A stretch of DNA of 64,000 bases, taken from Aneurinibacillus aneurinilyticus ATCC 12856. Its GTDB lineage: Bacteria; Bacillota; Bacilli; Aneurinibacillales; Aneurinibacillaceae. Location: the NCBI RefSeq assembly GCF_000466385.1, contig NZ_KE952693.1, positions 1 through 64,000 of the forward strand, in the 5' to 3' direction. The notes under the pieces were generated by a model that saw only the letters and a list, made by a program, of their open reading frames with translations, had not been told where the DNA came from and did no database searches. Shown here piece after piece: positions 1-64,000 of the stretch. How positions within the stretch are numbered: the stretch's first letter is position 1; each line of letters opens with the position of its first letter. The position numbers were made by a program, and so were the translations under genes.

Positions 1-549
1 GCAATGCCGTCCAAAGCATATACCGTGACCGAACCAGAGAAAGATGCTTTTACTGTTACAGAGAAAATCAACGGAAAGGTCATTCGATCCTTCGCGGGCG
101 TAGACGGACAGGAGAACACCATTGCGATTCCACATGATATCTGGATACGATTGCAGCCCGGAATTCAGCATAAGCTAGTTATCGAAGCGACTGACAGTAA
201 AGGTATGGCAGCGACACGTACCTATACGTTTGTCCGGCAGGAAACCAAGCTTGAATTTGAGCTGAAACAACCGTTCATCACCGATGTTGCCGCCAAACGA
301 ATTCTTGTCACTCTTGATGCGGTAGTACCGAACGGGGCAACAATGAAAATCGAAGCGTGTAACAATGCCTTCGATGCTTCTCCTGCCTGGGAGGACATAA
401 CGAATCATGTCCGTTTTAATCGCGGCTTTCTCTTTACGAATACGGAGAAGACCGCCGAACGATGGGGCGTAAACATACGATTTATATTTGAAAAAGGCAC
501 AGCAAACAGTCAGGTTATTGTCAACGGATTCGGGGGTGCATTCGATTGA
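1..549 (+). CDS. Phage tail/fibre protein, C-terminal part (gene begins before the window)
   Basis: The frame is open from base 1, so the visible 181 residues after the first ATG (base 4) are probably the C-terminal end of a larger protein. Residues 5-80 look like an Ig-like beta module (VIEATDSKGMAATRTYTF), and the tail segment ends in a beta-rich domain (NRGFLFTNTEKT, NSQVIVNGFGGAFD) of a kind I associate with prophage tail proteins in Bacillales. It sits directly before two small phage genes, one of them XkdX-like. The Ig-like style resembles the big protein at 4010-6208, suggesting that two fibre genes exist in this element. Function as fibre or baseplate decoration is inferred. Confidence 0.55.
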   Translation, partial: AMPSKAYTVTEPEKDAFTVTEKINGKVIRSFAGVDGQENTIAIPHDIWIRLQPGIQHKLVIEATDSKGMAATRTYTFVRQETKLEFELKQPFITDVAAKRILVTLDAVVPNGATMKIEACNNAFDASPAWEDITNHVRFNRGFLFTNTEKTAERWGVNIRFIFEKGTANSQVIVNGFGGAFD

Positions 550-743
550 TTATCATTAATGAAAAGCCGCTTTCACAAATTGAAAAAGAACGGGAAGAGG
601 CTGAAGCGCCAATGCTTACAATGGGACAAGAGATGGCATTGCTGAAACTTGGTAGCATGCAGAAGGATACGATTATCCAAACGTTAGGGCAGGAATTGGC
701 CAGGGTTAAGCTGGAGCTGATTCGATTGAAGGAGGGTGAATAG
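546..743 (+). CDS. Small phage tail-module protein, coiled-coil
   Basis: This 65-residue protein starts at a TTG that overlaps the TGA stop of the preceding gene, a translational-coupling arrangement. The C-terminal half (QEMALLKLGSMQKD, GQELARVKLELIRLKEG) is heptad-like and probably alpha-helical. It ends 2 bp before the XkdX-like gene. The small protein at 6208-6414 occupies the same relative position after the second fibre gene and has a similar acidic, helical character. I cannot name a specific function; it is likely a tail chaperone or fibre accessory protein. Confidence 0.6.
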   Translation: MIIINEKPLSQIEKEREEAEAPMLTMGQEMALLKLGSMQKDTIIQTLGQELARVKLELIRLKEGE

Positions 744-745
744 CC

Positions 746-898
746 ATGGATTTTTGGAGCTTAGCATACAAATTGAAATGGATTACGAAGGATCAACTAC
801 GGCTTGCTGTAAAAACGGAGCAAAATCCGTTTGGTGAGATTACGGTAACACAATTCAAAGCAATCACAGGCGATGATTTTGTGAGCGCCGCACAATAA
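746..898 (+). CDS. xkdX: XkdX family phage protein
   Basis: A 50-residue ORF beginning MDFWSLAYKLKWITKDQL and containing GEITVTQFKAITGDDF, which is the typical layout of the XkdX family: an aromatic N-terminus, a lysine-rich turn and a GEIT-x-x-(Q/E)F/Y-K-x-ITG(D/E) core. XkdX genes usually close the tail-fibre cluster of PBSX-like prophages. A GGAGGGTGAATAG Shine-Dalgarno region lies just upstream, inside the end of the preceding gene. Here it is followed, after a gap, by another baseplate gene series, which is not the usual order. Confidence 0.8.
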   Translation: MDFWSLAYKLKWITKDQLRLAVKTEQNPFGEITVTQFKAITGDDFVSAAQ

Positions 899-1253
899 GG
901 TGAAGCTTTGAGCAGTGAAGACACTATTGATTACTATATAAAGTACATTTGATATTTTGACAGGGGAGCGTGGTTGGAAGCAGGAGATTTGGAAAAAGGA
1001 AGAGGTTTGATGCGCCCTGTGCTACGGCAAAAGAAAGGCCAGCGTGTCTTTTTTCGACCCCTCCTGCCCTTCCTTCTTTTCTTACCTCCCACCACAAACA
1101 TGTGTCGGTTTATCAAATCAGATGTATAAAGTTAAATGTAGGATAAACATGTTCGGTCATGTTGCTGCCAGAAATACCAGGCGGTTGACTGATTAGACGT
1201 CTTTTGGCTGGCTGGACAACAGTATTATGTGCAGGGAAAGGATGTGAGGATAG
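899..1253 (+). other. 355-bp gap in the tail cluster, possible remnant of an XkdR-like gene
   Basis: No intact gene is seen between the XkdX-like gene and the DUF2634 gene. Tail clusters are normally gapless, so this is unusual. In the frame starting at 1196 the translation includes LAGQQYYVQGKDV, which resembles the C-terminal end of DUF2577/XkdR proteins, the gene normally found just before DUF2634. A stop at 1190-1192 closes this frame upstream, so at most a decayed scrap remains. The rest is pyrimidine- and purine-rich sequence without a convincing promoter or terminator. The remnant reading is weak. Confidence 0.3.
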
Positions 1254-1700
1254 GTGACAGATGAGCCGATTTCTTTGTTTCCTGAGATGAACCTTATCGA
1301 TATGGAGGAAACGGAAATATACGAAGGGGCTGCTTCAAATGAAAAATGGACGTACATGCTTGATTTTCGCAATCGATGCGCGGTTGTAGATGAGGATGGC
1401 CGCGCGCGCAAGACCAAGACGTATGCGGAATTCCTGATACAGACGGCGATGAAAATCCTCAACACCGAGCGTTTCCAGTATGTCGTATATAGCGAGGATA
1501 TTGGCGTTGAGAAATCAGAATGGCCGGGATGGGAAGACGTTGAAATTAAGCGGGATATGGAAGAAGCGTTGACCGCCCATCCCGAAATTCAGCGAGCCGA
1601 GGTGCTTTCCATAGAGCGAGACGCCCATGAAGTGTATGTGAGAATTCATTTGGTTGGGCTTGCCGGGACGGCAGAGGTAGAGGAGGCGATTAGACTATGA
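1254..1700 (+). CDS. DUF2634 (XkdS-like) phage baseplate protein
   Basis: The 148-residue product begins at GTG with a GAGG Shine-Dalgarno. It carries the pattern DFRNRCAVVDEDGRARKTKTYAEFLIQTAMKI..., followed by YSEDIGVE and the C-terminal R(A)EVLSIERDAHEVYVRIHL. These are features of the DUF2634/XkdS family, a small gp25-like baseplate wedge component of contractile-tail prophages. It overlaps the baseplate J gene by 4 bp (ATGA), the normal order in PBSX-like elements. Expected length is about 140 residues, so the gene looks intact. Confidence 0.75.
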   Translation: MTDEPISLFPEMNLIDMEETEIYEGAASNEKWTYMLDFRNRCAVVDEDGRARKTKTYAEFLIQTAMKILNTERFQYVVYSEDIGVEKSEWPGWEDVEIKRDMEEALTAHPEIQRAEVLSIERDAHEVYVRIHLVGLAGTAEVEEAIRL

Positions 1701-2515
1701 AACTTACAGACTTACCCAAGCTTCCTTATGTGCCTATTTTGGAAGAAACGCCAGATGACATTTATCAACGCTGGGTAAATCGGGCGATTGAAATCGCAAA
1801 GGAGCGTGGCTTACCCCCGCCGCCGACAGGCGAAGGGGAATATTTTTATGATTTGTGGTATCCGATTGCCCAGGAATACGCAGAACAGCAGGAATTATGG
1901 ACGTATGGCTTTATTCAGGCGTTTCCCATATGGGCTGATGGCGAATTCCTGGAAGCGCATGGCTGGGCGGATGGACTGGTTAAAAAGGAAGGCGAGGACG
2001 ATGATACATTCAGGCTTCGTCTTTTGGACCGCGCCTTTATCGAAGAAGGAAGCGGGCGGCGCAAGGATTATGAGCTATGGGTCAAAGAGGTTCCCGGCGT
2101 AGGCGGAGCGATTGCGATTGAAAAGGAGCGGCATGACAATTCTATCGATCTTTACCTCACAAATATGGATGGTCAGCCGATAACGCTGGAATTTGCTGAA
2201 CACGTAAAAGACTTGATGTGGGAGGATAAACGGATCGCCGGACATGACCTGGCCATCCATCCAGCACCTGTCTTTACGCTGCGAATTGAGGCAGCGCTTG
2301 AAACAACCGGAGATCGCACAGTTCTGGCGGAACAGATTAAAAAACGTATTCTTTCGTATGCGGAAGGACGAACCAGGCTTGTTTATAATTATGTTGCCGC
2401 GCTTCTTGTGGTAGATATGGGAGAGAATTATTCCGGCTTTACGATGAATGGAAAGACAGAAGATATGATTGTACCGACGAAATCAATCTTGCAGGTTGAG
2501 GTGGTATTATCATGA
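1697..2515 (+). CDS. Baseplate J-like protein (XkdT family)
   Basis: The product has 272 residues. The N-terminal half has the recurring Baseplate_J layout: a segment about EYAEQQELWTYGFIQAF, then ADGEFLEAHGWADGLVKKEGEDDDTFRLRLLDRAF and EEGSGRRKDYELWVKEVPGVGGA. The C-terminus (LVYNYVAALLVVDMGENYSGF) is the beta-rich end typical of the family. It is shorter than the about 350-residue XkdT of B. subtilis but the core is continuous. It forms the baseplate wedge of a contractile tail. It overlaps its neighbours by 4 bp on both sides, consistent with one transcript. Confidence 0.8.
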   Translation: MKLTDLPKLPYVPILEETPDDIYQRWVNRAIEIAKERGLPPPPTGEGEYFYDLWYPIAQEYAEQQELWTYGFIQAFPIWADGEFLEAHGWADGLVKKEGEDDDTFRLRLLDRAFIEEGSGRRKDYELWVKEVPGVGGAIAIEKERHDNSIDLYLTNMDGQPITLEFAEHVKDLMWEDKRIAGHDLAIHPAPVFTLRIEAALETTGDRTVLAEQIKKRILSYAEGRTRLVYNYVAALLVVDMGENYSGFTMNGKTEDMIVPTKSILQVEVVLS

Positions 2516-3156
2516 TTCCTCTCCGCTATCGAAAAGCATTGCCGCCATACTGGTACGAAATCGACATGGCGGAGCGTCACTTTTCCGTCATGGAAAAAGA
2601 GATGGATGACCGCGAGAAAATCACGAACGAGCTGCGGGACCAATTCATTCTCCAGCGGGCGACCTATGCGCTGGAAGTATGGGAATGGATTTACTTTCGT
2701 AAGGTGCAAACTGGTAGTTTTGCGGAGCGAAGAGAAGCCATACGAAAAAAGCGGTGGGCCAAGCGCCCGTTTAAGCTTCCTGTTCTTCGGCTTATGGGTT
2801 CACAGTCTGGAAAACTACTTGATGTTACGGAAGATTTTCTAAAGAAAGAAGTTTTGTTTGAATATGCAGCGGATGAAGCCATCAATCTTGTTCATCTTTA
2901 TAGGGATTTTGAATATATACGACCGGTTCATGTAAATCAAGCGGTAGCGGTAGCAAAAACGATGACAACTCCTATTATCGTTGGCGGGGATGCACGAAAC
3001 TTTGATGTAACCTACCGACGCTGCGGTGAAACTATTACCGAAGGGGTACAAGACGGACAACTGGCACAAGCTGGCGTAAACGTCTTAGGTGATGCTTATA
3101 GCTTTGACGTTCCATATCAACGTTGTGGAGAAGCCTATACAGGAGAGGGGGCGTAA
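2512..3156 (+). CDS. DUF2313 / YmfQ-like tail protein with duplicated C-terminal motif
   Basis: A 214-residue protein in the position of XkdU/YmfQ, directly after baseplate J. The N-terminus (LPPYWYEIDMAERHFSVM) and the RREAIRKKRW segment fit the DUF2313 tail family, which links baseplate and fibre. The C-terminal 60 residues hold a twofold repeat, GDARNFDVTYRRCGE and GDAYSFDVPYQRCGE, about 40 residues apart. It may be a fibre-attachment element. The GTAA stop lies only a few bases before the next start. Confidence 0.7.
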   Translation: MIPLRYRKALPPYWYEIDMAERHFSVMEKEMDDREKITNELRDQFILQRATYALEVWEWIYFRKVQTGSFAERREAIRKKRWAKRPFKLPVLRLMGSQSGKLLDVTEDFLKKEVLFEYAADEAINLVHLYRDFEYIRPVHVNQAVAVAKTMTTPIIVGGDARNFDVTYRRCGETITEGVQDGQLAQAGVNVLGDAYSFDVPYQRCGEAYTGEGA

Positions 3157-3159
3157 ATC

Positions 3160-3468
3160 TTGGCTGAAGGAACGGTTATACAACCGAGATACTTAGATGT
3201 TATTCGCGATGCCGCAGATGCTGCCGTCGCAAAATCACTGGTCACTATCAATGGGGAACAAAAAGAATTTCCGATTTATCGTACCTTGGTAGATGGTTAT
3301 AAAATTCGAAAGTACATCTACATTCAAAATGACACTGGACATATCACCAATGCCGTGCTGTTGGACCATACCGGAAACCAATTAGCCATTAAGACTCACA
3401 ACGTACAAAAGGGTACCGATGGCTTTGTGATTTGTTTTGAACTTGAGATTAAACTGGAGGTGAAATAA
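3160..3468 (+). CDS. Small phage tail-module protein (hypothetical)
   Basis: A 102-residue product starting at TTG, with GGAGAGGGGG about 10 bp upstream. The N-terminus (IQPRYLDVIRDAADAAVAKSL) is helical; the remainder is predicted beta (YIYIQNDTGHITNAVLLDHTGNQLAIKTHNVQKG). No named family is recognised. It lies between the DUF2313 gene and a fibre gene, abutting the latter exactly, so it is part of the tail-fibre transcript. Low-similarity fibre accessory proteins are common here. Confidence 0.6.
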   Translation: MAEGTVIQPRYLDVIRDAADAAVAKSLVTINGEQKEFPIYRTLVDGYKIRKYIYIQNDTGHITNAVLLDHTGNQLAIKTHNVQKGTDGFVICFELEIKLEVK

Positions 3469-4035
3469 ATGGCCGGATACGTACCCATTCGTTTTAAAGA
3501 TACGATTAGAGACCCTATCACAGGGGATATCATCGAGCGAGGAACACCATTAAATCAGGTAAACCTAGATCATGTGGAAGATGGAATCCTTTTAGCTCAT
3601 GAGAAACTAGAGTTAATGGAGTTAGAAATGGCCCGTATGAAAGTCTATATGGAAATTGATGGACGGGTTACAGGAGGAAAAGGGACATTTTTTGAAACAA
3701 TGGACGGTGTGGAGCCACACCTAATGCGAAGGGAGACAGCAGAGGCCATGCTTCCCGCTCCTGTCAACGCAAGCCAAGAACCAATTACTCTTTCTGTCTT
3801 TATGATAGACGATTCTTTTACAAGTGGAGAGGAAGCAACCATATATGATGATGAGTACTGGGAGGAAGTCGTCATACAGGCTGTTGAAGGAGATAAGCTT
3901 ACTCTGAATCACCTGCAGAACAGCTACAAAAAAGGAGCCATCATTTCTCGTAGCCCTTCCAAGCCTGATCCAGTAACCAAAACGATGAAACCGGGGGTGT
4001 TCAAGACGTATGATTTGTCTTTCCGAGAAGTATAA
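3469..4035 (+). CDS. Phage tail fibre-type protein
   Basis: The 188-residue product starts YVPIRFKDTIRDPITGDIIERGTPLNQVNLDHVEDGILLAHEK, matching the N-terminal 'F.D.I.D...G..I..GTPLN..NLN..E.GI' pattern found in many Bacillales prophage fibre proteins. A short helix (LELMELEMARMKVYMEIDG) follows. The C-terminal half is beta-rich and acidic. Its last 26 bp overlap the start of the next, larger gene in another frame, so the two are probably coupled in translation. It probably acts as the baseplate-proximal part of the fibre. Confidence 0.7.
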   Translation: MAGYVPIRFKDTIRDPITGDIIERGTPLNQVNLDHVEDGILLAHEKLELMELEMARMKVYMEIDGRVTGGKGTFFETMDGVEPHLMRRETAEAMLPAPVNASQEPITLSVFMIDDSFTSGEEATIYDDEYWEEVVIQAVEGDKLTLNHLQNSYKKGAIISRSPSKPDPVTKTMKPGVFKTYDLSFREV

Positions 4036-6208
4036 AACAGGTACGTTGCTCGAAGTGTCCGGGTGTTCGATGGAGCCGACGTTGTGGGATGGGCAGATTG
4101 TTGAAGTGATGGAAGGCTGCCATGATGGCGATATCGTTGTTGCTGAGTATGAAGGACGGTTGATAGTGAAACGATTAGTCGGAGATAAGTTGCTGGGAGA
4201 TAACCGGGCATTATCTACCGACTTTTTTGTTGCCGATGTATGTATCCTTGGACGGGCAGAAGTTCGGACAAAAGAGGAACTGGAAGAAAGAGGGGTACAG
4301 ATTGATAATCTCCAGTCACCGGCAAGAGCTTATGCTGCTTCCCCCATCATTATAACTAATGCTATTGCCTATTGTAGAGATAACTACGATAGAACAGGAG
4401 ACGGCTCGGTTTACAATATAACGCTTAATCCAGATACCAAAAATATAACCGTTAATTTTACGGTTGAATCTAATGGGATTTATCAGTATGCCTTTTTTGA
4501 TGAACCTAAGCCCATCAATATATATGTAGATGGAAAAAATAAAGGTAGTAATGGAACTGCTAGAGTCGTTACCATGGATAAAGTTCAAGGCTCGTCTTCG
4601 TATCAGCTTTCACCGAATGACAGGGGCAAAGATATAACCTTTGAAGCACAGGGCAAAGACGTGAGGGTAGGTATTCGAATTCCTGCATCTTCTATCCCAC
4701 AAAGCATTTTTAACTCAGTACCAACAGCCGCCCTGGATTCGGTTATGAATATAATCTTATCCGAAGGTATTTGCAGCCTATCTGGAACCGTAAATGACCC
4801 GGATGGAGATACTGTAACTATTCGTGCAACCATAGCAGGTATCACTAAACAAACAACTGTAAAGGGATCTGGAGGATGGACACTCTCATGGCCTGTATCA
4901 GACTTGTCACAAGGACAGTATTCAAATGTCGTAATCACCGCAACAGACGGGAATGGCGGTACTGCCACGGTGACATACACCGGGACCATTACCATCGATA
5001 AAACGAAGCCTACTATCTCTGTATCAGGCGTTGCAGAAGGACAAACCTATACATCGGTTACGCCGACCTTCTCCGCAACAGATACAGGCGGCTCAGGCTT
5101 GCAGAGCTGCACCGCAACATTGAATGGAAACGCCTTTACATCCGGCACACCAATTACGGTAGGCGGAAGTTATACACTGATAGTGACAGCTAAGGACAAT
5201 GCCGGGAACGTTAGTACGCAGACGATTAACTTTAAAATCAACAGTGCGCCAACGGTTGAAGTCACGACTGCAAACAATCAAACGCTGTATGAAGGGGATT
5301 CTCTTATCATCTCTGGTAGCGCGAACGATGTGAATGCAGGAAATGCGCTTATTGTAAAGTTGAAGTTTGATGAAGAATCGGAAAAGAATATCCTGGTTAC
5401 CACATCGACTGGAACGCCACAACCGATCAGTTACACCGTCACATTTAAGAATGGTCGATTGTACGATGCAGCAGGCAACCCAATTACACCAGAGCTGAAC
5501 AAAGATGTGGTCCATAGTTTCACGGTGTATGCCAAGGACGACAGCGGCGCAGAATCACCCCGCATTACACGTCAATTTATGGTTGTACCTAACCGAAACC
5601 CACTTATTAGTATCAACCCATTGGAACCGTTAACCAATATTGTTCCGACCGATACGGTTACTATTAGTGGAACGGTAAATGATCCAGACGAAGGCGACAC
5701 CGTAACAATGGAATACAAGCTAAATCAAGGACCATTCCAACCTGTTGCCATGCAAGGGGAAACATGGTCTTTTTCTATTTCAGCAGGTCGTTTACGAGAT
5801 GGAGAAAACATCGTCGAACTAAAAGCGCTTGATAACAAGGGCGGTGTGACTGTAAAACGAATGGCGATTGACCAAACGCCCCGGATAGTACCGGTAAAGG
5901 TTTCACAGTCCCGGTATATGATTCTACCACCAAAAGGAGAAATGAAAGGTTTGGTGGCCTGGATTCAGCGGAAGAAGGGGGACCTGCAGATCAAAGGCGA
6001 TTTGTCTATTGTAGCAGTTGGACAGCCAGAGTCCTTTATCACGATGGAGAAAACGTCAGCGGAATTATCACACGCCCTTGATGAGGACCAGTTCATAGGC
6101 AGTGTAGAAACATCTGGACAAAACGTGACCATCAAACTGACAGAGACGCGCACTGATGCCTTAAATTCATCGGCTGCCATTACAAAAATTGCAGGGGTGA
6201 TTAACTAA
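4010..6208 (+). CDS. Signal peptidase (S26) domain fused to Ig-like phage tail protein
   Basis: The 732-residue product joins two unrelated parts. Residues 16-86 carry the type I signal peptidase boxes in order: GCSMEPTLWDGQ (nucleophile Ser20), GDIVV (40-44), IVKRLVG (general base Lys54) and GDNRALSTD (63-71) followed by ILGRAEV. There is no membrane anchor. Just after it, at residues 107-109, lies AYA followed by ASP, an AXA motif like those such enzymes cut. From about residue 210 come several Ig/cadherin-like beta modules (SGTVNDPDGDTVTIRA, TAKDNAGNVSTQTINF, SGTVNDPDEGDTVTME), then a C-terminal beta domain ending AAITKIAGVIN. It overlaps the previous gene by 26 bp and the next by 1 bp. 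S24-type (LexA-like) peptidase is the alternative reading; the GDNR box favours S26. Confidence 0.75.
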   Translation: MICLSEKYKTGTLLEVSGCSMEPTLWDGQIVEVMEGCHDGDIVVAEYEGRLIVKRLVGDKLLGDNRALSTDFFVADVCILGRAEVRTKEELEERGVQIDNLQSPARAYAASPIIITNAIAYCRDNYDRTGDGSVYNITLNPDTKNITVNFTVESNGIYQYAFFDEPKPINIYVDGKNKGSNGTARVVTMDKVQGSSSYQLSPNDRGKDITFEAQGKDVRVGIRIPASSIPQSIFNSVPTAALDSVMNIILSEGICSLSGTVNDPDGDTVTIRATIAGITKQTTVKGSGGWTLSWPVSDLSQGQYSNVVITATDGNGGTATVTYTGTITIDKTKPTISVSGVAEGQTYTSVTPTFSATDTGGSGLQSCTATLNGNAFTSGTPITVGGSYTLIVTAKDNAGNVSTQTINFKINSAPTVEVTTANNQTLYEGDSLIISGSANDVNAGNALIVKLKFDEESEKNILVTTSTGTPQPISYTVTFKNGRLYDAAGNPITPELNKDVVHSFTVYAKDDSGAESPRITRQFMVVPNRNPLISINPLEPLTNIVPTDTVTISGTVNDPDEGDTVTMEYKLNQGPFQPVAMQGETWSFSISAGRLRDGENIVELKALDNKGGVTVKRMAIDQTPRIVPVKVSQSRYMILPPKGEMKGLVAWIQRKKGDLQIKGDLSIVAVGQPESFITMEKTSAELSHALDEDQFIGSVETSGQNVTIKLTETRTDALNSSAAITKIAGVIN

Positions 6209-6414
6209 TGGGAGAGTTGAAGATCCGCCCACGTAATGAAGATGGTTCTTTAGGAGAATTTGAGACCGTGTTCCCAAAAGAAGGAATGTCACCAGAGGAA
6301 GAAATCACGGTTCTCAAAAAGGAATTAGCCAAGGAAAAACAGCGCAACAAGGACAACAGCTTCGCTATTATGGAGTTGTACGAGGCGCTTGAGGCTATAA
6401 AGGGAGGACAATAA
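6208..6414 (+). CDS. Small phage protein after the fibre gene
   Basis: A 68-residue acidic protein; residues 30-55 (EEEITVLKKELAKEKQRNKD) form a predicted coiled coil. Its ATG overlaps the stop of the tail fusion gene. It occupies the same slot as the 65-residue gene at 546-743 in the upstream module. No specific function is recognised; gene order points to a tail-fibre accessory role. Confidence 0.6.
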   Translation: MGELKIRPRNEDGSLGEFETVFPKEGMSPEEEITVLKKELAKEKQRNKDNSFAIMELYEALEAIKGGQ

Positions 6415-6530
6415 TGTCGGTTGCAAAGGTCTATGTAAATGCCATAAGGGACGGTGACATTCAAATCACTGATGTTCCAGAAAGCATTCAAGGCAAAGTA
6501 AAGGAGCTACTGAAAGAAGATGAGGAATAA
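6414..6530 (+). CDS. CD1375-like mini phage protein
   Basis: A 38-residue ORF (ATG overlaps the preceding TAA), with AKVYVNAIRDGDIQITDVPE and GKVKELLKEDEE. The pattern VYV-x-x-I-x-x-G-x-x-x-I-x-x-VPE with a following lysine-rich helix is that of the very small CD1375-type proteins encoded at the end of tail clusters. AGGGAGGACA acts as ribosome binding site. Function is unknown. Confidence 0.6.
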   Translation: MSVAKVYVNAIRDGDIQITDVPESIQGKVKELLKEDEE

Positions 6531-6578
6531 ACTCGCTCGTCTTTTCTTGTCAGTCGCTCTTTTTCGGGAGGTAATATA

Positions 6579-6726
6579 ATGTTTCCACTGTATTACAGTG
6601 ATTTATGTAACGTTCATTATCGACGAGGAAATCAGTTACAATGATGTTCTGGCTACATTGAAGGCAGAAGTCAAAAGACAATTAGAATTGCTCGGTTGTG
6701 GTCATCTGGCTACAGAGACTGCATAA
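6579..6726 (+). pseudogene. Frameshifted CD1375-like mini gene
   Basis: A good ribosome binding site (GGGAGG, 6566-6571) precedes ATG 6579, but that frame stops after 21 codons. In the next frame, from about 6598 to the TAA at 6726, the translation gives YVTFIIDEEISYNDV then LKAEVKRQLELLG. This looks like the VYV..LI..GKKT...VP..L...V...L..LG pattern of small phage proteins. A single-base change in the first 20 bases would restore one reading frame. Either this is a broken copy of the neighbour's family, or translation starts at the unsupported GTG 6598. Confidence 0.4.
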
Positions 6727-6873
6727 ATGCTTCTCAATAGGAGGTTTTTTTCCAAAACTCTTCAGACTAAAGTAAAACGGCCTAAGCAAATCTAAAAACC
6801 ATGCTCCCTCTATCGTCACCAACCCAGCGGAAAGGCCATAGTATACAGTTAAAAAGATGACAGAGGTGAAGTC

Positions 6874-7302
6874 ATGGCAGTTGTAAAAGCCACTAACTCG
6901 GATATTAACCTTTTGGCAAGATTGCTTAGGGCAGAGGCTGAAGGGGAAGGGAACTTGGGCATGCTGCTTGTCGGAAACGTAGGAATCAACCGCGTACGTT
7001 CGAATTGTTCAGATTTTAAGGGACTTCGTACCATTCCGCAAATGATTTATCAACCGCATGCATTCGAGGCTGTTACACACGGTTACTTTTATCAAAGGGC
7101 AAGGGAAAACGAAAGGCGCTTGGCTCGTCGGGTGATTAATGGAGAAAGCTTTTGGCCTGGAAAATATAGCTTATGGTATTTTAGACCGCCGGGCGAGTGT
7201 CCTGAGGAGTGGTATAATCAACCCTTCGTGGGACGTTTTAAAGCTCACTGCTTTTATGAGCCAACAGCTGAAACGTGTCAAAACGTGTATAACGTATTTT
7301 AA
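6874..7302 (+). CDS. cwlJ: Spore cortex-lytic cell wall hydrolase CwlJ
   Basis: The 142-residue product matches the usual CwlJ length and its signature segments: LLARLLRAEAEGEG, MLLVGNVGINRVR, CSDFKGLRTIPQMIYQP and SLWYFRPPGECP. The catalytic Glu lies in the RAEAEGEG helix of the SleB/CwlJ hydrolase fold. CwlJ works with GerQ in spore cortex breakdown on germination; no gerQ is nearby. It has its own ribosome binding site (GAGGTGAAG) and a terminator right after it. Upstream, CATAGTATA (6837-6845) fits the CATAnnnTA -10 of sporulation sigma K, though weakly. It lies between the phage tail and lysis genes, so it is a host-type gene carried in, or used by, the prophage. Confidence 0.9.
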   Translation: MAVVKATNSDINLLARLLRAEAEGEGNLGMLLVGNVGINRVRSNCSDFKGLRTIPQMIYQPHAFEAVTHGYFYQRARENERRLARRVINGESFWPGKYSLWYFRPPGECPEEWYNQPFVGRFKAHCFYEPTAETCQNVYNVF

Positions 7303-7359
7303 ACGAGGAATCCAACGTGAGCCGAAAAATCATATATTCCAAGCTTTTTATATTTGTCT

Positions 7360-7385
7360 GGAGTCGCATTTGCGGCTCCTTTTTT
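7360..7385 (+). terminator. Intrinsic terminator after cwlJ
   Basis: GGAGTCGC and GCGGCTCC form an 8-bp stem with one mismatch and a 4-base loop (7360-7379), followed by six T. It separates cwlJ transcription from the lysis cassette that starts 35 bp further on. Confidence 0.8.
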
Positions 7386-7419
7386 ATGTTCACGCCGAAA
7401 AGGCGGTAAGGAGGATGTT

Positions 7420-7770
7420 ATGCCAGATGTAAAAACAGCGCAGCAAATTGCAGAATCACAATACGCCTTTGGCATTCTTTTCGTCGTTCTTTTTCTTGTC
7501 TCCATTACTGCCGTAGCCTTTATTTTTAAGGATTTAAAACGGGAGAATAAGGAAAGGGAACAGGAGCTGAAGGACCTTATTGCCGAGCAAAAGCAGGAAA
7601 GCAAAGAGCGTGAGGCTAAGCTGATGGCCCATCTTGAGAGAACAAATGAAAGCTACGAACGAACATCAGAAACTTTGGAGAAGATTCAGCATGGACTGGC
7701 TACATTGGAGGCCAATGTGAAGGATGTCTGGGTTGAAATCAAATATTTGAAACGGGGGACGGAGCAGTGA
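7420..7770 (+). CDS. BhlA/UviB family holin-like protein
   Basis: The chosen ATG at 7420 follows AAGGAGG at 8 bp; an in-frame TTG at 7354 lies inside the cwlJ terminator and is rejected. The 116-residue product has one membrane segment (FGILFVVLFLVSITAVAFIF, residues 15-34) and then a long charged coiled coil (KRENKEREQELKDLI). This layout is that of BhlA/UviB small holin-like proteins. It overlaps the amidase gene by 4 bp, giving a lysis cassette. It probably permeabilises the membrane or helps release the amidase. Confidence 0.75.
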   Translation: MPDVKTAQQIAESQYAFGILFVVLFLVSITAVAFIFKDLKRENKEREQELKDLIAEQKQESKEREAKLMAHLERTNESYERTSETLEKIQHGLATLEANVKDVWVEIKYLKRGTEQ

Positions 7771-8540
7771 GTAAAGTGGTAGTTATCGATCCCGGACATG
7801 GGCTTCCCGACCCGGGAGCCTGCGGAAACGGTTTACAGGAGCATGAGCGCGCCTTTTGCCTGGCGCAGTTAGTACAGAATGTGCTGACCCGCCATGGAGT
7901 AGCCGTTTTTCTCACCCGGAACAGTGAACGCTCATTATCGAATGCGACGAATCTGAAAACAAATAAAAACGAAGACCTGGCAGCGCGCCAGCGATTCAGC
8001 AACAGCAAAACTACAGATTTCTTCCTTTCCTTGCATATGAATGCTAGCAACGATCCGACAGCAAACGGGTATGAAACGCTTTGTTATTCGCAGAATGGTC
8101 AGATTGAGGTGCTGCATACCGCAGTGAAGGCATTCCTGCAGCAGCATGGATTAAAGGATCGGGGCATTAAAATACGAACCAATCTGGCAGTCCTGAAGGT
8201 CAGGGCCAAGGCAGCCTTGCTTGAGTGCTTTTTCATAACGAATCCGAAGGAAGCAGCATTGATGAGCGATGCTGCTTTTTTGCTTGATTTGGCGGAAGCC
8301 ATTGGTAAGGGTGTATTAGCAGCGATCGGTATTGCCTACGTACCAGTAAAAAAGCCAGCAGCGCCACAGCCTATTCAACCGAAGGAGGAGCAGTTGATGA
8401 AAACGGAAGATGCCAACAAAATTATCCGTATCCTACAGGATAGATGGAACATGGCAACATGTCAGGACGAAAAGAAGGAAATAGGTCGGCTTGCAGATGA
8501 GGTGCGCGTGGCGGCCGGGATGAAGAAGGTGAACAGCTAA
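7767..8540 (+). CDS. N-acetylmuramoyl-L-alanine amidase, phage endolysin
   Basis: The 257-residue protein starts at GTG overlapping the holin-like gene. Residues 1-190 are an Amidase_3 domain: VVVIDPGHGLPDPGA (zinc His), QEHERAF (zinc Glu), LSLHMNAS (zinc His) and LLECFFITNPKEA (catalytic Glu). Residues 195-257 are a proline-rich linker and a short helical C-terminus, possibly the wall-binding part. It cleaves the peptide from N-acetylmuramic acid in peptidoglycan. It has no signal peptide, so exit depends on the flanking holins. Confidence 0.9.
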   Translation: MSKVVVIDPGHGLPDPGACGNGLQEHERAFCLAQLVQNVLTRHGVAVFLTRNSERSLSNATNLKTNKNEDLAARQRFSNSKTTDFFLSLHMNASNDPTANGYETLCYSQNGQIEVLHTAVKAFLQQHGLKDRGIKIRTNLAVLKVRAKAALLECFFITNPKEAALMSDAAFLLDLAEAIGKGVLAAIGIAYVPVKKPAAPQPIQPKEEQLMKTEDANKIIRILQDRWNMATCQDEKKEIGRLADEVRVAAGMKKVNS

Positions 8541-8725
8541 TGAAAGAACGATTGAAAGACCCGTTCCTGTGGGCCGGTTTTAGCGGATTGCTGTATCAGG
8601 TTTTGAGTATAAAAGGGATCGTTGTCCCACAAGGCCTGTGGGATGTCGGACTGGATCTTGTTAGTTATACCGTTATCGGCGTTGGCATAGTATCGGGGTA
8701 TACCGGGAATGCGAAGAAGGAATAA
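8540..8725 (+). CDS. Small phage holin
   Basis: A 61-residue protein whose ATG overlaps the amidase stop. It contains two predicted hydrophobic segments (FLWAGFSGLLYQVL and LVSYTVIGVGIVSGY) separated by a short loop, and a lysine-rich C-terminus (NAKKE). This is the plan of the phi LC3 / small class II phage holins. It is the last gene before a strong terminator, marking the end of the lysis operon and probably the right part of the element. Confidence 0.75.
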   Translation: MKERLKDPFLWAGFSGLLYQVLSIKGIVVPQGLWDVGLDLVSYTVIGVGIVSGYTGNAKKE

Positions 8726-8731
8726 ATGATG

Positions 8732-8763
8732 AAGCCCCGCAGTCCAATTGGATGGCGGGGCTT
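8732..8763 (+). terminator. Intrinsic terminator of the lysis operon
   Basis: AAGCCCCGC and GCGGGGCTT form a 9-bp perfect stem with a 14-base loop, followed by only a short T stretch. It lies between the last phage gene and the oppositely oriented glycosyltransferase and may act in both directions. Confidence 0.75.
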
Positions 8764-8780
8764 TACTATGCGTCTGATAA

Positions 8781-10133
8781 CTACTTCCATACCCTTTGTA
8801 ACTTAAACATTTCCTGTATATATCCATATGTTGAAACAGGTGACATAATCATTTGATAAAAAAGAACGAACAGAAGAAAACCAAGGAAGTTTTTGCGGAC
8901 CCGTAAATTCAACGGCTTAAAAACATATTTCTTTTGAAAGAAATAAAGTAGGCTATAGCTAATTAAGGTAAGCGGCAAAACAAGCAAGGTCATGGGTCCA
9001 ACAACCCAATAATGACCAAAACATGCGAGAATAAGTCCGGGAATCCAGAAGAATGTGTAGGTGAAATCCAGATAAGGCATAAGCAAATTAATAAAGGTTA
9101 AGTATTTTGTGTATACCTGGGATTGTTCCCACGGTTTAATCTCCCTGAGTCCCTCAATCATTCCCCTGGCCCAGCGGGAGCGCTGACGAACAAAGTGTTT
9201 GAAGCGAACAGGCACTTCTGTAAAAGCGACTGCCAAAGGCTCAAAATAAACCTTCCATCCCTTTTGTAACAGCCTCCAGGTTAGAACAATATCTTCGCCA
9301 ATGGCATCAGGCCATCCCCCTATTTCCTTGATGCACGAGGTTTTGTATAAGCTATACGCTCCCTGTGCTACAAGTGTTCCCTGATATAAGCCTTGCAGCC
9401 TTTTAATAGAAGCGATGCCCAGGAAATAGTCCCATTCCTGTATTTTAGCCCATATATTTTCCCGACTGTTCTTGGTAAGAATAGAGCCTGCTACTGCACA
9501 TATATTCTCAGGGCTGCTTTTAATCCGGGCTACAAGATAACGAATTGCTGAGGGATGCAACAATGTGTCTGCGTCCAGTGTAATTACATACGGAGTAGTG
9601 ACATGCTGTAGTCCTTTATTTAAAGCATGGAACTTTCCGGGATTATCTTCATAAATAATGTCAATATTCAGGTCTAACTCTTGTTTTGCCTTGAGAACTT
9701 CCGAAACTGTATTATCAGTTGAACGGTTATTAATAATAATTGTATTGATTTTACCTTGATAGTCTTGAACCGAAAGGTATTTTAGCGTGTTAAATATTCT
9801 TTCCTCTTCATTGTAAGCGGCTATGAGAACCGTTATCGGATCGTTCGGAAATTCATTTTTGAACGGTGGCTGTCGGTCAAGGGCCAGACTCGCAACCAGA
9901 AAAGCGCTCATATATCCTGGAACATATGCAATTCCCATAATAATTAACAGGGCTGCAGGAAACGAAATAATGTGTGATAAATCCTTGAGCCAGGGTGTCG
10001 ACATATAAATGGAAAAACCCATCCATAAAAAGGCGATAGAATGACTAAGCCAAAATTTCGTTATTACAGGAATGTACATTTTCCTTTTCTTTGTTTTAGT
10101 ATTTGTATTAAGCGGATTAAGATTTGGAAACAC
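8781..10133 (-). CDS. Membrane glycosyltransferase family 2 (HasA/IcaA-like)
   Basis: I choose GTG 10133 because GAGGAG lies 7 bp upstream; the ATG at 10148 has no Shine-Dalgarno. The 450-residue product has two N-terminal membrane segments, a GT-A domain (VLIAAYNEEERI; ITLDADTLL with the DxD metal motif; GEDIVLTW, catalytic Asp; QRSRWARG, the QxxRW motif) and three or four C-terminal membrane segments. This is the processive polysaccharide synthase plan (hyaluronan, poly-GlcNAc, cellulose). It stands alone, without export or modification genes nearby, so the polymer cannot be named. It is not phage-like and begins the host region. Confidence 0.85.
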   Translation of the reverse strand: MFPNLNPLNTNTKTKKRKMYIPVITKFWLSHSIAFLWMGFSIYMSTPWLKDLSHIISFPAALLIIMGIAYVPGYMSAFLVASLALDRQPPFKNEFPNDPITVLIAAYNEEERIFNTLKYLSVQDYQGKINTIIINNRSTDNTVSEVLKAKQELDLNIDIIYEDNPGKFHALNKGLQHVTTPYVITLDADTLLHPSAIRYLVARIKSSPENICAVAGSILTKNSRENIWAKIQEWDYFLGIASIKRLQGLYQGTLVAQGAYSLYKTSCIKEIGGWPDAIGEDIVLTWRLLQKGWKVYFEPLAVAFTEVPVRFKHFVRQRSRWARGMIEGLREIKPWEQSQVYTKYLTFINLLMPYLDFTYTFFWIPGLILACFGHYWVVGPMTLLVLPLTLISYSLLYFFQKKYVFKPLNLRVRKNFLGFLLFVLFYQMIMSPVSTYGYIQEMFKLQRVWK

Positions 10134-10356
10134 TGTACCACTCCTCATGTTCCAGGTAAATTCTTTCTTTAATTTTTATATTATATATAGAAATAAGTAA
10201 ACAGTATTACAATTAACAATTAATTATGCATTTGTGGCAGTAGCCAGTCAGGCTTAGCTGATTGACGAATTGTACCTCTTCTTTCTGTTCGATTTTGGCG
10301 AAAATAAAAGAAAGATATACTCATAATAACTTACTTTAGCAGAAAAGGAGCCTTAT

Positions 10357-11031
10357 ATGCTGAAAATATTAATTGTTGAAGATGATAAAACGATTAGGGA
10401 TGTGCTAAAGGAAAACGTAGAAAAATGGGGTTTCGACGGCTTTTGTGAAGAAGATTTCAGCGACGTCTTCGCTACGTTTGTGCAGTATAAACCAGATTTA
10501 GTTTTACTCGATATCAATCTGCCTTTTTATGACGGGTTTTATTGGTGTAATAAAATAAGGGAAGTATCGAAAGTTCCGATCGTATTTATTTCCTCACGGG
10601 ACACAAGAATGGACATTGTGATGGCGATGAACATGGGAGGCGACGACTTTATTCAAAAGCCTTTTTATATTGATGTTGTCATGGCAAAAATCAATGCTCT
10701 TCTGCGCAGAACCTACTCGTATACGAATATGGAATCGAATGTGATTGAGCATGATGGGATCGTGTTAAATTTGCAGGAGGGCAATTTTCGGTGTGGAGAG
10801 GAAAAAATCGAATTAACCAAGAACGAATTCAAAATTCTTTATCTTCTACTGAAGAACAACGGAAACATTGTGAGCAGGGATAAAATCATGAGAAATCTTT
10901 GGGAAGACGAGAGTTTTGTGGACGATAATACGCTAACCGTAAATATCGCTAGGCTGCGCAAGAAGCTAAAGGATGTAGGCAAGGATGACTTCATCAAAAC
11001 AAAAAAAGGACAAGGATATATTATTATATGA
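10357..11031 (+). CDS. OmpR-type response regulator, BceR-like
   Basis: A 224-residue regulator with a receiver domain (acidic ED at 8-10, phosphoacceptor Asp52 in LLDINLP, Lys101 in IQKP) and a winged-helix Trans_reg_C domain from about 125 (LTKNEFKILYLLL, VDDNTLTVNIARLRKKL). AAAAGGAGCC precedes the ATG. It overlaps the kinase gene by 4 bp and is followed by a BceAB-type transporter, the usual setting of regulators that sense peptide antibiotics through transporter flux. Targets are probably the bceAB promoter and perhaps the DUF418 gene (see the shared box). Confidence 0.9.
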   Translation: MLKILIVEDDKTIRDVLKENVEKWGFDGFCEEDFSDVFATFVQYKPDLVLLDINLPFYDGFYWCNKIREVSKVPIVFISSRDTRMDIVMAMNMGGDDFIQKPFYIDVVMAKINALLRRTYSYTNMESNVIEHDGIVLNLQEGNFRCGEEKIELTKNEFKILYLLLKNNGNIVSRDKIMRNLWEDESFVDDNTLTVNIARLRKKLKDVGKDDFIKTKKGQGYIII

Positions 11032-12056
11032 AACCATCCACTTACATAAAGGACAGAAAATATCTCATCATATTTTATTTTATTCTTATGGCCTTTATCT
11101 CTTCTGTGATGTATTTGGACGGAACGGTGAACATTAGTGCAGATAATATTATATACATAAACGCCGTGTCCGTTGTTTTCTTTTGCCTGTATTTGACCTG
11201 GGATTTTTTATATCAGCGGAATTTCTACACGATTATTCATGAAATAATCACAAGCCGGCAGGAAGATTTTATTTCGGCTCTACCGGAAGCGAACACGAAT
11301 GAACAGCAGGTTTTTATCCTGTTGTTGAAGCAAGTATACGAACAGCAGAATGCCCGGATTGAAGCGTTGCATGAGAGGAAGAGAGAGGATCGGGATTTCT
11401 TTATTACATGGATACACGAGATAAAGACGCCGATTGCGGCAAGCAGGTTAATCATTGATAACAGCATTGGCAAGCCGATGGATGAAGTGCTGGATAAGCT
11501 TGAAGATGAATTGGACAAAATCGACGGATTTGTCGAGCAGGTATTGTACTATTCAAGAACGGATTCGTTTATGAAAGATTACGTGATTAGCGAATGCAAC
11601 CTGGAAAAAGTAGTAAAAGAAAGCGTGAAAAAGCAAGCGAAAATGTTTATTGGTAAAAGAATAAAGTGTGAAATGGCCGATTTGGATATGGAAATACTTA
11701 GCGATAAGAAATGGCTGGGCTTCATTATCGATCAAATTCTGTCCAATTCCTTAAAGTATACAGATCAAGGGGGAGCCATAACGATTACAGGCTATGAAAA
11801 TGAGAAAGAGAAAATGCTTGTTATCGAAGACAATGGGGTGGGAATCAAAGCTGAAGACATTGCTCGCGTATTCGAAAAAGGATTCACGGGATACAGCGGA
11901 CGTGTATATGCGAAATCCACCGGATTTGGTCTATATTTGGCGAGAACATTAGCTATAAAGCTGGGCCATACGATAAGCGTCGAATCGGAAGAAGGGCAAT
12001 ATACGAAGCTGATGATTCATTTTCCGAAACCGTTGAGTTATTTTGATGTGACATAA
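11028..12056 (+). CDS. Intramembrane-sensing histidine kinase, BceS-like
   Basis: The 342-residue protein has two close membrane helices (residues 13-30 and 42-61) with a very short external loop, so it lacks a sensor domain. The H-box is WIHEIKTPIAASRL (His130), the N-box SNSLKYTDQGG, and the G-boxes EDNGVGIK and TGFGLYLAR. This is the BceS architecture, in which the kinase receives its signal from the BceAB transporter. The neighbouring genes are the cognate regulator and transporter. Confidence 0.9.
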   Translation: MKPSTYIKDRKYLIIFYFILMAFISSVMYLDGTVNISADNIIYINAVSVVFFCLYLTWDFLYQRNFYTIIHEIITSRQEDFISALPEANTNEQQVFILLLKQVYEQQNARIEALHERKREDRDFFITWIHEIKTPIAASRLIIDNSIGKPMDEVLDKLEDELDKIDGFVEQVLYYSRTDSFMKDYVISECNLEKVVKESVKKQAKMFIGKRIKCEMADLDMEILSDKKWLGFIIDQILSNSLKYTDQGGAITITGYENEKEKMLVIEDNGVGIKAEDIARVFEKGFTGYSGRVYAKSTGFGLYLARTLAIKLGHTISVESEEGQYTKLMIHFPKPLSYFDVT

Positions 12057-12076
12057 ATGTAAGAATGGGGCTGGGC

Positions 12077-12110
12077 TTTGTAAGGTTGAACAATGGAATG
12101 GTATATGGGC
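12077..12110 (+). promoter_or_regulatory. Upstream box before bceA, shared with the DUF418 gene
   Basis: The segment contains TTTGTAAG (12077-12084), CAATGG (12091-12096) and GTATATG (12101-12107). On the opposite strand upstream of the DUF418 gene (16146 down to about 16110) the same elements occur in the same order and at almost the same spacing. A further TTACA...TGTAA pair lies at 12116-12133. It is probably a regulator site plus promoter for bceAB; which part binds the regulator is not known. Confidence 0.45.
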
Positions 12111-12234
12111 TTTTCTTACAATAGAATGTGTAATCGGCGTGGTTGGAGATTTTCTTGTAGGCAGCAGACCGTTGTGTTCCTGATGCCTAAAGCAGACCCG
12201 CGTAACGAATACTAATCATGTGGAGGGAAGCCGA

Positions 12235-13002
12235 ATGAAAAACGTATTATATGCAAAGAAAATAAAGAAAATATATGGCTCAAGAGGCAATGTGTATACC
12301 GCACTTCAGGAGATTGATTTGCAAATAAAGGAAGGCGAATTTGTCGGTATTATGGGACCTTCCGGTGCGGGGAAGACCACACTCTTAAATATTTTATCGA
12401 CGATTGATCAGCCGTCCTCGGGAGAAATTATGATTGATGGCAGCGATGTCGTGAAAATGAGCGAGGACGAGCTATCTTCCTTTAGAAGGGAACGGCTCGG
12501 TTTTATTTTTCAGGATTATAACCTATTAGACACGCTTACGGTAAAGGAAAACATAGCGCTTCCGCTTGCACTGGCAAAGGTGAGTGCCAGAGACATCGAG
12601 CAAAGAGTAGAGGAAATCGCTAATAAATTCGGCATCAAGGAAATCCTGTCGAAATTTCCGTATCAGATTTCCGGCGGGCAAAAACAAAGAACAGCGGCAT
12701 CAAGAGCTATTATTAGCAAGCCGAGTCTTATTTTTGCGGATGAGCCCACAGGTGCGCTTGATTCAAAATCCGCAACTGAGCTTCTGCAAAGCTTAAGCGG
12801 CTTGAACGAACAGGAGCGGGCTACCATCATGATGGTTACGCATGATGCTTTTGCGGCAAGCTATTGTAAGAGAGTTCTTTTCATAAAGGATGGGGCGATT
12901 TTTACTGAATTAGCAAAAGGTAATCAGTCGCGCAAGGAGTTCTTCGAGAAAATACTGAATGTGCTGTCCGTTCTCGGAGGTGGGAAAAATGACATTATTT
13001 AG
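12235..13002 (+). CDS. Bacitracin/peptide-antibiotic ABC transporter ATPase, BceA-like
   Basis: ATG 12235 has GGAGGGA 7 bp upstream; an earlier in-frame GTG at 12220 overlaps that site. The 255-residue protein has Walker A GPSGAGKTTL, Q-loop FQDYNLL, signature ISGGQKQR, Walker B LIFADEPTGALD and the switch His in MVTHD. It pairs with the large permease that overlaps it by 14 bp. With the upstream RR/HK this is a Bce module, which frees lipid II-cycle intermediates from peptide antibiotics and reports drug load to the kinase. The exact drug cannot be read from the sequence. Confidence 0.92.
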   Translation: MKNVLYAKKIKKIYGSRGNVYTALQEIDLQIKEGEFVGIMGPSGAGKTTLLNILSTIDQPSSGEIMIDGSDVVKMSEDELSSFRRERLGFIFQDYNLLDTLTVKENIALPLALAKVSARDIEQRVEEIANKFGIKEILSKFPYQISGGQKQRTAASRAIISKPSLIFADEPTGALDSKSATELLQSLSGLNEQERATIMMVTHDAFAASYCKRVLFIKDGAIFTELAKGNQSRKEFFEKILNVLSVLGGGKNDII

Positions 13003-14929
13003 TCTTGCCCGAAGAAATGTAAGAAGAAATTTTTATAATTACTTCTTATATTTTGCCTCCATGATTTTCAGTATTGTCATTTACTTTACGTTTGTGTCGC
13101 TCCAGTATAATGAACAGGTGCTGGCTATGGCGGAAAGTTCGATGAAAATCGGGACCGTTTTTAACGGGGCATCGGTCGTTCTCATGATTTTTGTCACCAT
13201 TTTTATTTGGTATTCCAATTCCTTTTTTACACGTAAAAGAAAGAAGGAAGTTGGTCTTTACTCATTGCTTGGCGTACGCAAAAAACAAATCGGCAGAATG
13301 CTATTTTATGAAAACTTTGTGATGGGCTTACTTGCGCTCATGGTAGGGATTTTCATCGGTACGCTGCTCTCCAAGCTATTCGTTATGCTTCTGATGAAGC
13401 TGATGGGATTTCACATTGCGATAGCATTCGCTATTGCACCAAAGGCTATTATTAATACCGTTCTTGTTTTCGCGGTTATTATTTTGTTCACCTCGTTGCA
13501 AGGATATAGGCTCATTTACCGCTTTAAGCTGATTGAGCTCTTCCAGGCGGAGAAAAAAGGGGAAGCCACGCCCAAAGCATCATTTTTTGTGGCTCTGCTG
13601 GCGATTATTTTTATCGGAACCGGGTACTGGATTGCATTGCAAGACATTTCTTCAAACGTTTGGCTTGGTCATTTTACAAGGAATGTTGTGCTTATTTTCT
13701 CCGGCGTTATTATCGGTACGTATTTCTTATTCAATTCGCTCGCTGTATATTTGTTAAAGCTATCAAAGAAAAACAAAAAACGTTACTACAACGGAATGAA
13801 CATGGTAGGTACGTCGCAACTGTTATACAGGATCAGAGGGCATGCCCGTACACTATCCATTATTGCTTTGTTGAGTGCTGTTACGCTATGTGCCATCGGA
13901 ACAAGCTACAGCTTTTATTATAAAAATGAAGGGGAAGCCAAGCATACTCAGCCTTTCAGCTATGCTTATATCTCACAGGATAAACAGGTAGATAAGAAGG
14001 TAAAAGAAACGATTTTACATGCGCCCGGTCATTCCATTATTTCCGATGTTGCTGTTGATGTTGTGAAGGTAAAAGGAAATTTGGACGATTTGGATCGCAT
14101 GATACCGTCCGCATTTTTCTCTGATGAGGACAGGTTGACCTTGCTATCCGAGAGCTCATTCAATCGATTAGCAAAAGAAATGGGAACATCGGATACGGTT
14201 CATGTAGCAGGCATGAATGAAGCTATTGCGATAGACGGAGAATACAGTAAAAGCCTTTCCTCACATTATAAAGGGAAAACGGCCCTATTCGAGACAAAGC
14301 AGGGAACTAAAAAGCTGACATTCACCGACTATAAAACATACTTCATAATAAACGCAAAACTGGCTGGTTTTACCGTAGTCGTAAGTGATGAACTGTTCAA
14401 TGAGGTAAGCAAGACGGAAAATGTTCAAACAATACAAGCATATAATGTGCAGGATGAACAACATACTGAACAACTGACGGAAAAAATCCAGCAGCTTGTT
14501 CCGGAGAAGGCGCAGCTTACTTCATTCTATGCGGCATATAAAGGCGGAATGGAAGCTACAGGTATGCTCATCTTTATGGGCGGATTTCTTGGACTGGTCT
14601 TTCTGCTGGCAACTGGCAGCGTGATTTATTTTAAACAGTTGACTGAGGCGACAGCAGATCGGGAACGTTATATTATTTTACGCAAGATAGGCGTGAAGAA
14701 GAAAGAAATCAAAGCCTCCATCGCCAAGCAAATTTTCTTTGTATTTGCGATGCCTTTGGTGGTAGGAGTTGCCCATAGTTCAGTAGCGCTGTTAGCTTTA
14801 TCGAATCTTGGCGGTTTAGATTTAATGATGCCGGTGTTCATTAGCATGTGTGTTTATACTGTAATTTACATCGTTTATTATTTCTTAACAGTAAGCGCCT
14901 ATAGCAAAATTGTCATGGAACAATCTTAA
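12989..14929 (+). CDS. Peptide-antibiotic ABC transporter permease, BceB-like
   Basis: ATG 12989 follows GGAGGTGG; earlier in-frame codons from 12959 lie inside bceA. The 646-residue product begins MTLFSLARRNVRRNFYNYFLYF, typical of BceB. Two FtsX-like membrane bundles are seen, at residues 15-300 and 525-640, with about 210 hydrophilic residues between membrane segments 7 and 8 forming the large external domain characteristic of BceB. It works with the ATPase just upstream. The gene ends 26 bp before a terminator. Confidence 0.9.
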   Translation: MTLFSLARRNVRRNFYNYFLYFASMIFSIVIYFTFVSLQYNEQVLAMAESSMKIGTVFNGASVVLMIFVTIFIWYSNSFFTRKRKKEVGLYSLLGVRKKQIGRMLFYENFVMGLLALMVGIFIGTLLSKLFVMLLMKLMGFHIAIAFAIAPKAIINTVLVFAVIILFTSLQGYRLIYRFKLIELFQAEKKGEATPKASFFVALLAIIFIGTGYWIALQDISSNVWLGHFTRNVVLIFSGVIIGTYFLFNSLAVYLLKLSKKNKKRYYNGMNMVGTSQLLYRIRGHARTLSIIALLSAVTLCAIGTSYSFYYKNEGEAKHTQPFSYAYISQDKQVDKKVKETILHAPGHSIISDVAVDVVKVKGNLDDLDRMIPSAFFSDEDRLTLLSESSFNRLAKEMGTSDTVHVAGMNEAIAIDGEYSKSLSSHYKGKTALFETKQGTKKLTFTDYKTYFIINAKLAGFTVVVSDELFNEVSKTENVQTIQAYNVQDEQHTEQLTEKIQQLVPEKAQLTSFYAAYKGGMEATGMLIFMGGFLGLVFLLATGSVIYFKQLTEATADRERYIILRKIGVKKKEIKASIAKQIFFVFAMPLVVGVAHSSVALLALSNLGGLDLMMPVFISMCVYTVIYIVYYFLTVSAYSKIVMEQS

Positions 14930-14955
14930 GTCGGATTGTAACAATAATATAAGAA

Positions 14956-14988
14956 TAACACCGGGTAAGAGAGCCCGGTGTTATTTTT
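14956..14988. terminator. Bidirectional terminator between bceB and the DUF418 gene
   Basis: TAACACCGGG (14956-14965) pairs with CCCGGTGTTA (14974-14983), loop of 8 bases, followed by TTTTTAT. The 10-bp perfect stem lies between convergent genes, so it may serve both. Confidence 0.8.
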
Positions 14989-14995
14989 ATTTGTT

Positions 14996-16057
14996 TTATA
15001 CGGTTGGTTTTCCATACGTCATACGGCGCCAGAGCCATTCCAGTGGACCTTGCTTGTAATTCCGTAACCATATGGTGCTAATTACTACTTCGATTGCGTA
15101 AATGACTACCGAGATAATTAGTGCAGGCAGTGGGGAGATGACTTCCAGTGCCATGAAACTGATGATTACTTTCCCTAACAAGGCTTGACCGATATAGTTT
15201 GTGAAAGCCATTTGTCCGACATGTCCAATTGGACGCAAGATGTTTTGTAAGGCTTTATTTTCAAGCAAAGTGAAGAGAGTGGATAAATAAAACAGTGTCA
15301 TCGGGATTGTGCCCAAGCTAATGAATGATTTTTTGTAAAATATAGTTGTATCCGTTTCAGGTTTTGCTGCTATCCACAAAATAACCCCGGAAAAAGCAAT
15401 AAATAAAACAAACGTGATGCCCCGTGTGATTTTAAAAGCGCGCAGATACTGAGATACATTCCGGATGATGCCGGATTTGGCTGCATACAATCCAAGCAGG
15501 AACATGATAATAATAGTAAGGGAATCAGAGGCCATAAAATCAAGCCACGCATATGGTTTGGCTGTAGCTGAAAATAATGTCATGCATACAATCCGTGCCA
15601 CCCAATGAGCCAAAGCGATAAGGCCGGTAGACAATAAAATGGTTTTCGGCTTTAGTTTATAAAAGGGAATCAATATGAAGCCAAAAAGTGCATATACGTG
15701 CAGAATATCGCCCCAAAAGATAAACAAAGCATTAATGATGCCGAACAGCAGCAGGGCTAACAAGCGTCGTACGTATCTCAGGTAATAACGGTCACCCCGT
15801 TCCTCGGCACGCGATACGAAGATATAGAATCCGACGCCGAATAAAAAGGAAAAAATTGAGAAGAATTTTTTCTCAATTAAAGTTTCAATCAGTACATGTA
15901 TGATTCCGTTTATTCCGCTCATATCCGGTTGAGGAGAATTCTCCATCATAATGATGAATGCCGGGACATTGATGAGCAATATGCCAAACAGAGCAATGCC
16001 ACGGATGATATCAAGCGAAACAATCCGTTCTTTTCTGGTAATGGGTTGTGATTTCAT
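14996..16057 (-). CDS. DUF418 family membrane protein (YeiB/YxaH-like)
   Basis: The ATG at 16057 has GGAAGGGC at 8 bp; a longer reading from 16096 has none. The 353-residue protein begins with the acyltransferase-like segment SLDIIRGIALFGILLINVPAF, has about ten membrane segments, and ends with a DUF418 region (GQMAFTNYIGQ, GPLEWLWR). Members are inner-membrane proteins of unclear function, some linked to envelope stress. Its upstream region shares an unusual box with bceA, so control by the same Bce-type regulator is a reasonable inference. Confidence 0.8.
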   Translation of the reverse strand: MKSQPITRKERIVSLDIIRGIALFGILLINVPAFIIMMENSPQPDMSGINGIIHVLIETLIEKKFFSIFSFLFGVGFYIFVSRAEERGDRYYLRYVRRLLALLLFGIINALFIFWGDILHVYALFGFILIPFYKLKPKTILLSTGLIALAHWVARIVCMTLFSATAKPYAWLDFMASDSLTIIIMFLLGLYAAKSGIIRNVSQYLRAFKITRGITFVLFIAFSGVILWIAAKPETDTTIFYKKSFISLGTIPMTLFYLSTLFTLLENKALQNILRPIGHVGQMAFTNYIGQALLGKVIISFMALEVISPLPALIISVVIYAIEVVISTIWLRNYKQGPLEWLWRRMTYGKPTV

Positions 16058-16109
16058 TTTTGCCCTTCCTTTCAATGGTTTGATGTGTGTCCCCAAACAA
16101 ATTATAGGG

Positions 16110-16146
16110 AGGAGGGCGTATATGAACCATTGAACTATCTTACAAA
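16110..16146 (-). promoter_or_regulatory. Upstream box of the DUF418 gene, matching that of bceA
   Basis: Read on the minus strand: TTTGTAAG (16146-16139), then CAATGG and CATATACG. It lies about 50-90 bp before the start codon. A second CTTACAA/TTGTAAG-type half-site is found further upstream at about 16170-16176. The match in order and spacing to 12077-12110 suggests a common regulator. Confidence 0.45.
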
Positions 16147-16196
16147 CCGTATACCATAACTAACAAAATTGTAAGGTACCGCACCAAGAAATAAAG

Positions 16197-16242
16197 AAAG
16201 CCTGACACAGCATCATAGGAACAGCAGATGAGTATCAGGCTT
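16197..16242 (-). terminator. Terminator-like hairpin after bdhA
   Basis: AAAGCCTGACA and TATCAGGCTT form a 9-10 bp stem around a 25-base loop, just downstream of bdhA on the minus strand, followed on that strand by TTTCTTTATTT. A near copy of the stem (GCCTGACA...TGTCAGGC) ends the gene at 17556-18392. Confidence 0.6.
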
Positions 16243-16249
16243 ATTTCGA

Positions 16250-17305
16250 TTATATACCCGGTTTAACAAGGATTTTGACGTGATTTTTTTCCTTAACTAA
16301 AGAGGTGAACCCTTCTTCCACAATATCTGTCAGATCGATTTTTTTTGTAATCAATTCTTCTGCTTTAATGCTTCCATTCGCAATAAGTTGAATAACGGCA
16401 GGGAAGATGTCACGGTAGGCGATAATGCCTTTCACATCCCGTTCTTTTAATACGAGACTGTTTGGAGGAATTGTTGCTGTTTTCTCCCAAACACTCACGA
16501 TAACAATCTGTCCATCCGCTTTTGTACTTTCAATTGCCTGATTCAGTACAATTTCGATTCCGGCAACTTCAAAGCTTACATCTACGCCACCGTTGGTAAG
16601 CTGTTTAATTTCTGACACAACATCTACTTGGCTAGGGTCCAAAATGATATCAGCCCCGACCTTTTGGGCGAACTTCTTTCTTTCCTCCGAAAGCTCGATA
16701 GCGATGATTTGACTTGCACCCGCCGCCTTTGCAGCTTGGATGGTTAAGAGGCCGATAGGCCCGGCTCCGAAGACTGCCACCACATCTCCGACCTTTAATT
16801 TGCTTTGCCGTACGGCATGAACGGCGACAGCTGCCGGTTCCACAAGCGCACCCTGTTCAAAGCTCATCTCGTCAGGAATTTTATGCACCATATTTTCTTT
16901 TACTACCGTGTATTCCGAAAAACCGCCGCCACCACCGGCCAAGCCGTGGAATCCGAGAAACTCGCACAAATTATATTTTCCCGTTCTGCATTCGGCGCAC
17001 TCTCCGCAGGCGAGAATCGGTTCAACTACAACCCGATCTCCGACTTTTACATTGGATACACCTTGTCCAATCTCGACAACCTCTCCGGAGAACTCGTGTC
17101 CAAGGACGACGGGAGCCTTTTCGTTAGTTAACGGATGGGGAGTGTCCCCTGGAATGAAAATAGGTCCGGCTAAATACTCATGGAGATCAGTGCCGCAAAT
17201 CCCGCACCATTTAACTTTAATTTTTACTGTACCGGGTTTTACCTTTGGTTCCTCAATGGATTGAACTTGAACCTCTTTTACTCCGTACCATACAGCCGCT
17301 TTCAT
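16250..17305 (-). CDS. bdhA: (R,R)-butanediol dehydrogenase / acetoin reductase
   Basis: A zinc-dependent medium-chain dehydrogenase of 351 residues. The active-site zinc ligand is in WCGICGTDLHEY, with GHEFSGEVVE next; structural-zinc cysteines are in CGECAECRTGKYNLC. A Gly-rich GLAGGGGGFSEY stretch, the Rossmann motif VFGAGPIGLL and the late segment VIVSVWEKTA are all typical of BdhA (B. subtilis ydjL). It interconverts acetoin and 2,3-butanediol with NAD(H). GTG 17314 is in frame, but ATG 17305 has a better-spaced GAGGTG. It is transcribed alone. Confidence 0.9.
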   Translation of the reverse strand: MKAAVWYGVKEVQVQSIEEPKVKPGTVKIKVKWCGICGTDLHEYLAGPIFIPGDTPHPLTNEKAPVVLGHEFSGEVVEIGQGVSNVKVGDRVVVEPILACGECAECRTGKYNLCEFLGFHGLAGGGGGFSEYTVVKENMVHKIPDEMSFEQGALVEPAAVAVHAVRQSKLKVGDVVAVFGAGPIGLLTIQAAKAAGASQIIAIELSEERKKFAQKVGADIILDPSQVDVVSEIKQLTNGGVDVSFEVAGIEIVLNQAIESTKADGQIVIVSVWEKTATIPPNSLVLKERDVKGIIAYRDIFPAVIQLIANGSIKAEELITKKIDLTDIVEEGFTSLVKEKNHVKILVKPGI

Positions 17306-17555
17306 ATTTTTCACCTCATTAGCGTGATCTGGAACTTATCCTTTTAAGTATATCATAGCTCCAGTAGGTAGGTGTTTATTATACAGAATAGGAAGATAAA
17401 TGTTGTGCTTTATGGTTCGGTGATTTGTAGGAAGACAATAACAAAAGCATAAAGGATATGTAAGCAGTCTTTTCATTCATCTGGACGATACCATATAATC
17501 AACTCATACTACGCTATTTGGCGTGCGTACATACTTCAGAAATAAGGTGATGATC

Positions 17556-18392
17556 GTGTCAGTATCCGTATTAGAAGCTCTTGTAGTAGCCGCTCCCTAT
17601 ATAAAGCAGGCAATAAAAGAGGATGCAATGATAGGCGTAGTAGACAGGGAGAAGTTCCTTGCTTACATACCGTCCGAAAAAGTAGATTTCGGTTTAAAGC
17701 CCGGCGATCTTATTCCACCGGAAGATGTAAATATTCATGGGGCTTTAGCCGGGAAGGTTTCAAACGTCAGGATTCCTGAAGAAGTATACGGGGTTCCGAT
17801 TATCGCAACGTCGCTGCCGATTAGAGATGAATCAGGAAAAGTAATAGGGGCTCTTGCCTTTGGGTACACTTTGGAAAATTATATACTGCTGGAAAAATTC
17901 ATGACTGACATGCAGGAAATTACCGGGAAATTACAGGATAGCATACAGGTTGTAGCGGCGCATGCACAAGAGCTTTCAGCAACAAGCGAGGAGATTGCAG
18001 GCCATTCACAGATAGCGTTTGAAAACTCTTCGAAAACGAATGATGTGCTACAGTTTATCAGAAAAATCTCAAAGCAAACGAATTTGTTAGGATTGAACGC
18101 TTCGATTGAAGCAGCAAGGGCCGGTCAATTCGGAGCCGGATTCAATGTGGTTGCCCAGGAGGTTCGCAAGCTATCGAATGAATCGGCGGAAGCGACCAAT
18201 CGGATCGAGGGCTCGCTTTCAGAGATTGCTGTGACGATGAGAAGTCTGAAAGACGGTATGACACAAATTAGCGCTTCTTCACAGGAACAAGCCCAACTGG
18301 TCGTTAATTTCATGGAAATTATAGAACAGCTGGATCAGACGAGTAAAGCAATGAAAGAGCTTATAGAAAGACTTATGACAAATACGGATTAA
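17556..18392 (+). CDS. Soluble chemoreceptor-like (MCP signalling domain) protein
   Basis: The start at GTG 17556 has AAGGTG at 6 bp; ATG 17550 touches that site and GTG 17523 lacks one. The 278-residue product has no membrane segment and no HAMP domain. Residues 1-120 form a PAS/Cache-like ligand part ([26 protein letters not shown]). Residues 160-245 hold the receptor hairpin tip: [21 protein letters not shown] and [16 protein letters not shown]. It may couple to CheA/CheW as a cytosolic receptor. A TATAAT box lies at about 17493-17498. Confidence 0.8.
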
Positions 18393-18423
18393 GCCACTCG
18401 AAAATCTGAAGAGCTTGCATTGC

Positions 18424-18475
18424 AAAAAAGCCTGACAATGTACCTACCATTAAAAAGGACACATGTCAGGCTTTT
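18424..18475. terminator. Bidirectional terminator
   Basis: AAAAAAGCCTGACA and TGTCAGGCTTTT pair over 12 bp around a 26-base loop. It lies between the chemoreceptor-like gene and the convergent carboxypeptidase gene, with T runs on both strands. Confidence 0.75.
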
Positions 18476-18502
18476 CATACGCATGAAAGTATCAGATTCG
18501 GA

Positions 18503-19273
18503 CTATTTGGACACAGGAACTGCGTTGAAGTATTCTTCGAGCGTAATGTTTCTTTCGGCAATGTTTTTGGCGATGTCAATTCCTACATAGCGAATGTGCC
18601 ATGGCTCATATTTGTACCCAGTGATAGCTTCCTTTCCTTCCGGGTAGCGGATGATGAATCCGTATTCGGGGGCATGTTTGGCTAGCCATTCCGCTTCCTT
18701 CGTACCGGCAAAACAGTCTGTTGCTGCACATTTTCCGTCGCTTCCCGAAACATCGATGGCAAGTCCGGTTTCATGCTCGCTATGACCTGGAACGGCGCTG
18801 TATGTTTTTGCCTTTTCTTCGCCATCTTTTTTGACATAGCGGTTGAACACAGCTGTTTGTGTTTTATGGGAGCGATATGCGGAAACACCGGCGAGGTACA
18901 CCCCGTCCTTTTCCGCTCCAGCGAACATCTTTTCCAGTGCTTCCGCCGCTTCTTTTCGCATCTTGCGTTTTTCGATTTTTTCTTTAAAAGTAAACCGTAC
19001 ATTTGGATCAACTAAATCAGTAGGCTCATAGTTTTCAGGCAATGAGAATTGCTTGTTTACCATTACAGCAATACTGTGCGGATCGGTAATCGCTTGGGCA
19101 GCGCCGTCCTTTTTATCCGCGTTGCCGGAGCTGTCCGATGGAGCAGGTGAAGCTGCAGGAGGGTTGGAAGAACCTGATGTATTCTCAGGCGAATTGGTTT
19201 TTTCATTGCTACAGCCGGCAAATAAAACAAGCGCTGCTGTAAGCAGTAAAGCATGAATGGATATTTTGCGCAT
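18503..19273 (-). CDS. D-alanyl-D-alanine carboxypeptidase lipoprotein (VanY/LdcB-like)
   Basis: A 256-residue M15B peptidase. The signal peptide ends in the lipobox LFAGC, so it is a membrane lipoprotein, followed by a Ser/Pro/Asn-rich linker to about residue 60. The catalytic domain has GVSAYRSHKTQ, SAVPGHSEHETGLAIDVSG (HxxxxxxD zinc site) and YKYEPWHIRYVG (WHxR, zinc His). It trims the terminal D-Ala, or L,D-linked residues, of peptidoglycan stems. It is monocistronic with GGAGGATG before ATG. VanY-type vancomycin resistance is not implied, since no vanR/S/H/A genes are present. Confidence 0.88.
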   Translation of the reverse strand: MRKISIHALLLTAALVLFAGCSNEKTNSPENTSGSSNPPAASPAPSDSSGNADKKDGAAQAITDPHSIAVMVNKQFSLPENYEPTDLVDPNVRFTFKEKIEKRKMRKEAAEALEKMFAGAEKDGVYLAGVSAYRSHKTQTAVFNRYVKKDGEEKAKTYSAVPGHSEHETGLAIDVSGSDGKCAATDCFAGTKEAEWLAKHAPEYGFIIRYPEGKEAITGYKYEPWHIRYVGIDIAKNIAERNITLEEYFNAVPVSK

Positions 19274-19457
19274 ACGTGTTACATCCTCCTATAGTTTCTA
19301 GTGACTTATACTATAGACGATTATAATATAAAATGTTTTATAGAAAAGGTTATATTGAAAAATGATGATAGAACAAGAGTGTTTAGGTGCAAAGTAAAAT
19401 AGGAGAAGGCATCACATTTGTTATAGCGATGCCAACGTTTGTATGAGATAGCTGTCG

Positions 19458-21194
19458 TTATGATGGGGTGTTCGTGTACGTATTATTGCCCAACTGTATG
19501 TTGGAAACATTAAGCATTTTAACACCGTTTTTGTATTTCCATCCGCTAAGTCTGCTATTCGTAATGGCGACATTATTTGCGTACTGGAAGTAATTTGCGT
19601 ATCCTCGCTTTGCCGGCCCTTGAAGGCTGGAACGGTCGATGGCGATTCGGTTAAAGTTGATTAGTAGCATTCCATACTCGCCTTCTTTCTCTGTACCGAT
19701 GGTGGCATTCGATACAGTAAAGTTTCCGGCAGCAGGGGGGATTTGGGCGAAGATGCCTTTATTATTGATGGAATTGTATGTGCCGCCTTCAATCTTTACA
19801 TTTTCGACTGTAATGGGTGTTTGCCTGTAATTCCGAATGGAAATCGCGCTATCTGTTGTGGAGACGATATGATTGTTTTTGATGGTTATGTTTTTGATTT
19901 TTGTTCCTGTTGCTGTTTCCGTTCGTGGTTTTATACCGATTCCTGCTGACTTGGAACGAATGGTGTTTCCTTCTACGACCATATCCCGTAGCTCAAGAGA
20001 AGGAAGATATGTTTCAAGTAGAATACCGTAGTTAGGTGCTGTAATCTTGTTGTTACGAATAATGAGTTTGTCACTATACCGATTTTGTTTGATGCTAATC
20101 CCCGGATAGTCTACCCTTGATATGATCGTATTTCCATCGAACGTAAGGTGGTCGCCGGCCACGGAGACTCCATTCAGGATTTGATTCTTGGAAATCGTGA
20201 TGTATTCTACATTCTCATGAGTATTAAAGGCACCTACCCGGGAATCCTCGTAGTTGTCGATTACGTTTTGTGTAAGCAAAATATCACGCACAGGCTCCTG
20301 GCCCCCGAGAGAGATTCCATGTCTCCCTCCATGTATCCAGTTGTTTTTAACAGTGAGATGCTGTGAGGAGGCGATGCTAAGTCCATAACTCGTCCCGCTT
20401 CCCTCATACCAGCAATCGCTTGCCTCGTTGTTTTCAATTTTTCCGCCGTATACATAAGATAAGCCAATTCCGCGTTCCCGGGCGCCTGATACCTCTACAT
20501 GAGCCAGACGTACATCCCTTGCGTAATTTATCGTAAGACCGGCGTGATTCGAATCACGTAAGATGGTAAGATTTGAAACTCCTATATTTGGCATGTTGGG
20601 CTTGTACAGTATGGTAGAAGTCGAATGATACGTATCGAATAGTGCGTTTTTTAATGTAATGGTATTGCCGGATACAGAAGCGACCTCCGCCATTTCTCCG
20701 CGATAATAATAGTTGCGTGCCGAATTAAATAACTCTTTGGAGCGAATAAGCAAGATATCTCCAGGTACGACCGGAAGATTTGTTATTACCGTATTGTTTC
20801 CTTTCGCAGTATCGGCGAGAAGCGGTGCAGAGTCCCCCTTTGCCCCCCCGATATTCAGTATCGCTTGCTGGGTGGATCGTCTTCCGTCAAGTATAGCTCC
20901 CTGTTCTCCAACGATGGAAATAGGATGAGATACCACGGCATTTACAGTTGTTATATGATACGTACCGGCAGGAATATATACAGTTCCGCCACCTGCGTTA
21001 TCTGCTGCCCGGATCGCATCAATAACCGCCTGCGAATCATCTGTATTATCATTCGCTTTTGCACCGAAATCCGTTATATTGAAAGAACGGTCTTGTGTGT
21101 TCATCATATGCAATATTTCGGCTTTGGTCTGGTTTGGCAACGGTAATCCAATAAAAATGAAAAGAGCGACAAGAAATAAAAAATAGTGTCGCAT
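19458..21194 (-). CDS. Secreted right-handed beta-helix protein (pectate lyase 3 superfamily)
   Basis: The 578-residue product has a signal peptide (FLFLVALFIFIGLPLP, residues 5-20). Then the Pectate_lyase_3 start FNITDFGAKANDNTDDSQAVIDA (residues 38-60) with GGTVYIPAGTYHI. Repeated parallel beta-helix rungs follow, for example IENNEASDCWYEG, LTVKNNWIHGG, LIIRNNKITAPNYG and ITIKNNHIVSTTDS. It probably binds or cleaves a surface or environmental polysaccharide; no catalytic residues can be assigned by eye. AGGAGGG precedes the ATG. Weak hairpin GGCATC...GATGCC at about 19406-19430 may end it. Confidence 0.82.
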   Translation of the reverse strand: MRHYFLFLVALFIFIGLPLPNQTKAEILHMMNTQDRSFNITDFGAKANDNTDDSQAVIDAIRAADNAGGGTVYIPAGTYHITTVNAVVSHPISIVGEQGAILDGRRSTQQAILNIGGAKGDSAPLLADTAKGNNTVITNLPVVPGDILLIRSKELFNSARNYYYRGEMAEVASVSGNTITLKNALFDTYHSTSTILYKPNMPNIGVSNLTILRDSNHAGLTINYARDVRLAHVEVSGARERGIGLSYVYGGKIENNEASDCWYEGSGTSYGLSIASSQHLTVKNNWIHGGRHGISLGGQEPVRDILLTQNVIDNYEDSRVGAFNTHENVEYITISKNQILNGVSVAGDHLTFDGNTIISRVDYPGISIKQNRYSDKLIIRNNKITAPNYGILLETYLPSLELRDMVVEGNTIRSKSAGIGIKPRTETATGTKIKNITIKNNHIVSTTDSAISIRNYRQTPITVENVKIEGGTYNSINNKGIFAQIPPAAGNFTVSNATIGTEKEGEYGMLLINFNRIAIDRSSLQGPAKRGYANYFQYANNVAITNSRLSGWKYKNGVKMLNVSNIQLGNNTYTNTPS

Positions 21195-21530
21195 GATACT
21201 TTCCCTCCTTGGCTCTTACACAACATAATTGTGCGGTTTCTAATCAATGGAATGTACAGAAGACTGGGTTCATGGTAAATGCAGATATATATCAAAACGG
21301 AGAGAAAGTTCACGGACGACGAATAAAGACAAGGATGATAGCAGTATTGCCGTTTCATACGTTAGATATAAAGTACAGAGCTGGTTAATAGGTATATAGG
21401 CATGTAAATGGTGATTGATTCCTCTTGATTAGTATTTTTAAGTGTCATATAAGGTTATTTTTTACTACATTATAATAATATAGTGGATTTTATTACCTAT
21501 ATCAAGATAGTACAAATAAAATATTTTTAC
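21195..21530. other. Intergenic, upstream of the beta-helix gene
   Basis: AT-rich non-coding DNA. It must hold the minus-strand promoter of the beta-helix gene (Shine-Dalgarno AGGAGGG at its edge). I see no clear -35/-10 pair, no RNA element and no gene. Confidence 0.5.
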
Positions 21531-21565
21531 AAAAAAAGGCTGCCGATGCATTGGCAGCCTTTTTG
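21531..21565 (-). terminator. Terminator of the chemoreceptor gene
   Basis: AAAAAAAGGCTGCC (21531-21544) pairs with GGCAGCCTTTTT (21553-21564) around an 8-base loop. It follows the stop of the minus-strand receptor gene within 5 bp; T runs on both strands make it symmetric. Confidence 0.85.
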
Positions 21566-21569
21566 TTTG

Positions 21570-23540
21570 CTATAATGTGAACTTTTTAATTATCTCTTCC
21601 AGTTCTTCCGCCATATGTGCGAGTGATTTTGCTGAAGCGGAAATTTCCTCCATGGCTGCAAGCTGCTCTTCGGTTGTGGCAGATGTGCCTTGCATGCCTG
21701 TAGCCGTGTTCTCGGCGATTTCCGTCACAAGGCGGATCGAGTGGGATATCGACTCTGCACCTGCGGACATTTCCTGAACAGAAGCGGAAACTTCATGAAC
21801 CTGTCCGGCGACCTCCCCGATAGAATCATGAATAGAATGAAAAGAAGAGCCAGCCAGATTGACTGCCTGAATTCCCTTTTCAACTTCAGCTACGCCTTCT
21901 TCCATAGAGATAACCGCCTTTTTCATTTCATGCTGAATGGTTTGGATGAGTGTTGCAATGTTTCCGGCAGACCGGGAAGATTGTTCCGCCAGCTTTCGGA
22001 CTTCGTCTGCGACGACTGCAAACCCTTTTCCATGCTCGCCGGCCCGTGCTGCTTCAATCGCTGCATTCAATGAGAGCAGGTTGGTCTGTTCAGCGATATC
22101 TGTAATGACTTCGACGAAATTCTCAATCTGCTTAGAACGTTCATTCAATGCTATTACTGTGTCGAATAGGCTGGTTATTTTTTCACTGATACAGTCTATC
22201 TGTTGTACAGCCTGAGAAACAGCTTCATTGCCCTGGGAAGTGATCGTAGAAGTATGGGCGACAGAGACGGACGTTTGTTGTGCGCTCTGGGCAATTTTTC
22301 GCATGGTTTCTGACATTTCTGCGATGGTTGTGGATGTCTCTTCTATACTCCTGGCCTGTTTCTCGGAGTCTGCAGCGATTTCTTGAACGGAAACGGATAC
22401 ATGTTCTACCGCATGACTTGTTTCCTTGGCTCCCTGCATTAGTTCTTCTGAAGAGGCAGCCAGATGCTCGGCCTTATCCATAATATGATGCAGAACGCTT
22501 TGCAGTGAGTCGCTCATCTGATTGAAGCGGGTTGCCAAACGGGCAAATTCATCATTCGATTCAATAGGAATACGCTCGGTAAGATTACCCTGACTAATCG
22601 CTTCCGATGCATGCATTAGCTTGTGAAGCGGGCGTGTGATGGAAGAGATAACCGTATATACCATGACTCCCCCTAGTATCAGTGCGGCGATGATGACTGT
22701 AATTGTTGTATAAAAGATGGGGGATGCTTGAGCTTTTAGCTCGGATATATTAATGGTCCCGCCGATTTTCCAACCTGTTTGTTCATTTGTAACGAAGAAG
22801 GTTTTGTACTGTTCCTCGCTTTCAGTCGTATCAAAATTGCCGGAGCGTTGATTGAACAATGGGGTAACGATGGATTCTGGCGCGTCCGCTCCCTTCTTAA
22901 AAGCAGGATGGGCAAGGATTTTTTTCGTTTGATCTACAATAAATACATAGCCCTTTGTACCGGTTTTCATCGATTGCGCCATTTCATTAAGCTTTTTCAG
23001 ATTAAGATCAACTCCTACGACCCCGGACCCGTCCTTCGTTTTCTTAACAATGCCAACAACGATCTCTCCCGTGACCATATCGAGATATGGAGCGGTAAGG
23101 ACGGTCTTTCCATTTGCTTGCCATCCTTGCTGATACCATGGACGTTTTCGCGTATCATAGTCGGCTGGAAGTTTTTCGGAGCCGTCCATAATGAGAAAAC
23201 CGGCTTCAGTACCTACATAGGCTGAGCTGATCTCTGGATGGATTCGCTGGAATTGATGGATAATATCCATTACCTGTGGACTGGTCCTGCTTTGATACAT
23301 GCTTTCATGAATGTTTTCTGACAGCAGTTCTACATTTTGAAGCTGCGGTTCGATTAGCTTAGTGACAAGTTGGTTGAGGAGTGTGATATCGCCCTTCGCT
23401 TTTTCAAGTACCTGCTCCTGAACCCTTTGTTTAGCCGTATAGTAGGAAGTAATACCAATAGACAAGCTTGGGATTAATAACAGAACGAGAAATGCTATGT
23501 GTAATCGCCTTTTGACGCTAAGTTTTATCCAATTTTTCAT
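21570..23540 (-). CDS. Methyl-accepting chemotaxis protein with dCache sensor
   Basis: The 656-residue receptor is membrane-bound: helix 1 at residues 13-33, an extracellular double Cache domain at about 40-275 ([36 protein letters not shown]), helix 2 at 277-298, HAMP ([21 protein letters not shown]) and a signalling domain. The hairpin tip reads [44 protein letters not shown]. The PYLD/RxxxWY pattern in the Cache domain is like amino-acid-binding dCache receptors, so a small amine or amino acid ligand is possible. It is monocistronic. Confidence 0.92.
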
Positions 23541-23867
23541 ACCGGACCCCTTTATTGCTTTTTATCTTAAACCAATAGGCAGTAGGCCTTATGTTTCATG
23601 TGTGCGATGCGGGAAAAGAGGAAAGCCTTCGCTGATGAAAGTTTTACTTCATCAGGTCTTTTAACCTAGCAACGAATATGCCAAATAGAGTGTATAGAAA
23701 AACATAAGGTTTATAGTGTTAATTTAGATGCGATTATGCATTATAAAATAATATATTTAGCGGGATGATCCAATTGGCCCGATAGAAAATCTATGTGTAC
23801 TAAGGAAGGAAATGCACGATGCTATACAGCATTAAAAAATGTAATCATGCATCAGGATGATGCTGTC
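23541..23867. other. Intergenic, upstream of the chemoreceptor gene
   Basis: About 330 bp, AT-rich. An inverted repeat CTGATGAA...TTCATCAG lies at 23632-23655, followed by GTCTTTT. I looked for a c-di-GMP riboswitch upstream of the receptor and do not find its conserved GCAAAGCC-type core. It probably contains only the receptor promoter on the minus strand. Confidence 0.4.
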
Positions 23868-25829
23868 TTATTCCTGTTGTGTATCCAGCGGAAGGGTGAT
23901 GGTAAGTCGGCAGCCTTTCCCGGGTTGTGTAGCGATGACCATTCTTCCATTTATCTCCCGTGTGCGTTCCTCCATTGTTTGTAATCCGAAGCCGTGTAAC
24001 AGGTTTGTGCATCCAGTTCCGTTATCTTGCAGAATAAAAGATAGGGAAGCATCTTTTTTCTGTAATACAAAATGAAACTGTGTACTCTTTCCATGTCTGA
24101 TACCGTTTGTTAATCCTTCCTGTAGCGCATGATAAAGCAGCTTTTTCTGAGCCAGGCTCAATTCGGGGAGAGTAGGGATATCGTATTCAATCCGTATGCC
24201 TGTATGTTTTTCTGTCATATGGATTAATTTTTTAAGCCCGGTTGTCAGGTCGAAGTTCATTGTGTCTTCTTTGATCATATGGACGGTCCGACGTATTTCG
24301 TTTAATCCGTTGCGTACAAGCTCCTGGGATAAATCCAGCTTGTTAAGTGCAAGCGGTAGGTTCTTGTCGACAAGACGCTTTCCAGCCTCAATTTGTACGA
24401 TAATTGTTGTGAGGGTATGTCCGACAATATCATGAATCTCTCCGGCAATCCTGTTTCGCTCGGCAAGTGCAGATACTTCGAATCGGGCTTGCGCCATTTC
24501 CCTGAGAGAATATTCTAACTTCTGGGTTCGTTCTCTTACTTTCTCTTCTAGTGTATTATTCAATTCTTTCAACTGATCTGACATCTGCTCCGCTTCTGTA
24601 AATGTGCGGGAGAATTTGACTGAGATGATAAAGGACTGAACAGATACAAACAGAAACAGGCCAAGTGGTGTCAGATTTCCTATCATAATGATTTGGTTGT
24701 AATACAGAATATCATTGATGCTTGTAAGCAGAAAAAATATAGCAACTGATGCATTTAAAAAAGAAAACTCTCTTTTCCGCAGAAAAATACGGATAAGCAG
24801 AAACAACATGTAGGCAATGCTAGTAAGCATGATGACATAATATAATTGAATTGCTTCTGTATAGATGGGGGCAGGCGTTACCAGCGTAATCAGGCTGAAA
24901 ATCAGTGCCAGTATCTGTAGCACGCGAACAAAGCTTCTGGGTACGTCTGCCGGATACATGGAGTGAAGAAACATAGCAAAAACCAGGGGAGCATTATAAA
25001 ATGCTAAGTATTCTATCTGCAAAGCCAGATTCCAGTTAAAATCAGGCCAAAGTTTGGCTAAGAGAGAATCTCTGCCGCTAATAACGGAACGGGCACCGAT
25101 TAGGATGCAGAAAAGGCCAAAATACAAGGGATACGTACTCTTTCGGCGTAATGCATACAAAAGAAGATGAGAGCTTCCGGCGATGAATAAACAGGAGGCA
25201 AGTGCCGTATCAAGAATTAATTTGCGTTCCTGCAGGGCGGTAATCTGGTGGTCGTTTCCAAGGAGAATGACTTTCCATATGCCGCCTTTTTTGTGCATAA
25301 AGTTGGATACATGAAAAGTAAGCGTTGCCTTATTATTTCTTGGATAAAAATATACGACTTGAGGTAAGCTTTGCGGTATCATTTCTTGTGAGTTCTTCCC
25401 GGGAGTTCCCGCAGAAGCGATTGCTTCTCCGTTAATATAGAGGCGATAGGCGGTAAATATTGTAGGAATATAAAGAGCCTTTAGCTTATTTTTCTCTGTC
25501 GGGTTAAAATGGACGGTCACTGTATACGTTGCGTATCTTTTCCCCGAAAGAGTTACGCCATTCACCTTTTTGCCGTTCCATATGGAAGGAACCATGATGG
25601 TGCTTGTCTGGTCTGTAGCAGGCGAAGAATAGCTTTCATTGCTGTTGCTAAATTGTTTCCAGCGAAAGTTCCACTCTCCATTTAGCTCAATGGGTCCGTT
25701 TGCCGGGAAGTTCCAATCTGTAGCATCAATGTGGCCATTTATGGCAGCGGGGAAGGAAATGGAACGAATCGTACAGCCGGAAAGGAGCAAGGTAAGCAAC
25801 GCAAGGAGAGGAAAAGCCCATGCTCTCAT
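23868..25829 (-). CDS. Sensor histidine kinase with 7TMR-DISM sensor, NarL partner type
   Basis: The 653-residue product has a hydrophobic N-terminus ending LLSGC (possible lipobox). An extracytoplasmic galactose-binding-like domain (DISMED-type, residues 30-190: ELNGEWNFRWKQ, LKALYIPTIFTAYRLYING) precedes seven membrane segments (about 205-400). A coiled coil and HisKA_3 follow (NRIAGEIHDIVGHTLTTI, phospho-His in EIHD), then HATPase (LQEGLTNGIRHGKS, LQDNGTG, GFGLQTMEER). It is co-directional with, and 37 bp from, the response regulator. The ligand is unknown; DISM kinases often sense carbohydrates or envelope signals. Confidence 0.87.
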   Translation of the reverse strand: MRAWAFPLLALLTLLLSGCTIRSISFPAAINGHIDATDWNFPANGPIELNGEWNFRWKQFSNSNESYSSPATDQTSTIMVPSIWNGKKVNGVTLSGKRYATYTVTVHFNPTEKNKLKALYIPTIFTAYRLYINGEAIASAGTPGKNSQEMIPQSLPQVVYFYPRNNKATLTFHVSNFMHKKGGIWKVILLGNDHQITALQERKLILDTALASCLFIAGSSHLLLYALRRKSTYPLYFGLFCILIGARSVISGRDSLLAKLWPDFNWNLALQIEYLAFYNAPLVFAMFLHSMYPADVPRSFVRVLQILALIFSLITLVTPAPIYTEAIQLYYVIMLTSIAYMLFLLIRIFLRKREFSFLNASVAIFFLLTSINDILYYNQIIMIGNLTPLGLFLFVSVQSFIISVKFSRTFTEAEQMSDQLKELNNTLEEKVRERTQKLEYSLREMAQARFEVSALAERNRIAGEIHDIVGHTLTTIIVQIEAGKRLVDKNLPLALNKLDLSQELVRNGLNEIRRTVHMIKEDTMNFDLTTGLKKLIHMTEKHTGIRIEYDIPTLPELSLAQKKLLYHALQEGLTNGIRHGKSTQFHFVLQKKDASLSFILQDNGTGCTNLLHGFGLQTMEERTREINGRMVIATQPGKGCRLTITLPLDTQQE

Positions 25830-25866
25830 ACAGAATTGACTCCTTTATCTGGGATGGATCGTACAA

Positions 25867-26538
25867 TTATTGTACATTTTCTATCCCCAGTTCTTTTAGA
25901 TAGAGAATGGCCTTAGATCGTTCATTTGTTCCAATTTTAGTGTATATAACGCTGATGTAATTTTTAACGGTTCCTTCGCTGATGAACAGGGACTTGGCAA
26001 TTTGGCGATTGCTCATGCCCAGCAGCATCAGGCTAGCAATTTCCTTTTCACGTTCTGATAGTTCAATTCCCTGTTCCTTTAATCGTTCCGTATGAATGGC
26101 GCTTTGCGCCTGGGAGGAGAAGTGGGAAAGCCGGGCTGCAAGCTTTGCGGCGATAACTGCCGGAAGCATCATCTGACCACGAGCGGCATCACGGATGGTA
26201 GCAATGAGCTTATCTCCCTGCATATCCTTTAGTAAGAAGCCGCTAGCTCCATTCGCCAGTCCTTCTATAATGTATTCATCTTCAGCAAATGTAGTTAGAA
26301 TAAGGACAATTGTTTGCGGGAATTTTTTCTTAATTTTCTTGGTGCTTTCGATGCCATCCATAACAGGCATTTTAATATCCATCAATACAATATCAGGCAT
26401 AAGCTCATGCACCATTTCATATGTTTCCTGACCATTCCCGGCCGTCCCGACAACGTGCATATCATCTTCAAGATCAAGTATCGTTCTTAGACCTTCACGC
26501 ATGAGTGTTTGGTCATCTGCGATAAGTATTTTAATCAT
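25867..26538 (-). CDS. NarL/LuxR-type response regulator
   Basis: A 223-residue protein: receiver domain (KILIADDQTLMREGLRTIL, phosphoacceptor Asp in DIVLMDIKMPVMDG, Lys in LLKD) and C-terminal LuxR helix-turn-helix (LSEREKEIASLMLLGMSNRQIAKSLFISEGTVKNYIS). It is the upstream gene of the pair with the 7TM kinase, so the promoter must lie in 26539-26650 on the minus strand. No targets can be read from the window. Confidence 0.92.
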   Translation of the reverse strand: MIKILIADDQTLMREGLRTILDLEDDMHVVGTAGNGQETYEMVHELMPDIVLMDIKMPVMDGIESTKKIKKKFPQTIVLILTTFAEDEYIIEGLANGASGFLLKDMQGDKLIATIRDAARGQMMLPAVIAAKLAARLSHFSSQAQSAIHTERLKEQGIELSEREKEIASLMLLGMSNRQIAKSLFISEGTVKNYISVIYTKIGTNERSKAILYLKELGIENVQ

Positions 26539-26790
26539 GTCAGGTATCTGCTCTCCCTACAGAATTTTTCTATATGTAATTATAATACTGTTTTACCAAG
26601 TAAGCGAGATGGGAAGGAATTTAGAACATAGATTTTTATTACTACAGATGGAGTATGTATATAGTCTATTATAAGGAAATGCAAGTCGTGGCTATATTGG
26701 GAAGCGCTTTCTGAAAAATACCCTTGCGGTATAGCATTATTTTGTATTTCATGTTATGATTGGCTCAATTTCAATTGCATAATTAAGCTT

Positions 26791-26985
26791 TGCGGTGCCT
26801 GAATTTTCGACATTTTGCAGTATGTTGAACTGGAAGGCATAATAGGGAAGTCGGTGCAAGTCCGACGCGGTCCCGCCACTGTAATGAGAGGAACTTTGCC
26901 AGTGCTATACCCACTGTTTCGCCTGTGAAATGGGAAGGGTGGACAAGGTTTGCTTACTCTAAGCCAGGAGACCTGCCGTGAAGAG
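26791..26985 (+). promoter_or_regulatory. Cobalamin riboswitch
   Basis: Conserved elements appear in order: GCGGTGCC (26792-26799), GGGAAGTCGGTGCAAGTC (26845-26862), CGCGGTCCCGCCACTGTAA with the B12-box-like GCCACTG, and AAGCCAGGAGACCTGCC (26961-26977). This is the adenosylcobalamin aptamer. A terminator 90 bp further on suggests that transcription is stopped when cobalamin binds. It controls the cbiMNQO-cbiH... operon, i.e. cobalt import and corrin synthesis are turned off when the product is plentiful. Confidence 0.95.
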
Positions 26986-27074
26986 CAACACTGTCAGACC
27001 ACGCGGATGGGTAGGTGTTCGAAGGGGCATATACAGGCTATATACATTAACCATTGTGCACTTTTGTCTACCTG

Positions 27075-27106
27075 AGCATCTTTTCCGTGGGAAGAGATGC
27101 TTTTTT
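27075..27106 (+). terminator. Riboswitch expression-platform terminator
   Basis: AGCATCTTTT and GAAGAGATGCT form the stem (loop CCGTGG) followed by TTTTTTAA. It lies in the leader between the cobalamin aptamer and cbiM, as expected for a transcriptional off-switch. Confidence 0.8.
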
Positions 27107-27114
27107 AATTGGGC

Positions 27115-27162
27115 AAGAAACGATATGCCGCTGTATAGCTATAAAGTGATATATCGTTTCTT
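27115..27162 (+). repeat. Second, longer leader hairpin before cbiM
   Basis: AAGAAACGATAT (27115-27126) is perfectly complementary to ATATCGTTTCTT (27151-27162), with a 24-base loop. It begins 8 bases after the T-run of the riboswitch terminator and is followed by about 100 bases before cbiM. It is not followed by a T run, so it is not a standard terminator; it may protect the 5' end of the read-through mRNA or act in processing. Confidence 0.6.
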
Positions 27163-27262
27163 CCAATCGTATCATTTGAAAAATTCGCAAGGCGTGTGCC
27201 AAACGGCAACGTCGGCGAGGCTTTCCTGTTTGCAAATCAATATAGAAAGATGGGGGAGAAGG

Positions 27263-28018
27263 ATGAAGAAGAAGCGCATGCTTTCGGGAATTGGCGTGAT
27301 TTTGCTGTTCGCTTTGTATTTCGTATGGAATGAACCGCAGACCGCCTACGCGATGCATATTATGGAGGGATTCCTGCCGGTGAAGTGGGCCGTTTTTTGG
27401 TGGATTGTGTTCCTGCCTTTTTTCCTGCTAGGCCTTCGTTCATTGACGAAGCTGACAAAGGAAAAACCGGAAACAAAATTGCTGCTGGGGCTGGCCGGTG
27501 CATTCACGTTCGTGCTGTCCGCCCTTAAGATTCCATCGGTGACAGGAAGCAGCTCACACCCGACAGGAACCGGATTGGGTGCTGTTTTGTTCGGGCCATT
27601 GGTTATGACGGTGCTTGGCACGCTTGTATTGTTGTTTCAGGCGTTACTATTGGCACATGGAGGATTAACAACACTGGGTGCGAATGCCTTTTCAATGGCA
27701 ATCGTAGGTCCGTTTGTGGCATATGGGGTGTATCGAGCAATCATTCCTACAGGCAGGCAGCGGCTGGCTATTTTTCTGGCGGCGGCTCTGGCTGATATGG
27801 CTACATATGTTGTAACCTCCCTTCAGCTTGCGCTGGCTTTTCCTGCGGCAAGCGGCGGTATAGCAGCGTCCTTTATAAAATTTGCTGGGATTTTTGCGGT
27901 AACACAGGTTCCGCTTGCGATTAGCGAAGGATTGCTGACAGTATTAGTGTGGAACTGGCTGGTCGCCTATAATGGACAGGAAATGGCGCAGCTTCAATCT
28001 ATAAAACGGGGAGCATAG
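27263..28018 (+). CDS. cbiM: Cobalt ECF transporter substrate-binding component CbiM
   Basis: The chosen ATG 27263 has AGAAGG upstream; the frame is open back to 26978 but that stretch is riboswitch leader. The 251-residue product has a signal peptide ([15 protein letters not shown]... ending AYA) followed by [17 protein letters not shown]. CbiM needs the exposed MHI(M/S)EGFLP terminus after cleavage, where Met and His bind cobalt. About seven membrane segments follow. It forms CbiMNQO with the next three genes and imports Co2+. Confidence 0.93.
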
Positions 28019-28020
28019 CG

Positions 28021-28332
28021 ATGAATAAACCAAAGGGTTGGCTGAATGTTTTGATTGTGCTGGCAGTGGTTGCGCTTGTCGTATTTCCGCTGATTATCGT
28101 GAAGGACTCGGAATTTGGCGGTGCGGATGGAGCAGCGGAAGAAGCGATTACGGAGGTGGCGCCGGGTTATGAGCCATGGTTTCAGCCGCTGATGGAGCCG
28201 CCGGGCGGCGAGACGGAGAGCCTGCTGTTTGCGCTTCAGGCGGCGCTTGGTGCCGGAGTTATTGGCTACGCTATCGGCTACTATAAGGCGCGGTCCACGA
28301 AACGGGAACGTTCGGATGAGCATTCAGCTTGA
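28021..28332 (+). CDS. cbiN: Cobalt transport protein CbiN
   Basis: 103 residues with two membrane helices (NVLIVLAVVALVVFPLIIV and LQAALGAGVIGYAIGYY) and an external loop GGADGAAEEAITE...YEPWFQPL typical of CbiN. Its stop lies 17 bp inside cbiQ. CbiN helps load cobalt into CbiM. Confidence 0.92.
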   Translation: MNKPKGWLNVLIVLAVVALVVFPLIIVKDSEFGGADGAAEEAITEVAPGYEPWFQPLMEPPGGETESLLFALQAALGAGVIGYAIGYYKARSTKRERSDEHSA

Positions 28333-29098
28333 CACGATTGCGTACACGAACCGCCTTCGTCACATTTCCCCGGGACAGAAGCTATTGTTTGGCCTGGGGA
28401 TGCTTGCATTTGTGCTGCTGGCGCACACGCCTGCACATGTTGCTGTATTCGTATGGATGAGCATCTGGATTGTTGGCTATGCGAATGTTCCGGTTCGTAC
28501 GTATATGAGTTTAATCGGGGCGATAGGTGTATTTTTGGCGCTTAGTCTTCCCCCGATTATGCTGGAGATCTCTCATCATCCGCCTGCAGAGCCTGCAATC
28601 TTTCATTTTGTTGCAGGCACTTGGTATTTATATGTGAGTATGAATGGCGTAAAGGCAGCAGGTATCCTGCTGCTTCGTTCGCTTTCTTCGGTATCTTGCT
28701 TATACTTTATTCTGCTGACCGTACCGTTTACCGAGATGCTGGCTGTTTTGCGGCGAATCGGCATTCCAGAGATTTTGACGGATTTGTTGCTTGTGATGTA
28801 CCGGTTTGTATTCGTATTTTTGGAGACGGTAGGGCAGCTCTGGACAGCCCAGCAGGCACGGGGTGGCGGTCGAGGCTTTACAGGGAAAATGCGGGACGCC
28901 GGTAGGCTGGTAACCCGGCTCTTTACCCGCACGCTGCAGCGCTACCAGCAACTGTCCATCGGGCTTGCGGCACGAGGCTTTGAAGGAGAGTTGCGTGTCA
29001 TCTCGCAGGTACCGGTATCTATATCGAAACGGTATGCAACAGAAGCCATTGTCGGATCTGTGTTGCTGGTGACTTTTGAATGGTGGACAGGAAGGTGA
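28316..29098 (+). CDS. cbiQ: Cobalt ECF transporter T component CbiQ
   Basis: The start ATG 28316 lies inside cbiN. The 260-residue membrane protein has about five helices and the T-component coupling motifs QARGGGRG (ARG in the first motif) and LAARGFEG. These Ala-Arg-Gly helices contact the ATPase. It overlaps cbiN and is 8 bp from cbiO. Confidence 0.9.
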   Translation: MSIQLDTIAYTNRLRHISPGQKLLFGLGMLAFVLLAHTPAHVAVFVWMSIWIVGYANVPVRTYMSLIGAIGVFLALSLPPIMLEISHHPPAEPAIFHFVAGTWYLYVSMNGVKAAGILLLRSLSSVSCLYFILLTVPFTEMLAVLRRIGIPEILTDLLLVMYRFVFVFLETVGQLWTAQQARGGGRGFTGKMRDAGRLVTRLFTRTLQRYQQLSIGLAARGFEGELRVISQVPVSISKRYATEAIVGSVLLVTFEWWTGR

Positions 29099-29105
29099 TA
29101 GATTC

Positions 29106-29966
29106 GTGTGGTTGGTAGAGATGGAGGAGGTATCGTATACGTATCCCGGAAGCACCAAATCGGCATTAGACGGAATTACCATGCGGATTCCGAAGGGAAA
29201 GCGCTGTGCACTGCTTGGCCATAATGGATGTGGTAAGTCGACGTTGTTCCTGCATATGAATGGGATTTACCGTCCACATAGCGGAACGCTTAATTGGAAT
29301 GGGGAGCCGTATACGTACAATCGTGCATCCCTGGCTGAATTGCGACGGCGTGTCGGATTAGTATTTCAGGACCCGGAGCAGCAATTGATTGCAAGTACGG
29401 TAGAGGAAGACGTATCATACGGTTTGTGCAATGCCGGAATGCTGGAAGCAGAGGCGGTACGTAAGGTACAGAGTACATTGGCGCGGTTTGGTCTCGATGA
29501 TTTGCGGGAGAGGCCCGTGCACCATTTAAGCCTGGGTCAGAAAAAACGGGTAGCACTTGCAGGTGTGATGGTATTAAGGCCGGAGTTGCTGTTGCTGGAT
29601 GAACCGACCGCGTATCTTGATCGTCTGCATACGCACCGATTGTTAGAAGAATTGGAAGCGATTCATCAGGAAGAAGGTACAACGATGCTGATGGCGACAC
29701 ATGATATTGACCTGGCTTATGAGTGGTCGGACTGGGTGTTTGTGATGCACGAGGGACGATTAGTGCTGGAAGGCACACCGGATGAAGTATTTGCGAAGCG
29801 TGAAATGCTGGCAGAGATGCGCCTAGGTGTACCGTTGTTGTTCGATGTATGGGACGCGTTAGGACCTTCCTTGTTGCCTGATGTAACGGAGCGGCCCCGT
29901 ACAGCGCTGGAATTGAAAAGTCGGCTGGAGCGCTATGTGATAGAGAACAAACGAAAAATGAGGTGA
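29106..29966 (+). CDS. cbiO: Cobalt ECF transporter ATPase CbiO
   Basis: GTG 29106 has AAGGTGA 7 bp upstream. The 286-residue ATPase contains Walker A GHNGCGKSTL, Q-loop VFQDPEQQLIASTVEEDVSYG, signature LSLGQKKR, Walker B LLLLDEPTAYLD and MATHD. The Q-loop form (FQDP-x-Q) is characteristic of ECF ATPases. It energises cobalt uptake through CbiMNQ. Its stop overlaps the RBS region of cbiH. Confidence 0.92.
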   Translation: MWLVEMEEVSYTYPGSTKSALDGITMRIPKGKRCALLGHNGCGKSTLFLHMNGIYRPHSGTLNWNGEPYTYNRASLAELRRRVGLVFQDPEQQLIASTVEEDVSYGLCNAGMLEAEAVRKVQSTLARFGLDDLRERPVHHLSLGQKKRVALAGVMVLRPELLLLDEPTAYLDRLHTHRLLEELEAIHQEEGTTMLMATHDIDLAYEWSDWVFVMHEGRLVLEGTPDEVFAKREMLAEMRLGVPLLFDVWDALGPSLLPDVTERPRTALELKSRLERYVIENKRKMR

Positions 29967-29971
29967 ATCTC

Positions 29972-31579
29972 ATGAATGAAAAAATCGGAAAAGTGTTAAT
30001 TATTGGATTCGGACCAGGAAGCTTCGACCATATTACGCAACGGGCCCGCGAGGCAATTGAGGAGTGCGAGGTTATCCTTGGATATACCACTTATGTTGAT
30101 TTGATACGCGGTCTTTTACGGGAAGAGCAGACGGTTATTCAGGCAGGGATGACAGAGGAGGTCGGACGGGCACAGGAAGCGGTCCGTCAGGCGAAAAAAG
30201 GCAAGACGGTCGGCGTGATCTCCAGCGGTGATGCAGGCGTATACGGCATGGCCGGACTTGTATATGAAGTGCTGATGGAACAAGGATGGACGGAGAAGGA
30301 AGGCATTGGCGTAGAAGTTATTCCCGGCATTTCAGCGATTAATTCATGTGCATCTTTGCTGGGAGCACCGATTATGCATGATTCCTGTACGATTAGCCTG
30401 AGTGACCATTTGACCCCGTGGGAGTTGATTGCCAAGCGGGTAGAGGCAGCGGGCCAGGCTGATTTTGTTATTGCGCTGTACAATCCGAAGAGCGGTCGCC
30501 GAACGCGACAAATTGAAGAAACACAGCGGATTCTATTGAAGTACCGCTCACCAGACACACCGGTCGGATTGGTAAAAAGCGCATATCGTGATCGCCAAAC
30601 GGTGATTATTACAGATCTTGCTCATATGCTGGATCATGAAATCGGGATGCTGACAACCGTCATTATCGGTAATAATTCGACCCGGCTGTATGATGGCAAA
30701 ATGATTACCCCGCGTGGTTACCAACGCAAATATACGCTGAATGCGGAAAAACAAAAGCTGGCTCCTCATCAGCGTTTGCGGGAAGAAAATGAGCCGTGGG
30801 CGCTGCATAGCGTTGTGCCGGAACAAAAGCCGTCTTCGGTATCATCATGGGATTTGGCGGAAGAAGCGTTAAGCCGCTTGCATGGTACTTCACCAGATCC
30901 GTCTCCGCTGGCTGATGCGGGATTTGTACAAGAAGCGATTTTTGAATTTGCCGTCTCGCCAGGGGTTGCTAACAAGAAGCTGAGTGCGCAGCAAATGCTC
31001 GTACTGGCAGAGATTGTTGGTGAGGAAGGTTCCATGGAGTATACGCCGCATCATCAGATACTTGTCAGCGTACCGACGACAAACCCTGAACAGATCACGC
31101 AAAAGCTCACAGAGGCAGGCCTGCTGGTGCAACCAATCGGAGACGTCGTTACGATCAAAGCTTGTGATTTTTGTGATGGGGAGAAAACGGATTCGATTCC
31201 GTATGCAGAGCGTATACAAGAACTGTTAGGTGGATTGAATGTGCCGAAAGAGATGAAAATCGGCTTTAATGGCTGTGGTATGGCATGTTACGGTGCTGTA
31301 ACGGAAGATATCGGGATCGTATTCAGGAAAGGCAAATTTGATTTATTCCTTGGAGCGAAGTCGATCGGCCGCAACGCCCATGTAGGTCAGCCGGTAGCGG
31401 AAGGAATTGAACCAGCAGAGATTGTCGGCCTGCTGGAGCGAATTGTTCAAAAGTATAAGGAAGAAGGACATCCGAACGAGCGCTTCCATAAATTTTTCAA
31501 GCGTATAAAAGAGATTGAAGGATTTGAACACCGGGATGCACCGGTTCAAGTTCTAGTCGATGCAGTCTGCGGAGATTAG
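29972..31579 (+). CDS. cbiH: CbiH60: precorrin-3B C17-methyltransferase fused to Fe-S/nitrite reductase-like domain
   Basis: A 535-residue fusion. Residues 1-245 are CbiH (cobalt-factor III C17-methyltransferase, ring contraction; VLIIGFGPGSFDHITQRA, SSGDAGVYGMAGL, ALYNPKSGRR). Residues 300-530 are a nitrite/sulfite reductase-like half (LVSVPTTNPEQITQKLTEAG) with cysteines in KACDFCDGE and FNGCGMACYG that can bind a 4Fe-4S cluster. B. megaterium CbiH60 has this plan and performs ring contraction in the anaerobic pathway. ATG 29972 follows GAGGTGA at 5 bp. Confidence 0.93.
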   Translation: MNEKIGKVLIIGFGPGSFDHITQRAREAIEECEVILGYTTYVDLIRGLLREEQTVIQAGMTEEVGRAQEAVRQAKKGKTVGVISSGDAGVYGMAGLVYEVLMEQGWTEKEGIGVEVIPGISAINSCASLLGAPIMHDSCTISLSDHLTPWELIAKRVEAAGQADFVIALYNPKSGRRTRQIEETQRILLKYRSPDTPVGLVKSAYRDRQTVIITDLAHMLDHEIGMLTTVIIGNNSTRLYDGKMITPRGYQRKYTLNAEKQKLAPHQRLREENEPWALHSVVPEQKPSSVSSWDLAEEALSRLHGTSPDPSPLADAGFVQEAIFEFAVSPGVANKKLSAQQMLVLAEIVGEEGSMEYTPHHQILVSVPTTNPEQITQKLTEAGLLVQPIGDVVTIKACDFCDGEKTDSIPYAERIQELLGGLNVPKEMKIGFNGCGMACYGAVTEDIGIVFRKGKFDLFLGAKSIGRNAHVGQPVAEGIEPAEIVGLLERIVQKYKEEGHPNERFHKFFKRIKEIEGFEHRDAPVQVLVDAVCGD

Positions 31580-31615
31580 AAATATACGAATACATAAAAG
31601 GAGGCGTTGTATCGC

Positions 31616-32542
31616 ATGCAAGCAGTGCTGTTTGTGGGGCATGGAAGCCGGGACCCGCAAGGAAACGAAGAAATCGTGCGGTTTGTGGATGGAATAAAGG
31701 AAATGATGACAGTTCCTATTATTGAGACGTGCTTCCTAGAATTCGAAGCACCGGATATGATTCAAGGGCTTACGGCATGTGTAGAGCGAGGAGCCACGCA
31801 GGTTGCTGTCATTCCGATGATGCTGTTCGCAGCCGGACATTCGAAAATACACATCCCTGCGGCAATTGATGAAGCGCGGACAAGATACCCGCATGTCCAG
31901 TTTATTTATGGGCGTCCGATAGGAATCCATGATGAAATGTTTCGTATCCTTAGCTTCCGTTTGACAGAAGCGGGATTGGATATAGAAGAAGAAGCAGAAG
32001 ATACAGCCATCCTGGTGGTCGGACGCGGCAGCAGCGATCCGGATGCTAACAGTGATGTATGCAAGCTTTCCAGAATGCTGTGGGAGCGTCTTCATGTGAA
32101 ATGGGTAGAGACCTGTTTCATCGGGGTAACCCAGCCTTCTGTAGAGGAAGGGATTGCACGTTGCCTGTCACTAGGGGCCAAAAAGGTTGTGCTCATCCCG
32201 TATTTGCTATTTACTGGAATCTTAATGAAACGGATGGATGACAAGCTAGAGCAATTCCGTACCGAGTACCCTGAGCGTGAATTCATGATGACAGATTATA
32301 TCGGTTTTCATCCTGGATTAAGAACGATTTTCCTTGATCGTGTGGAGGAAGCGCTGCAGGATGAAGTGAAGATGAACTGTGATACGTGTCAATACAGACT
32401 GTTCGCGGTCGAACATATGGATTTGCATCATGATCACGATCATCACCATGATCACCATCACCATCACGGACATTCGCACCATCACGAGTATGATCATACA
32501 CATCATGATCACCACCATCATGAAGAAAAGGAAAGGGTGTAA
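31616..32542 (+). CDS. cbiX: Sirohydrochlorin cobaltochelatase CbiX, long form with His-rich tail
   Basis: The ATG at 31616 is 11 bp from AAGGAGG; TTG 31607 is too close to it. The 308-residue protein has two tandem CbiX domains (VLFVGHGSRDPQGNEE and AILVVGRGSSDPDAN). The metal-site His residues are in GHGSRD and AAGHSKIHIP. The last about 40 residues are dominated by His (HHDHDHHHDHHHHHGHSHHH...), a metal-holding tail known in CbiX. It inserts Co2+ into sirohydrochlorin. Confidence 0.93.
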   Translation: MQAVLFVGHGSRDPQGNEEIVRFVDGIKEMMTVPIIETCFLEFEAPDMIQGLTACVERGATQVAVIPMMLFAAGHSKIHIPAAIDEARTRYPHVQFIYGRPIGIHDEMFRILSFRLTEAGLDIEEEAEDTAILVVGRGSSDPDANSDVCKLSRMLWERLHVKWVETCFIGVTQPSVEEGIARCLSLGAKKVVLIPYLLFTGILMKRMDDKLEQFRTEYPEREFMMTDYIGFHPGLRTIFLDRVEEALQDEVKMNCDTCQYRLFAVEHMDLHHDHDHHHDHHHHHGHSHHHEYDHTHHDHHHHEEKERV

Positions 32543-32544
32543 AC

Positions 32545-33339
32545 ATGATTCTAATTCTTGCAGGCACGAGTGATGCGAGAGAACTGGCAATGCTGGTGCA
32601 GCAGGAGGGCTATCCGCTGCTGACGACCGTCGTTACCGAGAGTGCGGCAAAAAGCATGGAGGAAGCGGGACTGCCTGTACGCGTCGGGCGAATGGATGCA
32701 GAAGAGATCCGCAAACTCATCAAGGAGCAGCATTTTCAAGCGGTTATCGATGCAAGTCATCCATTTGCAGAAGAAGCTTCCCGCAATGCACTTTCGGGCG
32801 CGAGATTGGCCGAAGTTCCGTATATTCGTTATGAACGTGCATCGATGGAAGAAAAGCCGCATCCGCTTATTACGATGGTAGACGATTATGCGGAAGCGGC
32901 CGCGGTGGCAGCAGAGCACAAAGGCGTGGTCATGCTGACGACCGGCAGTAAGACATTGCAGGTTTTTACCGAGAAGTTAATCAACCTTCCTGATATACGA
33001 TTGATTGCGCGTATGCTGCCCCGTAAAGATAACATGGAAAAATGCGAGCAGTTGGGCGTTGAGCAAAAAAACATTGTTGCCATTCAGGGACCTTTCTCAA
33101 AAGAGTTGAATGCCGCATTGTACAAGCAATACGGCGTCACGCTGATGATTACGAAGGAAAGCGGAAAAGTCGGATCGGTGGATGAAAAGCTGGAAGCTGC
33201 GTTGGAGCTTGGTATTCCAACGGTTATGATCGCGCGTCCTAAAATCGAATATGGTACTGTGTTTTCCGAATTTGATCAAGTAATACAAGCGTTAAAAGAA
33301 AAACTGGAGGAGGAACAAACCGATGGAATTCCACACTGA
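32545..33339 (+). CDS. cbiJ: Cobalt-precorrin-6A reductase CbiJ
   Basis: 264 residues with LILAGTSDARELAMLV, VIDASHPFAEEASRNA (the ASHPFA signature) and LTTGSKTLQVF, typical of CbiJ/CobK. It reduces cobalt-precorrin-6A with NADPH. It starts 3 bp after cbiX and overlaps cbiC by 17 bp. Confidence 0.92.
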   Translation: MILILAGTSDARELAMLVQQEGYPLLTTVVTESAAKSMEEAGLPVRVGRMDAEEIRKLIKEQHFQAVIDASHPFAEEASRNALSGARLAEVPYIRYERASMEEKPHPLITMVDDYAEAAAVAAEHKGVVMLTTGSKTLQVFTEKLINLPDIRLIARMLPRKDNMEKCEQLGVEQKNIVAIQGPFSKELNAALYKQYGVTLMITKESGKVGSVDEKLEAALELGIPTVMIARPKIEYGTVFSEFDQVIQALKEKLEEEQTDGIPH

Positions 33340-33973
33340 ATTTAAGCCGTTAACTGTACAGCCACAGGAAATTGAAGGAAAAAGCTTTGAAATAATTACG
33401 GAAGAGATAGGGGAACATCCATTTACTGAGGATCAATACCCTGTTGTTCAACGGGTCATTCACGCATCTGCTGACTTTGAGCTTGGTCGCAGTATGCTTT
33501 TTCATCCAAACGCGATCGAGGCAGGTATTCAAGCTATCCGTGAAGGACGGAAGCTTGTGGCGGATGTACAGATGGTACAGGTCGGCATTAGCAAGCCGCG
33601 CCTTGAGAAATTCGGAGGCAGCGTTCATGTTTACATCTCTGACCCGGATGTAATGGAAGAAGCGAAACGCTTGAATACGACCCGTGCTATCGTGGCGACC
33701 CGCAAAGCGATTCGGGAAGCAGATGGTGGTATTTTTGCAATCGGGAATGCGCCCACAGCGTTGCTTGAATTAATTCGTTTGGTAAAAGAAGGAATAGCTA
33801 AACCTGGACTTATCATCGGTATGCCTGTCGGATTTGTATCGGCGGCTGAATCGAAAGAAGAGCTTGCGAAGCTTGACATTCCTTTCATTACGAATGTAGG
33901 ACGTAAAGGAGGAAGCACGGTCGTAGTAGCGGCGGTGAATGCGTTGTCGATTATGGCCGAGAATCGGGGGTAA
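33323..33973 (+). CDS. cbiC: Cobalt-precorrin-8 methylmutase CbiC
   Basis: 216 residues, family CobH/CbiC. The conserved VIHASADFELGRSMLF contains the catalytic His; VQVGISKPRL and VATRKAIREADGGIFAIGNAPTAL are also family marks, and IIGMPVGFVSAAESKEEL is close to invariant. It moves a methyl group from C11 to C12 to form cobyrinate. It overlaps cbiJ and lies 5 bp before cbiD. Confidence 0.94.
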   Translation: MEFHTEFKPLTVQPQEIEGKSFEIITEEIGEHPFTEDQYPVVQRVIHASADFELGRSMLFHPNAIEAGIQAIREGRKLVADVQMVQVGISKPRLEKFGGSVHVYISDPDVMEEAKRLNTTRAIVATRKAIREADGGIFAIGNAPTALLELIRLVKEGIAKPGLIIGMPVGFVSAAESKEELAKLDIPFITNVGRKGGSTVVVAAVNALSIMAENRG

Positions 33974-33978
33974 TCGGC

Positions 33979-35085
33979 ATGGTGGGCGAAGAAAAACCGA
34001 TGCGTCATGGTTATACAACAGGATCGAATGCAACGGCGGCTACAAAGGCCGCCTTGCTTTCGCTTATCCGTCAAGAATCGGTAGTGGCTGCGGAAATCCT
34101 CCTTCCAATCGGGGATAGGGTCACCTTTCATATGGATAGTGTGGCCTACAGCGAGACAAGCGCTGAGGCGCAAGTCATTAAAGATGCAGGGGATGACCCG
34201 GATGCGACCCACAAGGCACGCATCATCTCGACAGTATGCTGGAAGGAAGAGCCCGGCATTACGTTGGATGGCGGTACAGGCGTCGGGCGCGTTACGAAGC
34301 CTGGTCTGCCTGTACCCGTTGGCGAAGCGGCGATTAACCCCGTGCCGCGTCGCATGATTATGGAGACAGTACAGGAAGTGATGAATCAATATGGAGTACG
34401 GCAAGGTGTCCATGTCGTCATTTCCGTTCCCGACGGCGAGGAGATCGCCAAGAAGACGCTGAATGCCCGGCTGGGTATTATCGGCGGTATTTCTATACTT
34501 GGCACGCGTGGCACGGTTGTCCCTTTTTCGACTGCGGCGTTTAAAGCGAGTATCGCTCAGGCAATTAGCGTAGCAGTAGAAAGCGGATGCGACCACCTTA
34601 TTGCCACGACAGGAGGACGTAGTGAAAAATTCGCCATGAAATTGTATGAAGGCTACCCGGAAGAAGCATTTATCGAGATGGGCGACTTCGTCGGATTCAC
34701 ATTGAAAATGTGCAAGAAATACGGAATTAAACGTGTCGGCCTCGTCGGCATGATGGGCAAGTTTTCCAAAGTGGCGCAAGGCGTCATGATGGTGCACTCC
34801 AAAAGCGCTCCTGTAGATTTTGGTTTTCTGGCTACAGTCGCAGAAGAAGCAGGCGTACCTGAAGACATTATCGCACAGGTTCGGGAGGCGAATACGGCTT
34901 CCCAGGTCGGTGATTTGATGCATGAGCATGGGTATGGCGCGTTTTTTACGGTACTGTGCCGTCACGTATGCGAGTCAGGTCTGAAAGAAATGGGCGGCGA
35001 TGCAGAAATAGATACAACAATTATTACAATGAAAAGCGAGATTCTGGGAAGGGAGAGAGTGGATTGCAGAATGCTGTCAAAGTAA
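33979..35085 (+). CDS. cbiD: Cobalt-precorrin-5B C1-methyltransferase CbiD
   Basis: 368 residues. Starts [20 protein letters not shown], with [38 protein letters not shown] and GGRSEKFAM, all signatures of CbiD, a SAM methyltransferase specific to the anaerobic route. It overlaps the next gene by 22 bp. Confidence 0.94.
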
Positions 35086-36272
35086 TCGGCATCGGAGATA
35101 ACGGAGCGGAAAGCCTGCTCCCCCTCTATCAGCAGTGGGTGGAAGAGAGCGAATTGCTCGTCGGCGGCGAGCGGCATCTTGGCTTTTTCCCTGAATATCA
35201 AGGAGAAACATTGCAGATCAAAGGCGGACTTGGAGCCCTTGTGACCAAAATTGCCGAATCCGGCAAAAAAACAGTCGTACTGGCGTCAGGAGATCCTTTA
35301 TTTTACGGGATTGGTTCGTATCTTGCCAAAAAGCTGCCCGTTGAAATCTATCCTGGTATCAGCTCTATTCAACAGGCGTTTGCCAAAATGGGAGAGAGCT
35401 GGCAGGATGCTGCATTCCTGAGCGTTCATGGACGCAGCATGAAAGGATTGGCACAAAAAATTGACGGACGCTCAAAAGTATGTCTGTTGACGGACGCAGA
35501 GAACGATCCGGCGGCAATTGCCCGCTATCTTCTCTCTTTCGGCATGACCGAATATGAAGCGTTTGTAGCGGAGAATCTCGGCGGAACCGAAGAAAGAACT
35601 CGTTGGATGACGCTTGAGGAGATGGCGGATACGGAGTGTTCGTCTTTAAATTTGGTCATACTGAAACAGCAGCAGGTAGGGCCTGTCTGGCCGCTGGGCA
35701 TTGCGGATGGTGAATTTTCCCAGCGCAAGCCGGATAAAGGCCTGATTACGAAACGGGAAGTTCGCGTATTGAGCTTGGCGGCGCTTGAATTAAAACCTGA
35801 CAGCATTGTATGGGACATTGGTACATGTACCGGATCGATGGCGATTGAAGCTGCCCGCATTTGCCGGGAAGGCGAAGTGTATGCTATTGAGAAGAACGAG
35901 GGCGATCTTGCCAACTGCCAGGAGAACATGAAGAAATTCCGCACCGATTTCACTGTTGTGCATGGACGTGCACCTGCTGGGCTAGAAGAATTTGCAGACC
36001 CTAACGCCGTATTTATTGGCGGCAGCGGCGGGGAGATGAAGGATTTACTGCATATTTGTTGTACACGGCTGAAGCCGGGCGGACGCATCGTGCTGAATGC
36101 GGCAACGATTGAGACGCTGTATGAAGCCATGCAGGCGTTTGCAGCAGAAGGCTTTGATACGTCCGTAACGCTGGCTCAAATTTCGCGCAGCAAACCTATC
36201 TTACATATGAACCGGTTCGAAGGATTGAACCCTATCTATATCATTACAGCGAAGCATAAGGAGGAGAGCTAG
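35064..36272 (+). CDS. cbiET: CbiET fusion: cobalt-precorrin-7 C5-methyltransferase / C15-methyltransferase-decarboxylase
   Basis: A TTG start (35064) after GGGAGAGAGTGGA is chosen because the SAM-binding strand [10 protein letters not shown] begins 5 residues later; an alternative start at 34956 lies far inside cbiD. Residues 1-205 are CbiE ([14 protein letters not shown]) and 215-402 are CbiT ([45 protein letters not shown]). The fused form corresponds to CobL. It methylates C5 and C15 and removes the C12 acetate carboxyl. Confidence 0.9.
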
Positions 36273-36980
36273 ATGACAACAGGGACCTTGTATGGCGTAG
36301 GGGTGGGACCGGGCGACCCGGAACTTGTAACTGTGAAAGCCTACCGGATTATGAAAGAATCTCCGGTTATTGCCTATCCGCGTAAACGAAAGGGAAGCAA
36401 AAGCTACGCGTATGCGATTGCCGAGCAGTATATCGATCAACGGGATAAGGAGATGCTAGGGCTCGTATTTCCGATGACAAAGGATAAAGCGATTCTGGAG
36501 CGGGAGTGGAACCAGACTGTGAGTGAGGTGTACGAACGGCTGGCACAGGGACGGGATGTTGCGTTCATTACTGAAGGTGATCCGATGCTGTATAGTACGT
36601 TCATTCATATGATGCGTCTCATGCAGGAAAAGCATCCTGACATTCAAATCGTATCCATCCCGGGTATCTCTTCTGTAAACGGTGTTGCTTCACGTCTGGG
36701 CCTGCCATTGGCAGACGGGGACGAGCATGTCGCCGTCATTCCAGCAACAGACGATCGGGAGCAGATGCGACAGGCATTATTAAATCACGATTGTGTTGTA
36801 TTTTTGAAGGTTGCTAAAGTGATTGATTTGATGATCGATGTGCTTGCTGAGCTTGATTTGCTCAACAAGGCGTCCGTTGTGACCAAGGTTACGTCGGGTG
36901 AGGAGGTCGTTTGGCCGAATGTTGCAGATTTAAAAGGGCTGGATCTTGAATACTTAACACTCATGGTGGTGAGAAAATAA
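36273..36980 (+). CDS. cbiL: Cobalt-factor II C20-methyltransferase CbiL
   Basis: 235 residues. GVGVGPGDPELVTVKAYRIM, FITEGDPMLYSTFIHMM and SIPGISSVNGVASRLG are the canonical tetrapyrrole methylase motifs; the long insertion and the EGDPMLYST form match CbiL/CobI. It methylates at C20 with SAM. The stop abuts cbiF. Confidence 0.92.
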   Translation: MTTGTLYGVGVGPGDPELVTVKAYRIMKESPVIAYPRKRKGSKSYAYAIAEQYIDQRDKEMLGLVFPMTKDKAILEREWNQTVSEVYERLAQGRDVAFITEGDPMLYSTFIHMMRLMQEKHPDIQIVSIPGISSVNGVASRLGLPLADGDEHVAVIPATDDREQMRQALLNHDCVVFLKVAKVIDLMIDVLAELDLLNKASVVTKVTSGEEVVWPNVADLKGLDLEYLTLMVVRK

Positions 36981-37756
36981 TGAAGGTATACATTATCGGA
37001 GCCGGACCGGGCGACCCGGACTTAATTACAGTAAAAGGGCTCAAGCTTCTTCAGGAGGCGGAAGTCGTATTATGGACCGATTCTCTTGTAAATGAAGAAT
37101 TGGTTGCCAAGGCAAAGCCGGGGGCAGAAGTATTGAAAACAGCTGGCATGAACCTTGAAGAAATGGTCGATATCATGGTTGACCGGGTGAAACAGGGCAA
37201 GCGTGTCGTCCGTGTTCATACGGGTGATCCGGCGGTATATGGGGCCATTCTGGAGCAGATGGTTCTTTTGAAGAAGAACGGAGTCGAATATGAGATTGTG
37301 CCGGGCGTTAGTTCCGTTTTTGCAGCGGCAGCAGCAGTTGGTGCAGAACTAACTGTGCCGGACTTGACACAGACGCTGATTCTTACGCGTGCGGAAGGAA
37401 GGACGCCGGTACCGGAGCGGGAAAAGCTGCATGATCTTGCTTCGCACCATTGTACTGTCGCTTTGTTTTTGAGTGCTACACTTGTTAAGAAAGTAGTGGA
37501 CGAATTCTTATCGGCGGGATGGAGGCCGGATACACCGGTAGCGGTCGTATATCGAGCTAGCTGGCCGGATCAGAAGATTGTGCGTTCTACGTTGGAGACA
37601 TTGGGAGAAGATATGCGTGCACACAATATTCGTTCACATGCGATGATTCTTGCTGGCTGGGCATTGGACCCGGACATTACGAATCGGGACGAATTCCGCT
37701 CCAAGCTATATGATAAGGAATTTACCCATCGCTTCCGGAGAGGTATTACATCATGA
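36980..37756 (+). CDS. cbiF: Cobalt-precorrin-4 C11-methyltransferase CbiF
   Basis: 258 residues with KVYIIGAGPGDPDLITVKGL, RVHTGDPAVYGAILEQM and EIVPGVSSVFAAAA, the CbiF/CobM pattern. It methylates C11. The ATG overlaps the cbiL stop and its own end overlaps cbiG by 4 bp, which keeps the tight operon spacing. Confidence 0.93.
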   Translation: MKVYIIGAGPGDPDLITVKGLKLLQEAEVVLWTDSLVNEELVAKAKPGAEVLKTAGMNLEEMVDIMVDRVKQGKRVVRVHTGDPAVYGAILEQMVLLKKNGVEYEIVPGVSSVFAAAAAVGAELTVPDLTQTLILTRAEGRTPVPEREKLHDLASHHCTVALFLSATLVKKVVDEFLSAGWRPDTPVAVVYRASWPDQKIVRSTLETLGEDMRAHNIRSHAMILAGWALDPDITNRDEFRSKLYDKEFTHRFRRGITS

Positions 37757-38898
37757 ACCGCACAGAGACGACTGTAATCGAACTGACGGAGGGTATCGTC
37801 CCAGACATTCGTCAGACGGGACGGTATGCGATTGTTGCGATTACAAAACACGGTGTGGAGATGGTGCGTTCGCTTATGAAGAAATTTCCCGACGCGGATG
37901 TATATTATATGAACAAATTCGCCCGTGGCGATGAAGAGGAGCTGGGAATTCAACTGTTTACCGGTTCGGTACGGCTATTGTTTCCCGCATTGTTTCCTGC
38001 GTATGACGGTCTCATCCTATTTATTTCCCTTGGCGCAGTCGTACGTATGATTGCTCCCGTATTGAAAGATAAGAAGACCGATCCGGGCGTCGTCGTCGTT
38101 GATGACAGGGGACATCATGCTATCAGCGTACTATCAGGGCACTTGGGCGGAGCCAATGAATTGACGAGAGAAGTAGCTGCTTTGCTGGGTGCACAACCGA
38201 TCATTACGACTGCATCTGATGTACAGAAGACGATCCCGGTAGACTTATTCGGCCGCAGATTCGGCTGGACTTGGGACCCGATGTCCGAAAAGAAGCTGAC
38301 ACCGGTCAGCGCCTCCGTGGTCAACGAAGAGCACGTGGCAATTGTACAGGAATCAGGCGAAAAAGATTGGTGGATGCATGACACGCCGATGCCTTCAACG
38401 TTAAGGATTTACGATTCTATTGAAGCGGCAATGACTGCGTCTCCGAATGCGGCACTCGTGGTGACACACCGGCAGTTGCGAGCAGAGGAAATGCCGATTT
38501 TGGACAATGGCGTCCTTTATCGGCCTAAAGTCATTGCACTTGGTATTGGATGCAATCGAGGAACATCCGCGGAAGAAATTGAGAATGTCATTCGGGAGAC
38601 GCTTGATGGACTTGGATTTTCTTTTCAGAGCGTAAAAGCAGTTGGGACGATTGATATAAAGAAGGACGAAGAAGGCTTGCTTGCAGTATGCAGAAAGTAC
38701 GGATGGGAATTCGTTTGTTATACACCGCAAGAATTGAACGAGATGAACATAGAAGAGCCGTCGGACACGGTATTTAAGTTCACAGGTGCATACGGCGTAA
38801 GTGAACCGGCCTGCAAACGTTATAGCGGGCTTAAGAAGCTTGCCCTAACGAAGCGCAAGTCAGGCAACGTGACCATTTCAGTTGGCGTACTCGCATAG
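37753..38898 (+). CDS. cbiG: Cobalt-precorrin-5A hydrolase CbiG
   Basis: 381 residues. CbiG signatures: FISLGAVVRMIAPVLKDKKTDPGVVVVDDRGHHAISVLSGHLGGAN and the C-terminal ALGIGCNRGTSAEEI with YSGLKKLALTKRKSGNVTISVG. It opens the delta-lactone ring to yield cobalt-precorrin-5B, releasing acetaldehyde. Found only in the anaerobic pathway. 20 bp precede cbiA. Confidence 0.92.
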   Translation: MNRTETTVIELTEGIVPDIRQTGRYAIVAITKHGVEMVRSLMKKFPDADVYYMNKFARGDEEELGIQLFTGSVRLLFPALFPAYDGLILFISLGAVVRMIAPVLKDKKTDPGVVVVDDRGHHAISVLSGHLGGANELTREVAALLGAQPIITTASDVQKTIPVDLFGRRFGWTWDPMSEKKLTPVSASVVNEEHVAIVQESGEKDWWMHDTPMPSTLRIYDSIEAAMTASPNAALVVTHRQLRAEEMPILDNGVLYRPKVIALGIGCNRGTSAEEIENVIRETLDGLGFSFQSVKAVGTIDIKKDEEGLLAVCRKYGWEFVCYTPQELNEMNIEEPSDTVFKFTGAYGVSEPACKRYSGLKKLALTKRKSGNVTISVGVLA

Positions 38899-38918
38899 CG
38901 TGTGAAGGAGGAGTGGAT

Positions 38919-40337
38919 ATGGGCAGCAAACGAATCATCGTTGCCGGAACGGGAAGCGGTGCGGGAAAAACGACGGTTACTATCGGCCTTATGGCGGCAT
39001 TCAGAAAAAAAGGCTTGGTCGTACAAGGATTTAAGTGCGGACCAGATTATATTGACCCAGCATATCACACAGCCATTACCGGCCGTCCCTCGCGCAATTT
39101 GGATAGCTGGATGCTTACGGAGGATGTTGTACGTGGCGTGCTGTCCCGCGCAAGTGCCGATGCGGATATTTCTATAATAGAGGGTGTTATGGGTCTATAT
39201 GATGGAAAAAGCCCGGTAGAAGATAACGGAAGTACGGCTGAAATCAGTTTGCTAACACAAACACCGGTTGTGCTTGTTGTAAACGTGCATAGTATGGCGC
39301 GCAGTGCGGCGGCGGTCGTAAAGGGATTTCAGGTATTGAATCCGAACGTGCCTATTGTGGGTGTGATTGCCAACCATGCGGGAAGCGAAGGGCATGGTGA
39401 GCTGATTCGGCAGGCGGTAGAGAAGGAGTGCGGCATTCCATTGTTAGGTACGCTTGTACGTACACAGGAGATTCGAATTCCAGAGCGTCACCTAGGCCTT
39501 CTGCCAGCTGTAGAGCGAGGAGAACTGGAGCCGTTATTCGAGCAATTAGGTGAGATGGTGGCGCAGCGCATTGACATAGACCGATTGCTTGCCTTAGCTG
39601 AAGCTCCACCGCTCCGATTGGATGAGAGTGCGTCTCACTTATTTCCTGCGGCGAAAAAACGTAAGCCAACCGTACGTATCGCAGTAGCAAAGGATGCGGC
39701 ATTTAATTTCTACTACCCGGAGAATCTCGAAATGCTTGCGGAAGCAGGCGCAGAATGTGTATTCTTTAGTCCGCTGGCTGGAGAATCCGTGCCTGACGGG
39801 ATAGACGGGCTATATATTGGCGGAGGATTCCCGGAAGAATTCGCAGCGGAGCTGGCAGAGGCAGAGGAAAGCCGCGCCTCGGTGCGCAGGGCAATTGAGA
39901 ATGGAGTGCCTACGTTCGCAGAATGCGGGGGCTTTATGTTCCTGACGGATGAAATTATTACGACTGATGGCCAGCGTTACCCGATGGTCGGCATCATATC
40001 TGGACGCACACGTATGCAGACGAAACGGGCGGCGCTTGGATATCGAGAGGCGTATGGGATGGAAGGGAACTTTCTGCTACATGAAGGCGAGACGGCACGC
40101 GGTCATGAATTTCATTATTCGACGTTTGAGCCGGATGAAGAGCTACCGCACGCTTATGAGGTACAGAGTCGATTTGGCAAGAAGCAGGAAGGTGTGCTAT
40201 GTGAGAATGTAGTAGCGGGTTATACACATCTTCATTTCGCTTCTGCCCCTTTAGTTGTGGAACATTGGATAGATGCCTGTCTTGCCTATCAGGAGAAGCG
40301 TACGGCATCATCCGCAAGTAAAGGAGGAGGCCAATGA
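38919..40337 (+). CDS. cbiA: Cobyrinate a,c-diamide synthase CbiA
   Basis: ATG 38919 has AAGGAGG at 7 bp; an in-frame GTG lies 6 bp earlier. The 472-residue ATP-dependent amidotransferase has an N-terminal P-loop GTGSGAGKTTVTIGL, CGPDYIDPAYH and VMGLYDGK. The C-terminal class I glutamine amidotransferase has nucleophile Cys in FAECGGFMFL. It amidates side chains a and c of cobyrinate. The operon's corrin product is therefore cobyrinate a,c-diamide. Confidence 0.94.
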   Translation: MGSKRIIVAGTGSGAGKTTVTIGLMAAFRKKGLVVQGFKCGPDYIDPAYHTAITGRPSRNLDSWMLTEDVVRGVLSRASADADISIIEGVMGLYDGKSPVEDNGSTAEISLLTQTPVVLVVNVHSMARSAAAVVKGFQVLNPNVPIVGVIANHAGSEGHGELIRQAVEKECGIPLLGTLVRTQEIRIPERHLGLLPAVERGELEPLFEQLGEMVAQRIDIDRLLALAEAPPLRLDESASHLFPAAKKRKPTVRIAVAKDAAFNFYYPENLEMLAEAGAECVFFSPLAGESVPDGIDGLYIGGGFPEEFAAELAEAEESRASVRRAIENGVPTFAECGGFMFLTDEIITTDGQRYPMVGIISGRTRMQTKRAALGYREAYGMEGNFLLHEGETARGHEFHYSTFEPDEELPHAYEVQSRFGKKQEGVLCENVVAGYTHLHFASAPLVVEHWIDACLAYQEKRTASSASKGGGQ

Positions 40338-41806
40338 GCACAGGTAAAGTATATCTGGTCGGAGCAGGACCAGGTGATGAAAAATTAATTACAGTACGTG
40401 GTCTGGAGTGTCTCCGCAGGGCTGATACAATTGTCTATGATCGTCTCGCCAATCCCCGTCTGCTGCGGTTTGCCAAGCCGGATGCAGAATTCATTTTCTG
40501 CGGCAAATTTCCTAAGCATCATACGCTGCGTCAGGAGGCCATCAATGAACTTCTTGTACGCAAGGCGCGGGAAGGAAGGCAAGTGGTACGTCTGAAAGGC
40601 GGCGATCCTTCCGTATTCGGTCGTGTAGGAGAAGAAGCAGCGGAATTGGTCAGCCACGGGATTGAATATGAGATTGTTCCAGGCATTACAGCGGGCATTG
40701 CTGCCCCGGCGTATGCCGGTATACCAGTAACACACAGAGAGTACGGCACAAGCTTTGCCGTAGTGACCGGACATGCCAAAACATCGGATGGAAAGCCTTC
40801 TGTAGATTGGATGTCGCTCGGCGGGATTGACACGCTTGCGTTTTATATGGGCGTCAAGAACTTACGGTATATATGTGATAGCCTTATTCAGCATGGCCGT
40901 CATCCGCAAACTCCGGTTGCATTAGTGCGATGGGGAACGATGGGTGGACAACAGACCGTGCAGGGAACGCTTGAGACGATTGTACACAAGGTTGAGGAAA
41001 TAGGCCTGGAGAACCCTGCTATTACGCTTGTGGGCGATATTGTCGCCTTACGGGATCAAATCCGTTGGTTCGAGAATAAGCCACTATTCGGCCGCCGTAT
41101 TCTAGTAGCACGTACCGGAGGAGAGCAGGGGAATCTGGCAGATGCGCTTTCTGATAGAGGGGCAGATGTTATTGAATATCCGTACTTTTCTGTATGTGAA
41201 CGAAGTGATGAATCAACAGCAGAAATGATGGTCCGAAGCGTCGAATACGAAAGAATTTTGTTTACTTCCCCGGAGAGCGCCGCTTTCTTTTTTGCGGTAT
41301 ATCGGCGAAACGGCAGGGATATTCGGGAGCTTAAGGCTACATTTTATACACTCTCTCGGCGGACGGGACGAAAGCTGCAGGAAATGGGCTTTGCTTCGAA
41401 AACTGTGGAACCCTTCTCCGCTTCGAATAAGTGGTTGATCATCGGAGAATCCAGTATCCTGGAGAACCGGAAGCAATATGAGAGGGAATGGGGCGCCTGT
41501 GACTTGCTGGCGTTATACGATAAGAAAGAATGTCGGGAATACAATGCTAATATGGTGCGACTGCTTCGTGGAGCATCAATCGATACGATAGTCTTTCCAA
41601 GTGCAGCTTCTGTAGATATACTGATTCGGTACTTAGAACGCGCAGAAATAGAGCCTCATGATATACTTTCTACAGCCTCGCTTGTTTGTATGGGCGACAG
41701 GACAGCCGAAGCTATCCAGGCAGCCGGTTATTTAGCAGAACAGGCAGCATCCCCGACACTTGAATCGCTGATTGCCTGTCTTGTCACAGAAAAGGTGAGT
41801 GAATAG
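40334..41806 (+). CDS. cobA-hemD: CobA-HemD fusion: uroporphyrinogen-III C-methyltransferase / uroporphyrinogen-III synthase
   Basis: 490 residues. Residues 1-245 are SUMT (VYLVGAGPGDEKLITVRGL, RLKGGDPSVFGRVGEEA, VPGITAGIAAPAYAGIP), making precorrin-2. Residues 255-490 are HemD-like (ILVARTGGEQGNLADAL, ILFTSPESAAFFF, DTIVFPSAASVDIL, LVCMGDRTAEAIQAAG), making uroporphyrinogen III. The fusion feeds the common precursor into the operon. It starts within cbiA by 4 bp and is the last gene before the terminator. The HemD half is divergent but has the usual ends. Confidence 0.9.
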   Translation: MSTGKVYLVGAGPGDEKLITVRGLECLRRADTIVYDRLANPRLLRFAKPDAEFIFCGKFPKHHTLRQEAINELLVRKAREGRQVVRLKGGDPSVFGRVGEEAAELVSHGIEYEIVPGITAGIAAPAYAGIPVTHREYGTSFAVVTGHAKTSDGKPSVDWMSLGGIDTLAFYMGVKNLRYICDSLIQHGRHPQTPVALVRWGTMGGQQTVQGTLETIVHKVEEIGLENPAITLVGDIVALRDQIRWFENKPLFGRRILVARTGGEQGNLADALSDRGADVIEYPYFSVCERSDESTAEMMVRSVEYERILFTSPESAAFFFAVYRRNGRDIRELKATFYTLSRRTGRKLQEMGFASKTVEPFSASNKWLIIGESSILENRKQYEREWGACDLLALYDKKECREYNANMVRLLRGASIDTIVFPSAASVDILIRYLERAEIEPHDILSTASLVCMGDRTAEAIQAAGYLAEQAASPTLESLIACLVTEKVSE

Positions 41807-41828
41807 GCCACTTCTTCGGGGAGAATCC

Positions 41829-41863
41829 GGTACAAAAATATGGGGGCCTTCATTTTTGTACCG
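41829..41863. terminator. Terminator of the cobalamin operon (bidirectional)
   Basis: CGGTACAAAAAT pairs with ATTTTTGTACCG (12-bp stem, 11-base loop). It separates the operon from a convergent minus-strand gene and has T runs on both strands. Confidence 0.75.
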
Positions 41864-41872
41864 TTGTTTTCC

Positions 41873-42106
41873 CTATTTGTACGCTTTTCCTTTGGTTAGA
41901 ATACAAGGTACGCCGAATCCGACTGCTCCGGGTTCGGCCATTTTCTTAATATAGGCCAGACCGCGTTCACATTGTTGTTTGCATACGATACATTTATCAA
42001 CGGTCACTACTTTCATATTGAAACGATTGCGTTCATCGGGTGATATTTGATATTTGCCCCTGTTGGTTGGTTTTTTGTTCCCCGGTTTTTTGTTCGCCTT
42101 TGCCAT
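41873..42106 (-). CDS. Small Cys-containing hypothetical protein
   Basis: The start at 42106 has GAGGGAGAAAG; a longer frame to 42178 lacks one. The 77-residue protein has a basic N-terminal third (AKANKKPGNKKPTNRGKYQ) and then KCIVCKQQCERG and GVPCILTKGKAYK. The Cys pattern C-x2-C-x3-C plus a later Cys could bind a metal or be oxidised. No named family is recognised; basic N-terminus and small size suggest nucleic-acid or ribosome binding, a guess only. Confidence 0.65.
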   Translation of the reverse strand: MAKANKKPGNKKPTNRGKYQISPDERNRFNMKVVTVDKCIVCKQQCERGLAYIKKMAEPGAVGFGVPCILTKGKAYK

Positions 42107-42207
42107 GACTTTCTCCCTCTCTTCTTCAAGGTTCCTTTGTTCCCTGATAGTGTATGAAAAAAGGGCCTGTCCCGACATTCCATTGAAGCGGATTCAGTAA
42201 AATGTCA

Positions 42208-42236
42208 TTGACAAAAACAAAAAATATAAATACGAT
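42208..42236 (+). promoter_or_regulatory. Sigma-A promoter of the winged-helix regulator
   Basis: A perfect -35 TTGACA (42208-42213), spacing of 17, then TACGAT (42231-42236, 5 of 6 matches to TATAAT). It lies 33 bp before the start codon. Confidence 0.7.
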
Positions 42237-42256
42237 TGTTATCGAAAATGATAATA
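42237..42256 (+). promoter_or_regulatory. Palindromic operator candidate
   Basis: TGTTATC-GAAAAT-GATAATA: inverted 7-bp arms with one mismatch around a 6-base spacer, at the start point of transcription. It is a plausible self-regulation site for the gene that follows; a Fur/Zur-like box (GATAAT...) is the other possibility. Confidence 0.4.
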
Positions 42257-42268
42257 AATGGAGAATGA

Positions 42269-42811
42269 ATGGTTATGAAAGAATCTAAAGCTGATTTGCT
42301 GCTGCACCCGGTGCGTATGAGAATCATTCAGACAATGGCTTCCCATGGCTCCCAGACGGTACAGAAGATTGCTGAAAGGCTGCCTGACATTCCGCAGGCT
42401 ACCCTTTACCGCCATCTTAATAAATTATTAAAAGGCGGGATTCTCACCATTGTCGAACAGCGTCAGATTCGAGGTGCGATAGAGAAAGTATATGCATTGG
42501 AAGCGCAGGGGGCCAACCTGACTCCAGAGGATATGGCCAACGCGTCGCGCGATGATCATATGAAATATTTCACCACATTTCTTGCTGTATTAATGGGCGA
42601 TTACGGCAGGTACCTTGCTCAAAATCAATTAGACATGATAAAAGATGGAGTGATGTATCGGCAGGCAAATATGCATCTGACCGATGAGGAATTTCAGGAA
42701 TTTCTTCAGGATTTAGTTGCTGTATATAAAAAAGCAATGGATAAAAAGCCGGGTGAAGGGCGCAGAGCGAGAAACGTAAGCACCATTATTATTCCAGCCC
42801 CGGATAAATAA
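42269..42811 (+). CDS. Winged-helix transcriptional regulator (ArsR/PadR-like)
   Basis: 180 residues. N-terminal helix-turn-helix (LLLHPVRMRIIQTMAS, VQKIAERLPDIPQATLYRHLNKLLKGGIL) followed by the wing (EQRQIRGAIEKVYAL). The C-terminal part is helical with an acidic surface (HLTDEEFQEFLQDLVAVYKKAM), perhaps a ligand or dimer domain. Start chosen at ATG 42269 with GGAG upstream. The nearest gene is a convergent neighbour and an unrelated STAS-like gene, so its target is probably distant or itself. Confidence 0.82.
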   Translation: MVMKESKADLLLHPVRMRIIQTMASHGSQTVQKIAERLPDIPQATLYRHLNKLLKGGILTIVEQRQIRGAIEKVYALEAQGANLTPEDMANASRDDHMKYFTTFLAVLMGDYGRYLAQNQLDMIKDGVMYRQANMHLTDEEFQEFLQDLVAVYKKAMDKKPGEGRRARNVSTIIIPAPDK

Positions 42812-42907
42812 TATATTGCATGAGCTTGTGGAGCAGGGAAGGAAAGCTGGAGGCGTTTCTTCCCTATTAGTATCCAGTATAATTATCGATAAAAAATAAC
42901 GGGGGCA

Positions 42908-43285
42908 TTGAATCCTATTATTCCTGTTTTGGAAAATATTATTGTTATTCTGCTCATTGGCAAGTATGATGATAGAAGGGCAGAAGAATTAATTATTAGG
43001 ACACTTGAAATAGCAAAGCAGTATCAGGCCAAATTTATGGTTTTGGGTGTTGCGGTCTTGACAGAATGGAATGACTATTATATTCATATGTTAGACCGTT
43101 TAACAAATGCGGTTCGGCTAATTGGAGCCTCGGTGATTTTGGTGGGAATTTCTCCGTCACTTGGCGTACAGCTCGTGCATTTTGCTTTTGATCCAGAAGG
43201 GATAGCATGCTTTTCTACATTGAAGCATGGCATCTATTATTGGCTTTTGATGGAAGGCTTTAGCATCATAAAGAACGAAAAATAA
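42908..43285 (+). CDS. STAS-domain protein (stressosome RsbR/RsbS-like)
   Basis: The 125-residue product starts at TTG after a GGGGG stretch. It follows the RsbR/S STAS layout: NPIIPVLENIIVILLIGKYDD, LDRLTNAVRLIGASVILVGISPSLGVQLVHF. Compared with RsbR, the phosphorylatable Thr/Ser in the helix after VILVGI is Ser in ISPSLG, with the other site not obvious. It might join a stressosome or act as a lone anti-sigma antagonist. No kinase (RsbT/RsbW) is close by. Confidence 0.7.
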   Translation: MNPIIPVLENIIVILLIGKYDDRRAEELIIRTLEIAKQYQAKFMVLGVAVLTEWNDYYIHMLDRLTNAVRLIGASVILVGISPSLGVQLVHFAFDPEGIACFSTLKHGIYYWLLMEGFSIIKNEK

Positions 43286-43388
43286 AGAAAAAAAGTTCTT
43301 TCTCTTTTATAATAATGTTTAAAATGGCTAGCATTTTGGAAGAATGGGTATTAGAATAAGAGATTCCACTGCTTAAAGGAGGATACAT

Positions 43389-43667
43389 ATGAATAAAACA
43401 GAACTAGTTGAAAAAGTAGCCGAAAATGCGGAAATGACAAAGAAGCAAGCATCTCAAGCTGTTGATGCGATTCTGAGTTCTATTTCGGAAGCGCTCAAGT
43501 CAGGTGAGAAAGTTCAGCTTATCGGGTTTGGTAACTTTGAAAGCCGTGAGCGTGCGGCTCGTAAAGGACGTAATCCGCAAACAGGAGAAGAAATTGAAAT
43601 CGCAGCTACGAAAGTGCCTGCATTCTCACCAGGTAAAGCATTAAAAGATGCTGTAAACGGCCGATAG
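43389..43667 (+). CDS. hup: DNA-binding protein HU
   Basis: 92 residues, [53 protein letters not shown] and [12 protein letters not shown]; a complete HU with the beta-arm motif GRNPQTG. AAAGGAGG precedes ATG at 6 bp. It compacts DNA nonspecifically. A terminator 14 bp after the stop makes it monocistronic. Other HU copies probably exist in the genome. Confidence 0.95.
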
Positions 43668-43680
43668 GCAGACAGATAGA

Positions 43681-43716
43681 AAAACTGTCGCGGAGATTTC
43701 TTCGCGACAGTTTTTT
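43681..43716 (+). terminator. Terminator of hup
   Basis: AAAACTGTCGCG (43681-43692) and CGCGACAGTTTTTT form a 10-12 bp stem with a loop of about 10 bases and a T run. Confidence 0.9.
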
Positions 43717-43771
43717 CATGCGAGGGGAATTGAGAGATTGCGAGGCAGAAGATTTAGTATAGGCGTAAAAG

Positions 43772-44434
43772 CTATTGCCGCTCTGCCTTTAATTGCTGTA
43801 GGGCTTCTTCTACCTTTACATTTCGTTCCTCGTTCCGCATTTGCTCTTCTAGGGAACGATATGTAGGACGCATATAGCGGGTTGCTTCCGCCTCTGTTTC
43901 CATCATCATTACCCGTTCTTCGATGCGAGAAAAGCCTTTGGCGGCGTTCTCCGTATCGATAGAATACAAAGCGTAATTCATCTGTTTGCTTGCACGCGCT
44001 GCATTGGCACGGGCCAGCAGGGTTGCTTTTTTATTTCGCATTTCATAGAATTTATCTTTTAGCTCTTGCAGCTGTTCACGTAACAGAATGGTTTGCTGAC
44101 GTGCGCTCTCATATTGCTGCTGGTACTCTTCTTTTTTGCTATCGCAGATGAGCTTGTCTTCCAATGCGCGCCGGGCAATTGATTCATCCCCGGATTCTAC
44201 TGCTAGACGTGCCTGGCGTTCCCGTTTTTCGCTACGGGCTTCGGTTTCCTCAAGCATCATCTTCCATTTCTTTTCGACCGCAATTTGACGGGCGATAGCA
44301 AGCTCTGCTTTTGAAATTTCACTTTCCATATCTCTCATATACTGATTAAGCATCGCTACCGGATCTTCCACATGATCAAGTACTTGGTGCATTGTCGCTG
44401 TTGTAATATCACGTACGCGTTTGAACAGGCTCAT
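43772..44434 (-). CDS. pspA: PspA/IM30/LiaH family membrane-stress protein
   Basis: 220 residues from ATG 44434, with AGGAGGG upstream. MSLFKRVRDITTATMHQVLDHVEDPVAMLNQYMRDMESEI is the PspA start; the rest is one long coiled coil (EARSEKRERQARLAVES, KKEEYQQQYESARQQTIL). PspA coats damaged membranes and stops proton leakage. It overlaps the neighbouring small membrane protein gene by 4 bp. In Bacillales such a pair resembles liaI-liaH, though no LiaRS genes are present here. Confidence 0.9.
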   Translation of the reverse strand: MSLFKRVRDITTATMHQVLDHVEDPVAMLNQYMRDMESEISKAELAIARQIAVEKKWKMMLEETEARSEKRERQARLAVESGDESIARRALEDKLICDSKKEEYQQQYESARQQTILLREQLQELKDKFYEMRNKKATLLARANAARASKQMNYALYSIDTENAAKGFSRIEERVMMMETEAEATRYMRPTYRSLEEQMRNEERNVKVEEALQQLKAERQ

Positions 44435-44724
44435 CGGCTTGTCCCTCCTTGATTCATTTCTTTTTCCCATAAATCAATTTCATCGGCATGATGTGTCGTC
44501 TTGGTTTCGAATGGATGGTGTGGCATCATATCATGAAATGGGTTCGATGGCGGTTGCGTCGGTCTCTCTCCTTGTGCTCTCTTAATGATATTCCAGCCTA
44601 CATAGATGAAGAGCCCGGCGATAAACAGTGGGATGAGAAATCCGAGGTTTAAAATGCCTAACATCATAACTGAACCTATGCCCACCATCCCCATTCCGAA
44701 GAGGTAGGAGCCTTTCTTCCTCAT
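44431..44724 (-). CDS. Small membrane protein paired with PspA (LiaI-like arrangement)
   Basis: 97 residues from the second ATG (44724, AAGGAGG at 7 bp). N-terminal membrane helices (YLFGMGMVGIGSVMML and LGFLIPLFIAGLFIYVGW), then a cytosolic Pro/His-rich tail (PTQPPSNPFHDMMPHHPFE). It is the first gene of the PspA transcript and could be the membrane anchor for PspA. No family name is claimed. Confidence 0.7.
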   Translation of the reverse strand: MRKKGSYLFGMGMVGIGSVMMLGILNLGFLIPLFIAGLFIYVGWNIIKRAQGERPTQPPSNPFHDMMPHHPFETKTTHHADEIDLWEKEMNQGGTSR

Positions 44725-44874
44725 GTACATGCCTCCTTTTTCTTTTTGTTTTGCGTGTTCTGCTCTTGTCTATATAATATCCTGGCTAGAATCTTCGCAT
44801 AACGGGCGGTCGTTTGATTTTCACTACGTCCCAAGACGGAGAAGGAAGTCGGCCTTAAGTCAAATGCAACAAAT

Positions 44875-44904
44875 TTCACTTTTCATTTTTCCGACAGGTA
44901 TAAT
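44875..44904 (+). promoter_or_regulatory. Promoter of the Mn-riboswitch transcript
   Basis: A perfect -10 TATAAT at 44899-44904, with TTCACT at 44875-44880 as a weak -35 (spacing 18). The aptamer begins about 40 bp further on. Confidence 0.55.
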
Positions 44905-44948
44905 ATAATGAGTATAGGTACAATATGAGGACATGGATGCCTCGCATA

Positions 44949-45058
44949 TAAGGGGAGTAGCTACCGGACATGCGCCGGTCAGCATATCGTCAATACAGCG
45001 GCATGTTCCCGCTCGGTATGCTGAGCCCATATTTTTACGTAGGGTAAGCAAGACCTTC
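44949..45058 (+). promoter_or_regulatory. yybP-ykoY (manganese) riboswitch aptamer
   Basis: Conserved pieces of the family appear in order: AAGGGGAGTAGC (44950-44961), hairpin CCGG...CCGG, the loop TCGTCAATAC (44987-44998), a CAGCATA...TATGCTG stem (about 44980-45023) and, at the end, AAGCAAGACCTT. The short 5' AAGG can pair with the 3' CCTT to close helix P1. Mn2+ binding in this family stabilises P1. The 3' half overlaps the terminator below, so it should work as an on-switch. Confidence 0.85.
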
Positions 45059-45104
45059 ACATTCTTTCAGATTTTTCTGGAGGTGTGTGAAGGTCTTTTT
45101 TTGT
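45050..45104 (+). terminator. Riboswitch-controlled terminator
   Basis: AAGACCTTCACA (45050-45061) pairs with TGTGTGAAGGTCTT (45083-45096), followed by TTTTTT. The left arm is also the 3' strand of the aptamer's closing helix; the two structures exclude each other, as in known transcriptional Mn switches. Confidence 0.88.
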
Positions 45105-45143
45105 TAATTATATTACAAAATGTGGAAAGAAAGGTTGTGAACG

Positions 45144-45833
45144 ATGACCTGGAAGCAGATTGTTCCGCTCATGGAACAGGTGAAGATTACAGCGGTCGGC
45201 GACAATGAATTGGTACATGTCGTATATGTACCGGAGGGGATAACATGTGTAGGAATCGGTACGGATGCGGCAGTTTTCGTGCATATGGAATATCCGCTTT
45301 ATGCGTACAAGGTGTACGCTCCGGGAAGGGAAAAGAAATTGGAGAATGAAGAGAAAGCCTACCGGACGTTGGGTGAGAATCCATACTTCCCTCATTTTTA
45401 TGGTAAAGGAACCAACTTTATTGTACTGAGCTATGAACAGGGAACGAATCTGTATGATTGCCTTATTCAAGGGATATATATTCCGAGAAGCGCTGTCAAA
45501 CAGGTGGATAAGGCGATCCAATACGCACGTCAACGAGGACTGAATCCGAGGGATATTCACTTGAAAAATATTATTCTTCAGGATACCGGTATACGGCTTA
45601 TCGATGTGTCGGAATATGTAAGGGAGGGAAATGACAGACGTTGGGAGCACCTGAAAGAAGGATACCGGCTGTTCTACCGCTTTATTTCTCGCAAGAAAAT
45701 TCCGCGTCCGGTAATTGAGTTTGTGAAGAAGCGGTATGTAAAACAGCAAGGTCCTGGCTTTTCGGTTAAGGCGTTTGGCGCTTCGTTATTCCGAAAACTG
45801 TTTCGTGGTAAGGAAAGGAACTTCTCGCTGTAA
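45144..45833 (+). CDS. Protein-kinase-like protein (YrzF/Kdo-kinase-type fold), Mn-riboswitch controlled
   Basis: The 229-residue product contains a kinase-like core: YAYKVYAPG (candidate ATP Lys), RTLGENPYFPHFYGKG, the catalytic-loop form NPRDIHLKNIIL, and IRLIDVSEY in the place of the metal-binding DFG. Both acidic residues and the catalytic loop are retained, so activity is possible. The N-terminal lobe is short. B. subtilis has similar small proteins (YrzF, YbdM). It is the first gene downstream of the Mn riboswitch and precedes an EcsC-family gene by 27 bp. Confidence 0.72.
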   Translation: MTWKQIVPLMEQVKITAVGDNELVHVVYVPEGITCVGIGTDAAVFVHMEYPLYAYKVYAPGREKKLENEEKAYRTLGENPYFPHFYGKGTNFIVLSYEQGTNLYDCLIQGIYIPRSAVKQVDKAIQYARQRGLNPRDIHLKNIILQDTGIRLIDVSEYVREGNDRRWEHLKEGYRLFYRFISRKKIPRPVIEFVKKRYVKQQGPGFSVKAFGASLFRKLFRGKERNFSL

Positions 45834-45860
45834 AAACATAAATGAAGAGGAGTAGAGCGT

Positions 45861-46694
45861 ATGGACACATGTGGTTATTTGCAGGAAGAACTGGAAAAGG
45901 TGAAAAAGTGGGAAAATGAACAGAAAGATTTATGGTTTTGGGAAAAGCTGGGCCGTATTCCGTTTACGCTGCTCGATCGTATTACTCCAGCCTTCATACA
46001 TGAGAAAATCGGTCAGGCGCTGGATGAAGTAGGAAGCTATATTCAGACAGGCGGAAGATATCTCATTAGTGAGCGGGAAGTATTGGCGCGCTTTCCGATG
46101 CAATCTTCGAACGGTAGCGTGTTGCGGGAAGTGCTTCAGATAGGAGATGTTGCGGAACGCCCGCTGCAGGATATGGATAAAGTAGCTGAAGAACTGCAAA
46201 ACTCGCGTAAAAAGATTGCAATTTTTCAGGGAGCAACAACCGGAATCGGGGGGATTTTCACACTCGCAGTCGATATTCCGGCATTGCTCGGACTGTCACT
46301 GAAGGTATTGCAGGAGATTGCTATTGCATACGGATATGATCCGAAAGAGCGGGAGGAGAGGCTGTTTATTGTTAAATGCATGCAGTTCGCCTCCTCTGAT
46401 GTAGTCGGTAAGCAAGCGATTATTGATGAATTGTCTGCGTATGAGGAGGGACAGAAAAATACGCATACGCTGTCCCAGTTGCAGGGTTGGCGCGAGGTCG
46501 TGCTGGCATATCGGGATAACTTCGGCTGGAAAAAGTTATTTCAAATTGTGCCTATAGCTGGTATTGTATTTGGGGCTTACCTGAACAAGTCTACAATCGA
46601 AAATGTGGCTGAAACAGGCATGATGCTTTATCGTAAACGCCGCATCATGGAAAAGCTTACGCATGCATCCCCTGAATCTGGACAAGAGGTATAG
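45861..46694 (+). CDS. EcsC family protein
   Basis: 277 residues. The EcsC core is seen at about residues 110-260: EELQNSRKKIAIFQGATTGIGGIFTLAVDIPALLGLSLKVLQEIAIAYGYDP, and later VPIAGIVFGAYLNKSTIENVAETGMMLYRKR. This is a hydrophobic, Gly-rich protein associated with membranes. EcsC family members occur beside many functions and their activity is unknown. As the second gene in the riboswitch transcript it should rise with manganese. Confidence 0.8.
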   Translation: MDTCGYLQEELEKVKKWENEQKDLWFWEKLGRIPFTLLDRITPAFIHEKIGQALDEVGSYIQTGGRYLISEREVLARFPMQSSNGSVLREVLQIGDVAERPLQDMDKVAEELQNSRKKIAIFQGATTGIGGIFTLAVDIPALLGLSLKVLQEIAIAYGYDPKEREERLFIVKCMQFASSDVVGKQAIIDELSAYEEGQKNTHTLSQLQGWREVVLAYRDNFGWKKLFQIVPIAGIVFGAYLNKSTIENVAETGMMLYRKRRIMEKLTHASPESGQEV

Positions 46695-46717
46695 GGAAAA
46701 CTCATGGTTGCCTAAAA

Positions 46718-46746
46718 AAGGTGGTTCCATCAAATGGAACCACCTT
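46718..46746 (-). terminator. Terminator of the minus-strand micro-gene
   Basis: AAGGTGGTTCCAT and ATGGAACCACCTT form a perfect 13-bp stem with a 3-base loop. The T run (TTTTTT) exists only on the minus strand, so it ends minus-strand transcription; it may also stop the EcsC transcript by its stem alone. Confidence 0.85.
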
Positions 46747-46762
46747 GGCTTGTGTATGGGGT

Positions 46763-46858
46763 TTAAATTCGGGAAATTCCCAGGCAAATAAGAACATATA
46801 CCGACGCAATTAGTGACATGGTCATAAAAAGCGTAAATATTGATTTTAACCGATTCAT
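46763..46858 (-). CDS. 31-residue small membrane protein
   Basis: A complete mini-gene: ATG 46858 with AAGGCGGGG 6-7 bp before it, 31 codons, and a TAA 16 bp before a strong minus-strand terminator. A TATAAT box lies on the same strand at about 46900. The peptide is basic at the start (MNRLKS) and then one hydrophobic helix (IFTLFMTMSLIASVYVLICL) ending GISRI. This is a single-pass membrane micropeptide, unrecognised. Confidence 0.55.
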   Translation of the reverse strand: MNRLKSIFTLFMTMSLIASVYVLICLGISRI

Positions 46859-47048
46859 TCTATTCCCCGCCTTATTCAATCATTTGCACTATATTATTAT
46901 AGGGGGAACATAAAAGATGATCTAGCGCAACTTTCAAGAAATTAATGGAACTTTAATTCTGAATTTTACACATTTGTTACTTTGTTTGTATTTTTGCGTA
47001 TAGTTAAATATAAAGGTACTACATTATGTACATGAGGAGGCGAACCTA

Positions 47049-48065
47049 ATGGAATGGAGCCTGGCAATTATTATATGTTTGTTAGTAGCATTTTTTATAT
47101 TACTTAAGCGAAGTCGCAATTCCAAAAGGGCAACAAGAAAATCAGAAACAATAAAAGTTCCGCGTCGCAGCGTTCCAGAAAGTTTTAAAAAGCCGATTCC
47201 GAAACAATTGGGCTTGCTTCCCCATGCTCCGTTGTATGAAATGGCGGGGCGGTTGGATGGCGTGATGGATGGCGAATTTGGCCGGTTGGTTAAGACGAGA
47301 GTGATGGCCAAGCACCCGGATTGGACGGAAAAAATGTACAGTTGGATTTTATTTGAGTGGAAACGGTATTTTTTGATGGCGTCGTTGTATAAATCCGTGC
47401 CGATGTACAGCGAGGATGTGGATGAAATCTGGCATGAAATGCTGATGTTTACACGTGAATATGAAAAGCTTTGTGTATCTGTAGCAGGTGAGATGATTCA
47501 CCATGAGCCGAATATCGAACGTAAACCAGATTCTGAGGAACGCGCGCTTTTCGATGTAATGTACAGTTTGTTATTTGAAGTGCAGTCTGCTAGCTGGGAT
47601 ATATGGGGGAACTTCTTCCGCTCGCCGCTGAGCCGGGAGACAGCTCGCAGGTTAAGCGAGAGAGGGGAGGCTGATATTCATGCCATGCTATTTCGTAACC
47701 ATCCAGTCGTAGCGGAAGCAACCCGTCATTTGGCTGATCGTTTGCATGAAATGCTGAAGGAAGCTGCTTCTAATTCATCAGACTTTGCCAGGAAAGCGAA
47801 GAGCAAAACCCATTATGGTAATCTGGAGAAAGTAGCGGTGGTAGTCATTCTGTATTCGCTGTTGAGCACAACGGATTTCGAAAGAGAAATACAATTTATG
47901 CTGGGCATGGAAATACAGAGTAAAGCCGCGGCTTCCGGCGCTGCAAGCTCCGGCTGCTCAGCGTATACGTCCGGTGGAGGTAACAGTTGCAGCTCAAATA
48001 ACGATTGTAACGATAGCGGAGGAAGTAGTTGCGGAAGTAGTTGTGGTGGCGGTTGCAGCAGCTAG
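47049..48065 (+). CDS. Membrane-anchored protein with Cys/Ser/Gly-rich tail
   Basis: The 338-residue product is anchored by an N-terminal helix (LAIIICLLVAFFILL, residues 5-19) and then positively charged. The middle has VPMYSEDVDEIWHEMLMFTREYEKLC, like the core D-x-x-WH of the glycine-rich-domain (GRDP-type) family, an unproved similarity. The last 45 residues are Ser/Gly-rich with six Cys (GCS, SCSS, DCND, SSCGSSCGGGCSS). GAGGAGGCG precedes ATG. Function is unknown; the C-tail may bind metal or form disulfides. Confidence 0.65.
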   Translation: MEWSLAIIICLLVAFFILLKRSRNSKRATRKSETIKVPRRSVPESFKKPIPKQLGLLPHAPLYEMAGRLDGVMDGEFGRLVKTRVMAKHPDWTEKMYSWILFEWKRYFLMASLYKSVPMYSEDVDEIWHEMLMFTREYEKLCVSVAGEMIHHEPNIERKPDSEERALFDVMYSLLFEVQSASWDIWGNFFRSPLSRETARRLSERGEADIHAMLFRNHPVVAEATRHLADRLHEMLKEAASNSSDFARKAKSKTHYGNLEKVAVVVILYSLLSTTDFEREIQFMLGMEIQSKAAASGAASSGCSAYTSGGGNSCSSNNDCNDSGGSSCGSSCGGGCSS

Positions 48066-48115
48066 GTAAGTAGGGCGCGGAAGCACTCTCTTTGCAATAG
48101 ATGAGAAGGGGAGGG

Positions 48116-49486
48116 ATGAACAAGGTGAAGCTAGAGAAGCATCTGCTATCTATATTGGAATCACTGCATGATGCGGTATTGGTCATTAGTAAAGACAGTA
48201 CTATCGTTTATGTCAATACGGCATACTCCGTACAGTTTGGTGTACCCACCCATAAAATCATTAATCGAAAACTGAGCCAGGTTGAGCCTGAAGCCCGTAT
48301 TCTTGAGGTTATAAAAACGGGCCAGCCGCTAATCAACGATTATAGCTACTTGCACTCCCTCAATGTCCATATTTTTGCCAATATTACACCGCTGCTCGAA
48401 AAGGGAGAGCTGATCGGAGCAGTTGCTATTATGAAGGATATTAGCGAGTTTTATGGACTACAGGAAGAGCTAAACAAGTATAAAACATATTCAACCAAGT
48501 TAGAGGAGCAACTGCATGAAAAAATCTTTTCTCTCTTGGAAAGCCATGCGCCCGGCATGCGGCAGGCGGTAAACGTTGCCAAAAAGGTAAGTGATTCAGA
48601 AGCGACGTTGCTATTGTACGGGGAGACAGGGGTCGGAAAAGAAGTATTTGCCCGCGCCATACACGAGGCCAGCCCGCGAGGAGAGGCACCGTTTGTTGCT
48701 ATTAATATGGCATCCTTGCCAGAATCGTTATTCGAAAGTGAGCTATTCGGTTTTGAGGAAGGAGCGTTTACCGGTTCGCGAAAAGGCGGCAAGAAGGGGC
48801 TCTTTGAGCTGGCTGATGGCGGCACTTTGTTTTTGGATGAAATCGGAGAGCTTTCCCTCTTCCTGCAAGCGAAAATTCTTCGTGTGCTACAGGAGAAAGC
48901 ATTCATGAAAGTAGGGGGAACGGCTACTCATCCTCTCGATGTGCGCATTATTGCTGCTACGAATAAAAATCTACAGGAATTGATTCGGGAGGGGAAGTTT
49001 CGGGAAGATTTGTATTACCGATTGAATATTGTGCCTATCCATATTCCTCCTGTACGTGAACGAAAGCAGGATTTGCCCATTCTAATTAACAACATACTGG
49101 GAAAGCTTCGTATTACCTATAAAAAGCAGGTAACTGTGACGCAGGAAGTATACGAGATATTCGAACGGTATGATTGGCCCGGTAATGTGCGGGAGTTGAA
49201 TAATGTACTTGAGAGAATGATTGCGATCTGTTCAAAATCATATTTTGTTCCGGAGGATATTCCTTCCTTTGTGCGCGAAGGGGCCGAACGGGAAGAAAGC
49301 ATCGCAGATGGTACAATGCAGAATAGGACAAATAAGATGAATCTTCCTGGCATTATTGAGAGAACGGAGAGAGAAATGCTGGAGGAAGTATTGAAAACAA
49401 GTCGAACGCGTACGGAAGCTATTCAAAAGCTTGGCATTAGTCGTAAAGCTTTCTATCAAAAATTGAAAAAGTATAATATCAAATAA
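48116..49486 (+). CDS. Sigma-54-dependent activator (PAS-AAA+-Fis)
   Basis: ATG 48116 follows GGGGAGGG; the 456-residue protein has a PAS domain (residues 10-120; ESLHDAVLVISKDSTIVYVN). The AAA+ domain contains Walker A GETGVGKEVFARAIHE, the sigma-54 loop ESELFGFEEGAFTGS (Ser in place of the final Ala), Walker B GGTLFLDEIGEL and the sensor DLYYRLN. A Fis helix-turn-helix ends it (RTEAIQKLGISRKAFYQKL). It lies directly upstream of a -24/-12 promoter and the acyl-CoA operon, its likely target. The PAS domain probably senses an acyl or redox signal. Confidence 0.9.
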   Translation: MNKVKLEKHLLSILESLHDAVLVISKDSTIVYVNTAYSVQFGVPTHKIINRKLSQVEPEARILEVIKTGQPLINDYSYLHSLNVHIFANITPLLEKGELIGAVAIMKDISEFYGLQEELNKYKTYSTKLEEQLHEKIFSLLESHAPGMRQAVNVAKKVSDSEATLLLYGETGVGKEVFARAIHEASPRGEAPFVAINMASLPESLFESELFGFEEGAFTGSRKGGKKGLFELADGGTLFLDEIGELSLFLQAKILRVLQEKAFMKVGGTATHPLDVRIIAATNKNLQELIREGKFREDLYYRLNIVPIHIPPVRERKQDLPILINNILGKLRITYKKQVTVTQEVYEIFERYDWPGNVRELNNVLERMIAICSKSYFVPEDIPSFVREGAEREESIADGTMQNRTNKMNLPGIIERTEREMLEEVLKTSRTRTEAIQKLGISRKAFYQKLKKYNIK

Positions 49487-49551
49487 AGTGTTTTTTCTAG
49501 GGCTTTTATTTCACTAGATTCTTGTAGAGTGGGCATTTGGTAAATTTCTGA

Positions 49552-49644
49552 TTTAAAGATAAAATGTGTATCCTTAAGAAATGGTTATATCTTAAAGAAA
49601 CAAAAATATATCCTAAAGAAACGTTTTTTTGTCTCCTTAAGATA
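49552..49644 (+). repeat. Five phased repeats, probable activator-binding array
   Basis: TTTAAAGATAA (49552), TCCTTAAGAAA (49571), TCTTAAAGAAA (49590), TCCTAAAGAAA (49611) and TCCTTAAGATA (49634) are near-identical and spaced 19, 19, 21 and 23 bp, about two helical turns. They start 65-155 bp upstream of the sigma-54 promoter. An enhancer for the PAS-AAA activator encoded upstream is the simplest reading. Confidence 0.6.
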
Positions 49645-49721
49645 TAAAAAGAAACCGATAAAAGAAAAATCCCTATATATCTCATCGTTTTTCGGAGATA
49701 TAACAAAAAGAATTATCCGAA

Positions 49722-49738
49722 TTGGCATTATTGTTGCT
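49722..49738 (+). promoter_or_regulatory. Sigma-54 (-24/-12) promoter
   Basis: TTGGCATTATTGTTGCT has GG (49724-49725) and GC (49736-49737) with exactly 10 bp between them, against consensus TTGGCACNNNNNTTGCW. The predicted start is about 49748, 46 bp before the enoyl-CoA hydratase gene. Confidence 0.8.
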
Positions 49739-49793
49739 ACAATAATTTATAGAGAAGGAAATAATCGAATATGCAATACGGAGGTGCGAAGCG

Positions 49794-50555
49794 ATGAAGG
49801 TAACATGGAAACTGGAGAACAGGTTAGGCACAATTACGGTTGATGCTCCACCAGTCAATGCGTTAAACAAAGAGTTCTTTGCACAAATGGATGAGATTCT
49901 ACATAGCATCGGTGAGGATTGTGATGTTGTCATCATTACAGGGGCAGGAGAGAAGGCTTTTGTTGCCGGTGCAGATATTAAGGAGTTTCCTGAACTTAAA
50001 CGGGAAGCGGGTATTGAACTTTGCAAACGGGGACAGGGAATCTTCCAACGCATCGCTGAATTGAAGCAGCCCGTTATCGCCGCGATTGACGGGTTTGCGT
50101 TGGGTGGAGGGCTGGAGCTGGCACTGGCATGCGACTTCCGTGTTGCCAGTCGCAAATCACAGCTTGGGCTCCCGGAAGTAAAGCTGGGCATTATTCCTGG
50201 ATACGGTGGCACACAGCGCCTTGCCCGCCTGGTAGGCCCAGGCAAAGCGAAGCAGCTTATTTTCTCCGGTGAATTCGTCTCCGCGGAAGAAGCATATCGT
50301 ATCGGACTGGTAGAACAACTCGTAGATGAGAATGCCCTGGCAGAAGCAAGAAAATGGGCGCAAACAATGATGAAGCGAGGCCCTATTGCAGTGAAGGCAG
50401 CAAAACGGGTTATCGATCAAGGGCTTGCGCTGTCGCTTGAAGAAGGATTGGATCTGGAAGCGGAAGCTTTCGGCGAAATTTGCCTGACAGAGGATAAGAA
50501 TGAAGGGGTAGCTGCCTTTTTTGAGCGCAGAGAGCCCCACTTCCAAAATAAATAA
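49794..50555 (+). CDS. Enoyl-CoA hydratase
   Basis: 253 residues of crotonase fold: AFVAGADIKEF (oxyanion-hole strand), DGFALGGGLELALACDFRVAS and GLPEVKLGIIPGYGGTQRLARLVG, which carry the two catalytic Glu positions (ELALACD region and PEVKLG). It hydrates trans-2-enoyl-CoA. First gene of the sigma-54 operon, with GGAGGTGCG before ATG; next gene 25 bp away. Confidence 0.9.
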   Translation: MKVTWKLENRLGTITVDAPPVNALNKEFFAQMDEILHSIGEDCDVVIITGAGEKAFVAGADIKEFPELKREAGIELCKRGQGIFQRIAELKQPVIAAIDGFALGGGLELALACDFRVASRKSQLGLPEVKLGIIPGYGGTQRLARLVGPGKAKQLIFSGEFVSAEEAYRIGLVEQLVDENALAEARKWAQTMMKRGPIAVKAAKRVIDQGLALSLEEGLDLEAEAFGEICLTEDKNEGVAAFFERREPHFQNK

Positions 50556-50580
50556 GTGAGAAAGTAGAGGGAGATATGAG

Positions 50581-51441
50581 ATGGCAAAAAAAATTGGTGT
50601 AATCGGATTTGGCACGATGGGTTCAGGAATTGCGCAGGCGGCTGTAGAAGCAGGATATACGGTTGTAGCGGTAGAGCAAAAGCAGGAGTTTTTTGATCGC
50701 GGATTGTCTGGCATTCAGAAGAACTGGAACCGCAGCATTGAGAAAGGCCGTTTGACGGAGGAGAAGAAACAGGAATTAGAAGGTGCACTTACAACGACGG
50801 TTGAATGGGAACGTTTAAAGGATGTAGATTTCATCATCGAAGCAGTCAGTGAAAACATGGATCTGAAAAAAGAATTGTTTAAGAAACTTGATGAAATTGC
50901 TGGTGAAGATATCATCATCGCAACGAATACATCAGGCTTGAGTGTAACGGAAATTGCCAGTGTAACGAAGCGCCCGGAGAAAATTATTGGTGTTCACTTC
51001 TTCAATCCGGTACCGGTAATGAAACTAGTGGAATTGATTCGTGGCCAGAGCACGGCTGAAGAAACATACCAGGAAGCGAAAACGCTCGTAGAAGCAATGG
51101 GCAAAGAGACGATCGATGTGAAAGAGGCGCCATTGTTTGCGGTGAACCGCATTCTTGTGCCGATGATAAATGAAGCAATTTTCGTATTGATGGAAGGTAC
51201 GGCAAGCGCGGAGGACATTGACAAAGGAATGAAGCTCGGTGCAAATCATCCGATCGGACCACTGGCACTGGCTGATTTGATAGGCCTTGACACACTCTTG
51301 TATGTACAGGATTCTTTGTATGAAGAAACACAGGATTCCAAGTATCGTAGTGCTCCGCTGTTACGTAAGCTCGTACGCGCTGGACATTTGGGCCGCAAGA
51401 CGGGTAAAGGATTCTACGATTATACGAAAGGTGCAAAATAA
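50581..51441 (+). CDS. 3-hydroxybutyryl-CoA (3-hydroxyacyl-CoA) dehydrogenase
   Basis: 286 residues. The NAD Rossmann motif [35 protein letters not shown]; catalytic His in [17 protein letters not shown]; the C-terminal domain [20 protein letters not shown]. Length and [11 protein letters not shown] end match Hbd/MmgB. It oxidises 3-hydroxyacyl-CoA. It follows the hydratase and is 2 bp before the acyl-CoA dehydrogenase. Confidence 0.92.
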
Positions 51442-51442
51442 G

Positions 51443-52579
51443 ATGAGTTTTGCATTAACAGAAGAGCAGAGAGAGATTCAACAGGGTATTTATAAGCTTG
51501 CGCAAGAGAGAATCAAACCCCGTGCAGCGGAAATCGATGAGAAGGGCGAGTACCCTTTTGATATTAAGGACTTGCTAAGTGAATATGGCTATATCGGGGC
51601 TAATCTTCCGGAAGAATATGGTGGAGCGGGTCTGGATTTGCTGACATATTGCCTGATTGTCGAAGAGGTAGCACGGGTATGTGCATCTTCGTCTCAAATT
51701 ATTACTGTACAGGAACTTGGTTCGCTGCCAGTGCTTCTTAGCGGCAATGAGGAGCAGAAGCAGCGCTTTATGCCTGATCTCGCTACAGGTAGGAAACTGG
51801 CTTGCTTTGGCCTGACCGAGCCGAGCGCTGGTTCTGATGTGAAAAGCATGAAAACCCGGGCGGAAAAGGACGGTGCATATTACCGTCTAAATGGGCAGAA
51901 ATGCTTCATTACCAATGGTAATATCGCAGATGTGTACACCGTTTTCGCCAAAACGGACAAGGGCATCACCGCTTTTCTAATCGAGAAGGGAACACCGGGG
52001 CTTTCTGTTGGCAAAATTGAAAAAAAGATGGGGATTAAAGGATCGCCGACCGCAGAACTTTTCTTTGAAGATTGCCGCGTTCCGGAAGAGAACGTAATTG
52101 CTGAAGAAGGCCAGGGTTTTCTTGTCGCGATGAAGACGCTGGATAAAACACGGCCAGGAATCGGGGCGCAAGCGCTTGGCATTGCCCAGGGAGCGCTTGA
52201 TGTTTGCCTGGAGTATGTGCAAGAGCGTGAGCAATTTGGTCGACCTATCGGTTCATTCCAAGGTATCCAGTTCATGCTGGCAGATATGGCAACGCAAATC
52301 GAGGCGGCACGTGGACTTGTATATCGGGCTGCCAGTGCACTCGATAATTTGGGCAATACGGGCAAGGACCCAGCCATGATGCGATTGGCTTCTATGGCTA
52401 AAGTGTTTGCTTCAGACGTCGCGATGAAAGTAACGACGGATGCGGTACAAATACTGGGTGGTTATGGATATATCCAGGAGTTCCCTGTGGAGCGCATGAT
52501 GCGTGATGCGAAAATCACCCAGATATACGAAGGCACGAACCAGATTCAACGTGTAGTTATCTCAAAATCCATCATGTAG
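51443..52579 (+). CDS. Acyl-CoA dehydrogenase
   Basis: ATG 51443 is chosen (AAGGTG upstream); the same frame extends back within the dehydrogenase. 378 residues, MSFALTEEQREIQQ start; FAD/acyl motifs ACFGLTEPSAGSDVKSM and NLPEEYGGAGLD; catalytic Glu in IYEGTNQIQRVVIS. Acts on a short-chain acyl-CoA by analogy to butyryl-CoA dehydrogenase, though chain length is not readable. Supplies the hydratase with enoyl-CoA. Confidence 0.9.
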   Translation: MSFALTEEQREIQQGIYKLAQERIKPRAAEIDEKGEYPFDIKDLLSEYGYIGANLPEEYGGAGLDLLTYCLIVEEVARVCASSSQIITVQELGSLPVLLSGNEEQKQRFMPDLATGRKLACFGLTEPSAGSDVKSMKTRAEKDGAYYRLNGQKCFITNGNIADVYTVFAKTDKGITAFLIEKGTPGLSVGKIEKKMGIKGSPTAELFFEDCRVPEENVIAEEGQGFLVAMKTLDKTRPGIGAQALGIAQGALDVCLEYVQEREQFGRPIGSFQGIQFMLADMATQIEAARGLVYRAASALDNLGNTGKDPAMMRLASMAKVFASDVAMKVTTDAVQILGGYGYIQEFPVERMMRDAKITQIYEGTNQIQRVVISKSIM

Positions 52580-52589
52580 GAGGAGAGCG

Positions 52590-53297
52590 ATGAACGTATC
52601 CGGACAGCTTCCGTTTGTATTGATTCATGGTGCGGGCGGGACCAAAGCTAAATTTCGCGGCTTGGAAGAAAGAATAGGCCGTGCACACTGCCTAACGTTC
52701 GATTTGCCAGGCCATGGTGAGAATGCGGGAAGCCGCTGCAACACGATTGAAGAATATGCGGAGTGGGCCAATGAACAAATCGCGGGTCAGGATGTGATTG
52801 TAGTAGGGCATTCGATGGGCGGTATGGTAGGTATTGAGATGGCTGCCCGCAACTCAGATGTTAAGGGATTGGTGCTGGATGCCAGTCATTATGAGATGCC
52901 GGTGCATCCGAAAATTCTCGAGGATTTGGCGGGCGGGACGTTCCCCGATTTTCTTTTTAAAGCTTCCTACGGTAAAGAGGCGACGCCTGAACTTCTTGAA
53001 GAAGAGCAAAAACAGCTATCCTGGGTCGAGACGATCGTCGTGCATGATGATTTCCGCGCATGCGGCGAATATAAAGGTGCGGAAATTTTCGCGAGGCTGA
53101 ACATTCCAATTCTTGCTCTCTACGGTTCAGAAGATAAACTGTTGCCAAAAGGTGCCTCTGAAAAGGCGAAAGAATTGAATGACAGCATACAGACAAGAAC
53201 GGTCGCAGGTGCCGGCCATTATATTATGCTGGAAAAACCGGAAGAGTTCGCGCAAGCGTTACTAGAATTCCGCGAATCATTACTTGCCGGAGTATAA
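52590..53297 (+). CDS. Alpha/beta hydrolase
   Basis: 235 residues. Nucleophile elbow VVGHSMGGM, oxyanion strand LIHGAGG, Asp in LYGSEDKLLP and His in GAGHYIML form the triad; FDLPGHGEN is the usual early motif. Last gene of the acyl-CoA operon (10 bp after the acyl-CoA dehydrogenase, AGGAGAG before ATG). Thioesterase or esterase of an acyl intermediate is a likely role. Confidence 0.85.
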   Translation: MNVSGQLPFVLIHGAGGTKAKFRGLEERIGRAHCLTFDLPGHGENAGSRCNTIEEYAEWANEQIAGQDVIVVGHSMGGMVGIEMAARNSDVKGLVLDASHYEMPVHPKILEDLAGGTFPDFLFKASYGKEATPELLEEEQKQLSWVETIVVHDDFRACGEYKGAEIFARLNIPILALYGSEDKLLPKGASEKAKELNDSIQTRTVAGAGHYIMLEKPEEFAQALLEFRESLLAGV

Positions 53298-53312
53298 GCG
53301 GCAAGTTACCTA

Positions 53313-53343
53313 TCCCTCCGTCCTATGATATGACGGAGGGATT
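53313..53343 (+). terminator. Terminator of the acyl-CoA operon
   Basis: ATCCCTCCGTC and GACGGAGGGAT form an 11-bp perfect stem with a 9-base loop, followed by TTCTATTTTTTT. Confidence 0.88.
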
Positions 53344-53457
53344 TCTATTTTTTTATGGAGTGCTGCATCTACATCATCGGGCAGAGGACGGGATAAGATA
53401 AGGTATAATAGAGGTGAGTGGTTAATGGAGAAATCTTTCAGGTGAGGAGTGCCGCGA

Positions 53458-54999
53458 TTGTTTACCCAACAAGATTCTATTCAGCCTTTTGTTTTGCTTA
53501 TTTTCGGTGCGACAGGGGATTTGGCTAAGCGCAAGCTATTTCCTGCTCTATATAATTTGTACCGGGACAATTTTTTGAACAAAGAGTTTGCTGTTATCGG
53601 GGTTGGGAGAACAGAGATGGAGATTTCTCAATTTCGCTTGTTTATCAAAGAATCGATTTCAGAGTTTGGGCGTTTGCCTTTGCAGGAAGGGGCAGAGTGG
53701 GAGCGATTTGCTGCACGATTTGATTACATAGCATTTGATATTACGGAGCCGGACGCATACACATCTTTACTGGCTGTAGTGGAAGAGAGGGAACGGAAAA
53801 CGAACCTTATGGGAAACCGGATGTTTTATCTCGCTATTTCGCCCCAGCTATTCGGGACTGTATCGAACAGCTTAGAACGTAGTGGGCTTACGAATACCGC
53901 AGGGTGGAAACGGCTGGTTGTCGAAAAACCATTTGGTCATGACTATGCTTCCGCAAAAATGTTGAATGAAGAGATTAAGTGTTCATTTACGGAAGAGGAA
54001 ATCTACCGTATTGATCATTATTTAGGCAAGGAGATGGTACAGAATATACAGGTTATCCGTTTTGCCAATTTTATGTTCGAGCCGCTTTGGAACAATCGGT
54101 ATATCGACAATATTCAGATTACCGCCAGCGAGACGGTAGGGGTGGAAGACCGTGCTTCTTATTATGATTGTACGGGTGCCCTGCTTGATATGGTACAGAA
54201 TCATATGCTACAGATGGTCATGATGGTATGCATGGAGCCGCCGGGCAGATTAAATACTGAGGCGATCCGTGACGAAAAAGTGAAGGTTATGCACGCGCTT
54301 CGCCGCTACAATGAAGAAGAGGTAGATAGGCATATTGTACGCGGCCAGTATACGGCAGGAGAGGGTGGGCAAGGCGTAGTCTGCGCATATCGGGAAGAGC
54401 CAAATGTTAATCCAGCATCTATAACGGAGACATTCGTAGCGGCCAGATTGTTCATCGATAACTTTCGATGGGCAGGCGTACCTATCTATATTCGTACCGG
54501 CAAACGAATGCAGAAGAAGGTTACGGAAATTGTCATTCAATTTAAGGCATTACCGAACCGCTTATATTTTAATAAAAATGATGATGTAGCCCCGAATTTA
54601 CTTATTTTCCGTATTAATCCAAGAGAGGGTATTACACTGCTGTTGAACGCCAAGAAGCAAGGGACGGACAGCCAGGTTGTACCGATTGGTATGGAGTATT
54701 GCAACGATTGCGGAGACGCATCGCCGGAAGCGTACGAAAGCCTGCTTCATGACGCTATACTTGGCGACCCAGCTTTCTTTACGCGTTGGGATGAAGTGTC
54801 CCTAGCCTGGAAGTTTATCGATCCGATTCGGCGCACATGGGACAAAAATTCGCGTGCCCCTGAAGAATATCCTGCAGGCACATGGGGTCCTGCCGAATCG
54901 AACGAGATGATCCTAAATGATGGAAGAAGATGGTGGACGGGTGAAGATATCATCAAGAACAGAAAAACAATCAAAGCGGTGGAGCGGCCGAAATACTGA
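53458..54999 (+). CDS. zwf: Glucose-6-phosphate 1-dehydrogenase
   Basis: TTG 53458 lies 8 bp from GGAG; GTG 53449 is in frame but too close. About 513 residues with [21 protein letters not shown] (NADP site), [10 protein letters not shown] (catalytic His) and [19 protein letters not shown]. The chain length and C-terminus are normal. First step of the oxidative pentose phosphate pathway. No gnd or pgl gene is adjacent. Confidence 0.93.
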
Positions 55000-55016
55000 A
55001 AAGGGGAAAACTAACA

Positions 55017-56140
<1,124 letters not shown>

Positions 56141-56164
56141 TGGGAGCTAGGTTTCTTGACTATG

Positions 56165-56209
56165 AAAAAGCGCGAATGTCGTAGTTTTACAAACGATTCG
56201 CGCTTTTTC
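56165..56209. terminator. Bidirectional terminator
   Basis: AAAAAGCGCGAATGTCGT pairs with ACGATTCGCGCTTTTT (stem of about 15 bp, one bulge). It separates tadA from the convergent ABC permease gene and has T runs on both strands. Confidence 0.9.
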
Positions 56210-56228
56210 TGTATGACTGGCTTATGGC

Positions 56229-57419
56229 TTAAGCGGAAAAGGAAGGATCTGCTTCAGCTTTTTTGTCTGCTTTAATGAATAGGGGGGTAAGCAGAAACGC
56301 GATGAAATACGTGACTGCTCCCATTAAGCCCATAGCTACGCAATCTTGCCAGACCGTCTCAAACCCATGCCCTTTAATAAAAATTTCACGTACTCCATCC
56401 AGAAAATATGTGAGCGGCAGCAGATGACCTGCTACATTGAGCGCATGGGGCATCGCCTCAAACGGCCATGTAAAGCCGGATAATAGAAAGGATGGAACGG
56501 CAATAAGCATAGTAGTTTGCGTAGAACCTACCTGATTGCTTGAGAATAAACTTGCCAGATAACCGATGCCGAGCAGTGCGAATACGAAGCTTACGCCGAG
56601 TGCCATTACCGGCAGAAGTAAACCGCGAAACGGCAGGTTGAATACATATAGCGCCAGTACGAATACGCTTAGATTGTTAACGAGACCTATCAGGAAATAA
56701 GGAGCCGTTTTCGCATAAGCAATGCGCCAGGGAAGACTACGCCAGGCTGCAAATCGGTTCCATGTGCCCTGTTCCTTGTCACGTGTTACCGTTAGTGCTA
56801 CGCCAAGCAGAAGCACCTGTTGCAGAATTGCACCAATTAAGCCGTATACGAGAAAGTCGTTATAGTTAAACATTGGATTGTACAATACGCGAGAGCGGAA
56901 CGGTATCTGAGAGAATGTTGATGTGATTTGCTCATCTCTCAACCCCTGCTGTTTCATCTTTACGGAAGATGCCCCATAGCTAAAGGTAGTGATAACCTGA
57001 TTGGCGGCCCGTGTCGCTGAATTGGAGAATAGCATATTGCTCCCATCCACAAAAGTGAGCACGGGTACATTTTCTCCGTGTTTCAAACGGGTAGAGAAAT
57101 CGTTCGGAATAATAATACCGACGCGTGCTTTCCCATTCTCAATAGTCCGTTCTACCTCACTTTCCGAGAGCGTATGGCTTGTGATGCGAAATGTTTCTGT
57201 CTGATCAAAAGCCTGAACGATTTGTCGGCTGAGCTGACTATTGTCACCATCAAATACAACGGTCGGAATTGCTACTAGACGCTGATTGGAATATAGATAG
57301 CCAAACAGCGCCGTATAGAGCAGCGGAACGAGAAATAGAATAGCGAATAGACGCCGGTCACGAAGAATATTCAGCCACTCCTCGCGGATGATGCTTCCCA
57401 CTTTGAGCGGAGCTGACAT
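56229..57419 (-). CDS. ABC-2 type transporter permease
   Basis: 396 residues; ATG 57419 lies 2 bp after the stop of the upstream membrane-fusion gene. Architecture: N-terminal helix (LFAILFLVPLLYTALFGYLY), a large external loop to about residue 180 (VVFDGDNSQLSRQIVQAF), then five helices with the ABC-2 core. It is the YbhR/YhhJ-type permease. No ATPase gene is in this cluster, so the energy source must come from elsewhere. Confidence 0.85.
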   Translation of the reverse strand: MSAPLKVGSIIREEWLNILRDRRLFAILFLVPLLYTALFGYLYSNQRLVAIPTVVFDGDNSQLSRQIVQAFDQTETFRITSHTLSESEVERTIENGKARVGIIIPNDFSTRLKHGENVPVLTFVDGSNMLFSNSATRAANQVITTFSYGASSVKMKQQGLRDEQITSTFSQIPFRSRVLYNPMFNYNDFLVYGLIGAILQQVLLLGVALTVTRDKEQGTWNRFAAWRSLPWRIAYAKTAPYFLIGLVNNLSVFVLALYVFNLPFRGLLLPVMALGVSFVFALLGIGYLASLFSSNQVGSTQTTMLIAVPSFLLSGFTWPFEAMPHALNVAGHLLPLTYFLDGVREIFIKGHGFETVWQDCVAMGLMGAVTYFIAFLLTPLFIKADKKAEADPSFSA

Positions 57420-57421
57420 CG

Positions 57422-58696
57422 TTATTTCGCCCCCATACCTTGCCATTGCAGCGTCATGCCAGTTGCTGCCGTATCAGGCAAGTCAGTTAGCGTCACCTTC
57501 GCACCGAAAGAGCGTACATCCGTATCGCCTGTCTGCTGACTTGGCTTTTGAATGGCGAAGTCGGCGGCTGGCTGAAGAACCGTAATTTTTCCTTTTACGG
57601 TTTTACCGGTAGAGATAAGTTTCATATGCACCTCATCCCCAACTTTCAACGCTCCCAGCTCTGTTTCAGGGAAATAAAATTTTGCCCAGCGATCTTTCGT
57701 TGCTTCTAGTGTAAATACCGGGAAGCCTGCGCCGACCAGTTCGCCCAATTGTGCCGATTGGGAAGTAATAATACCATCCGCCGGAGCGCGAAGCTCAGTA
57801 TAGTTGATATATGTTTTCGCTTCATCCAGTGCCGCTTGAGCTTTAGAGACATTGGCTTTCGCCGTGGCTACGGAAGAAGATGCCTGAGAGACACCTGCTT
57901 CGGCCGCCCGTACATCATCCTGGCGCAATGTGACCTGTCCTTTGCCAGCTTCGGCGAGTGCTACTGCGGCTTTGGCCTGTTCTAGTTGAGCTTCGGCGGC
58001 TTGAATCTCTTCTTTACGCGGCCCATTCTCTACCATCTCGTATTGCTTTTGCGCAGCTTCGTATTCCGCTTTTGCCTTCTGATAGCTTAATTCCGTTTCT
58101 TCCACCTTTGCCTGTGATATAGCTCCTTGTGCAAGCAGGGTTTTCATGCGAGTATAATTATCATCAGCTAGACGATATGCTTCTTTAGCGGCGTCTACTT
58201 TGATCTTTGCCTGTTCACGTTCTTCCTTGCGGGCACCGCTTTTCATGGCGTCTACTTGTGCCTGTGCAGCTTTAACGGCGGCCCGGGCTTGCTCCACCTG
58301 TCGCTCTGCTGTATCAGCGGTTACGCTTACCGCGTTGCTGCCCTGTGATTTCTTGGCTTCTGCTGCGGATACGGATGCCTGTGCTTGCGAGACGCCAGCG
58401 TTGGCTGCTTCGAGTGCCGCTTGTGCCTGAGATGCTTTATCCTGTAATTCTTTACTTTCCAGGCGGGCGAGCAATTGTCCTTTCTTTACATGGTCGCCTT
58501 CCTTAACATAGATTTCGCTAATCCGGCCTCCCATTTTGAAGCTTGCGTTCATATTCGTTGCTTCTACGTAGGCGGTGGGCTGACTGGTAGACGCCGCTTC
58601 AATGTGGCTACCTTCCCCATATGAAGATAGTGCATATACGCCGCCGCCGATGAGCAGAGTCATGGCGGTAAACATAGTAATACGAAGACCCCTCAT
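57422..58696 (-). CDS. HlyD-family membrane-fusion / secretion protein
   Basis: 424 residues; N-terminal membrane anchor (ITMFTAMTLLIGGGVYALSS), then a lipoyl half-motif and a very long coiled coil rich in Ala/Gln/Lys/Glu (AQAALEAANAGVSQAQASVSAAEAKK; QAKIKVDAAKEAYRLA). The C-terminal beta-barrel part has ELRAPADGIITSQSAQLGELVGAG, a typical barrel-sandwich motif. It links the ABC-2 permease to the outside. AGGGGGAGAAG precedes ATG. Confidence 0.85.
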   Translation of the reverse strand: MRGLRITMFTAMTLLIGGGVYALSSYGEGSHIEAASTSQPTAYVEATNMNASFKMGGRISEIYVKEGDHVKKGQLLARLESKELQDKASQAQAALEAANAGVSQAQASVSAAEAKKSQGSNAVSVTADTAERQVEQARAAVKAAQAQVDAMKSGARKEEREQAKIKVDAAKEAYRLADDNYTRMKTLLAQGAISQAKVEETELSYQKAKAEYEAAQKQYEMVENGPRKEEIQAAEAQLEQAKAAVALAEAGKGQVTLRQDDVRAAEAGVSQASSSVATAKANVSKAQAALDEAKTYINYTELRAPADGIITSQSAQLGELVGAGFPVFTLEATKDRWAKFYFPETELGALKVGDEVHMKLISTGKTVKGKITVLQPAADFAIQKPSQQTGDTDVRSFGAKVTLTDLPDTAATGMTLQWQGMGAK

Positions 58697-58719
58697 GTCT
58701 TCTCCCCCTTTTCATTGTG

Positions 58720-59310
58720 TTACTCTTCTTCATAGATTCCCAGCATATGCAGGACAAGGTTCTGTAAACTGGAGCGTAGCTTCATATTATCGAGTGCTTC
58801 TTCGTGGATGATGGCCCGCATGGCGGTAAATCCGATCATGCCGAACAGACTACTGGCAGTAACGGCCACATTTATTCCAGAATGAAGCTTTTGGTTATCT
58901 TTCGCAGTCTGTAGCTCTTGCTCCAGAAGGATGAAATATTTTTGTAAAACATAGCGAATTGTATGGTGTCGTTCCTGTGTTCCCCAGCCACGGCTGAGCA
59001 GCAGGCGACAGAAATCCTGTTCGTTCTGGAAGAAATCAAGGTGAGCTTCAATCAGACGAATAACCCGCTGGCGGAAATCCTCAGGGCTTACTACATCTAC
59101 ATAGTCCTGGATCATGCCAATGAAATTCTGCACCCCGGACTCCATTACGAATATGTATAAATCTTCTTTTGTCTTGAAGTTGTAATAGAGCGTCCCTTTT
59201 GCAACGCCGCAGATTTCAGCAATTTGTTCCATTGTTGTTTCGTTAAACCCTTTTTCGGCGAAAGCTTTGAGAGCCCCTTGAAATATTAATTCTCTCGTTT
59301 TTACGCGCAC
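58720..59310 (-). CDS. TetR-family transcriptional repressor
   Basis: 196 residues; starts at GTG 59310 (AAAGGAG upstream). N-terminal TetR helix-turn-helix: ELIFQGALKAFAEKGFNETTMEQIAEICGVAKGTLYYNFKTKEDLY. The C-terminal ligand domain is helical. First gene of the TetR-HlyD-ABC2 transcript; a perfect palindrome lies 19 bp upstream. It probably represses the operon until a drug-like ligand binds. Confidence 0.93.
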   Translation of the reverse strand: MRVKTRELIFQGALKAFAEKGFNETTMEQIAEICGVAKGTLYYNFKTKEDLYIFVMESGVQNFIGMIQDYVDVVSPEDFRQRVIRLIEAHLDFFQNEQDFCRLLLSRGWGTQERHHTIRYVLQKYFILLEQELQTAKDNQKLHSGINVAVTASSLFGMIGFTAMRAIIHEEALDNMKLRSSLQNLVLHMLGIYEEE

Positions 59311-59328
59311 ACTTTCACTCCTTTTTAA

Positions 59329-59342
59329 ACTGACTAGTCAGT
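59329..59342. promoter_or_regulatory. TetR operator palindrome
   Basis: ACTGACTAGTCAGT is a perfect 14-bp palindrome, 19 bp upstream of the tetR GTG. It is the expected self-regulatory operator of the TetR-HlyD-ABC2 operon. Confidence 0.7.
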
Positions 59343-59437
59343 GCAAATTCGCTTATTATTATAAAATGGAAGAATCAGAAAATCAATATAAAAAGAAAAA
59401 AGCGCCATCCGAGTATGGAAGGCGAAAAAAAGGAAAT

Positions 59438-59602
59438 TTAAGGATATATGGCTTTTGAATCTGTCATTCTGCCTGAAGTTTTGGGTAAATCCAGCATATC
59501 GCGCGCTTGTTGATTCATACTCGTAAGCATGAGTGAATCATCGAATGTTACGATACCTGGATGTATATTGTTGATAATCTGTGTTTTAAGCTTGTAAGAA
59601 CA
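59438..59602 (-). pseudogene. Decayed PAS-domain fragment
   Basis: On the minus strand the open frame from 59602 to the TAA at 59438 gives IINNIHPGIVTFDDSLML and MNQQARDMLDLP. This matches a PAS-domain start (ILNSIHDGIVAFD...ITLMNQQARELLGLP) very well, but the frame has no start codon and both flanks carry stops. A hairpin with a minus-strand T run sits just beyond (59396-59430). It looks like a remnant of a sensor kinase or sigma-54 activator gene. Confidence 0.45.
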
Positions 59603-59696
59603 TTAATGTCCAAACTTGGGATAAATTAAGAACGAATGGCTCATACTAACAAAGTGTTGTAAAGCACAAATATTAATAAGGAAAGGGGCATCTTCT

Positions 59697-59963
59697 ATGC
59701 CTAATCAACAATCCCAACAAGGAATGAATACAGCGCCACAATCTCAAAATGTAAATGCACAAGCAGGTCAACAAGCACAAGCTACAGTTACACAGGCGCA
59801 AAATGCCGTCGCTCAGGCCCAAAGCGCATTAACACAGGCTCAGGCCGCTGCAAATCCGCAAGCCATTCAACAAGCCCAGCAACAGCTTCAGCAGGCTCAA
59901 CAACAATTATCTCAGGCACAGGCTACAGCTTCAGTAAATACAACAAACCAAGCACAAGGATAA
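59697..59963 (+). CDS. Gln/Ala-rich low-complexity small protein
   Basis: 88 residues, of which 31 are Gln and 21 are Ala, with a repeating AQAQ/TQAQ/QQQLQQAQ pattern and no Cys, Trp, Tyr or Phe. GGAAAGGGG precedes ATG at about 10 bp. The composition resembles gamma-type small acid-soluble spore proteins (rich in Gln, Asn, Ala), but their conserved NAQQVRKQN block is absent. Alternatively it forms a long amphipathic coil. A possible terminator follows. Confidence 0.6.
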   Translation: MPNQQSQQGMNTAPQSQNVNAQAGQQAQATVTQAQNAVAQAQSALTQAQAAANPQAIQQAQQQLQQAQQQLSQAQATASVNTTNQAQG

Positions 59964-59979
59964 GTTGAGCTTACAGGGG

Positions 59980-60013
59980 GGCTGACTCAAAAGGCTATGG
60001 GTCAGCCTCTTCT
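59980..60013 (+). terminator. Possible terminator
   Basis: GGCTGAC (59980-59986) and GTCAGCC (60001-60007) form a 7-bp stem followed by TCTTCT, 16 bp after the Gln/Ala-rich gene. The T tract is weak. Confidence 0.55.
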
Positions 60014-60172
60014 AATGTGATCTGCATATTTTGAATGCTTTATCGTGAAAAAAGGTAAACATTCATCCCTTGCTTACCGAATGTTACCTTGCGACATAAG
60101 GAGACGGGGCATTGATTTATTTTTCGTACATATGGTAGGATATTTTTTAGCTTGACAACAGAAGATGCATAC

Positions 60173-60265
60173 GGAGATGTACCCAAGTCCGGCTGAAGGG
60201 GACTGACTCGAAATCAGTTAGGCGTCTTGCGGCGCGCGGGGGTTCGAATCCCTCCATCTCCGCCA
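60173..60265 (+). tRNA. tRNA-Ser (anticodon CGA)
   Basis: 93 nt including CCA. Acceptor GGAGATG/CATCTCC, anticodon loop CTCGAAA with anticodon CGA (reads UCG), a long variable arm as in class II tRNAs, and GGTTCGAATCC T-arm. A TTGACA lies at 60152-60157, too close to be the -35 unless transcription starts inside the tRNA; the promoter may be further upstream. Confidence 0.95.
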
Positions 60266-60330
60266 TACATATTGCAAAGATGGGTGAAAACAGGGTGGCT
60301 GATTCGCTCATAAATATATAGGCGACTAAT

Positions 60331-60367
60331 AGCCTCCTAATGCGGTAACGTGAAAGGGGGCTTTTTC
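60331..60367 (+). terminator. Terminator downstream of tRNA-Ser
   Basis: AGCCTCCT pairs with AGGGGGCT (with G-T pairs) and is followed by TTTTTC, about 65 bp after the tRNA. Confidence 0.65.
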
Positions 60368-60538
60368 TTGTGTGTATTTAATTGAATTTGGAAATAAAAT
60401 CCTATCTAAATGGAAAGCAGATTAATGTGCGCGTCATTGCCGAAGAAAAATAAATACTGCTGAAGTGAAGACCGGAGCCTTACGAATAAAATCGGACAAA
60501 TGATGTAACCATACAAATGAAAAGAAATCGCAAAAGGG

Positions 60539-60919
60539 ATGATGGCATTGAGGGAACCGCTTGAAAGTATAGACACCATAGCAATAAAAGTTGTGGCGGT
60601 CACCGGTATTTTGGCATTTATTTTAGGTTTGATTTATAAGGAAGAGATACGGAATATATTGATGATCAGTTTTCTTCTTTGTGTAATAAGCTATTACATG
60701 GGAGATCTGGTTATTCTTCCGCTTACTAATAACTTGGTAGCTACTGCTTGTGATTTCGTGCTTGCATTTTTAGTGATTTGGTTAACAGGGCTTGGCTTAT
60801 TTAATCCAAATACGCCTGTAGTATTTGTTTCCCTCGTTTCTGCCGCAGGTATTGCTGTAGGGGAGTGCCTTTTACATATTTTGATGCAGAGCGTATTGCA
60901 TGAACGGAGTGCTGGATAG
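60539..60919 (+). CDS. DUF2512 (YndM-like) membrane protein
   Basis: 126 residues, four membrane helices: VAVTGILAFILGLIY, ILMISFLLCVISYYMGDL, TACDFVLAFLVIWLTGLGLF and VFVSLVSAAGIAVGECLLH. The VISY-x-x-GD motif and GLGL are typical of DUF2512. AAAAGGG precedes tandem ATGs at 60539 and 60542. Function is unknown. Confidence 0.8.
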   Translation: MMALREPLESIDTIAIKVVAVTGILAFILGLIYKEEIRNILMISFLLCVISYYMGDLVILPLTNNLVATACDFVLAFLVIWLTGLGLFNPNTPVVFVSLVSAAGIAVGECLLHILMQSVLHERSAG

Positions 60920-60965
60920 TCTAATTAATAAAGCGTAGAAACGATAATTTTAGAGAAAAAAAGCG

Positions 60966-61001
60966 AAGCTTCGACTTTTGGATGACAGTTGAAGCTTTTT
61001 T
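60966..61001 (+). terminator. Terminator of the DUF2512 gene
   Basis: AAGCTTCGAC and GTTGAAGCTT (10-bp stem with one G-T) followed by TTTT, 45 bp after the stop. Confidence 0.7.
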
Positions 61002-61280
61002 AGATCGTATTACTTAAAAAATTCACAAAGCGTTTACTGAGCGTCGTTTCTTTCCTATGAAAGCATAAAAAATTATAGACGTGTACATAGCCTTTATAAA
61101 GTAAAATTTTTATCAGCAGGTATTTTACACCGGTTGCAACAGAATAAAGTAATATTTCTTGAATATTGACGTAATTTAGTGGGATGTTTTGTCGAATCCC
61201 TTTACTTACCAACATTTGCAACTTAAAATTCTAGGTAATACTATTTAACTAATTTTTATCCGTCCTTTGAAGGAGGTACT

Positions 61281-61469
61281 ATGGCGAAACAAGACATTTA
61301 CCGTGCAGTTTTTGAAGCATGCCTAACAAAAGATGATATGCATGCTTGCTATACGGGGCTAGTCCGTTGCATTATAGAAGAGATAGATAATGATTGGGAG
61401 AGCATTCGGGAAATTCGACTTGTAGAGCACGCTTATTCCTTAGTAAAAGAGAAAAAATTCCTAGGCTAA
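61281..61469 (+). CDS. Small hypothetical protein
   Basis: 62 residues with a strong ribosome binding site (GAAGGAGG at 6 bp). Sequence: ACLTKDDMHACYTGLVRCIIEE, mostly helical with three Cys, ending LVKEKKFLG. It is 70 bp before a secreted protein gene. I do not recognise the family. Confidence 0.6.
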   Translation: MAKQDIYRAVFEACLTKDDMHACYTGLVRCIIEEIDNDWESIREIRLVEHAYSLVKEKKFLG

Positions 61470-61539
61470 TACAAAGAGATACGCAAGAATTTCGCGGATA
61501 CGGCTTTTCCTTTTCAAGTAAGAAAGAGGAGAATCCTGA

Positions 61540-62262
61540 ATGAGAAAGAGAAACGTCGTTTTATCCCTGATTATCACTACGTCCGTTATTAGTGTTGGAG
61601 TATTTGCAGTGTCTTCGGTGCTGCAGAACGTGGAAGCTGAAGAACAAAATATTCCAGATATTGTGCCTGCCAATGAACCGCCATATCAGGTAAACATCGA
61701 TGAAAATATTACCCCATCTCAGTATGAAGAGGAAATGCGCAAAAGTTTGGTGTATGAGAAAGTGGAGAAGCCAAAAATCCCGGTTTCTGATATTCGCCTT
61801 GATAAGATACAAGCCGCATTTTCTGTAATTGAACAACCTTTTGAGAAGCCATTGGAGAAGCCGAGGAAAAATCGACCAGATAAGATGACAATTGATCCGT
61901 TCAATGGAGATGCCAAGTATACGAATGGAATCGTTATTAATCGTGAAGGACGGGCGATAAAGATTCCGGACGATGTTTCGCCGTCCAGGGGCCAAATTGC
62001 TCCTGTTGTACGGGTTATGACCGCTGATCTTGCGGCAATGATGCAGCAGCCATATACAACACAACTGGCGTATGACGTAATGAAGAAAATAACGGAATTA
62101 CAAAAATATATGGATGCGCTTGACCTAACGGAAGTAACCGGTATTTTGGTTGAAGTAAATACATATATTACGGATAATAAAGCATCATTCACAAAAGCGT
62201 CCAAAGTAATTCAGGAGGTTAACAAATTAGTTAACTTCGATAAGATGGAAGAAGATAGCTAG
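61540..62262 (+). CDS. Secreted protein of unknown function
   Basis: 240 residues with a signal peptide (VVLSLIITTSVISVGVFAVSSVL, residues 6-28; probable cut near VEA). The mature part has a Pro/Lys/Glu-rich stretch (PFEKPLEKPRKNRPDK) and a helical C-terminal half (MMQQPYTTQLAYDVMKKITELQKYMDALDL). No enzyme motif is visible. AAAGAGGAG precedes ATG. It stands alone before the SRP RNA gene. Confidence 0.65.
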   Translation: MRKRNVVLSLIITTSVISVGVFAVSSVLQNVEAEEQNIPDIVPANEPPYQVNIDENITPSQYEEEMRKSLVYEKVEKPKIPVSDIRLDKIQAAFSVIEQPFEKPLEKPRKNRPDKMTIDPFNGDAKYTNGIVINREGRAIKIPDDVSPSRGQIAPVVRVMTADLAAMMQQPYTTQLAYDVMKKITELQKYMDALDLTEVTGILVEVNTYITDNKASFTKASKVIQEVNKLVNFDKMEEDS

Positions 62263-62320
62263 CTAAACAACTCCTACCCAAAGCAACAAAAATTGCAGCA
62301 ATCAGGGACGGGGTATCGAC

Positions 62321-62349
62321 TTGCTTTACCTTTTCTTTTTTGATAAGAT
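62321..62349 (+). promoter_or_regulatory. Promoter of the SRP RNA
   Basis: TTGCTT (62321-62326), 17-bp spacing, TAAGAT (62344-62349). The 5' end of the RNA follows within about 40 bases. Confidence 0.5.
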
Positions 62350-62387
62350 GATTAGGCAGCAACGCTGCATAACTATTGTGTATAAGT

Positions 62388-62660
62388 TTGTCGCACTAGA
62401 CGGGGAGGTAGCGGTGCCCTGTACCCGCAATCCGCTGTAGCGGGGTTGAATTCCTGTCTGAGGTGCGCTTCATGTGGGGTCAGGTCTGTGTAAGTGGTGT
62501 TGAGAGCTGGGTCCTGCGCAACGGGAACCCATGAACCTGGTCAGGTCCGGAAGGAAGCAGCCATAAGTGGATCCTTCCGTGTGCCGCAGGGCAGCCTGGC
62601 TTGAGCTAACTGCACGGGGCCGCCTGGATGTGCGTATCGACGACAGGTGTGCGGCTCTAT
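62388..62660 (+). ncRNA. ffs: Signal recognition particle RNA (long Bacillus type)
   Basis: The helix-8 core is present: CCTGGTCAGGTCCGGAAG then GAAGCAGCCATAAG (62537-62569), with the GGAA tetraloop. The 5' end (GTCGCAC) pairs with GTGCGGC near 62648-62654, closing the Alu-type fold, and internal CCCTGTACC-type sequences fit the long, about 270-nt SRP RNA. It guides membrane proteins with Ffh. No dnaX follows. Confidence 0.95.
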
Positions 62661-62665
62661 TTTTA

Positions 62666-62700
62666 TAAAGCTCTCGGTAATTTTATACCGGGAGCTTTTA
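62666..62700 (+). terminator. Terminator of the SRP RNA
   Basis: AAAGCTCTCGGTA and TACCGGGAGCTTT form a stem of about 12 bp, followed by TTAATTTT. Confidence 0.75.
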
Positions 62701-62798
62701 ATTTTGTGCAACATTGTTGCAAAGCAAAAAGGAAATTGTGAAAATAAACAGAATATATTCAGTGTGGTAAATATCTCCGGCAGTGAGGTGAAAAAACA

Positions 62799-64000
62799 AT
62801 GTCTGGACATTCGTTTCAAATAGAGATTAATATGGACCAGATGAAACATCAATTACATAAGGTCCCTTTTGCTGCCGTTTTTTTGGATAAAGAAGGGAAA
62901 GTGGTGGAAGCGAATTCGATATTGCTTCAAGCTACCGGTCATACATACGAAGGAATCAAGGGAAAAAATTTTTATGATTTGTTTGTCGTAAAAGAAAATT
63001 TTTCTTTCTGGTTGGATTATTGCAACAGTGAATCGGACTCCATGCCACGTGGACTTTTAAGGCTGCATTCCGGGGAGACTTGCATGTGCGATTTGATTAT
63101 CTGTAGTGATAATAATCAGGAAATAGCACGTCATTGTTTTTTGCTGCCTACAATTCAACAGGCTCCCGCACAATCCTTATGGACAAATTTTTATACACAG
63201 GTTGTTAAAGATGCCAACCTGGGAATTATTATATTGGATGAATATGCCCGAGTTGCTGAAATTAGTGAGACAGCTTGCAGAATATTGGGTGTAGAGAAGC
63301 AGTATGTTATTAATCAGATGATTGAGGACGCAATTCCTGGAATGAAGGAAAATCAGGGCTTTATTTCTTCAGCGGTGTTAAAAGGAGTTTCAGTATCCGA
63401 TAAGGCGTATTCCTGGTTTAATGGAAACCAACGGATCGAATTAATTGTGGATTCAGACGTATTGAGGGATGCGAACGGACAAATTAAAGGGGGATACTAC
63501 ATATTTAAAGATGTTACAAATATGCATTCCCTAGCCGACAAAATTGAACGGAGTGACAGGTTGGCCATGATTGGACAGATTGCAGCCGGTACAGCGCATG
63601 AAATCCGCAATCCGCTTACATCCATCAACGGATTTCTACAAATGATGCGAAAATCGCTGGCCGAGGCTGGAATGGAGAAAGAAAAAGGGTATACCGATAT
63701 TATGCTTGTTGAGATTAAACGCATCAATGATCTTGTAAGTGAATTCTTGTTGCTAAGCAAGCAGAAGGAGATTCAATATAAGCTTGTAGATATTGAGCAG
63801 GTATGCATGGAGATTTTGCCAATTGTAGAGAATGAGGCGCTGCTTCGTGGCGTGGAAGTAGTGATGGAGAAAAGAAGCTCATTGCCTATGATTATGGGGG
63901 ATAGTGAGCTATTGAAACAAGTATTTTTAAATATTACGAAAAATGGTATTGAAGCTATGGGTGGAAGAGGTATATTAACGGTGCGGATTTTCCATACGGG
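62799..64000 (+). CDS. PAS sensor histidine kinase (sporulation-kinase-like), cut by the window end
   Basis: The gene runs off the right edge with about 400 residues visible. ATG 62799 has GAGGTG upstream. Two PAS-like domains are read: residues 20-125 (PFAAVFLDKEGKVVEANSIL) and 140-235 (DANLGIIILDEYARVAEISETACRILG). The HisKA H-box follows (GQIAAGTAHEIRNPLTSINGFLQMM) and then the start of the ATPase domain (ELLKQVFLNITKNGIEAMGG, the N-box). No membrane helix is present. KinA/KinE-like kinases of the sporulation phosphorelay share this form. Confidence 0.88.
   Translation, partial: MSGHSFQIEINMDQMKHQLHKVPFAAVFLDKEGKVVEANSILLQATGHTYEGIKGKNFYDLFVVKENFSFWLDYCNSESDSMPRGLLRLHSGETCMCDLIICSDNNQEIARHCFLLPTIQQAPAQSLWTNFYTQVVKDANLGIIILDEYARVAEISETACRILGVEKQYVINQMIEDAIPGMKENQGFISSAVLKGVSVSDKAYSWFNGNQRIELIVDSDVLRDANGQIKGGYYIFKDVTNMHSLADKIERSDRLAMIGQIAAGTAHEIRNPLTSINGFLQMMRKSLAEAGMEKEKGYTDIMLVEIKRINDLVSEFLLLSKQKEIQYKLVDIEQVCMEILPIVENEALLRGVEVVMEKRSSLPMIMGDSELLKQVFLNITKNGIEAMGGRGILTVRIFHT

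What the first reader, a model, noticed from the sequence alone, without database searches (positions are those of the whole stretch)
4010..4360. Type I signal peptidase domain fused to a phage tail protein, with an AXA motif right after it
Residues 16-86 carry the S26 boxes in order: SMEPTL (Ser20), VKRLVG (Lys54), GDNR..S (63-69) and an ILGRAEV end. There is no membrane anchor. An AYA-ASP site follows at 107-112, and then a beta-sandwich tail protein. This suggests a self-processing fibre or baseplate protein, or an effector that cuts a host-surface substrate. Such fusions are not part of the standard tail repertoire I know. It could be a moron-derived addition to a tailocin-like particle.
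Basis: partly seen in the sequence, partly recalled or inferred. Interest (0 to 1): 0.78.

Follow-up and report, generated by a model that had tools for sequence, protein, structure and literature searches.

The report
Self-cutting protease cap on tail fibres
A small protease of the signal-peptidase/LexA type, with its catalytic residues intact, forms the front end of tail-fibre proteins of contractile phage tails in two distant groups of bacteria; the shared sequence stops at a signal-peptidase-like cut site just before a highly variable domain, so it may be a detachable, self-cutting cap, which would be new for tail fibres.

Summary
ORF 4010-6208 (732 aa) starts with a real clan-SF Ser/Lys protease domain (Pfam S24 33.7 bits, cut-off 23.3; predicted fold like LexA, UmuD', SipA and SPase I), with Ser20, Lys54 and GDN..S intact, no visible membrane anchor and an AYA|A site. 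It is the last fibre gene of a contractile-tail operon in which I saw no head genes (tailocin-like). The fusion is not unique: the same genome has a second copy, a congener's prophage has one, IMG/VR contigs have more, and three genomes of another class have it at about 50% identity. All share one anatomy: protease module, unrelated middle domain (five kinds in six fibres), Ig-like stalk. In two genomes DNA homology stops at the AEA codons of the predicted cut site. An [AV]xA motif follows the domain at 19-28 residues in all nine copies, including two secreted-looking Rossellomorea proteins. Best explanation: an N-terminal self-cleaving module removed during fibre maturation (about 0.5). Cleavage itself is not shown; a non-catalytic adaptor or a trans-acting protease remains possible; a host-surface effector is unlikely. 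I found no description of such a fusion in the papers searched.

The parts
4010..6208 (+). Fibre ORF, 732 aa: protease module + variable domain + Ig-like stalk
4046..4267 (+). S24/S26 protease core, residues 13-86
   Evidence: Pfam PF00717 above cut-off; confident AF2 core; LexA C-domain Z 9.1; homologue model Z 12.1
4067..4069 (+). Ser20 codon, proposed nucleophile (SMEPTL)
   Evidence: Invariant in nine aligned copies
4169..4171 (+). Lys54 codon, proposed general base (VKRLVG)
   Evidence: Invariant in nine aligned copies
4196..4216 (+). Box E-like GDNRALS, residues 63-69
   Evidence: G63, N65 and S69 invariant in nine copies
4268..4327 (+). Linker after the core, residues 87-106 (helix, then low confidence)
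4328..4336 (+). AYA, residues 107-109: predicted P3-P1 of self-cleavage (ARA at 105-107 overlaps it)
   Evidence: [AV]xA 19-28 residues after ILG in all nine copies; cleavage not tested
4337..4729 (+). Variable middle domain, residues 110 to about 240
   Evidence: No convincing similarity to the middles of the other five fibres compared; no Pfam family above cut-off
4730..6205 (+). Conserved Ig-like stalk and C-terminal part, residues about 241-732
   Evidence: Pfam Big_13, Big_3_3 above cut-off; phrog_21129; homologous stalk in other fibres
3469..4035 (+). 188-aa ORF overlapping the fibre start; proposed separate fibre-anchor protein
   Evidence: Residues 15-53 resemble the N-terminus of a 1059-aa fibre lacking the protease (E about 1e-4); overlap
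1..549 (+). 3' end of the upstream, first protease-fused fibre (5' part on contig C64)
   Evidence: Matches the end of the 601-aa fibre of L008; the gap of about 285 nt is bridged only by L008
1254..1700 (+). Sheath initiator of the second baseplate cassette
   Evidence: PF10934 54.9 bits
1697..2515 (+). Baseplate J-like protein
   Evidence: PF04865 52.5 bits
2512..3156 (+). Mu gp48-like tail protein
   Evidence: PF10076 33.6 bits, below cut-off; phrog_521 69.8 bits
3160..3468 (+). 102-aa tail-operon protein
   Evidence: phrog_7177
6208..6414 (+). 68-aa ORF after the fibre
6874..8725 (+). Lysis block: cell wall hydrolase, membrane/coiled-coil ORF, amidase, small holin-like ORF
   Evidence: PF07486, PF01520; holin-like role inferred from position and size

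Best explanation
The first 109 residues are an N-terminal self-cleaving module. A LexA/signal-peptidase-type Ser/Lys protease core cuts the fibre's own chain after the AxA motif 19-28 residues downstream (in the window after Ala109, possibly Ala107). This frees the variable domain that follows and removes the protease during fibre maturation, before or during attachment to the baseplate. Shown: the domain, its intact catalytic residues, its recurrence, the three-part anatomy, and the end of homology at the predicted site in one lineage. Inferred: that it is catalytic, that it cuts itself rather than a neighbour, where it cuts, and that the purpose is maturation or unmasking of the variable domain, which I take to be the target-recognition part.
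For: Domain and fold. Ser, Lys, GxN and box E Ser invariant over nine copies down to about 40% identity. Purifying selection, omega mostly 0.13-0.32 in pairs with estimable dS. Same fusion in two classes and in both tailocin-like loci and a complete-looking prophage. Module and stalk homologous, middle domain unrelated in all fibre pairs but one. DNA identity between G824 and G583 runs to the AEA codons and then drops to background. [AV]xA at 19-28 residues after ILG in all nine linkers; background per 35-residue window 0.15-0.47; product over four roughly independent linkers about 0.002, post hoc. In the window the AYA lies beyond the DNA homology to the other copies of its genus, so it is not simply inherited. 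Clan SF enzymes prefer Ala or Gly at P1 (established knowledge).
Against: No cleavage data. The AxA statistics are post hoc and on few independent linkers. The linker is low-confidence in the window model, and in the L094 model AEA lies in a weakly predicted helix rather than an extended strand, so in-cis docking is not supported structurally. A recombination hot spot at a linker would also end homology there. An N-terminal module that is cut off leaves open how the fibre attaches; the proposed anchor is a separate ORF. Only 3 of 9 sampled genomes of one genus and 2 of 7 of the other carry it, so it is dispensable.
Confidence: 0.5

Rival explanations
1. Non-catalytic adaptor: the S24/S26 fold serves as a structural joint that docks the fibre onto the separately encoded anchor protein or the baseplate, and the active site is a relic.
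For: Streptococcus pyogenes SipA, a signal-peptidase homologue described in its PDB title as essential for pilus polymerisation, is among the structural matches (Z 9.9). The fibre ORF overlaps or closely follows a separate proposed anchor ORF in the loci examined. A fibre without the protease has the anchor fused to it.
Against: Ser, Lys, GxN and box E Ser are all invariant in nine copies, which a pure scaffold would not need; the homology end at an AxA site is unexplained.
Confidence: 0.22
2. Protease acting in trans: it processes a neighbouring tail protein (for example the proposed anchor or a tail-assembly protein) while staying on the fibre.
For: Co-encoded next to the baseplate genes; the ORF overlap suggests coupled translation.
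Against: The recurrent AxA is in the fibre's own linker; a tethered copy on every fibre would be an odd arrangement for a trans protease.
Confidence: 0.15
3. RecA-stimulated self-cleavage as in LexA, CI and UmuD, tying fibre maturation to the SOS state that induces such loci.
For: LexA and UmuD' are the nearest folds; SOS induction of such loci is general knowledge.
Against: The LexA-type cleavage site lies N-terminal to the domain, here the candidate is C-terminal; box E is S26-like. RecA dependence is not testable here.
Confidence: 0.07
4. Host-surface effector: the protease acts on a cell-surface substrate of the target bacterium.
For: Secreted-looking Rossellomorea proteins carry a related domain just after a signal-peptide-like segment, so the domain may function outside cells.
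Against: It lies before the variable domain with a potential cut site between them; no substrate candidate; SPase-type enzymes act on membrane-associated exported precursors.
Confidence: 0.06

Closest known systems
Peptidase family S24 (LexA, UmuD, CI; PF00717)
   Same: Pfam match above cut-off; nearest solved folds (Z 12.1 for the homologue model); Ser/Lys dyad; self-cleavage is the family's hallmark
   Different: No DNA-binding domain; the domain is at the N-terminus of a fibre and the candidate site is C-terminal to it, not N-terminal
Type I signal peptidase (S26A; PF10502, TIGR02227)
   Same: SMEPTL, VKRLVG, GDNRxxSxD boxes; AxA-type site; structural match Z 9.0
   Different: Below both curated cut-offs; no transmembrane anchor seen; part of a tail protein
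Nickel-SOD maturation protease (TIGR02754)
   Same: Small soluble S26-like protease without anchor (family description from own knowledge and the NCBIfam name)
   Different: 13.3 bits against a cut-off of 63.25; stand-alone enzyme
Intramolecular chaperone domains of tailspikes and tail fibres (for example K1F and T5)
   Same: Self-processing domain removed from a mature receptor-binding protein (PMC10579305)
   Different: C-terminal; acts in trimer folding; fold unrelated as far as I know (not compared here)
Rossellomorea sp. AcN35-11 S24-domain proteins (CP128836.1)
   Same: Related domain (profile hit 65 bits), three catalytic residues kept, AHA after the domain, large beta-rich remainder
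   Different: Secreted-looking, RCC1 repeats, next to type IV pilus genes, no tail operon seen

Membership tests
Clan SF peptidase domain (S24/S26) | Ser/Lys dyad in conserved motifs | tested here: met
   Ser20 and Lys54 invariant over nine copies
Clan SF peptidase domain (S24/S26) | Fold of the LexA/SPase I core | tested here: met
   AF2 models; LexA Z 9.1 and 12.1, SPase I Z 6.3 and 9.0, unrelated rows about 5
Clan SF peptidase domain (S24/S26) | Proteolytic activity | not testable with these tools
   No experiment possible
Peptidase_S24 (PF00717) | Curated Pfam cut-off | tested here: met
   33.7 bits against 23.3
Type I signal peptidase (S26A) | Curated cut-off, PF10502 and TIGR02227 | tested here: not met
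   20.1 against 22.9; 18.3 against 47
Type I signal peptidase (S26A) | N-terminal transmembrane anchor | tested here: not met
   By inspection, no hydrophobic segment in residues 1-110
Type I signal peptidase (S26A) | Box E GDNRxxSxD | tested here: met
   GDNRALSTD in the window; other lineages keep GDN..S or GxN..S
LexA/CI/UmuD-type repressor or SOS protein | N-terminal DNA-binding or cleavage region before the domain | tested here: not met
   Domain starts within residues 1-13 of the ORFs
Nickel-SOD maturation protease | Curated TIGR02754 cut-off | tested here: not met
   13.3 against 63.25 bits
Contractile-tail (tailocin-like) locus | Sheath, tube, baseplate and lysis genes | tested here: met
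   PF04984, PF09393, PF10934, PF04865, PF07486, PF01520
Contractile-tail (tailocin-like) locus | No head, terminase or integrase genes | tested here: inconclusive
   None seen among the ORFs from repressor to lysis block on C64 and the window or in G633, judged by gene order and Pfam of some of the proteins; not every ORF was scanned; the C64-window join is inferred

The most novel reading that the evidence does not exclude
A detachable protease cap: the module masks a variable recognition domain at the N-terminal tip of the fibre (opposite polarity to the usual tail fibre), cuts itself off at an AxA site at a set stage of tail assembly or release, and lets recognition domains be exchanged between tails because every new domain sits behind the same self-removing module. 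Related secreted adhesin-like proteins would use the same trick.
Probability: 0.22. Interest if true: 0.85.

Novelty: new variant of a known kind. Interest (0 to 1): 0.7.

Why it matters
Known self-processing of fibres, as far as I could find, uses C-terminal intramolecular chaperones. An N-terminal LexA/signal-peptidase-type module that recurs in front of interchangeable domains in distant hosts would be a new way to mature or mask receptor-binding proteins, would help explain how fibre domains are exchanged in tailocins and phages, and is testable with one mutant and mass spectrometry.

Tried and rejected
Search for the fusion in 399 Bacilli genomes and 398 genomes of the phylum: outside the two genera only short ORFs (LexA-like or SPase-like) or none. 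GenBank phages: no relative of the domain beyond CI-like repressors at E about 0.1-1. The first genome-contig scan found nothing; the second gave 29 ordinary-looking repressors, SPases and small S26-like enzymes, none a fusion. Rossellomorea domain in viral contigs and other plasmids: nothing close. Assembly artefact: rejected, the fusion is in several independent assemblies. Paper searches gave no description of such a fusion; the library lacks most subscription journals. AF2 gave no support for docking of the AxA site in the active site.

Full report
OBSERVATION. Pfam places residues 12-64 in Peptidase_S24 at 33.7 bits (cut-off 23.3) and weakly in Peptidase_S26 (20.1, cut-off 22.9); the rest matches bacterial Ig-like families. 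NCBIfam models for LexA and SPase I match far below their cut-offs. AlphaFold2 gives a mostly confident core for residues 13-95, whose best structural neighbours are LexA C-domains (Z 9.1), lambda repressor, UmuD', SipA (6.5) and E. coli SPase I (6.3). A model of a distant homologue (mean pLDDT 85) gives LexA 12.1, UmuD' 11.4, SipA 9.9, SPase I 9.0, with unrelated rows near 5.

SETTING. The window's first genes form a contractile-tail baseplate cassette: sheath initiator, J-like, gp48-like, a 102-aa and a 188-aa protein, then this fibre, then lysis genes. On contig C64 of the same genome a repressor and regulator are followed directly by sheath, tube, tape-measure and a first baseplate cassette ending in a second protease-fused fibre. 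The 3' end of that fibre is window 1-549; a metagenome virus contig (L008) spans the junction, so the join over about 285 nt is an inference from that contig. I saw no head or terminase genes in this stretch, so I call it tailocin-like; not every ORF was scanned. A congener (G005) carries the fusion inside what reads as a complete prophage (terminase and portal recognised by sequence and position only). From genome sizes the genus may be Aneurinibacillus and the second one Desulforamulus/Desulfotomaculum; these names are my guess, the handles carry none.

RELATIVES. Copies at 76-79% identity over the first 118 residues lie in the same genome, a congener and IMG/VR contigs. A second lineage (L094 = G633, and G824, G583; another class of the same phylum) has the same fusion at the end of a contractile-tail operon, about 50% identical in the domain. 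G583's ORF runs off its contig. Sampling: 3 of 10 genomes of that family, 2 of 7 of the window's genus, none elsewhere in 399 Bacilli. Two secreted-looking proteins of about 1,840 residues on a Rossellomorea megaplasmid, beside type IV pilus genes, carry a related domain followed by RCC1 repeats.

ANATOMY. In nine aligned domains Ser20, Lys54, Gly63, Asn65 and Ser69 (window numbering) are invariant. dN/dS in the core is well below 1 wherever dS could be estimated. Comparing six fibres, the module and the stalk are homologous in all pairs (the stalk weakly where L008 is compared with the second lineage or L007), whereas the middle between them is unrelated except in L007 and L008. In one lineage the border of the variable part coincides with the predicted cut site: between G824 and G583 the DNA agrees up to the codons of AEA and then falls to background. 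In the window's genus homology ends slightly earlier (residues 101-106), and the window's AYA lies in sequence not shared with the others. A strict [AV]xA occurs 19-28 residues after ILG in all nine linkers; the background for any 35-residue window of these proteins is 0.15-0.47, and the product over four roughly independent linkers is about 0.002. This was chosen after seeing the data and is suggestive only.

MECHANISM. I favour self-cleavage in cis after the AxA motif, removing the module from the fibre (0.5). The variable domain directly behind it is the likeliest recognition domain, by analogy with other tail fibres in which the most variable part binds the target. The ORF before the fibre (188, 90 or 120 aa) looks like a separate anchor: the 188- and 90-aa proteins share a short motif with the N-terminus of a 1059-aa fibre that lacks the protease and sits in the same position in a second cassette (E about 1e-4 and 0.003, weak). 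Thus a fibre with the module seems to have its anchor split off. Which end of the fibre meets the baseplate is unknown. Neither model places the AxA site in the active site.

RIVALS. A non-catalytic adaptor (0.22), a protease acting on a neighbouring tail protein (0.15), RecA-stimulated cleavage (0.07) and a host-surface effector (0.06) are set out in their own section. Conservation of the catalytic set argues against a relic, but most copies are closely related.

KNOWN. Self-processing of fibres and tailspikes by C-terminal intramolecular chaperones is established (PMC10579305). N-terminal autoproteolytic modules such as ZU5 and PrsW are described in polymorphic toxins (PMC3482391). I found no paper describing an S24/S26 domain on a tail fibre; the library is incomplete. 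I rate it a new variant of a known kind: a known protease fold in a new place, probably with its known self-cleaving habit.

Noticed in passing
window 1-549 and contig C64 (L002): 3' end of a second protease-fused fibre; two baseplate cassettes in tandem, each ending in such a fibre.
   Followed up: partly
L010 4279-15445 (CP128836.1 207908-219074): Two adjacent secreted-looking proteins of 1846 and 1833 aa with an S24-like domain after a signal-peptide-like segment, RCC1 repeats and an AHA site, next to type IV pilus genes.
   Followed up: partly
L116 (G400, reverse strand), ORF of 1059 aa: Second cassette of the same contig has a fibre with the anchor motif fused and no protease module.
   Followed up: partly
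L094 6274-7077: Middle domain of the G633 fibre is made of near-identical tandem repeats of about 65 residues.
   Followed up: no
L094 3018-5992: Several further fibre-like ORFs and a 120-aa ORF with the motif LGLxKPLGNExVxRQAYxENL, shared with an 80-aa ORF upstream.
   Followed up: partly

Follow-up and report, generated by a model that had tools for sequence, protein, structure and literature searches.

A yybP-ykoY riboswitch precedes a small protein-kinase-like gene in Aneurinibacillus and other Bacilli

The Locus

The window is the whole stretch of DNA that was analysed, 64,000 nucleotides from Aneurinibacillus aneurinilyticus ATCC 12856. It contains a riboswitch of the yybP-ykoY class, followed on the same strand by an intrinsic terminator, a gene for a small protein-kinase-like protein and a gene for an EcsC-family membrane protein (Table 1). 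The two genes are separated by a gap of 27 nucleotides, and ecsC is probably co-transcribed with the kinase gene. The hairpin after ecsC is the likely end of the transcription unit. Promoter-like sites are not commoner in the scanned region than in shuffles, so the site upstream of the aptamer is weak alone; its position fits.

Table 1. Features of the riboswitch-led unit, in window coordinates.
Feature	Position	Strand	Evidence
Promoter-like site (TATAAT in each of two overlapping readings)	44875..44909	+	Consensus scan, 10/12
yybP-ykoY / Mn2+ riboswitch aptamer, P1-P4	44946..45060	+	RF00080, R1, R2, covariation
Intrinsic terminator (expression platform)	45050..45103	+	-29.8 kcal/mol alone; 5/5 genus leaders
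Small protein-kinase-like protein, 229 aa	45144..45833	+	ORF; family profile against PDB; Foldseek; invariant residues
EcsC-family membrane protein, 277 aa	45861..46694	+	PF12787, 260.5 bits, E 2.1e-77
Hairpin after ecsC (AAGGTGGTTCC..GGAACCACCTT), likely end of unit	46718..46746	+	Read directly; 46710-46744 still matched in A. danicus

Divergent from this unit, on the minus strand (43772-44730), are a PspA/LiaH-family gene (PF04012, 148.5 bits) and a gene for a 99-residue membrane-like protein. A 338-residue protein with a Gly/Ser/Cys-rich tail at its end and no Pfam match is encoded at 47049-48065 on the plus strand. Another genome (G007, locus L016) has PspA beside a second kinase paralogue and a split EcsC. 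At the Rfam gathering threshold the whole window yields a cobalamin riboswitch (26776-26994), a large SRP RNA (62391-62654) and a tRNA (60173-60262); the yybP-ykoY aptamer is not listed by that scan.

The Kinase-Like Protein

The first-pass annotation described the first gene as encoding a kinase-like protein with retained catalytic residues. The residues are indeed retained: K56, E69, D137, N142 and D154 are invariant in all 19 aligned relatives. They are taken here to be the VAIK lysine, the alpha-C glutamate, the catalytic aspartate, the asparagine and the DFG aspartate, so that the K/E/D/N/D set of Hanks-type kinases is present. The kinase label itself needs qualification, since the protein lies far below the Pfam Pkinase cut-off and its HRD and DFG motifs read PRD and DVS, without the HRD histidine or the DFG phenylalanine and glycine. 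Pfam gives sub-threshold matches only (WaaY, 16.4 bits; Pkinase, 14.7 bits against the PF00069 cut-off of 31.7), and the best relative tested reaches 30.2 bits.

Against the PDB, the family profile scores best with Ser/Thr protein kinases (lowest E 1.1e-7). An AlphaFold2 model built from 10 rows has a pLDDT of 76.7, and all 50 Foldseek matches listed for it are kinase-fold entries, with TM scores of only 0.34-0.49 by query length. Judged from residues and predicted fold, phosphotransfer activity is likely. The likeness to Hanks-type Ser/Thr kinases lies in the invariant residues and, probably, in this predicted fold; the differences are the small size of about 200-230 residues, the short C-lobe, the lack of PASTA domains, the PRD/DVS motifs and the score under the Pkinase cut-off. 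Among B. subtilis proteins the likeliest relative is presumably YrzF. That species has the Hanks-type kinases PrkC, PrkD, YabT and YrzF (PMC12747378; papers are cited here by PMC number from excerpts).

The strongest alternative accepts the switch as described below and makes the protein a small-molecule, lipid or sugar kinase, or else a pseudokinase scaffold. Its weak profile matches include the WaaY/RfaY heptose kinase, KdkA, RIO, ABC1 and Bud32 besides Pkinase, and both the altered motifs and the PAP2 genes linked to the kinase in relatives suit such a protein. The PDB matches to Ser/Thr protein kinases and the invariance of the five residues weigh against it. This alternative is a serious contender, with a chance somewhat short of even.

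A phage origin is rejected for both the kinase and the EcsC gene, for which PHROGs gives no families. PADLOC returns only weak general kinase matches for the kinase (PD-T4-6, best E 3.8e-5) and PDC-S29 for EcsC (3.1e-12), from which no role in defence follows. In one genome of the wider survey, five more weak matches to the kinase profile are clustered (G254:C1:4406240-4423294).

The Aptamer

The full set of yybP-ykoY parts can be read directly from the sequence. The 5' strand of P1 with loop L1 is GGGGAGTAGC, P2 is ACCGG/CCGGT, P3 has the internal loop TCGTCAATAC, P4 is GCCC/GGGT, and the 3' strand of P1 is GCAAGACCTT. L1 and the internal loop of P3 are the metal-site loops.

The Rfam model RF00080 was scanned against 44880-45150 (271 bases). 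It matches 44940-45114 on the plus strand over its full length (model 1-177), with 29.4 bits and E 1.4e-6. A match to this model had been named in advance as the check on the riboswitch, and the full-length match was obtained, but at a score under the curators' gathering score of 45 bits, which is no structural definition. A search of the whole genome with RF00080 leaves the window copy unlisted, whereas the direct scan matches it. The genome has three yybP-ykoY copies, of which the other two precede TerC genes. Across 15 genomes of the order, RF00080 gives 30 matches at E <= 0.001; two pass the cut-off and 28 fall below, and many of the latter lie 5' of TerC genes, as judged by the look of the translations. 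The cut-off is therefore a poor guide here. As set in Rfam release 15, it keeps the majority of this order's Mn riboswitches out of default scans, which may make the link between switch and kinase easy to miss.

Homology within the class was assessed with a covariance model, R1, made from the five kinase leaders of the genus only. Applied to the window together with 61 loci, it returns 38 matches: the five kinase leaders, and TerC-type leaders with E from 1.5e-13 to 9.9e-6. The window aptamer scores 139.5 bits with R1 and 84.0 bits with a second model, R2, being a training row of both. R1 misses the leader of one genome of a neighbouring family (G014), which RF00080 and R2 both match.

The helices also covary. 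In 32 distinct rows, two-sided changes affect 21 of the 28 pairs, 96.6% of 796 cells are paired, and the covariation score is 0.454, compared with 0.158 for shuffles and at most 0.106 for slid versions, in an alignment fitted to the model and thus biased towards it. This alignment was used because P3 is one column out of register in the mixed MAFFT alignment (A2), on which RNAalifold does not show the helices. A P1-P4 four-way junction with covarying helices places the RNA in the yybP-ykoY class. The aptamer is real: the motifs first noticed are borne out by the sequence, by R1 homology and by covariation.

The loops are conserved as well. L1 (GGGGAGUAGC) and L3 (UCGUCA, with an invariant A) are present both in the window and in all 24 kinase-linked leaders described below, one of which has CCGTCA. 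L3 of the window reads UCAAUAC, compared with UCA41AUUC in the L. lactis riboswitch, where N7 of A41 contacts Mn2+ (PMC6754395). At the L1 and L3 positions the aptamer agrees with the canonical members aligned to it, also at the adenosine of TCA that contacts Mn2+.

The window thus resembles RF00080 members in its P1-P4 helices, in both loops and in a terminator that competes with P1. It differs in its score and in its target, which is a protein-kinase-like gene instead of an exporter, TerC, UPF0016 or P-type ATPase gene. A variant of the class might sense another divalent metal, such as Ca2+, Ni2+, Co2+ or Fe2+, or lack selectivity. The low Rfam score would suit such a variant, and one pneumococcal riboswitch of this class has a higher affinity for Ca2+ than for Mn2+ (PMC9495176). 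The agreement of L1 and L3 with canonical members, down to the contacting adenosine, makes it improbable.

The Expression Platform

The terminator consists of a 13-pair stem and an inner 8-pair stem (45050-45097), followed by a T run to 45103. Its 5' strand includes the entire 3' strand of P1.1 (45054-45057). The terminator and P1.1 of the aptamer are consequently mutually exclusive, as the first reading of the sequence had it, and a platform exclusive with P1 is what the yybP-ykoY class has. In studied members the logic is anti-termination, with P1.1 stabilised by Mn2+ (PMC6754395). In ViennaRNA the terminator state has an energy of -64.8 kcal/mol, compared with -51.9 kcal/mol when the aptamer pairs are forced. 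Since the terminator is favoured by about 13 kcal/mol at full length, switching must be kinetic.

Aptamer and terminator also precede the kinase gene in four more genomes of the genus. The terminator is intact in all five leaders, and compensatory pair changes are found among them.

In some linked-kinase leaders (L071, L073, L075 and L078-L086) the aptamer is separated from the gene by two tandem hairpins with T runs. The first of them takes up the 3' strand of P1; the second is separate, strong and terminator-like, and is possibly a second control layer.

The Switch and the Kinase in Other Bacilli

All seven genomes of the genus have the kinase, and five have the switch upstream of it; in the other two (loci L008 and L009) no switch is present at the kinase. 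The kinase-family profile (A6) and R2 were searched in 398 Bacilli genomes drawn evenly from the class. A6 matches in 194 genomes and R2 in 304. A same-strand Mn riboswitch lies just upstream of the kinase in at least 24 of the 194 kinase-bearing genomes, made up of five from the genus, two from a neighbouring family (G013 and G014) and 17 from a comparison by script. The linked genomes belong to nine families (f1, f2, f4, f15, f33, f44, f46, f52 and f58). The initial observation of an Mn-type riboswitch before a kinase-like gene, unlike the usual TerC and exporter targets, is therefore a recurrent one.

Coverage of the 194 genomes was of three kinds: 108 were compared by script, 13 of the order were taken from their loci, and 73 were inspected by eye or had no R2 riboswitch. 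The scripted comparison set 170 riboswitches against 136 kinase matches. Seventeen riboswitches lie upstream on the same strand within 5 kb (128-1126 bases from the profile match), one lies on the opposite strand, and none lies downstream of a kinase. About 0.07 would be expected by chance within 2.5 kb, assuming random placement in a 3.8 Mb genome, and chance placement is rejected for these 108 genomes. The CGTCA core is retained in each of the 24 linked leaders, and in each the aptamer is followed by a hairpin in which the 3' strand of P1 is used again.

The kinase can do without the link, because about 170 of the 194 kinase-bearing genomes, including the two of the genus, are without a linked switch. 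Families f5, f17 and f23 show no link in the 28 genomes compared by script.

The EcsC Gene

The match to PF12787 spans the whole profile (1-240 of 240) and places the second gene in the EcsC family, as first annotated. The likeness to the family is thus a full-length domain; the difference is that the gene is not conserved with the switch.

EcsC might nevertheless be the regulated effector, with the kinase gene as its passenger, or the two might form an obligate pair. It is the better-defined family, it follows closely on the same strand, and it stands beside the kinase in three genomes. EcsC follows the kinase in three of the five switch-led loci of the genus; in the other two, switch and kinase stay. 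In A. danicus EcsC is a decayed remnant: 3' of the kinase, blastn recovers collinear pieces of it and of the end hairpin (window 46042-46082, 46597-46662 and 46710-46744). In A. thermoaerophilus it is not found 3' of the kinase. Outside the genus, tblastn detects EcsC in none of 19 linked loci. Conversely, R2 matches nothing within about 1.5 kb at six EcsC loci elsewhere in the order (L094-L099). EcsC as effector or obligate partner is accordingly very unlikely, and its standing as a co-selected partner is rejected.

The switch tracks the kinase and not EcsC, and ecsC is a variable passenger of the unit. The suggestion that EcsC is a matched membrane partner of the kinase is therefore not supported. 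The broader suggestion of an undescribed manganese-dependent function fares differently in its two halves: recurrence strengthens the idea of a manganese-led kinase, and the EcsC half is unsupported.

Proposed Mechanism

The leader is best explained, with good though not full confidence, as a transcription switch that Mn2+ turns on and that controls a small protein-kinase-like enzyme. The kinase would be the selected target, while ecsC rides along. Both Mn2+ as the ligand and the ON direction are assigned by analogy with studied members of the class.

In this model, without bound Mn2+ the terminator would capture the 3' strand of P1 and transcription would stop at about 45103. Mn2+ bound between L1 and L3 would stabilise P1.1 and block the terminator. 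The kinase-like gene, and here also ecsC, would then be transcribed.

That the riboswitch is instead a non-functional relic of a lost TerC or exporter gene is scarcely credible: these genomes usually have TerC as the target, and in two of the seven genomes of the genus no switch stands before the kinase, but the five genus leaders combine compensatory pair changes with intact terminators, and the same link occurs at 19 other loci.

Origins of the Link

In a tree of 43 kinases, the five rows of the genus form one clade (95/99) nested among switch-less kinases. The other 19 linked rows fall in a separate subfamily; because rows were chosen for being linked or for contrast, the 19 of 23 in that subfamily are no frequency. 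A single clade of all 24 linked kinases is rejected by the AU test (p 1.6e-84). Since these kinases do not form a single clade, two or more origins of the link are probable, and at least two placements of the switch are the simplest reading. The tree alone is also compatible with a linked ancestor shared by both subfamilies and later loss of the switch.

Operon Forms and Possible Roles

The linked kinases occur in several operon forms. The kinase lies directly 3' of the switch in the genus, in seven f4-g76 genomes and in G312, G192 and G219. A 125-residue ORF that overlaps the aptamer precedes the kinase in G219 and is probably spurious. A DUF6376 lipoprotein gene comes before the kinase in G064, G183, G201, G299 and G352, as found by tblastn of the lipoprotein (PF19903, E 8.3e-39 in L075). 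Spo0M (1.1e-21) takes this place in G104 and in G254, the latter assigned by likeness. In G014 a PAP2-like gene precedes the kinase with a 4-base overlap, and in G013 the order is TerC, DUF6376, PAP2, kinase.

With TerC and PAP2 as neighbours, the kinase may have a role in the envelope. As a guess, the kinase may adjust envelope or Mn-homeostasis proteins, because linked operons of relatives hold genes for TerC, a PAP2 phosphatase and a DUF6376 lipoprotein. A wider proposal is offered tentatively, as something rather less than an even bet: in Bacilli, Mn2+ riboswitches would have been placed at least twice before one small protein-kinase family, so that free Mn2+ sets the kinase level. An RNA metal sensor would then feed protein phosphorylation, within an Mn-led envelope module that includes TerC, PAP2 and the DUF6376 lipoprotein.

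Known Mn riboswitches control exporters and metalation factors. The targets of yybP-ykoY RNAs are described as transporters and tellurium resistance genes (PMC3766115). MeeY (YkoY) is a TerC protein of B. subtilis under an Mn riboswitch, which supplies manganese to envelope enzymes (PMC10550928). The kinase resembles it in being riboswitch-led; TerC moves Mn2+ to exoenzymes, whereas the kinase would be a signalling output. No kinase under yybP-ykoY was found in the excerpts searched, which include PMC3766115, PMC9495176, PMC10898510, PMC6754395, PMC12747378, PMC10550928, PMC12452182 and PMC10043782, the gene tables of the founding papers (Dambach 2015, Price 2015) being outside this scope. Within those excerpts, then, the riboswitch class is known and a kinase as its target class is not described.

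If kinases are indeed a recurrent target, manganese status would be coupled to phosphorylation signalling. Such a link, testable in culturable Bacilli, would also offer a way into the study of an uncharacterised kinase family and of the DUF6376 lipoprotein.

Related arrangements occur at other loci. Operons led by an Mn riboswitch at L061:1493-2797 and L060:1665-4429 have genes for a DUF6376-like lipoprotein and a PAP2-like phosphatase, with or without TerC and the kinase, and are read as a shuffling Mn-led module. At L033:1680-1958 and L048:1687-1968 the first gene after the Mn riboswitch encodes a basic, membrane-like protein of 92-93 residues, which in L048 is followed by TerC.
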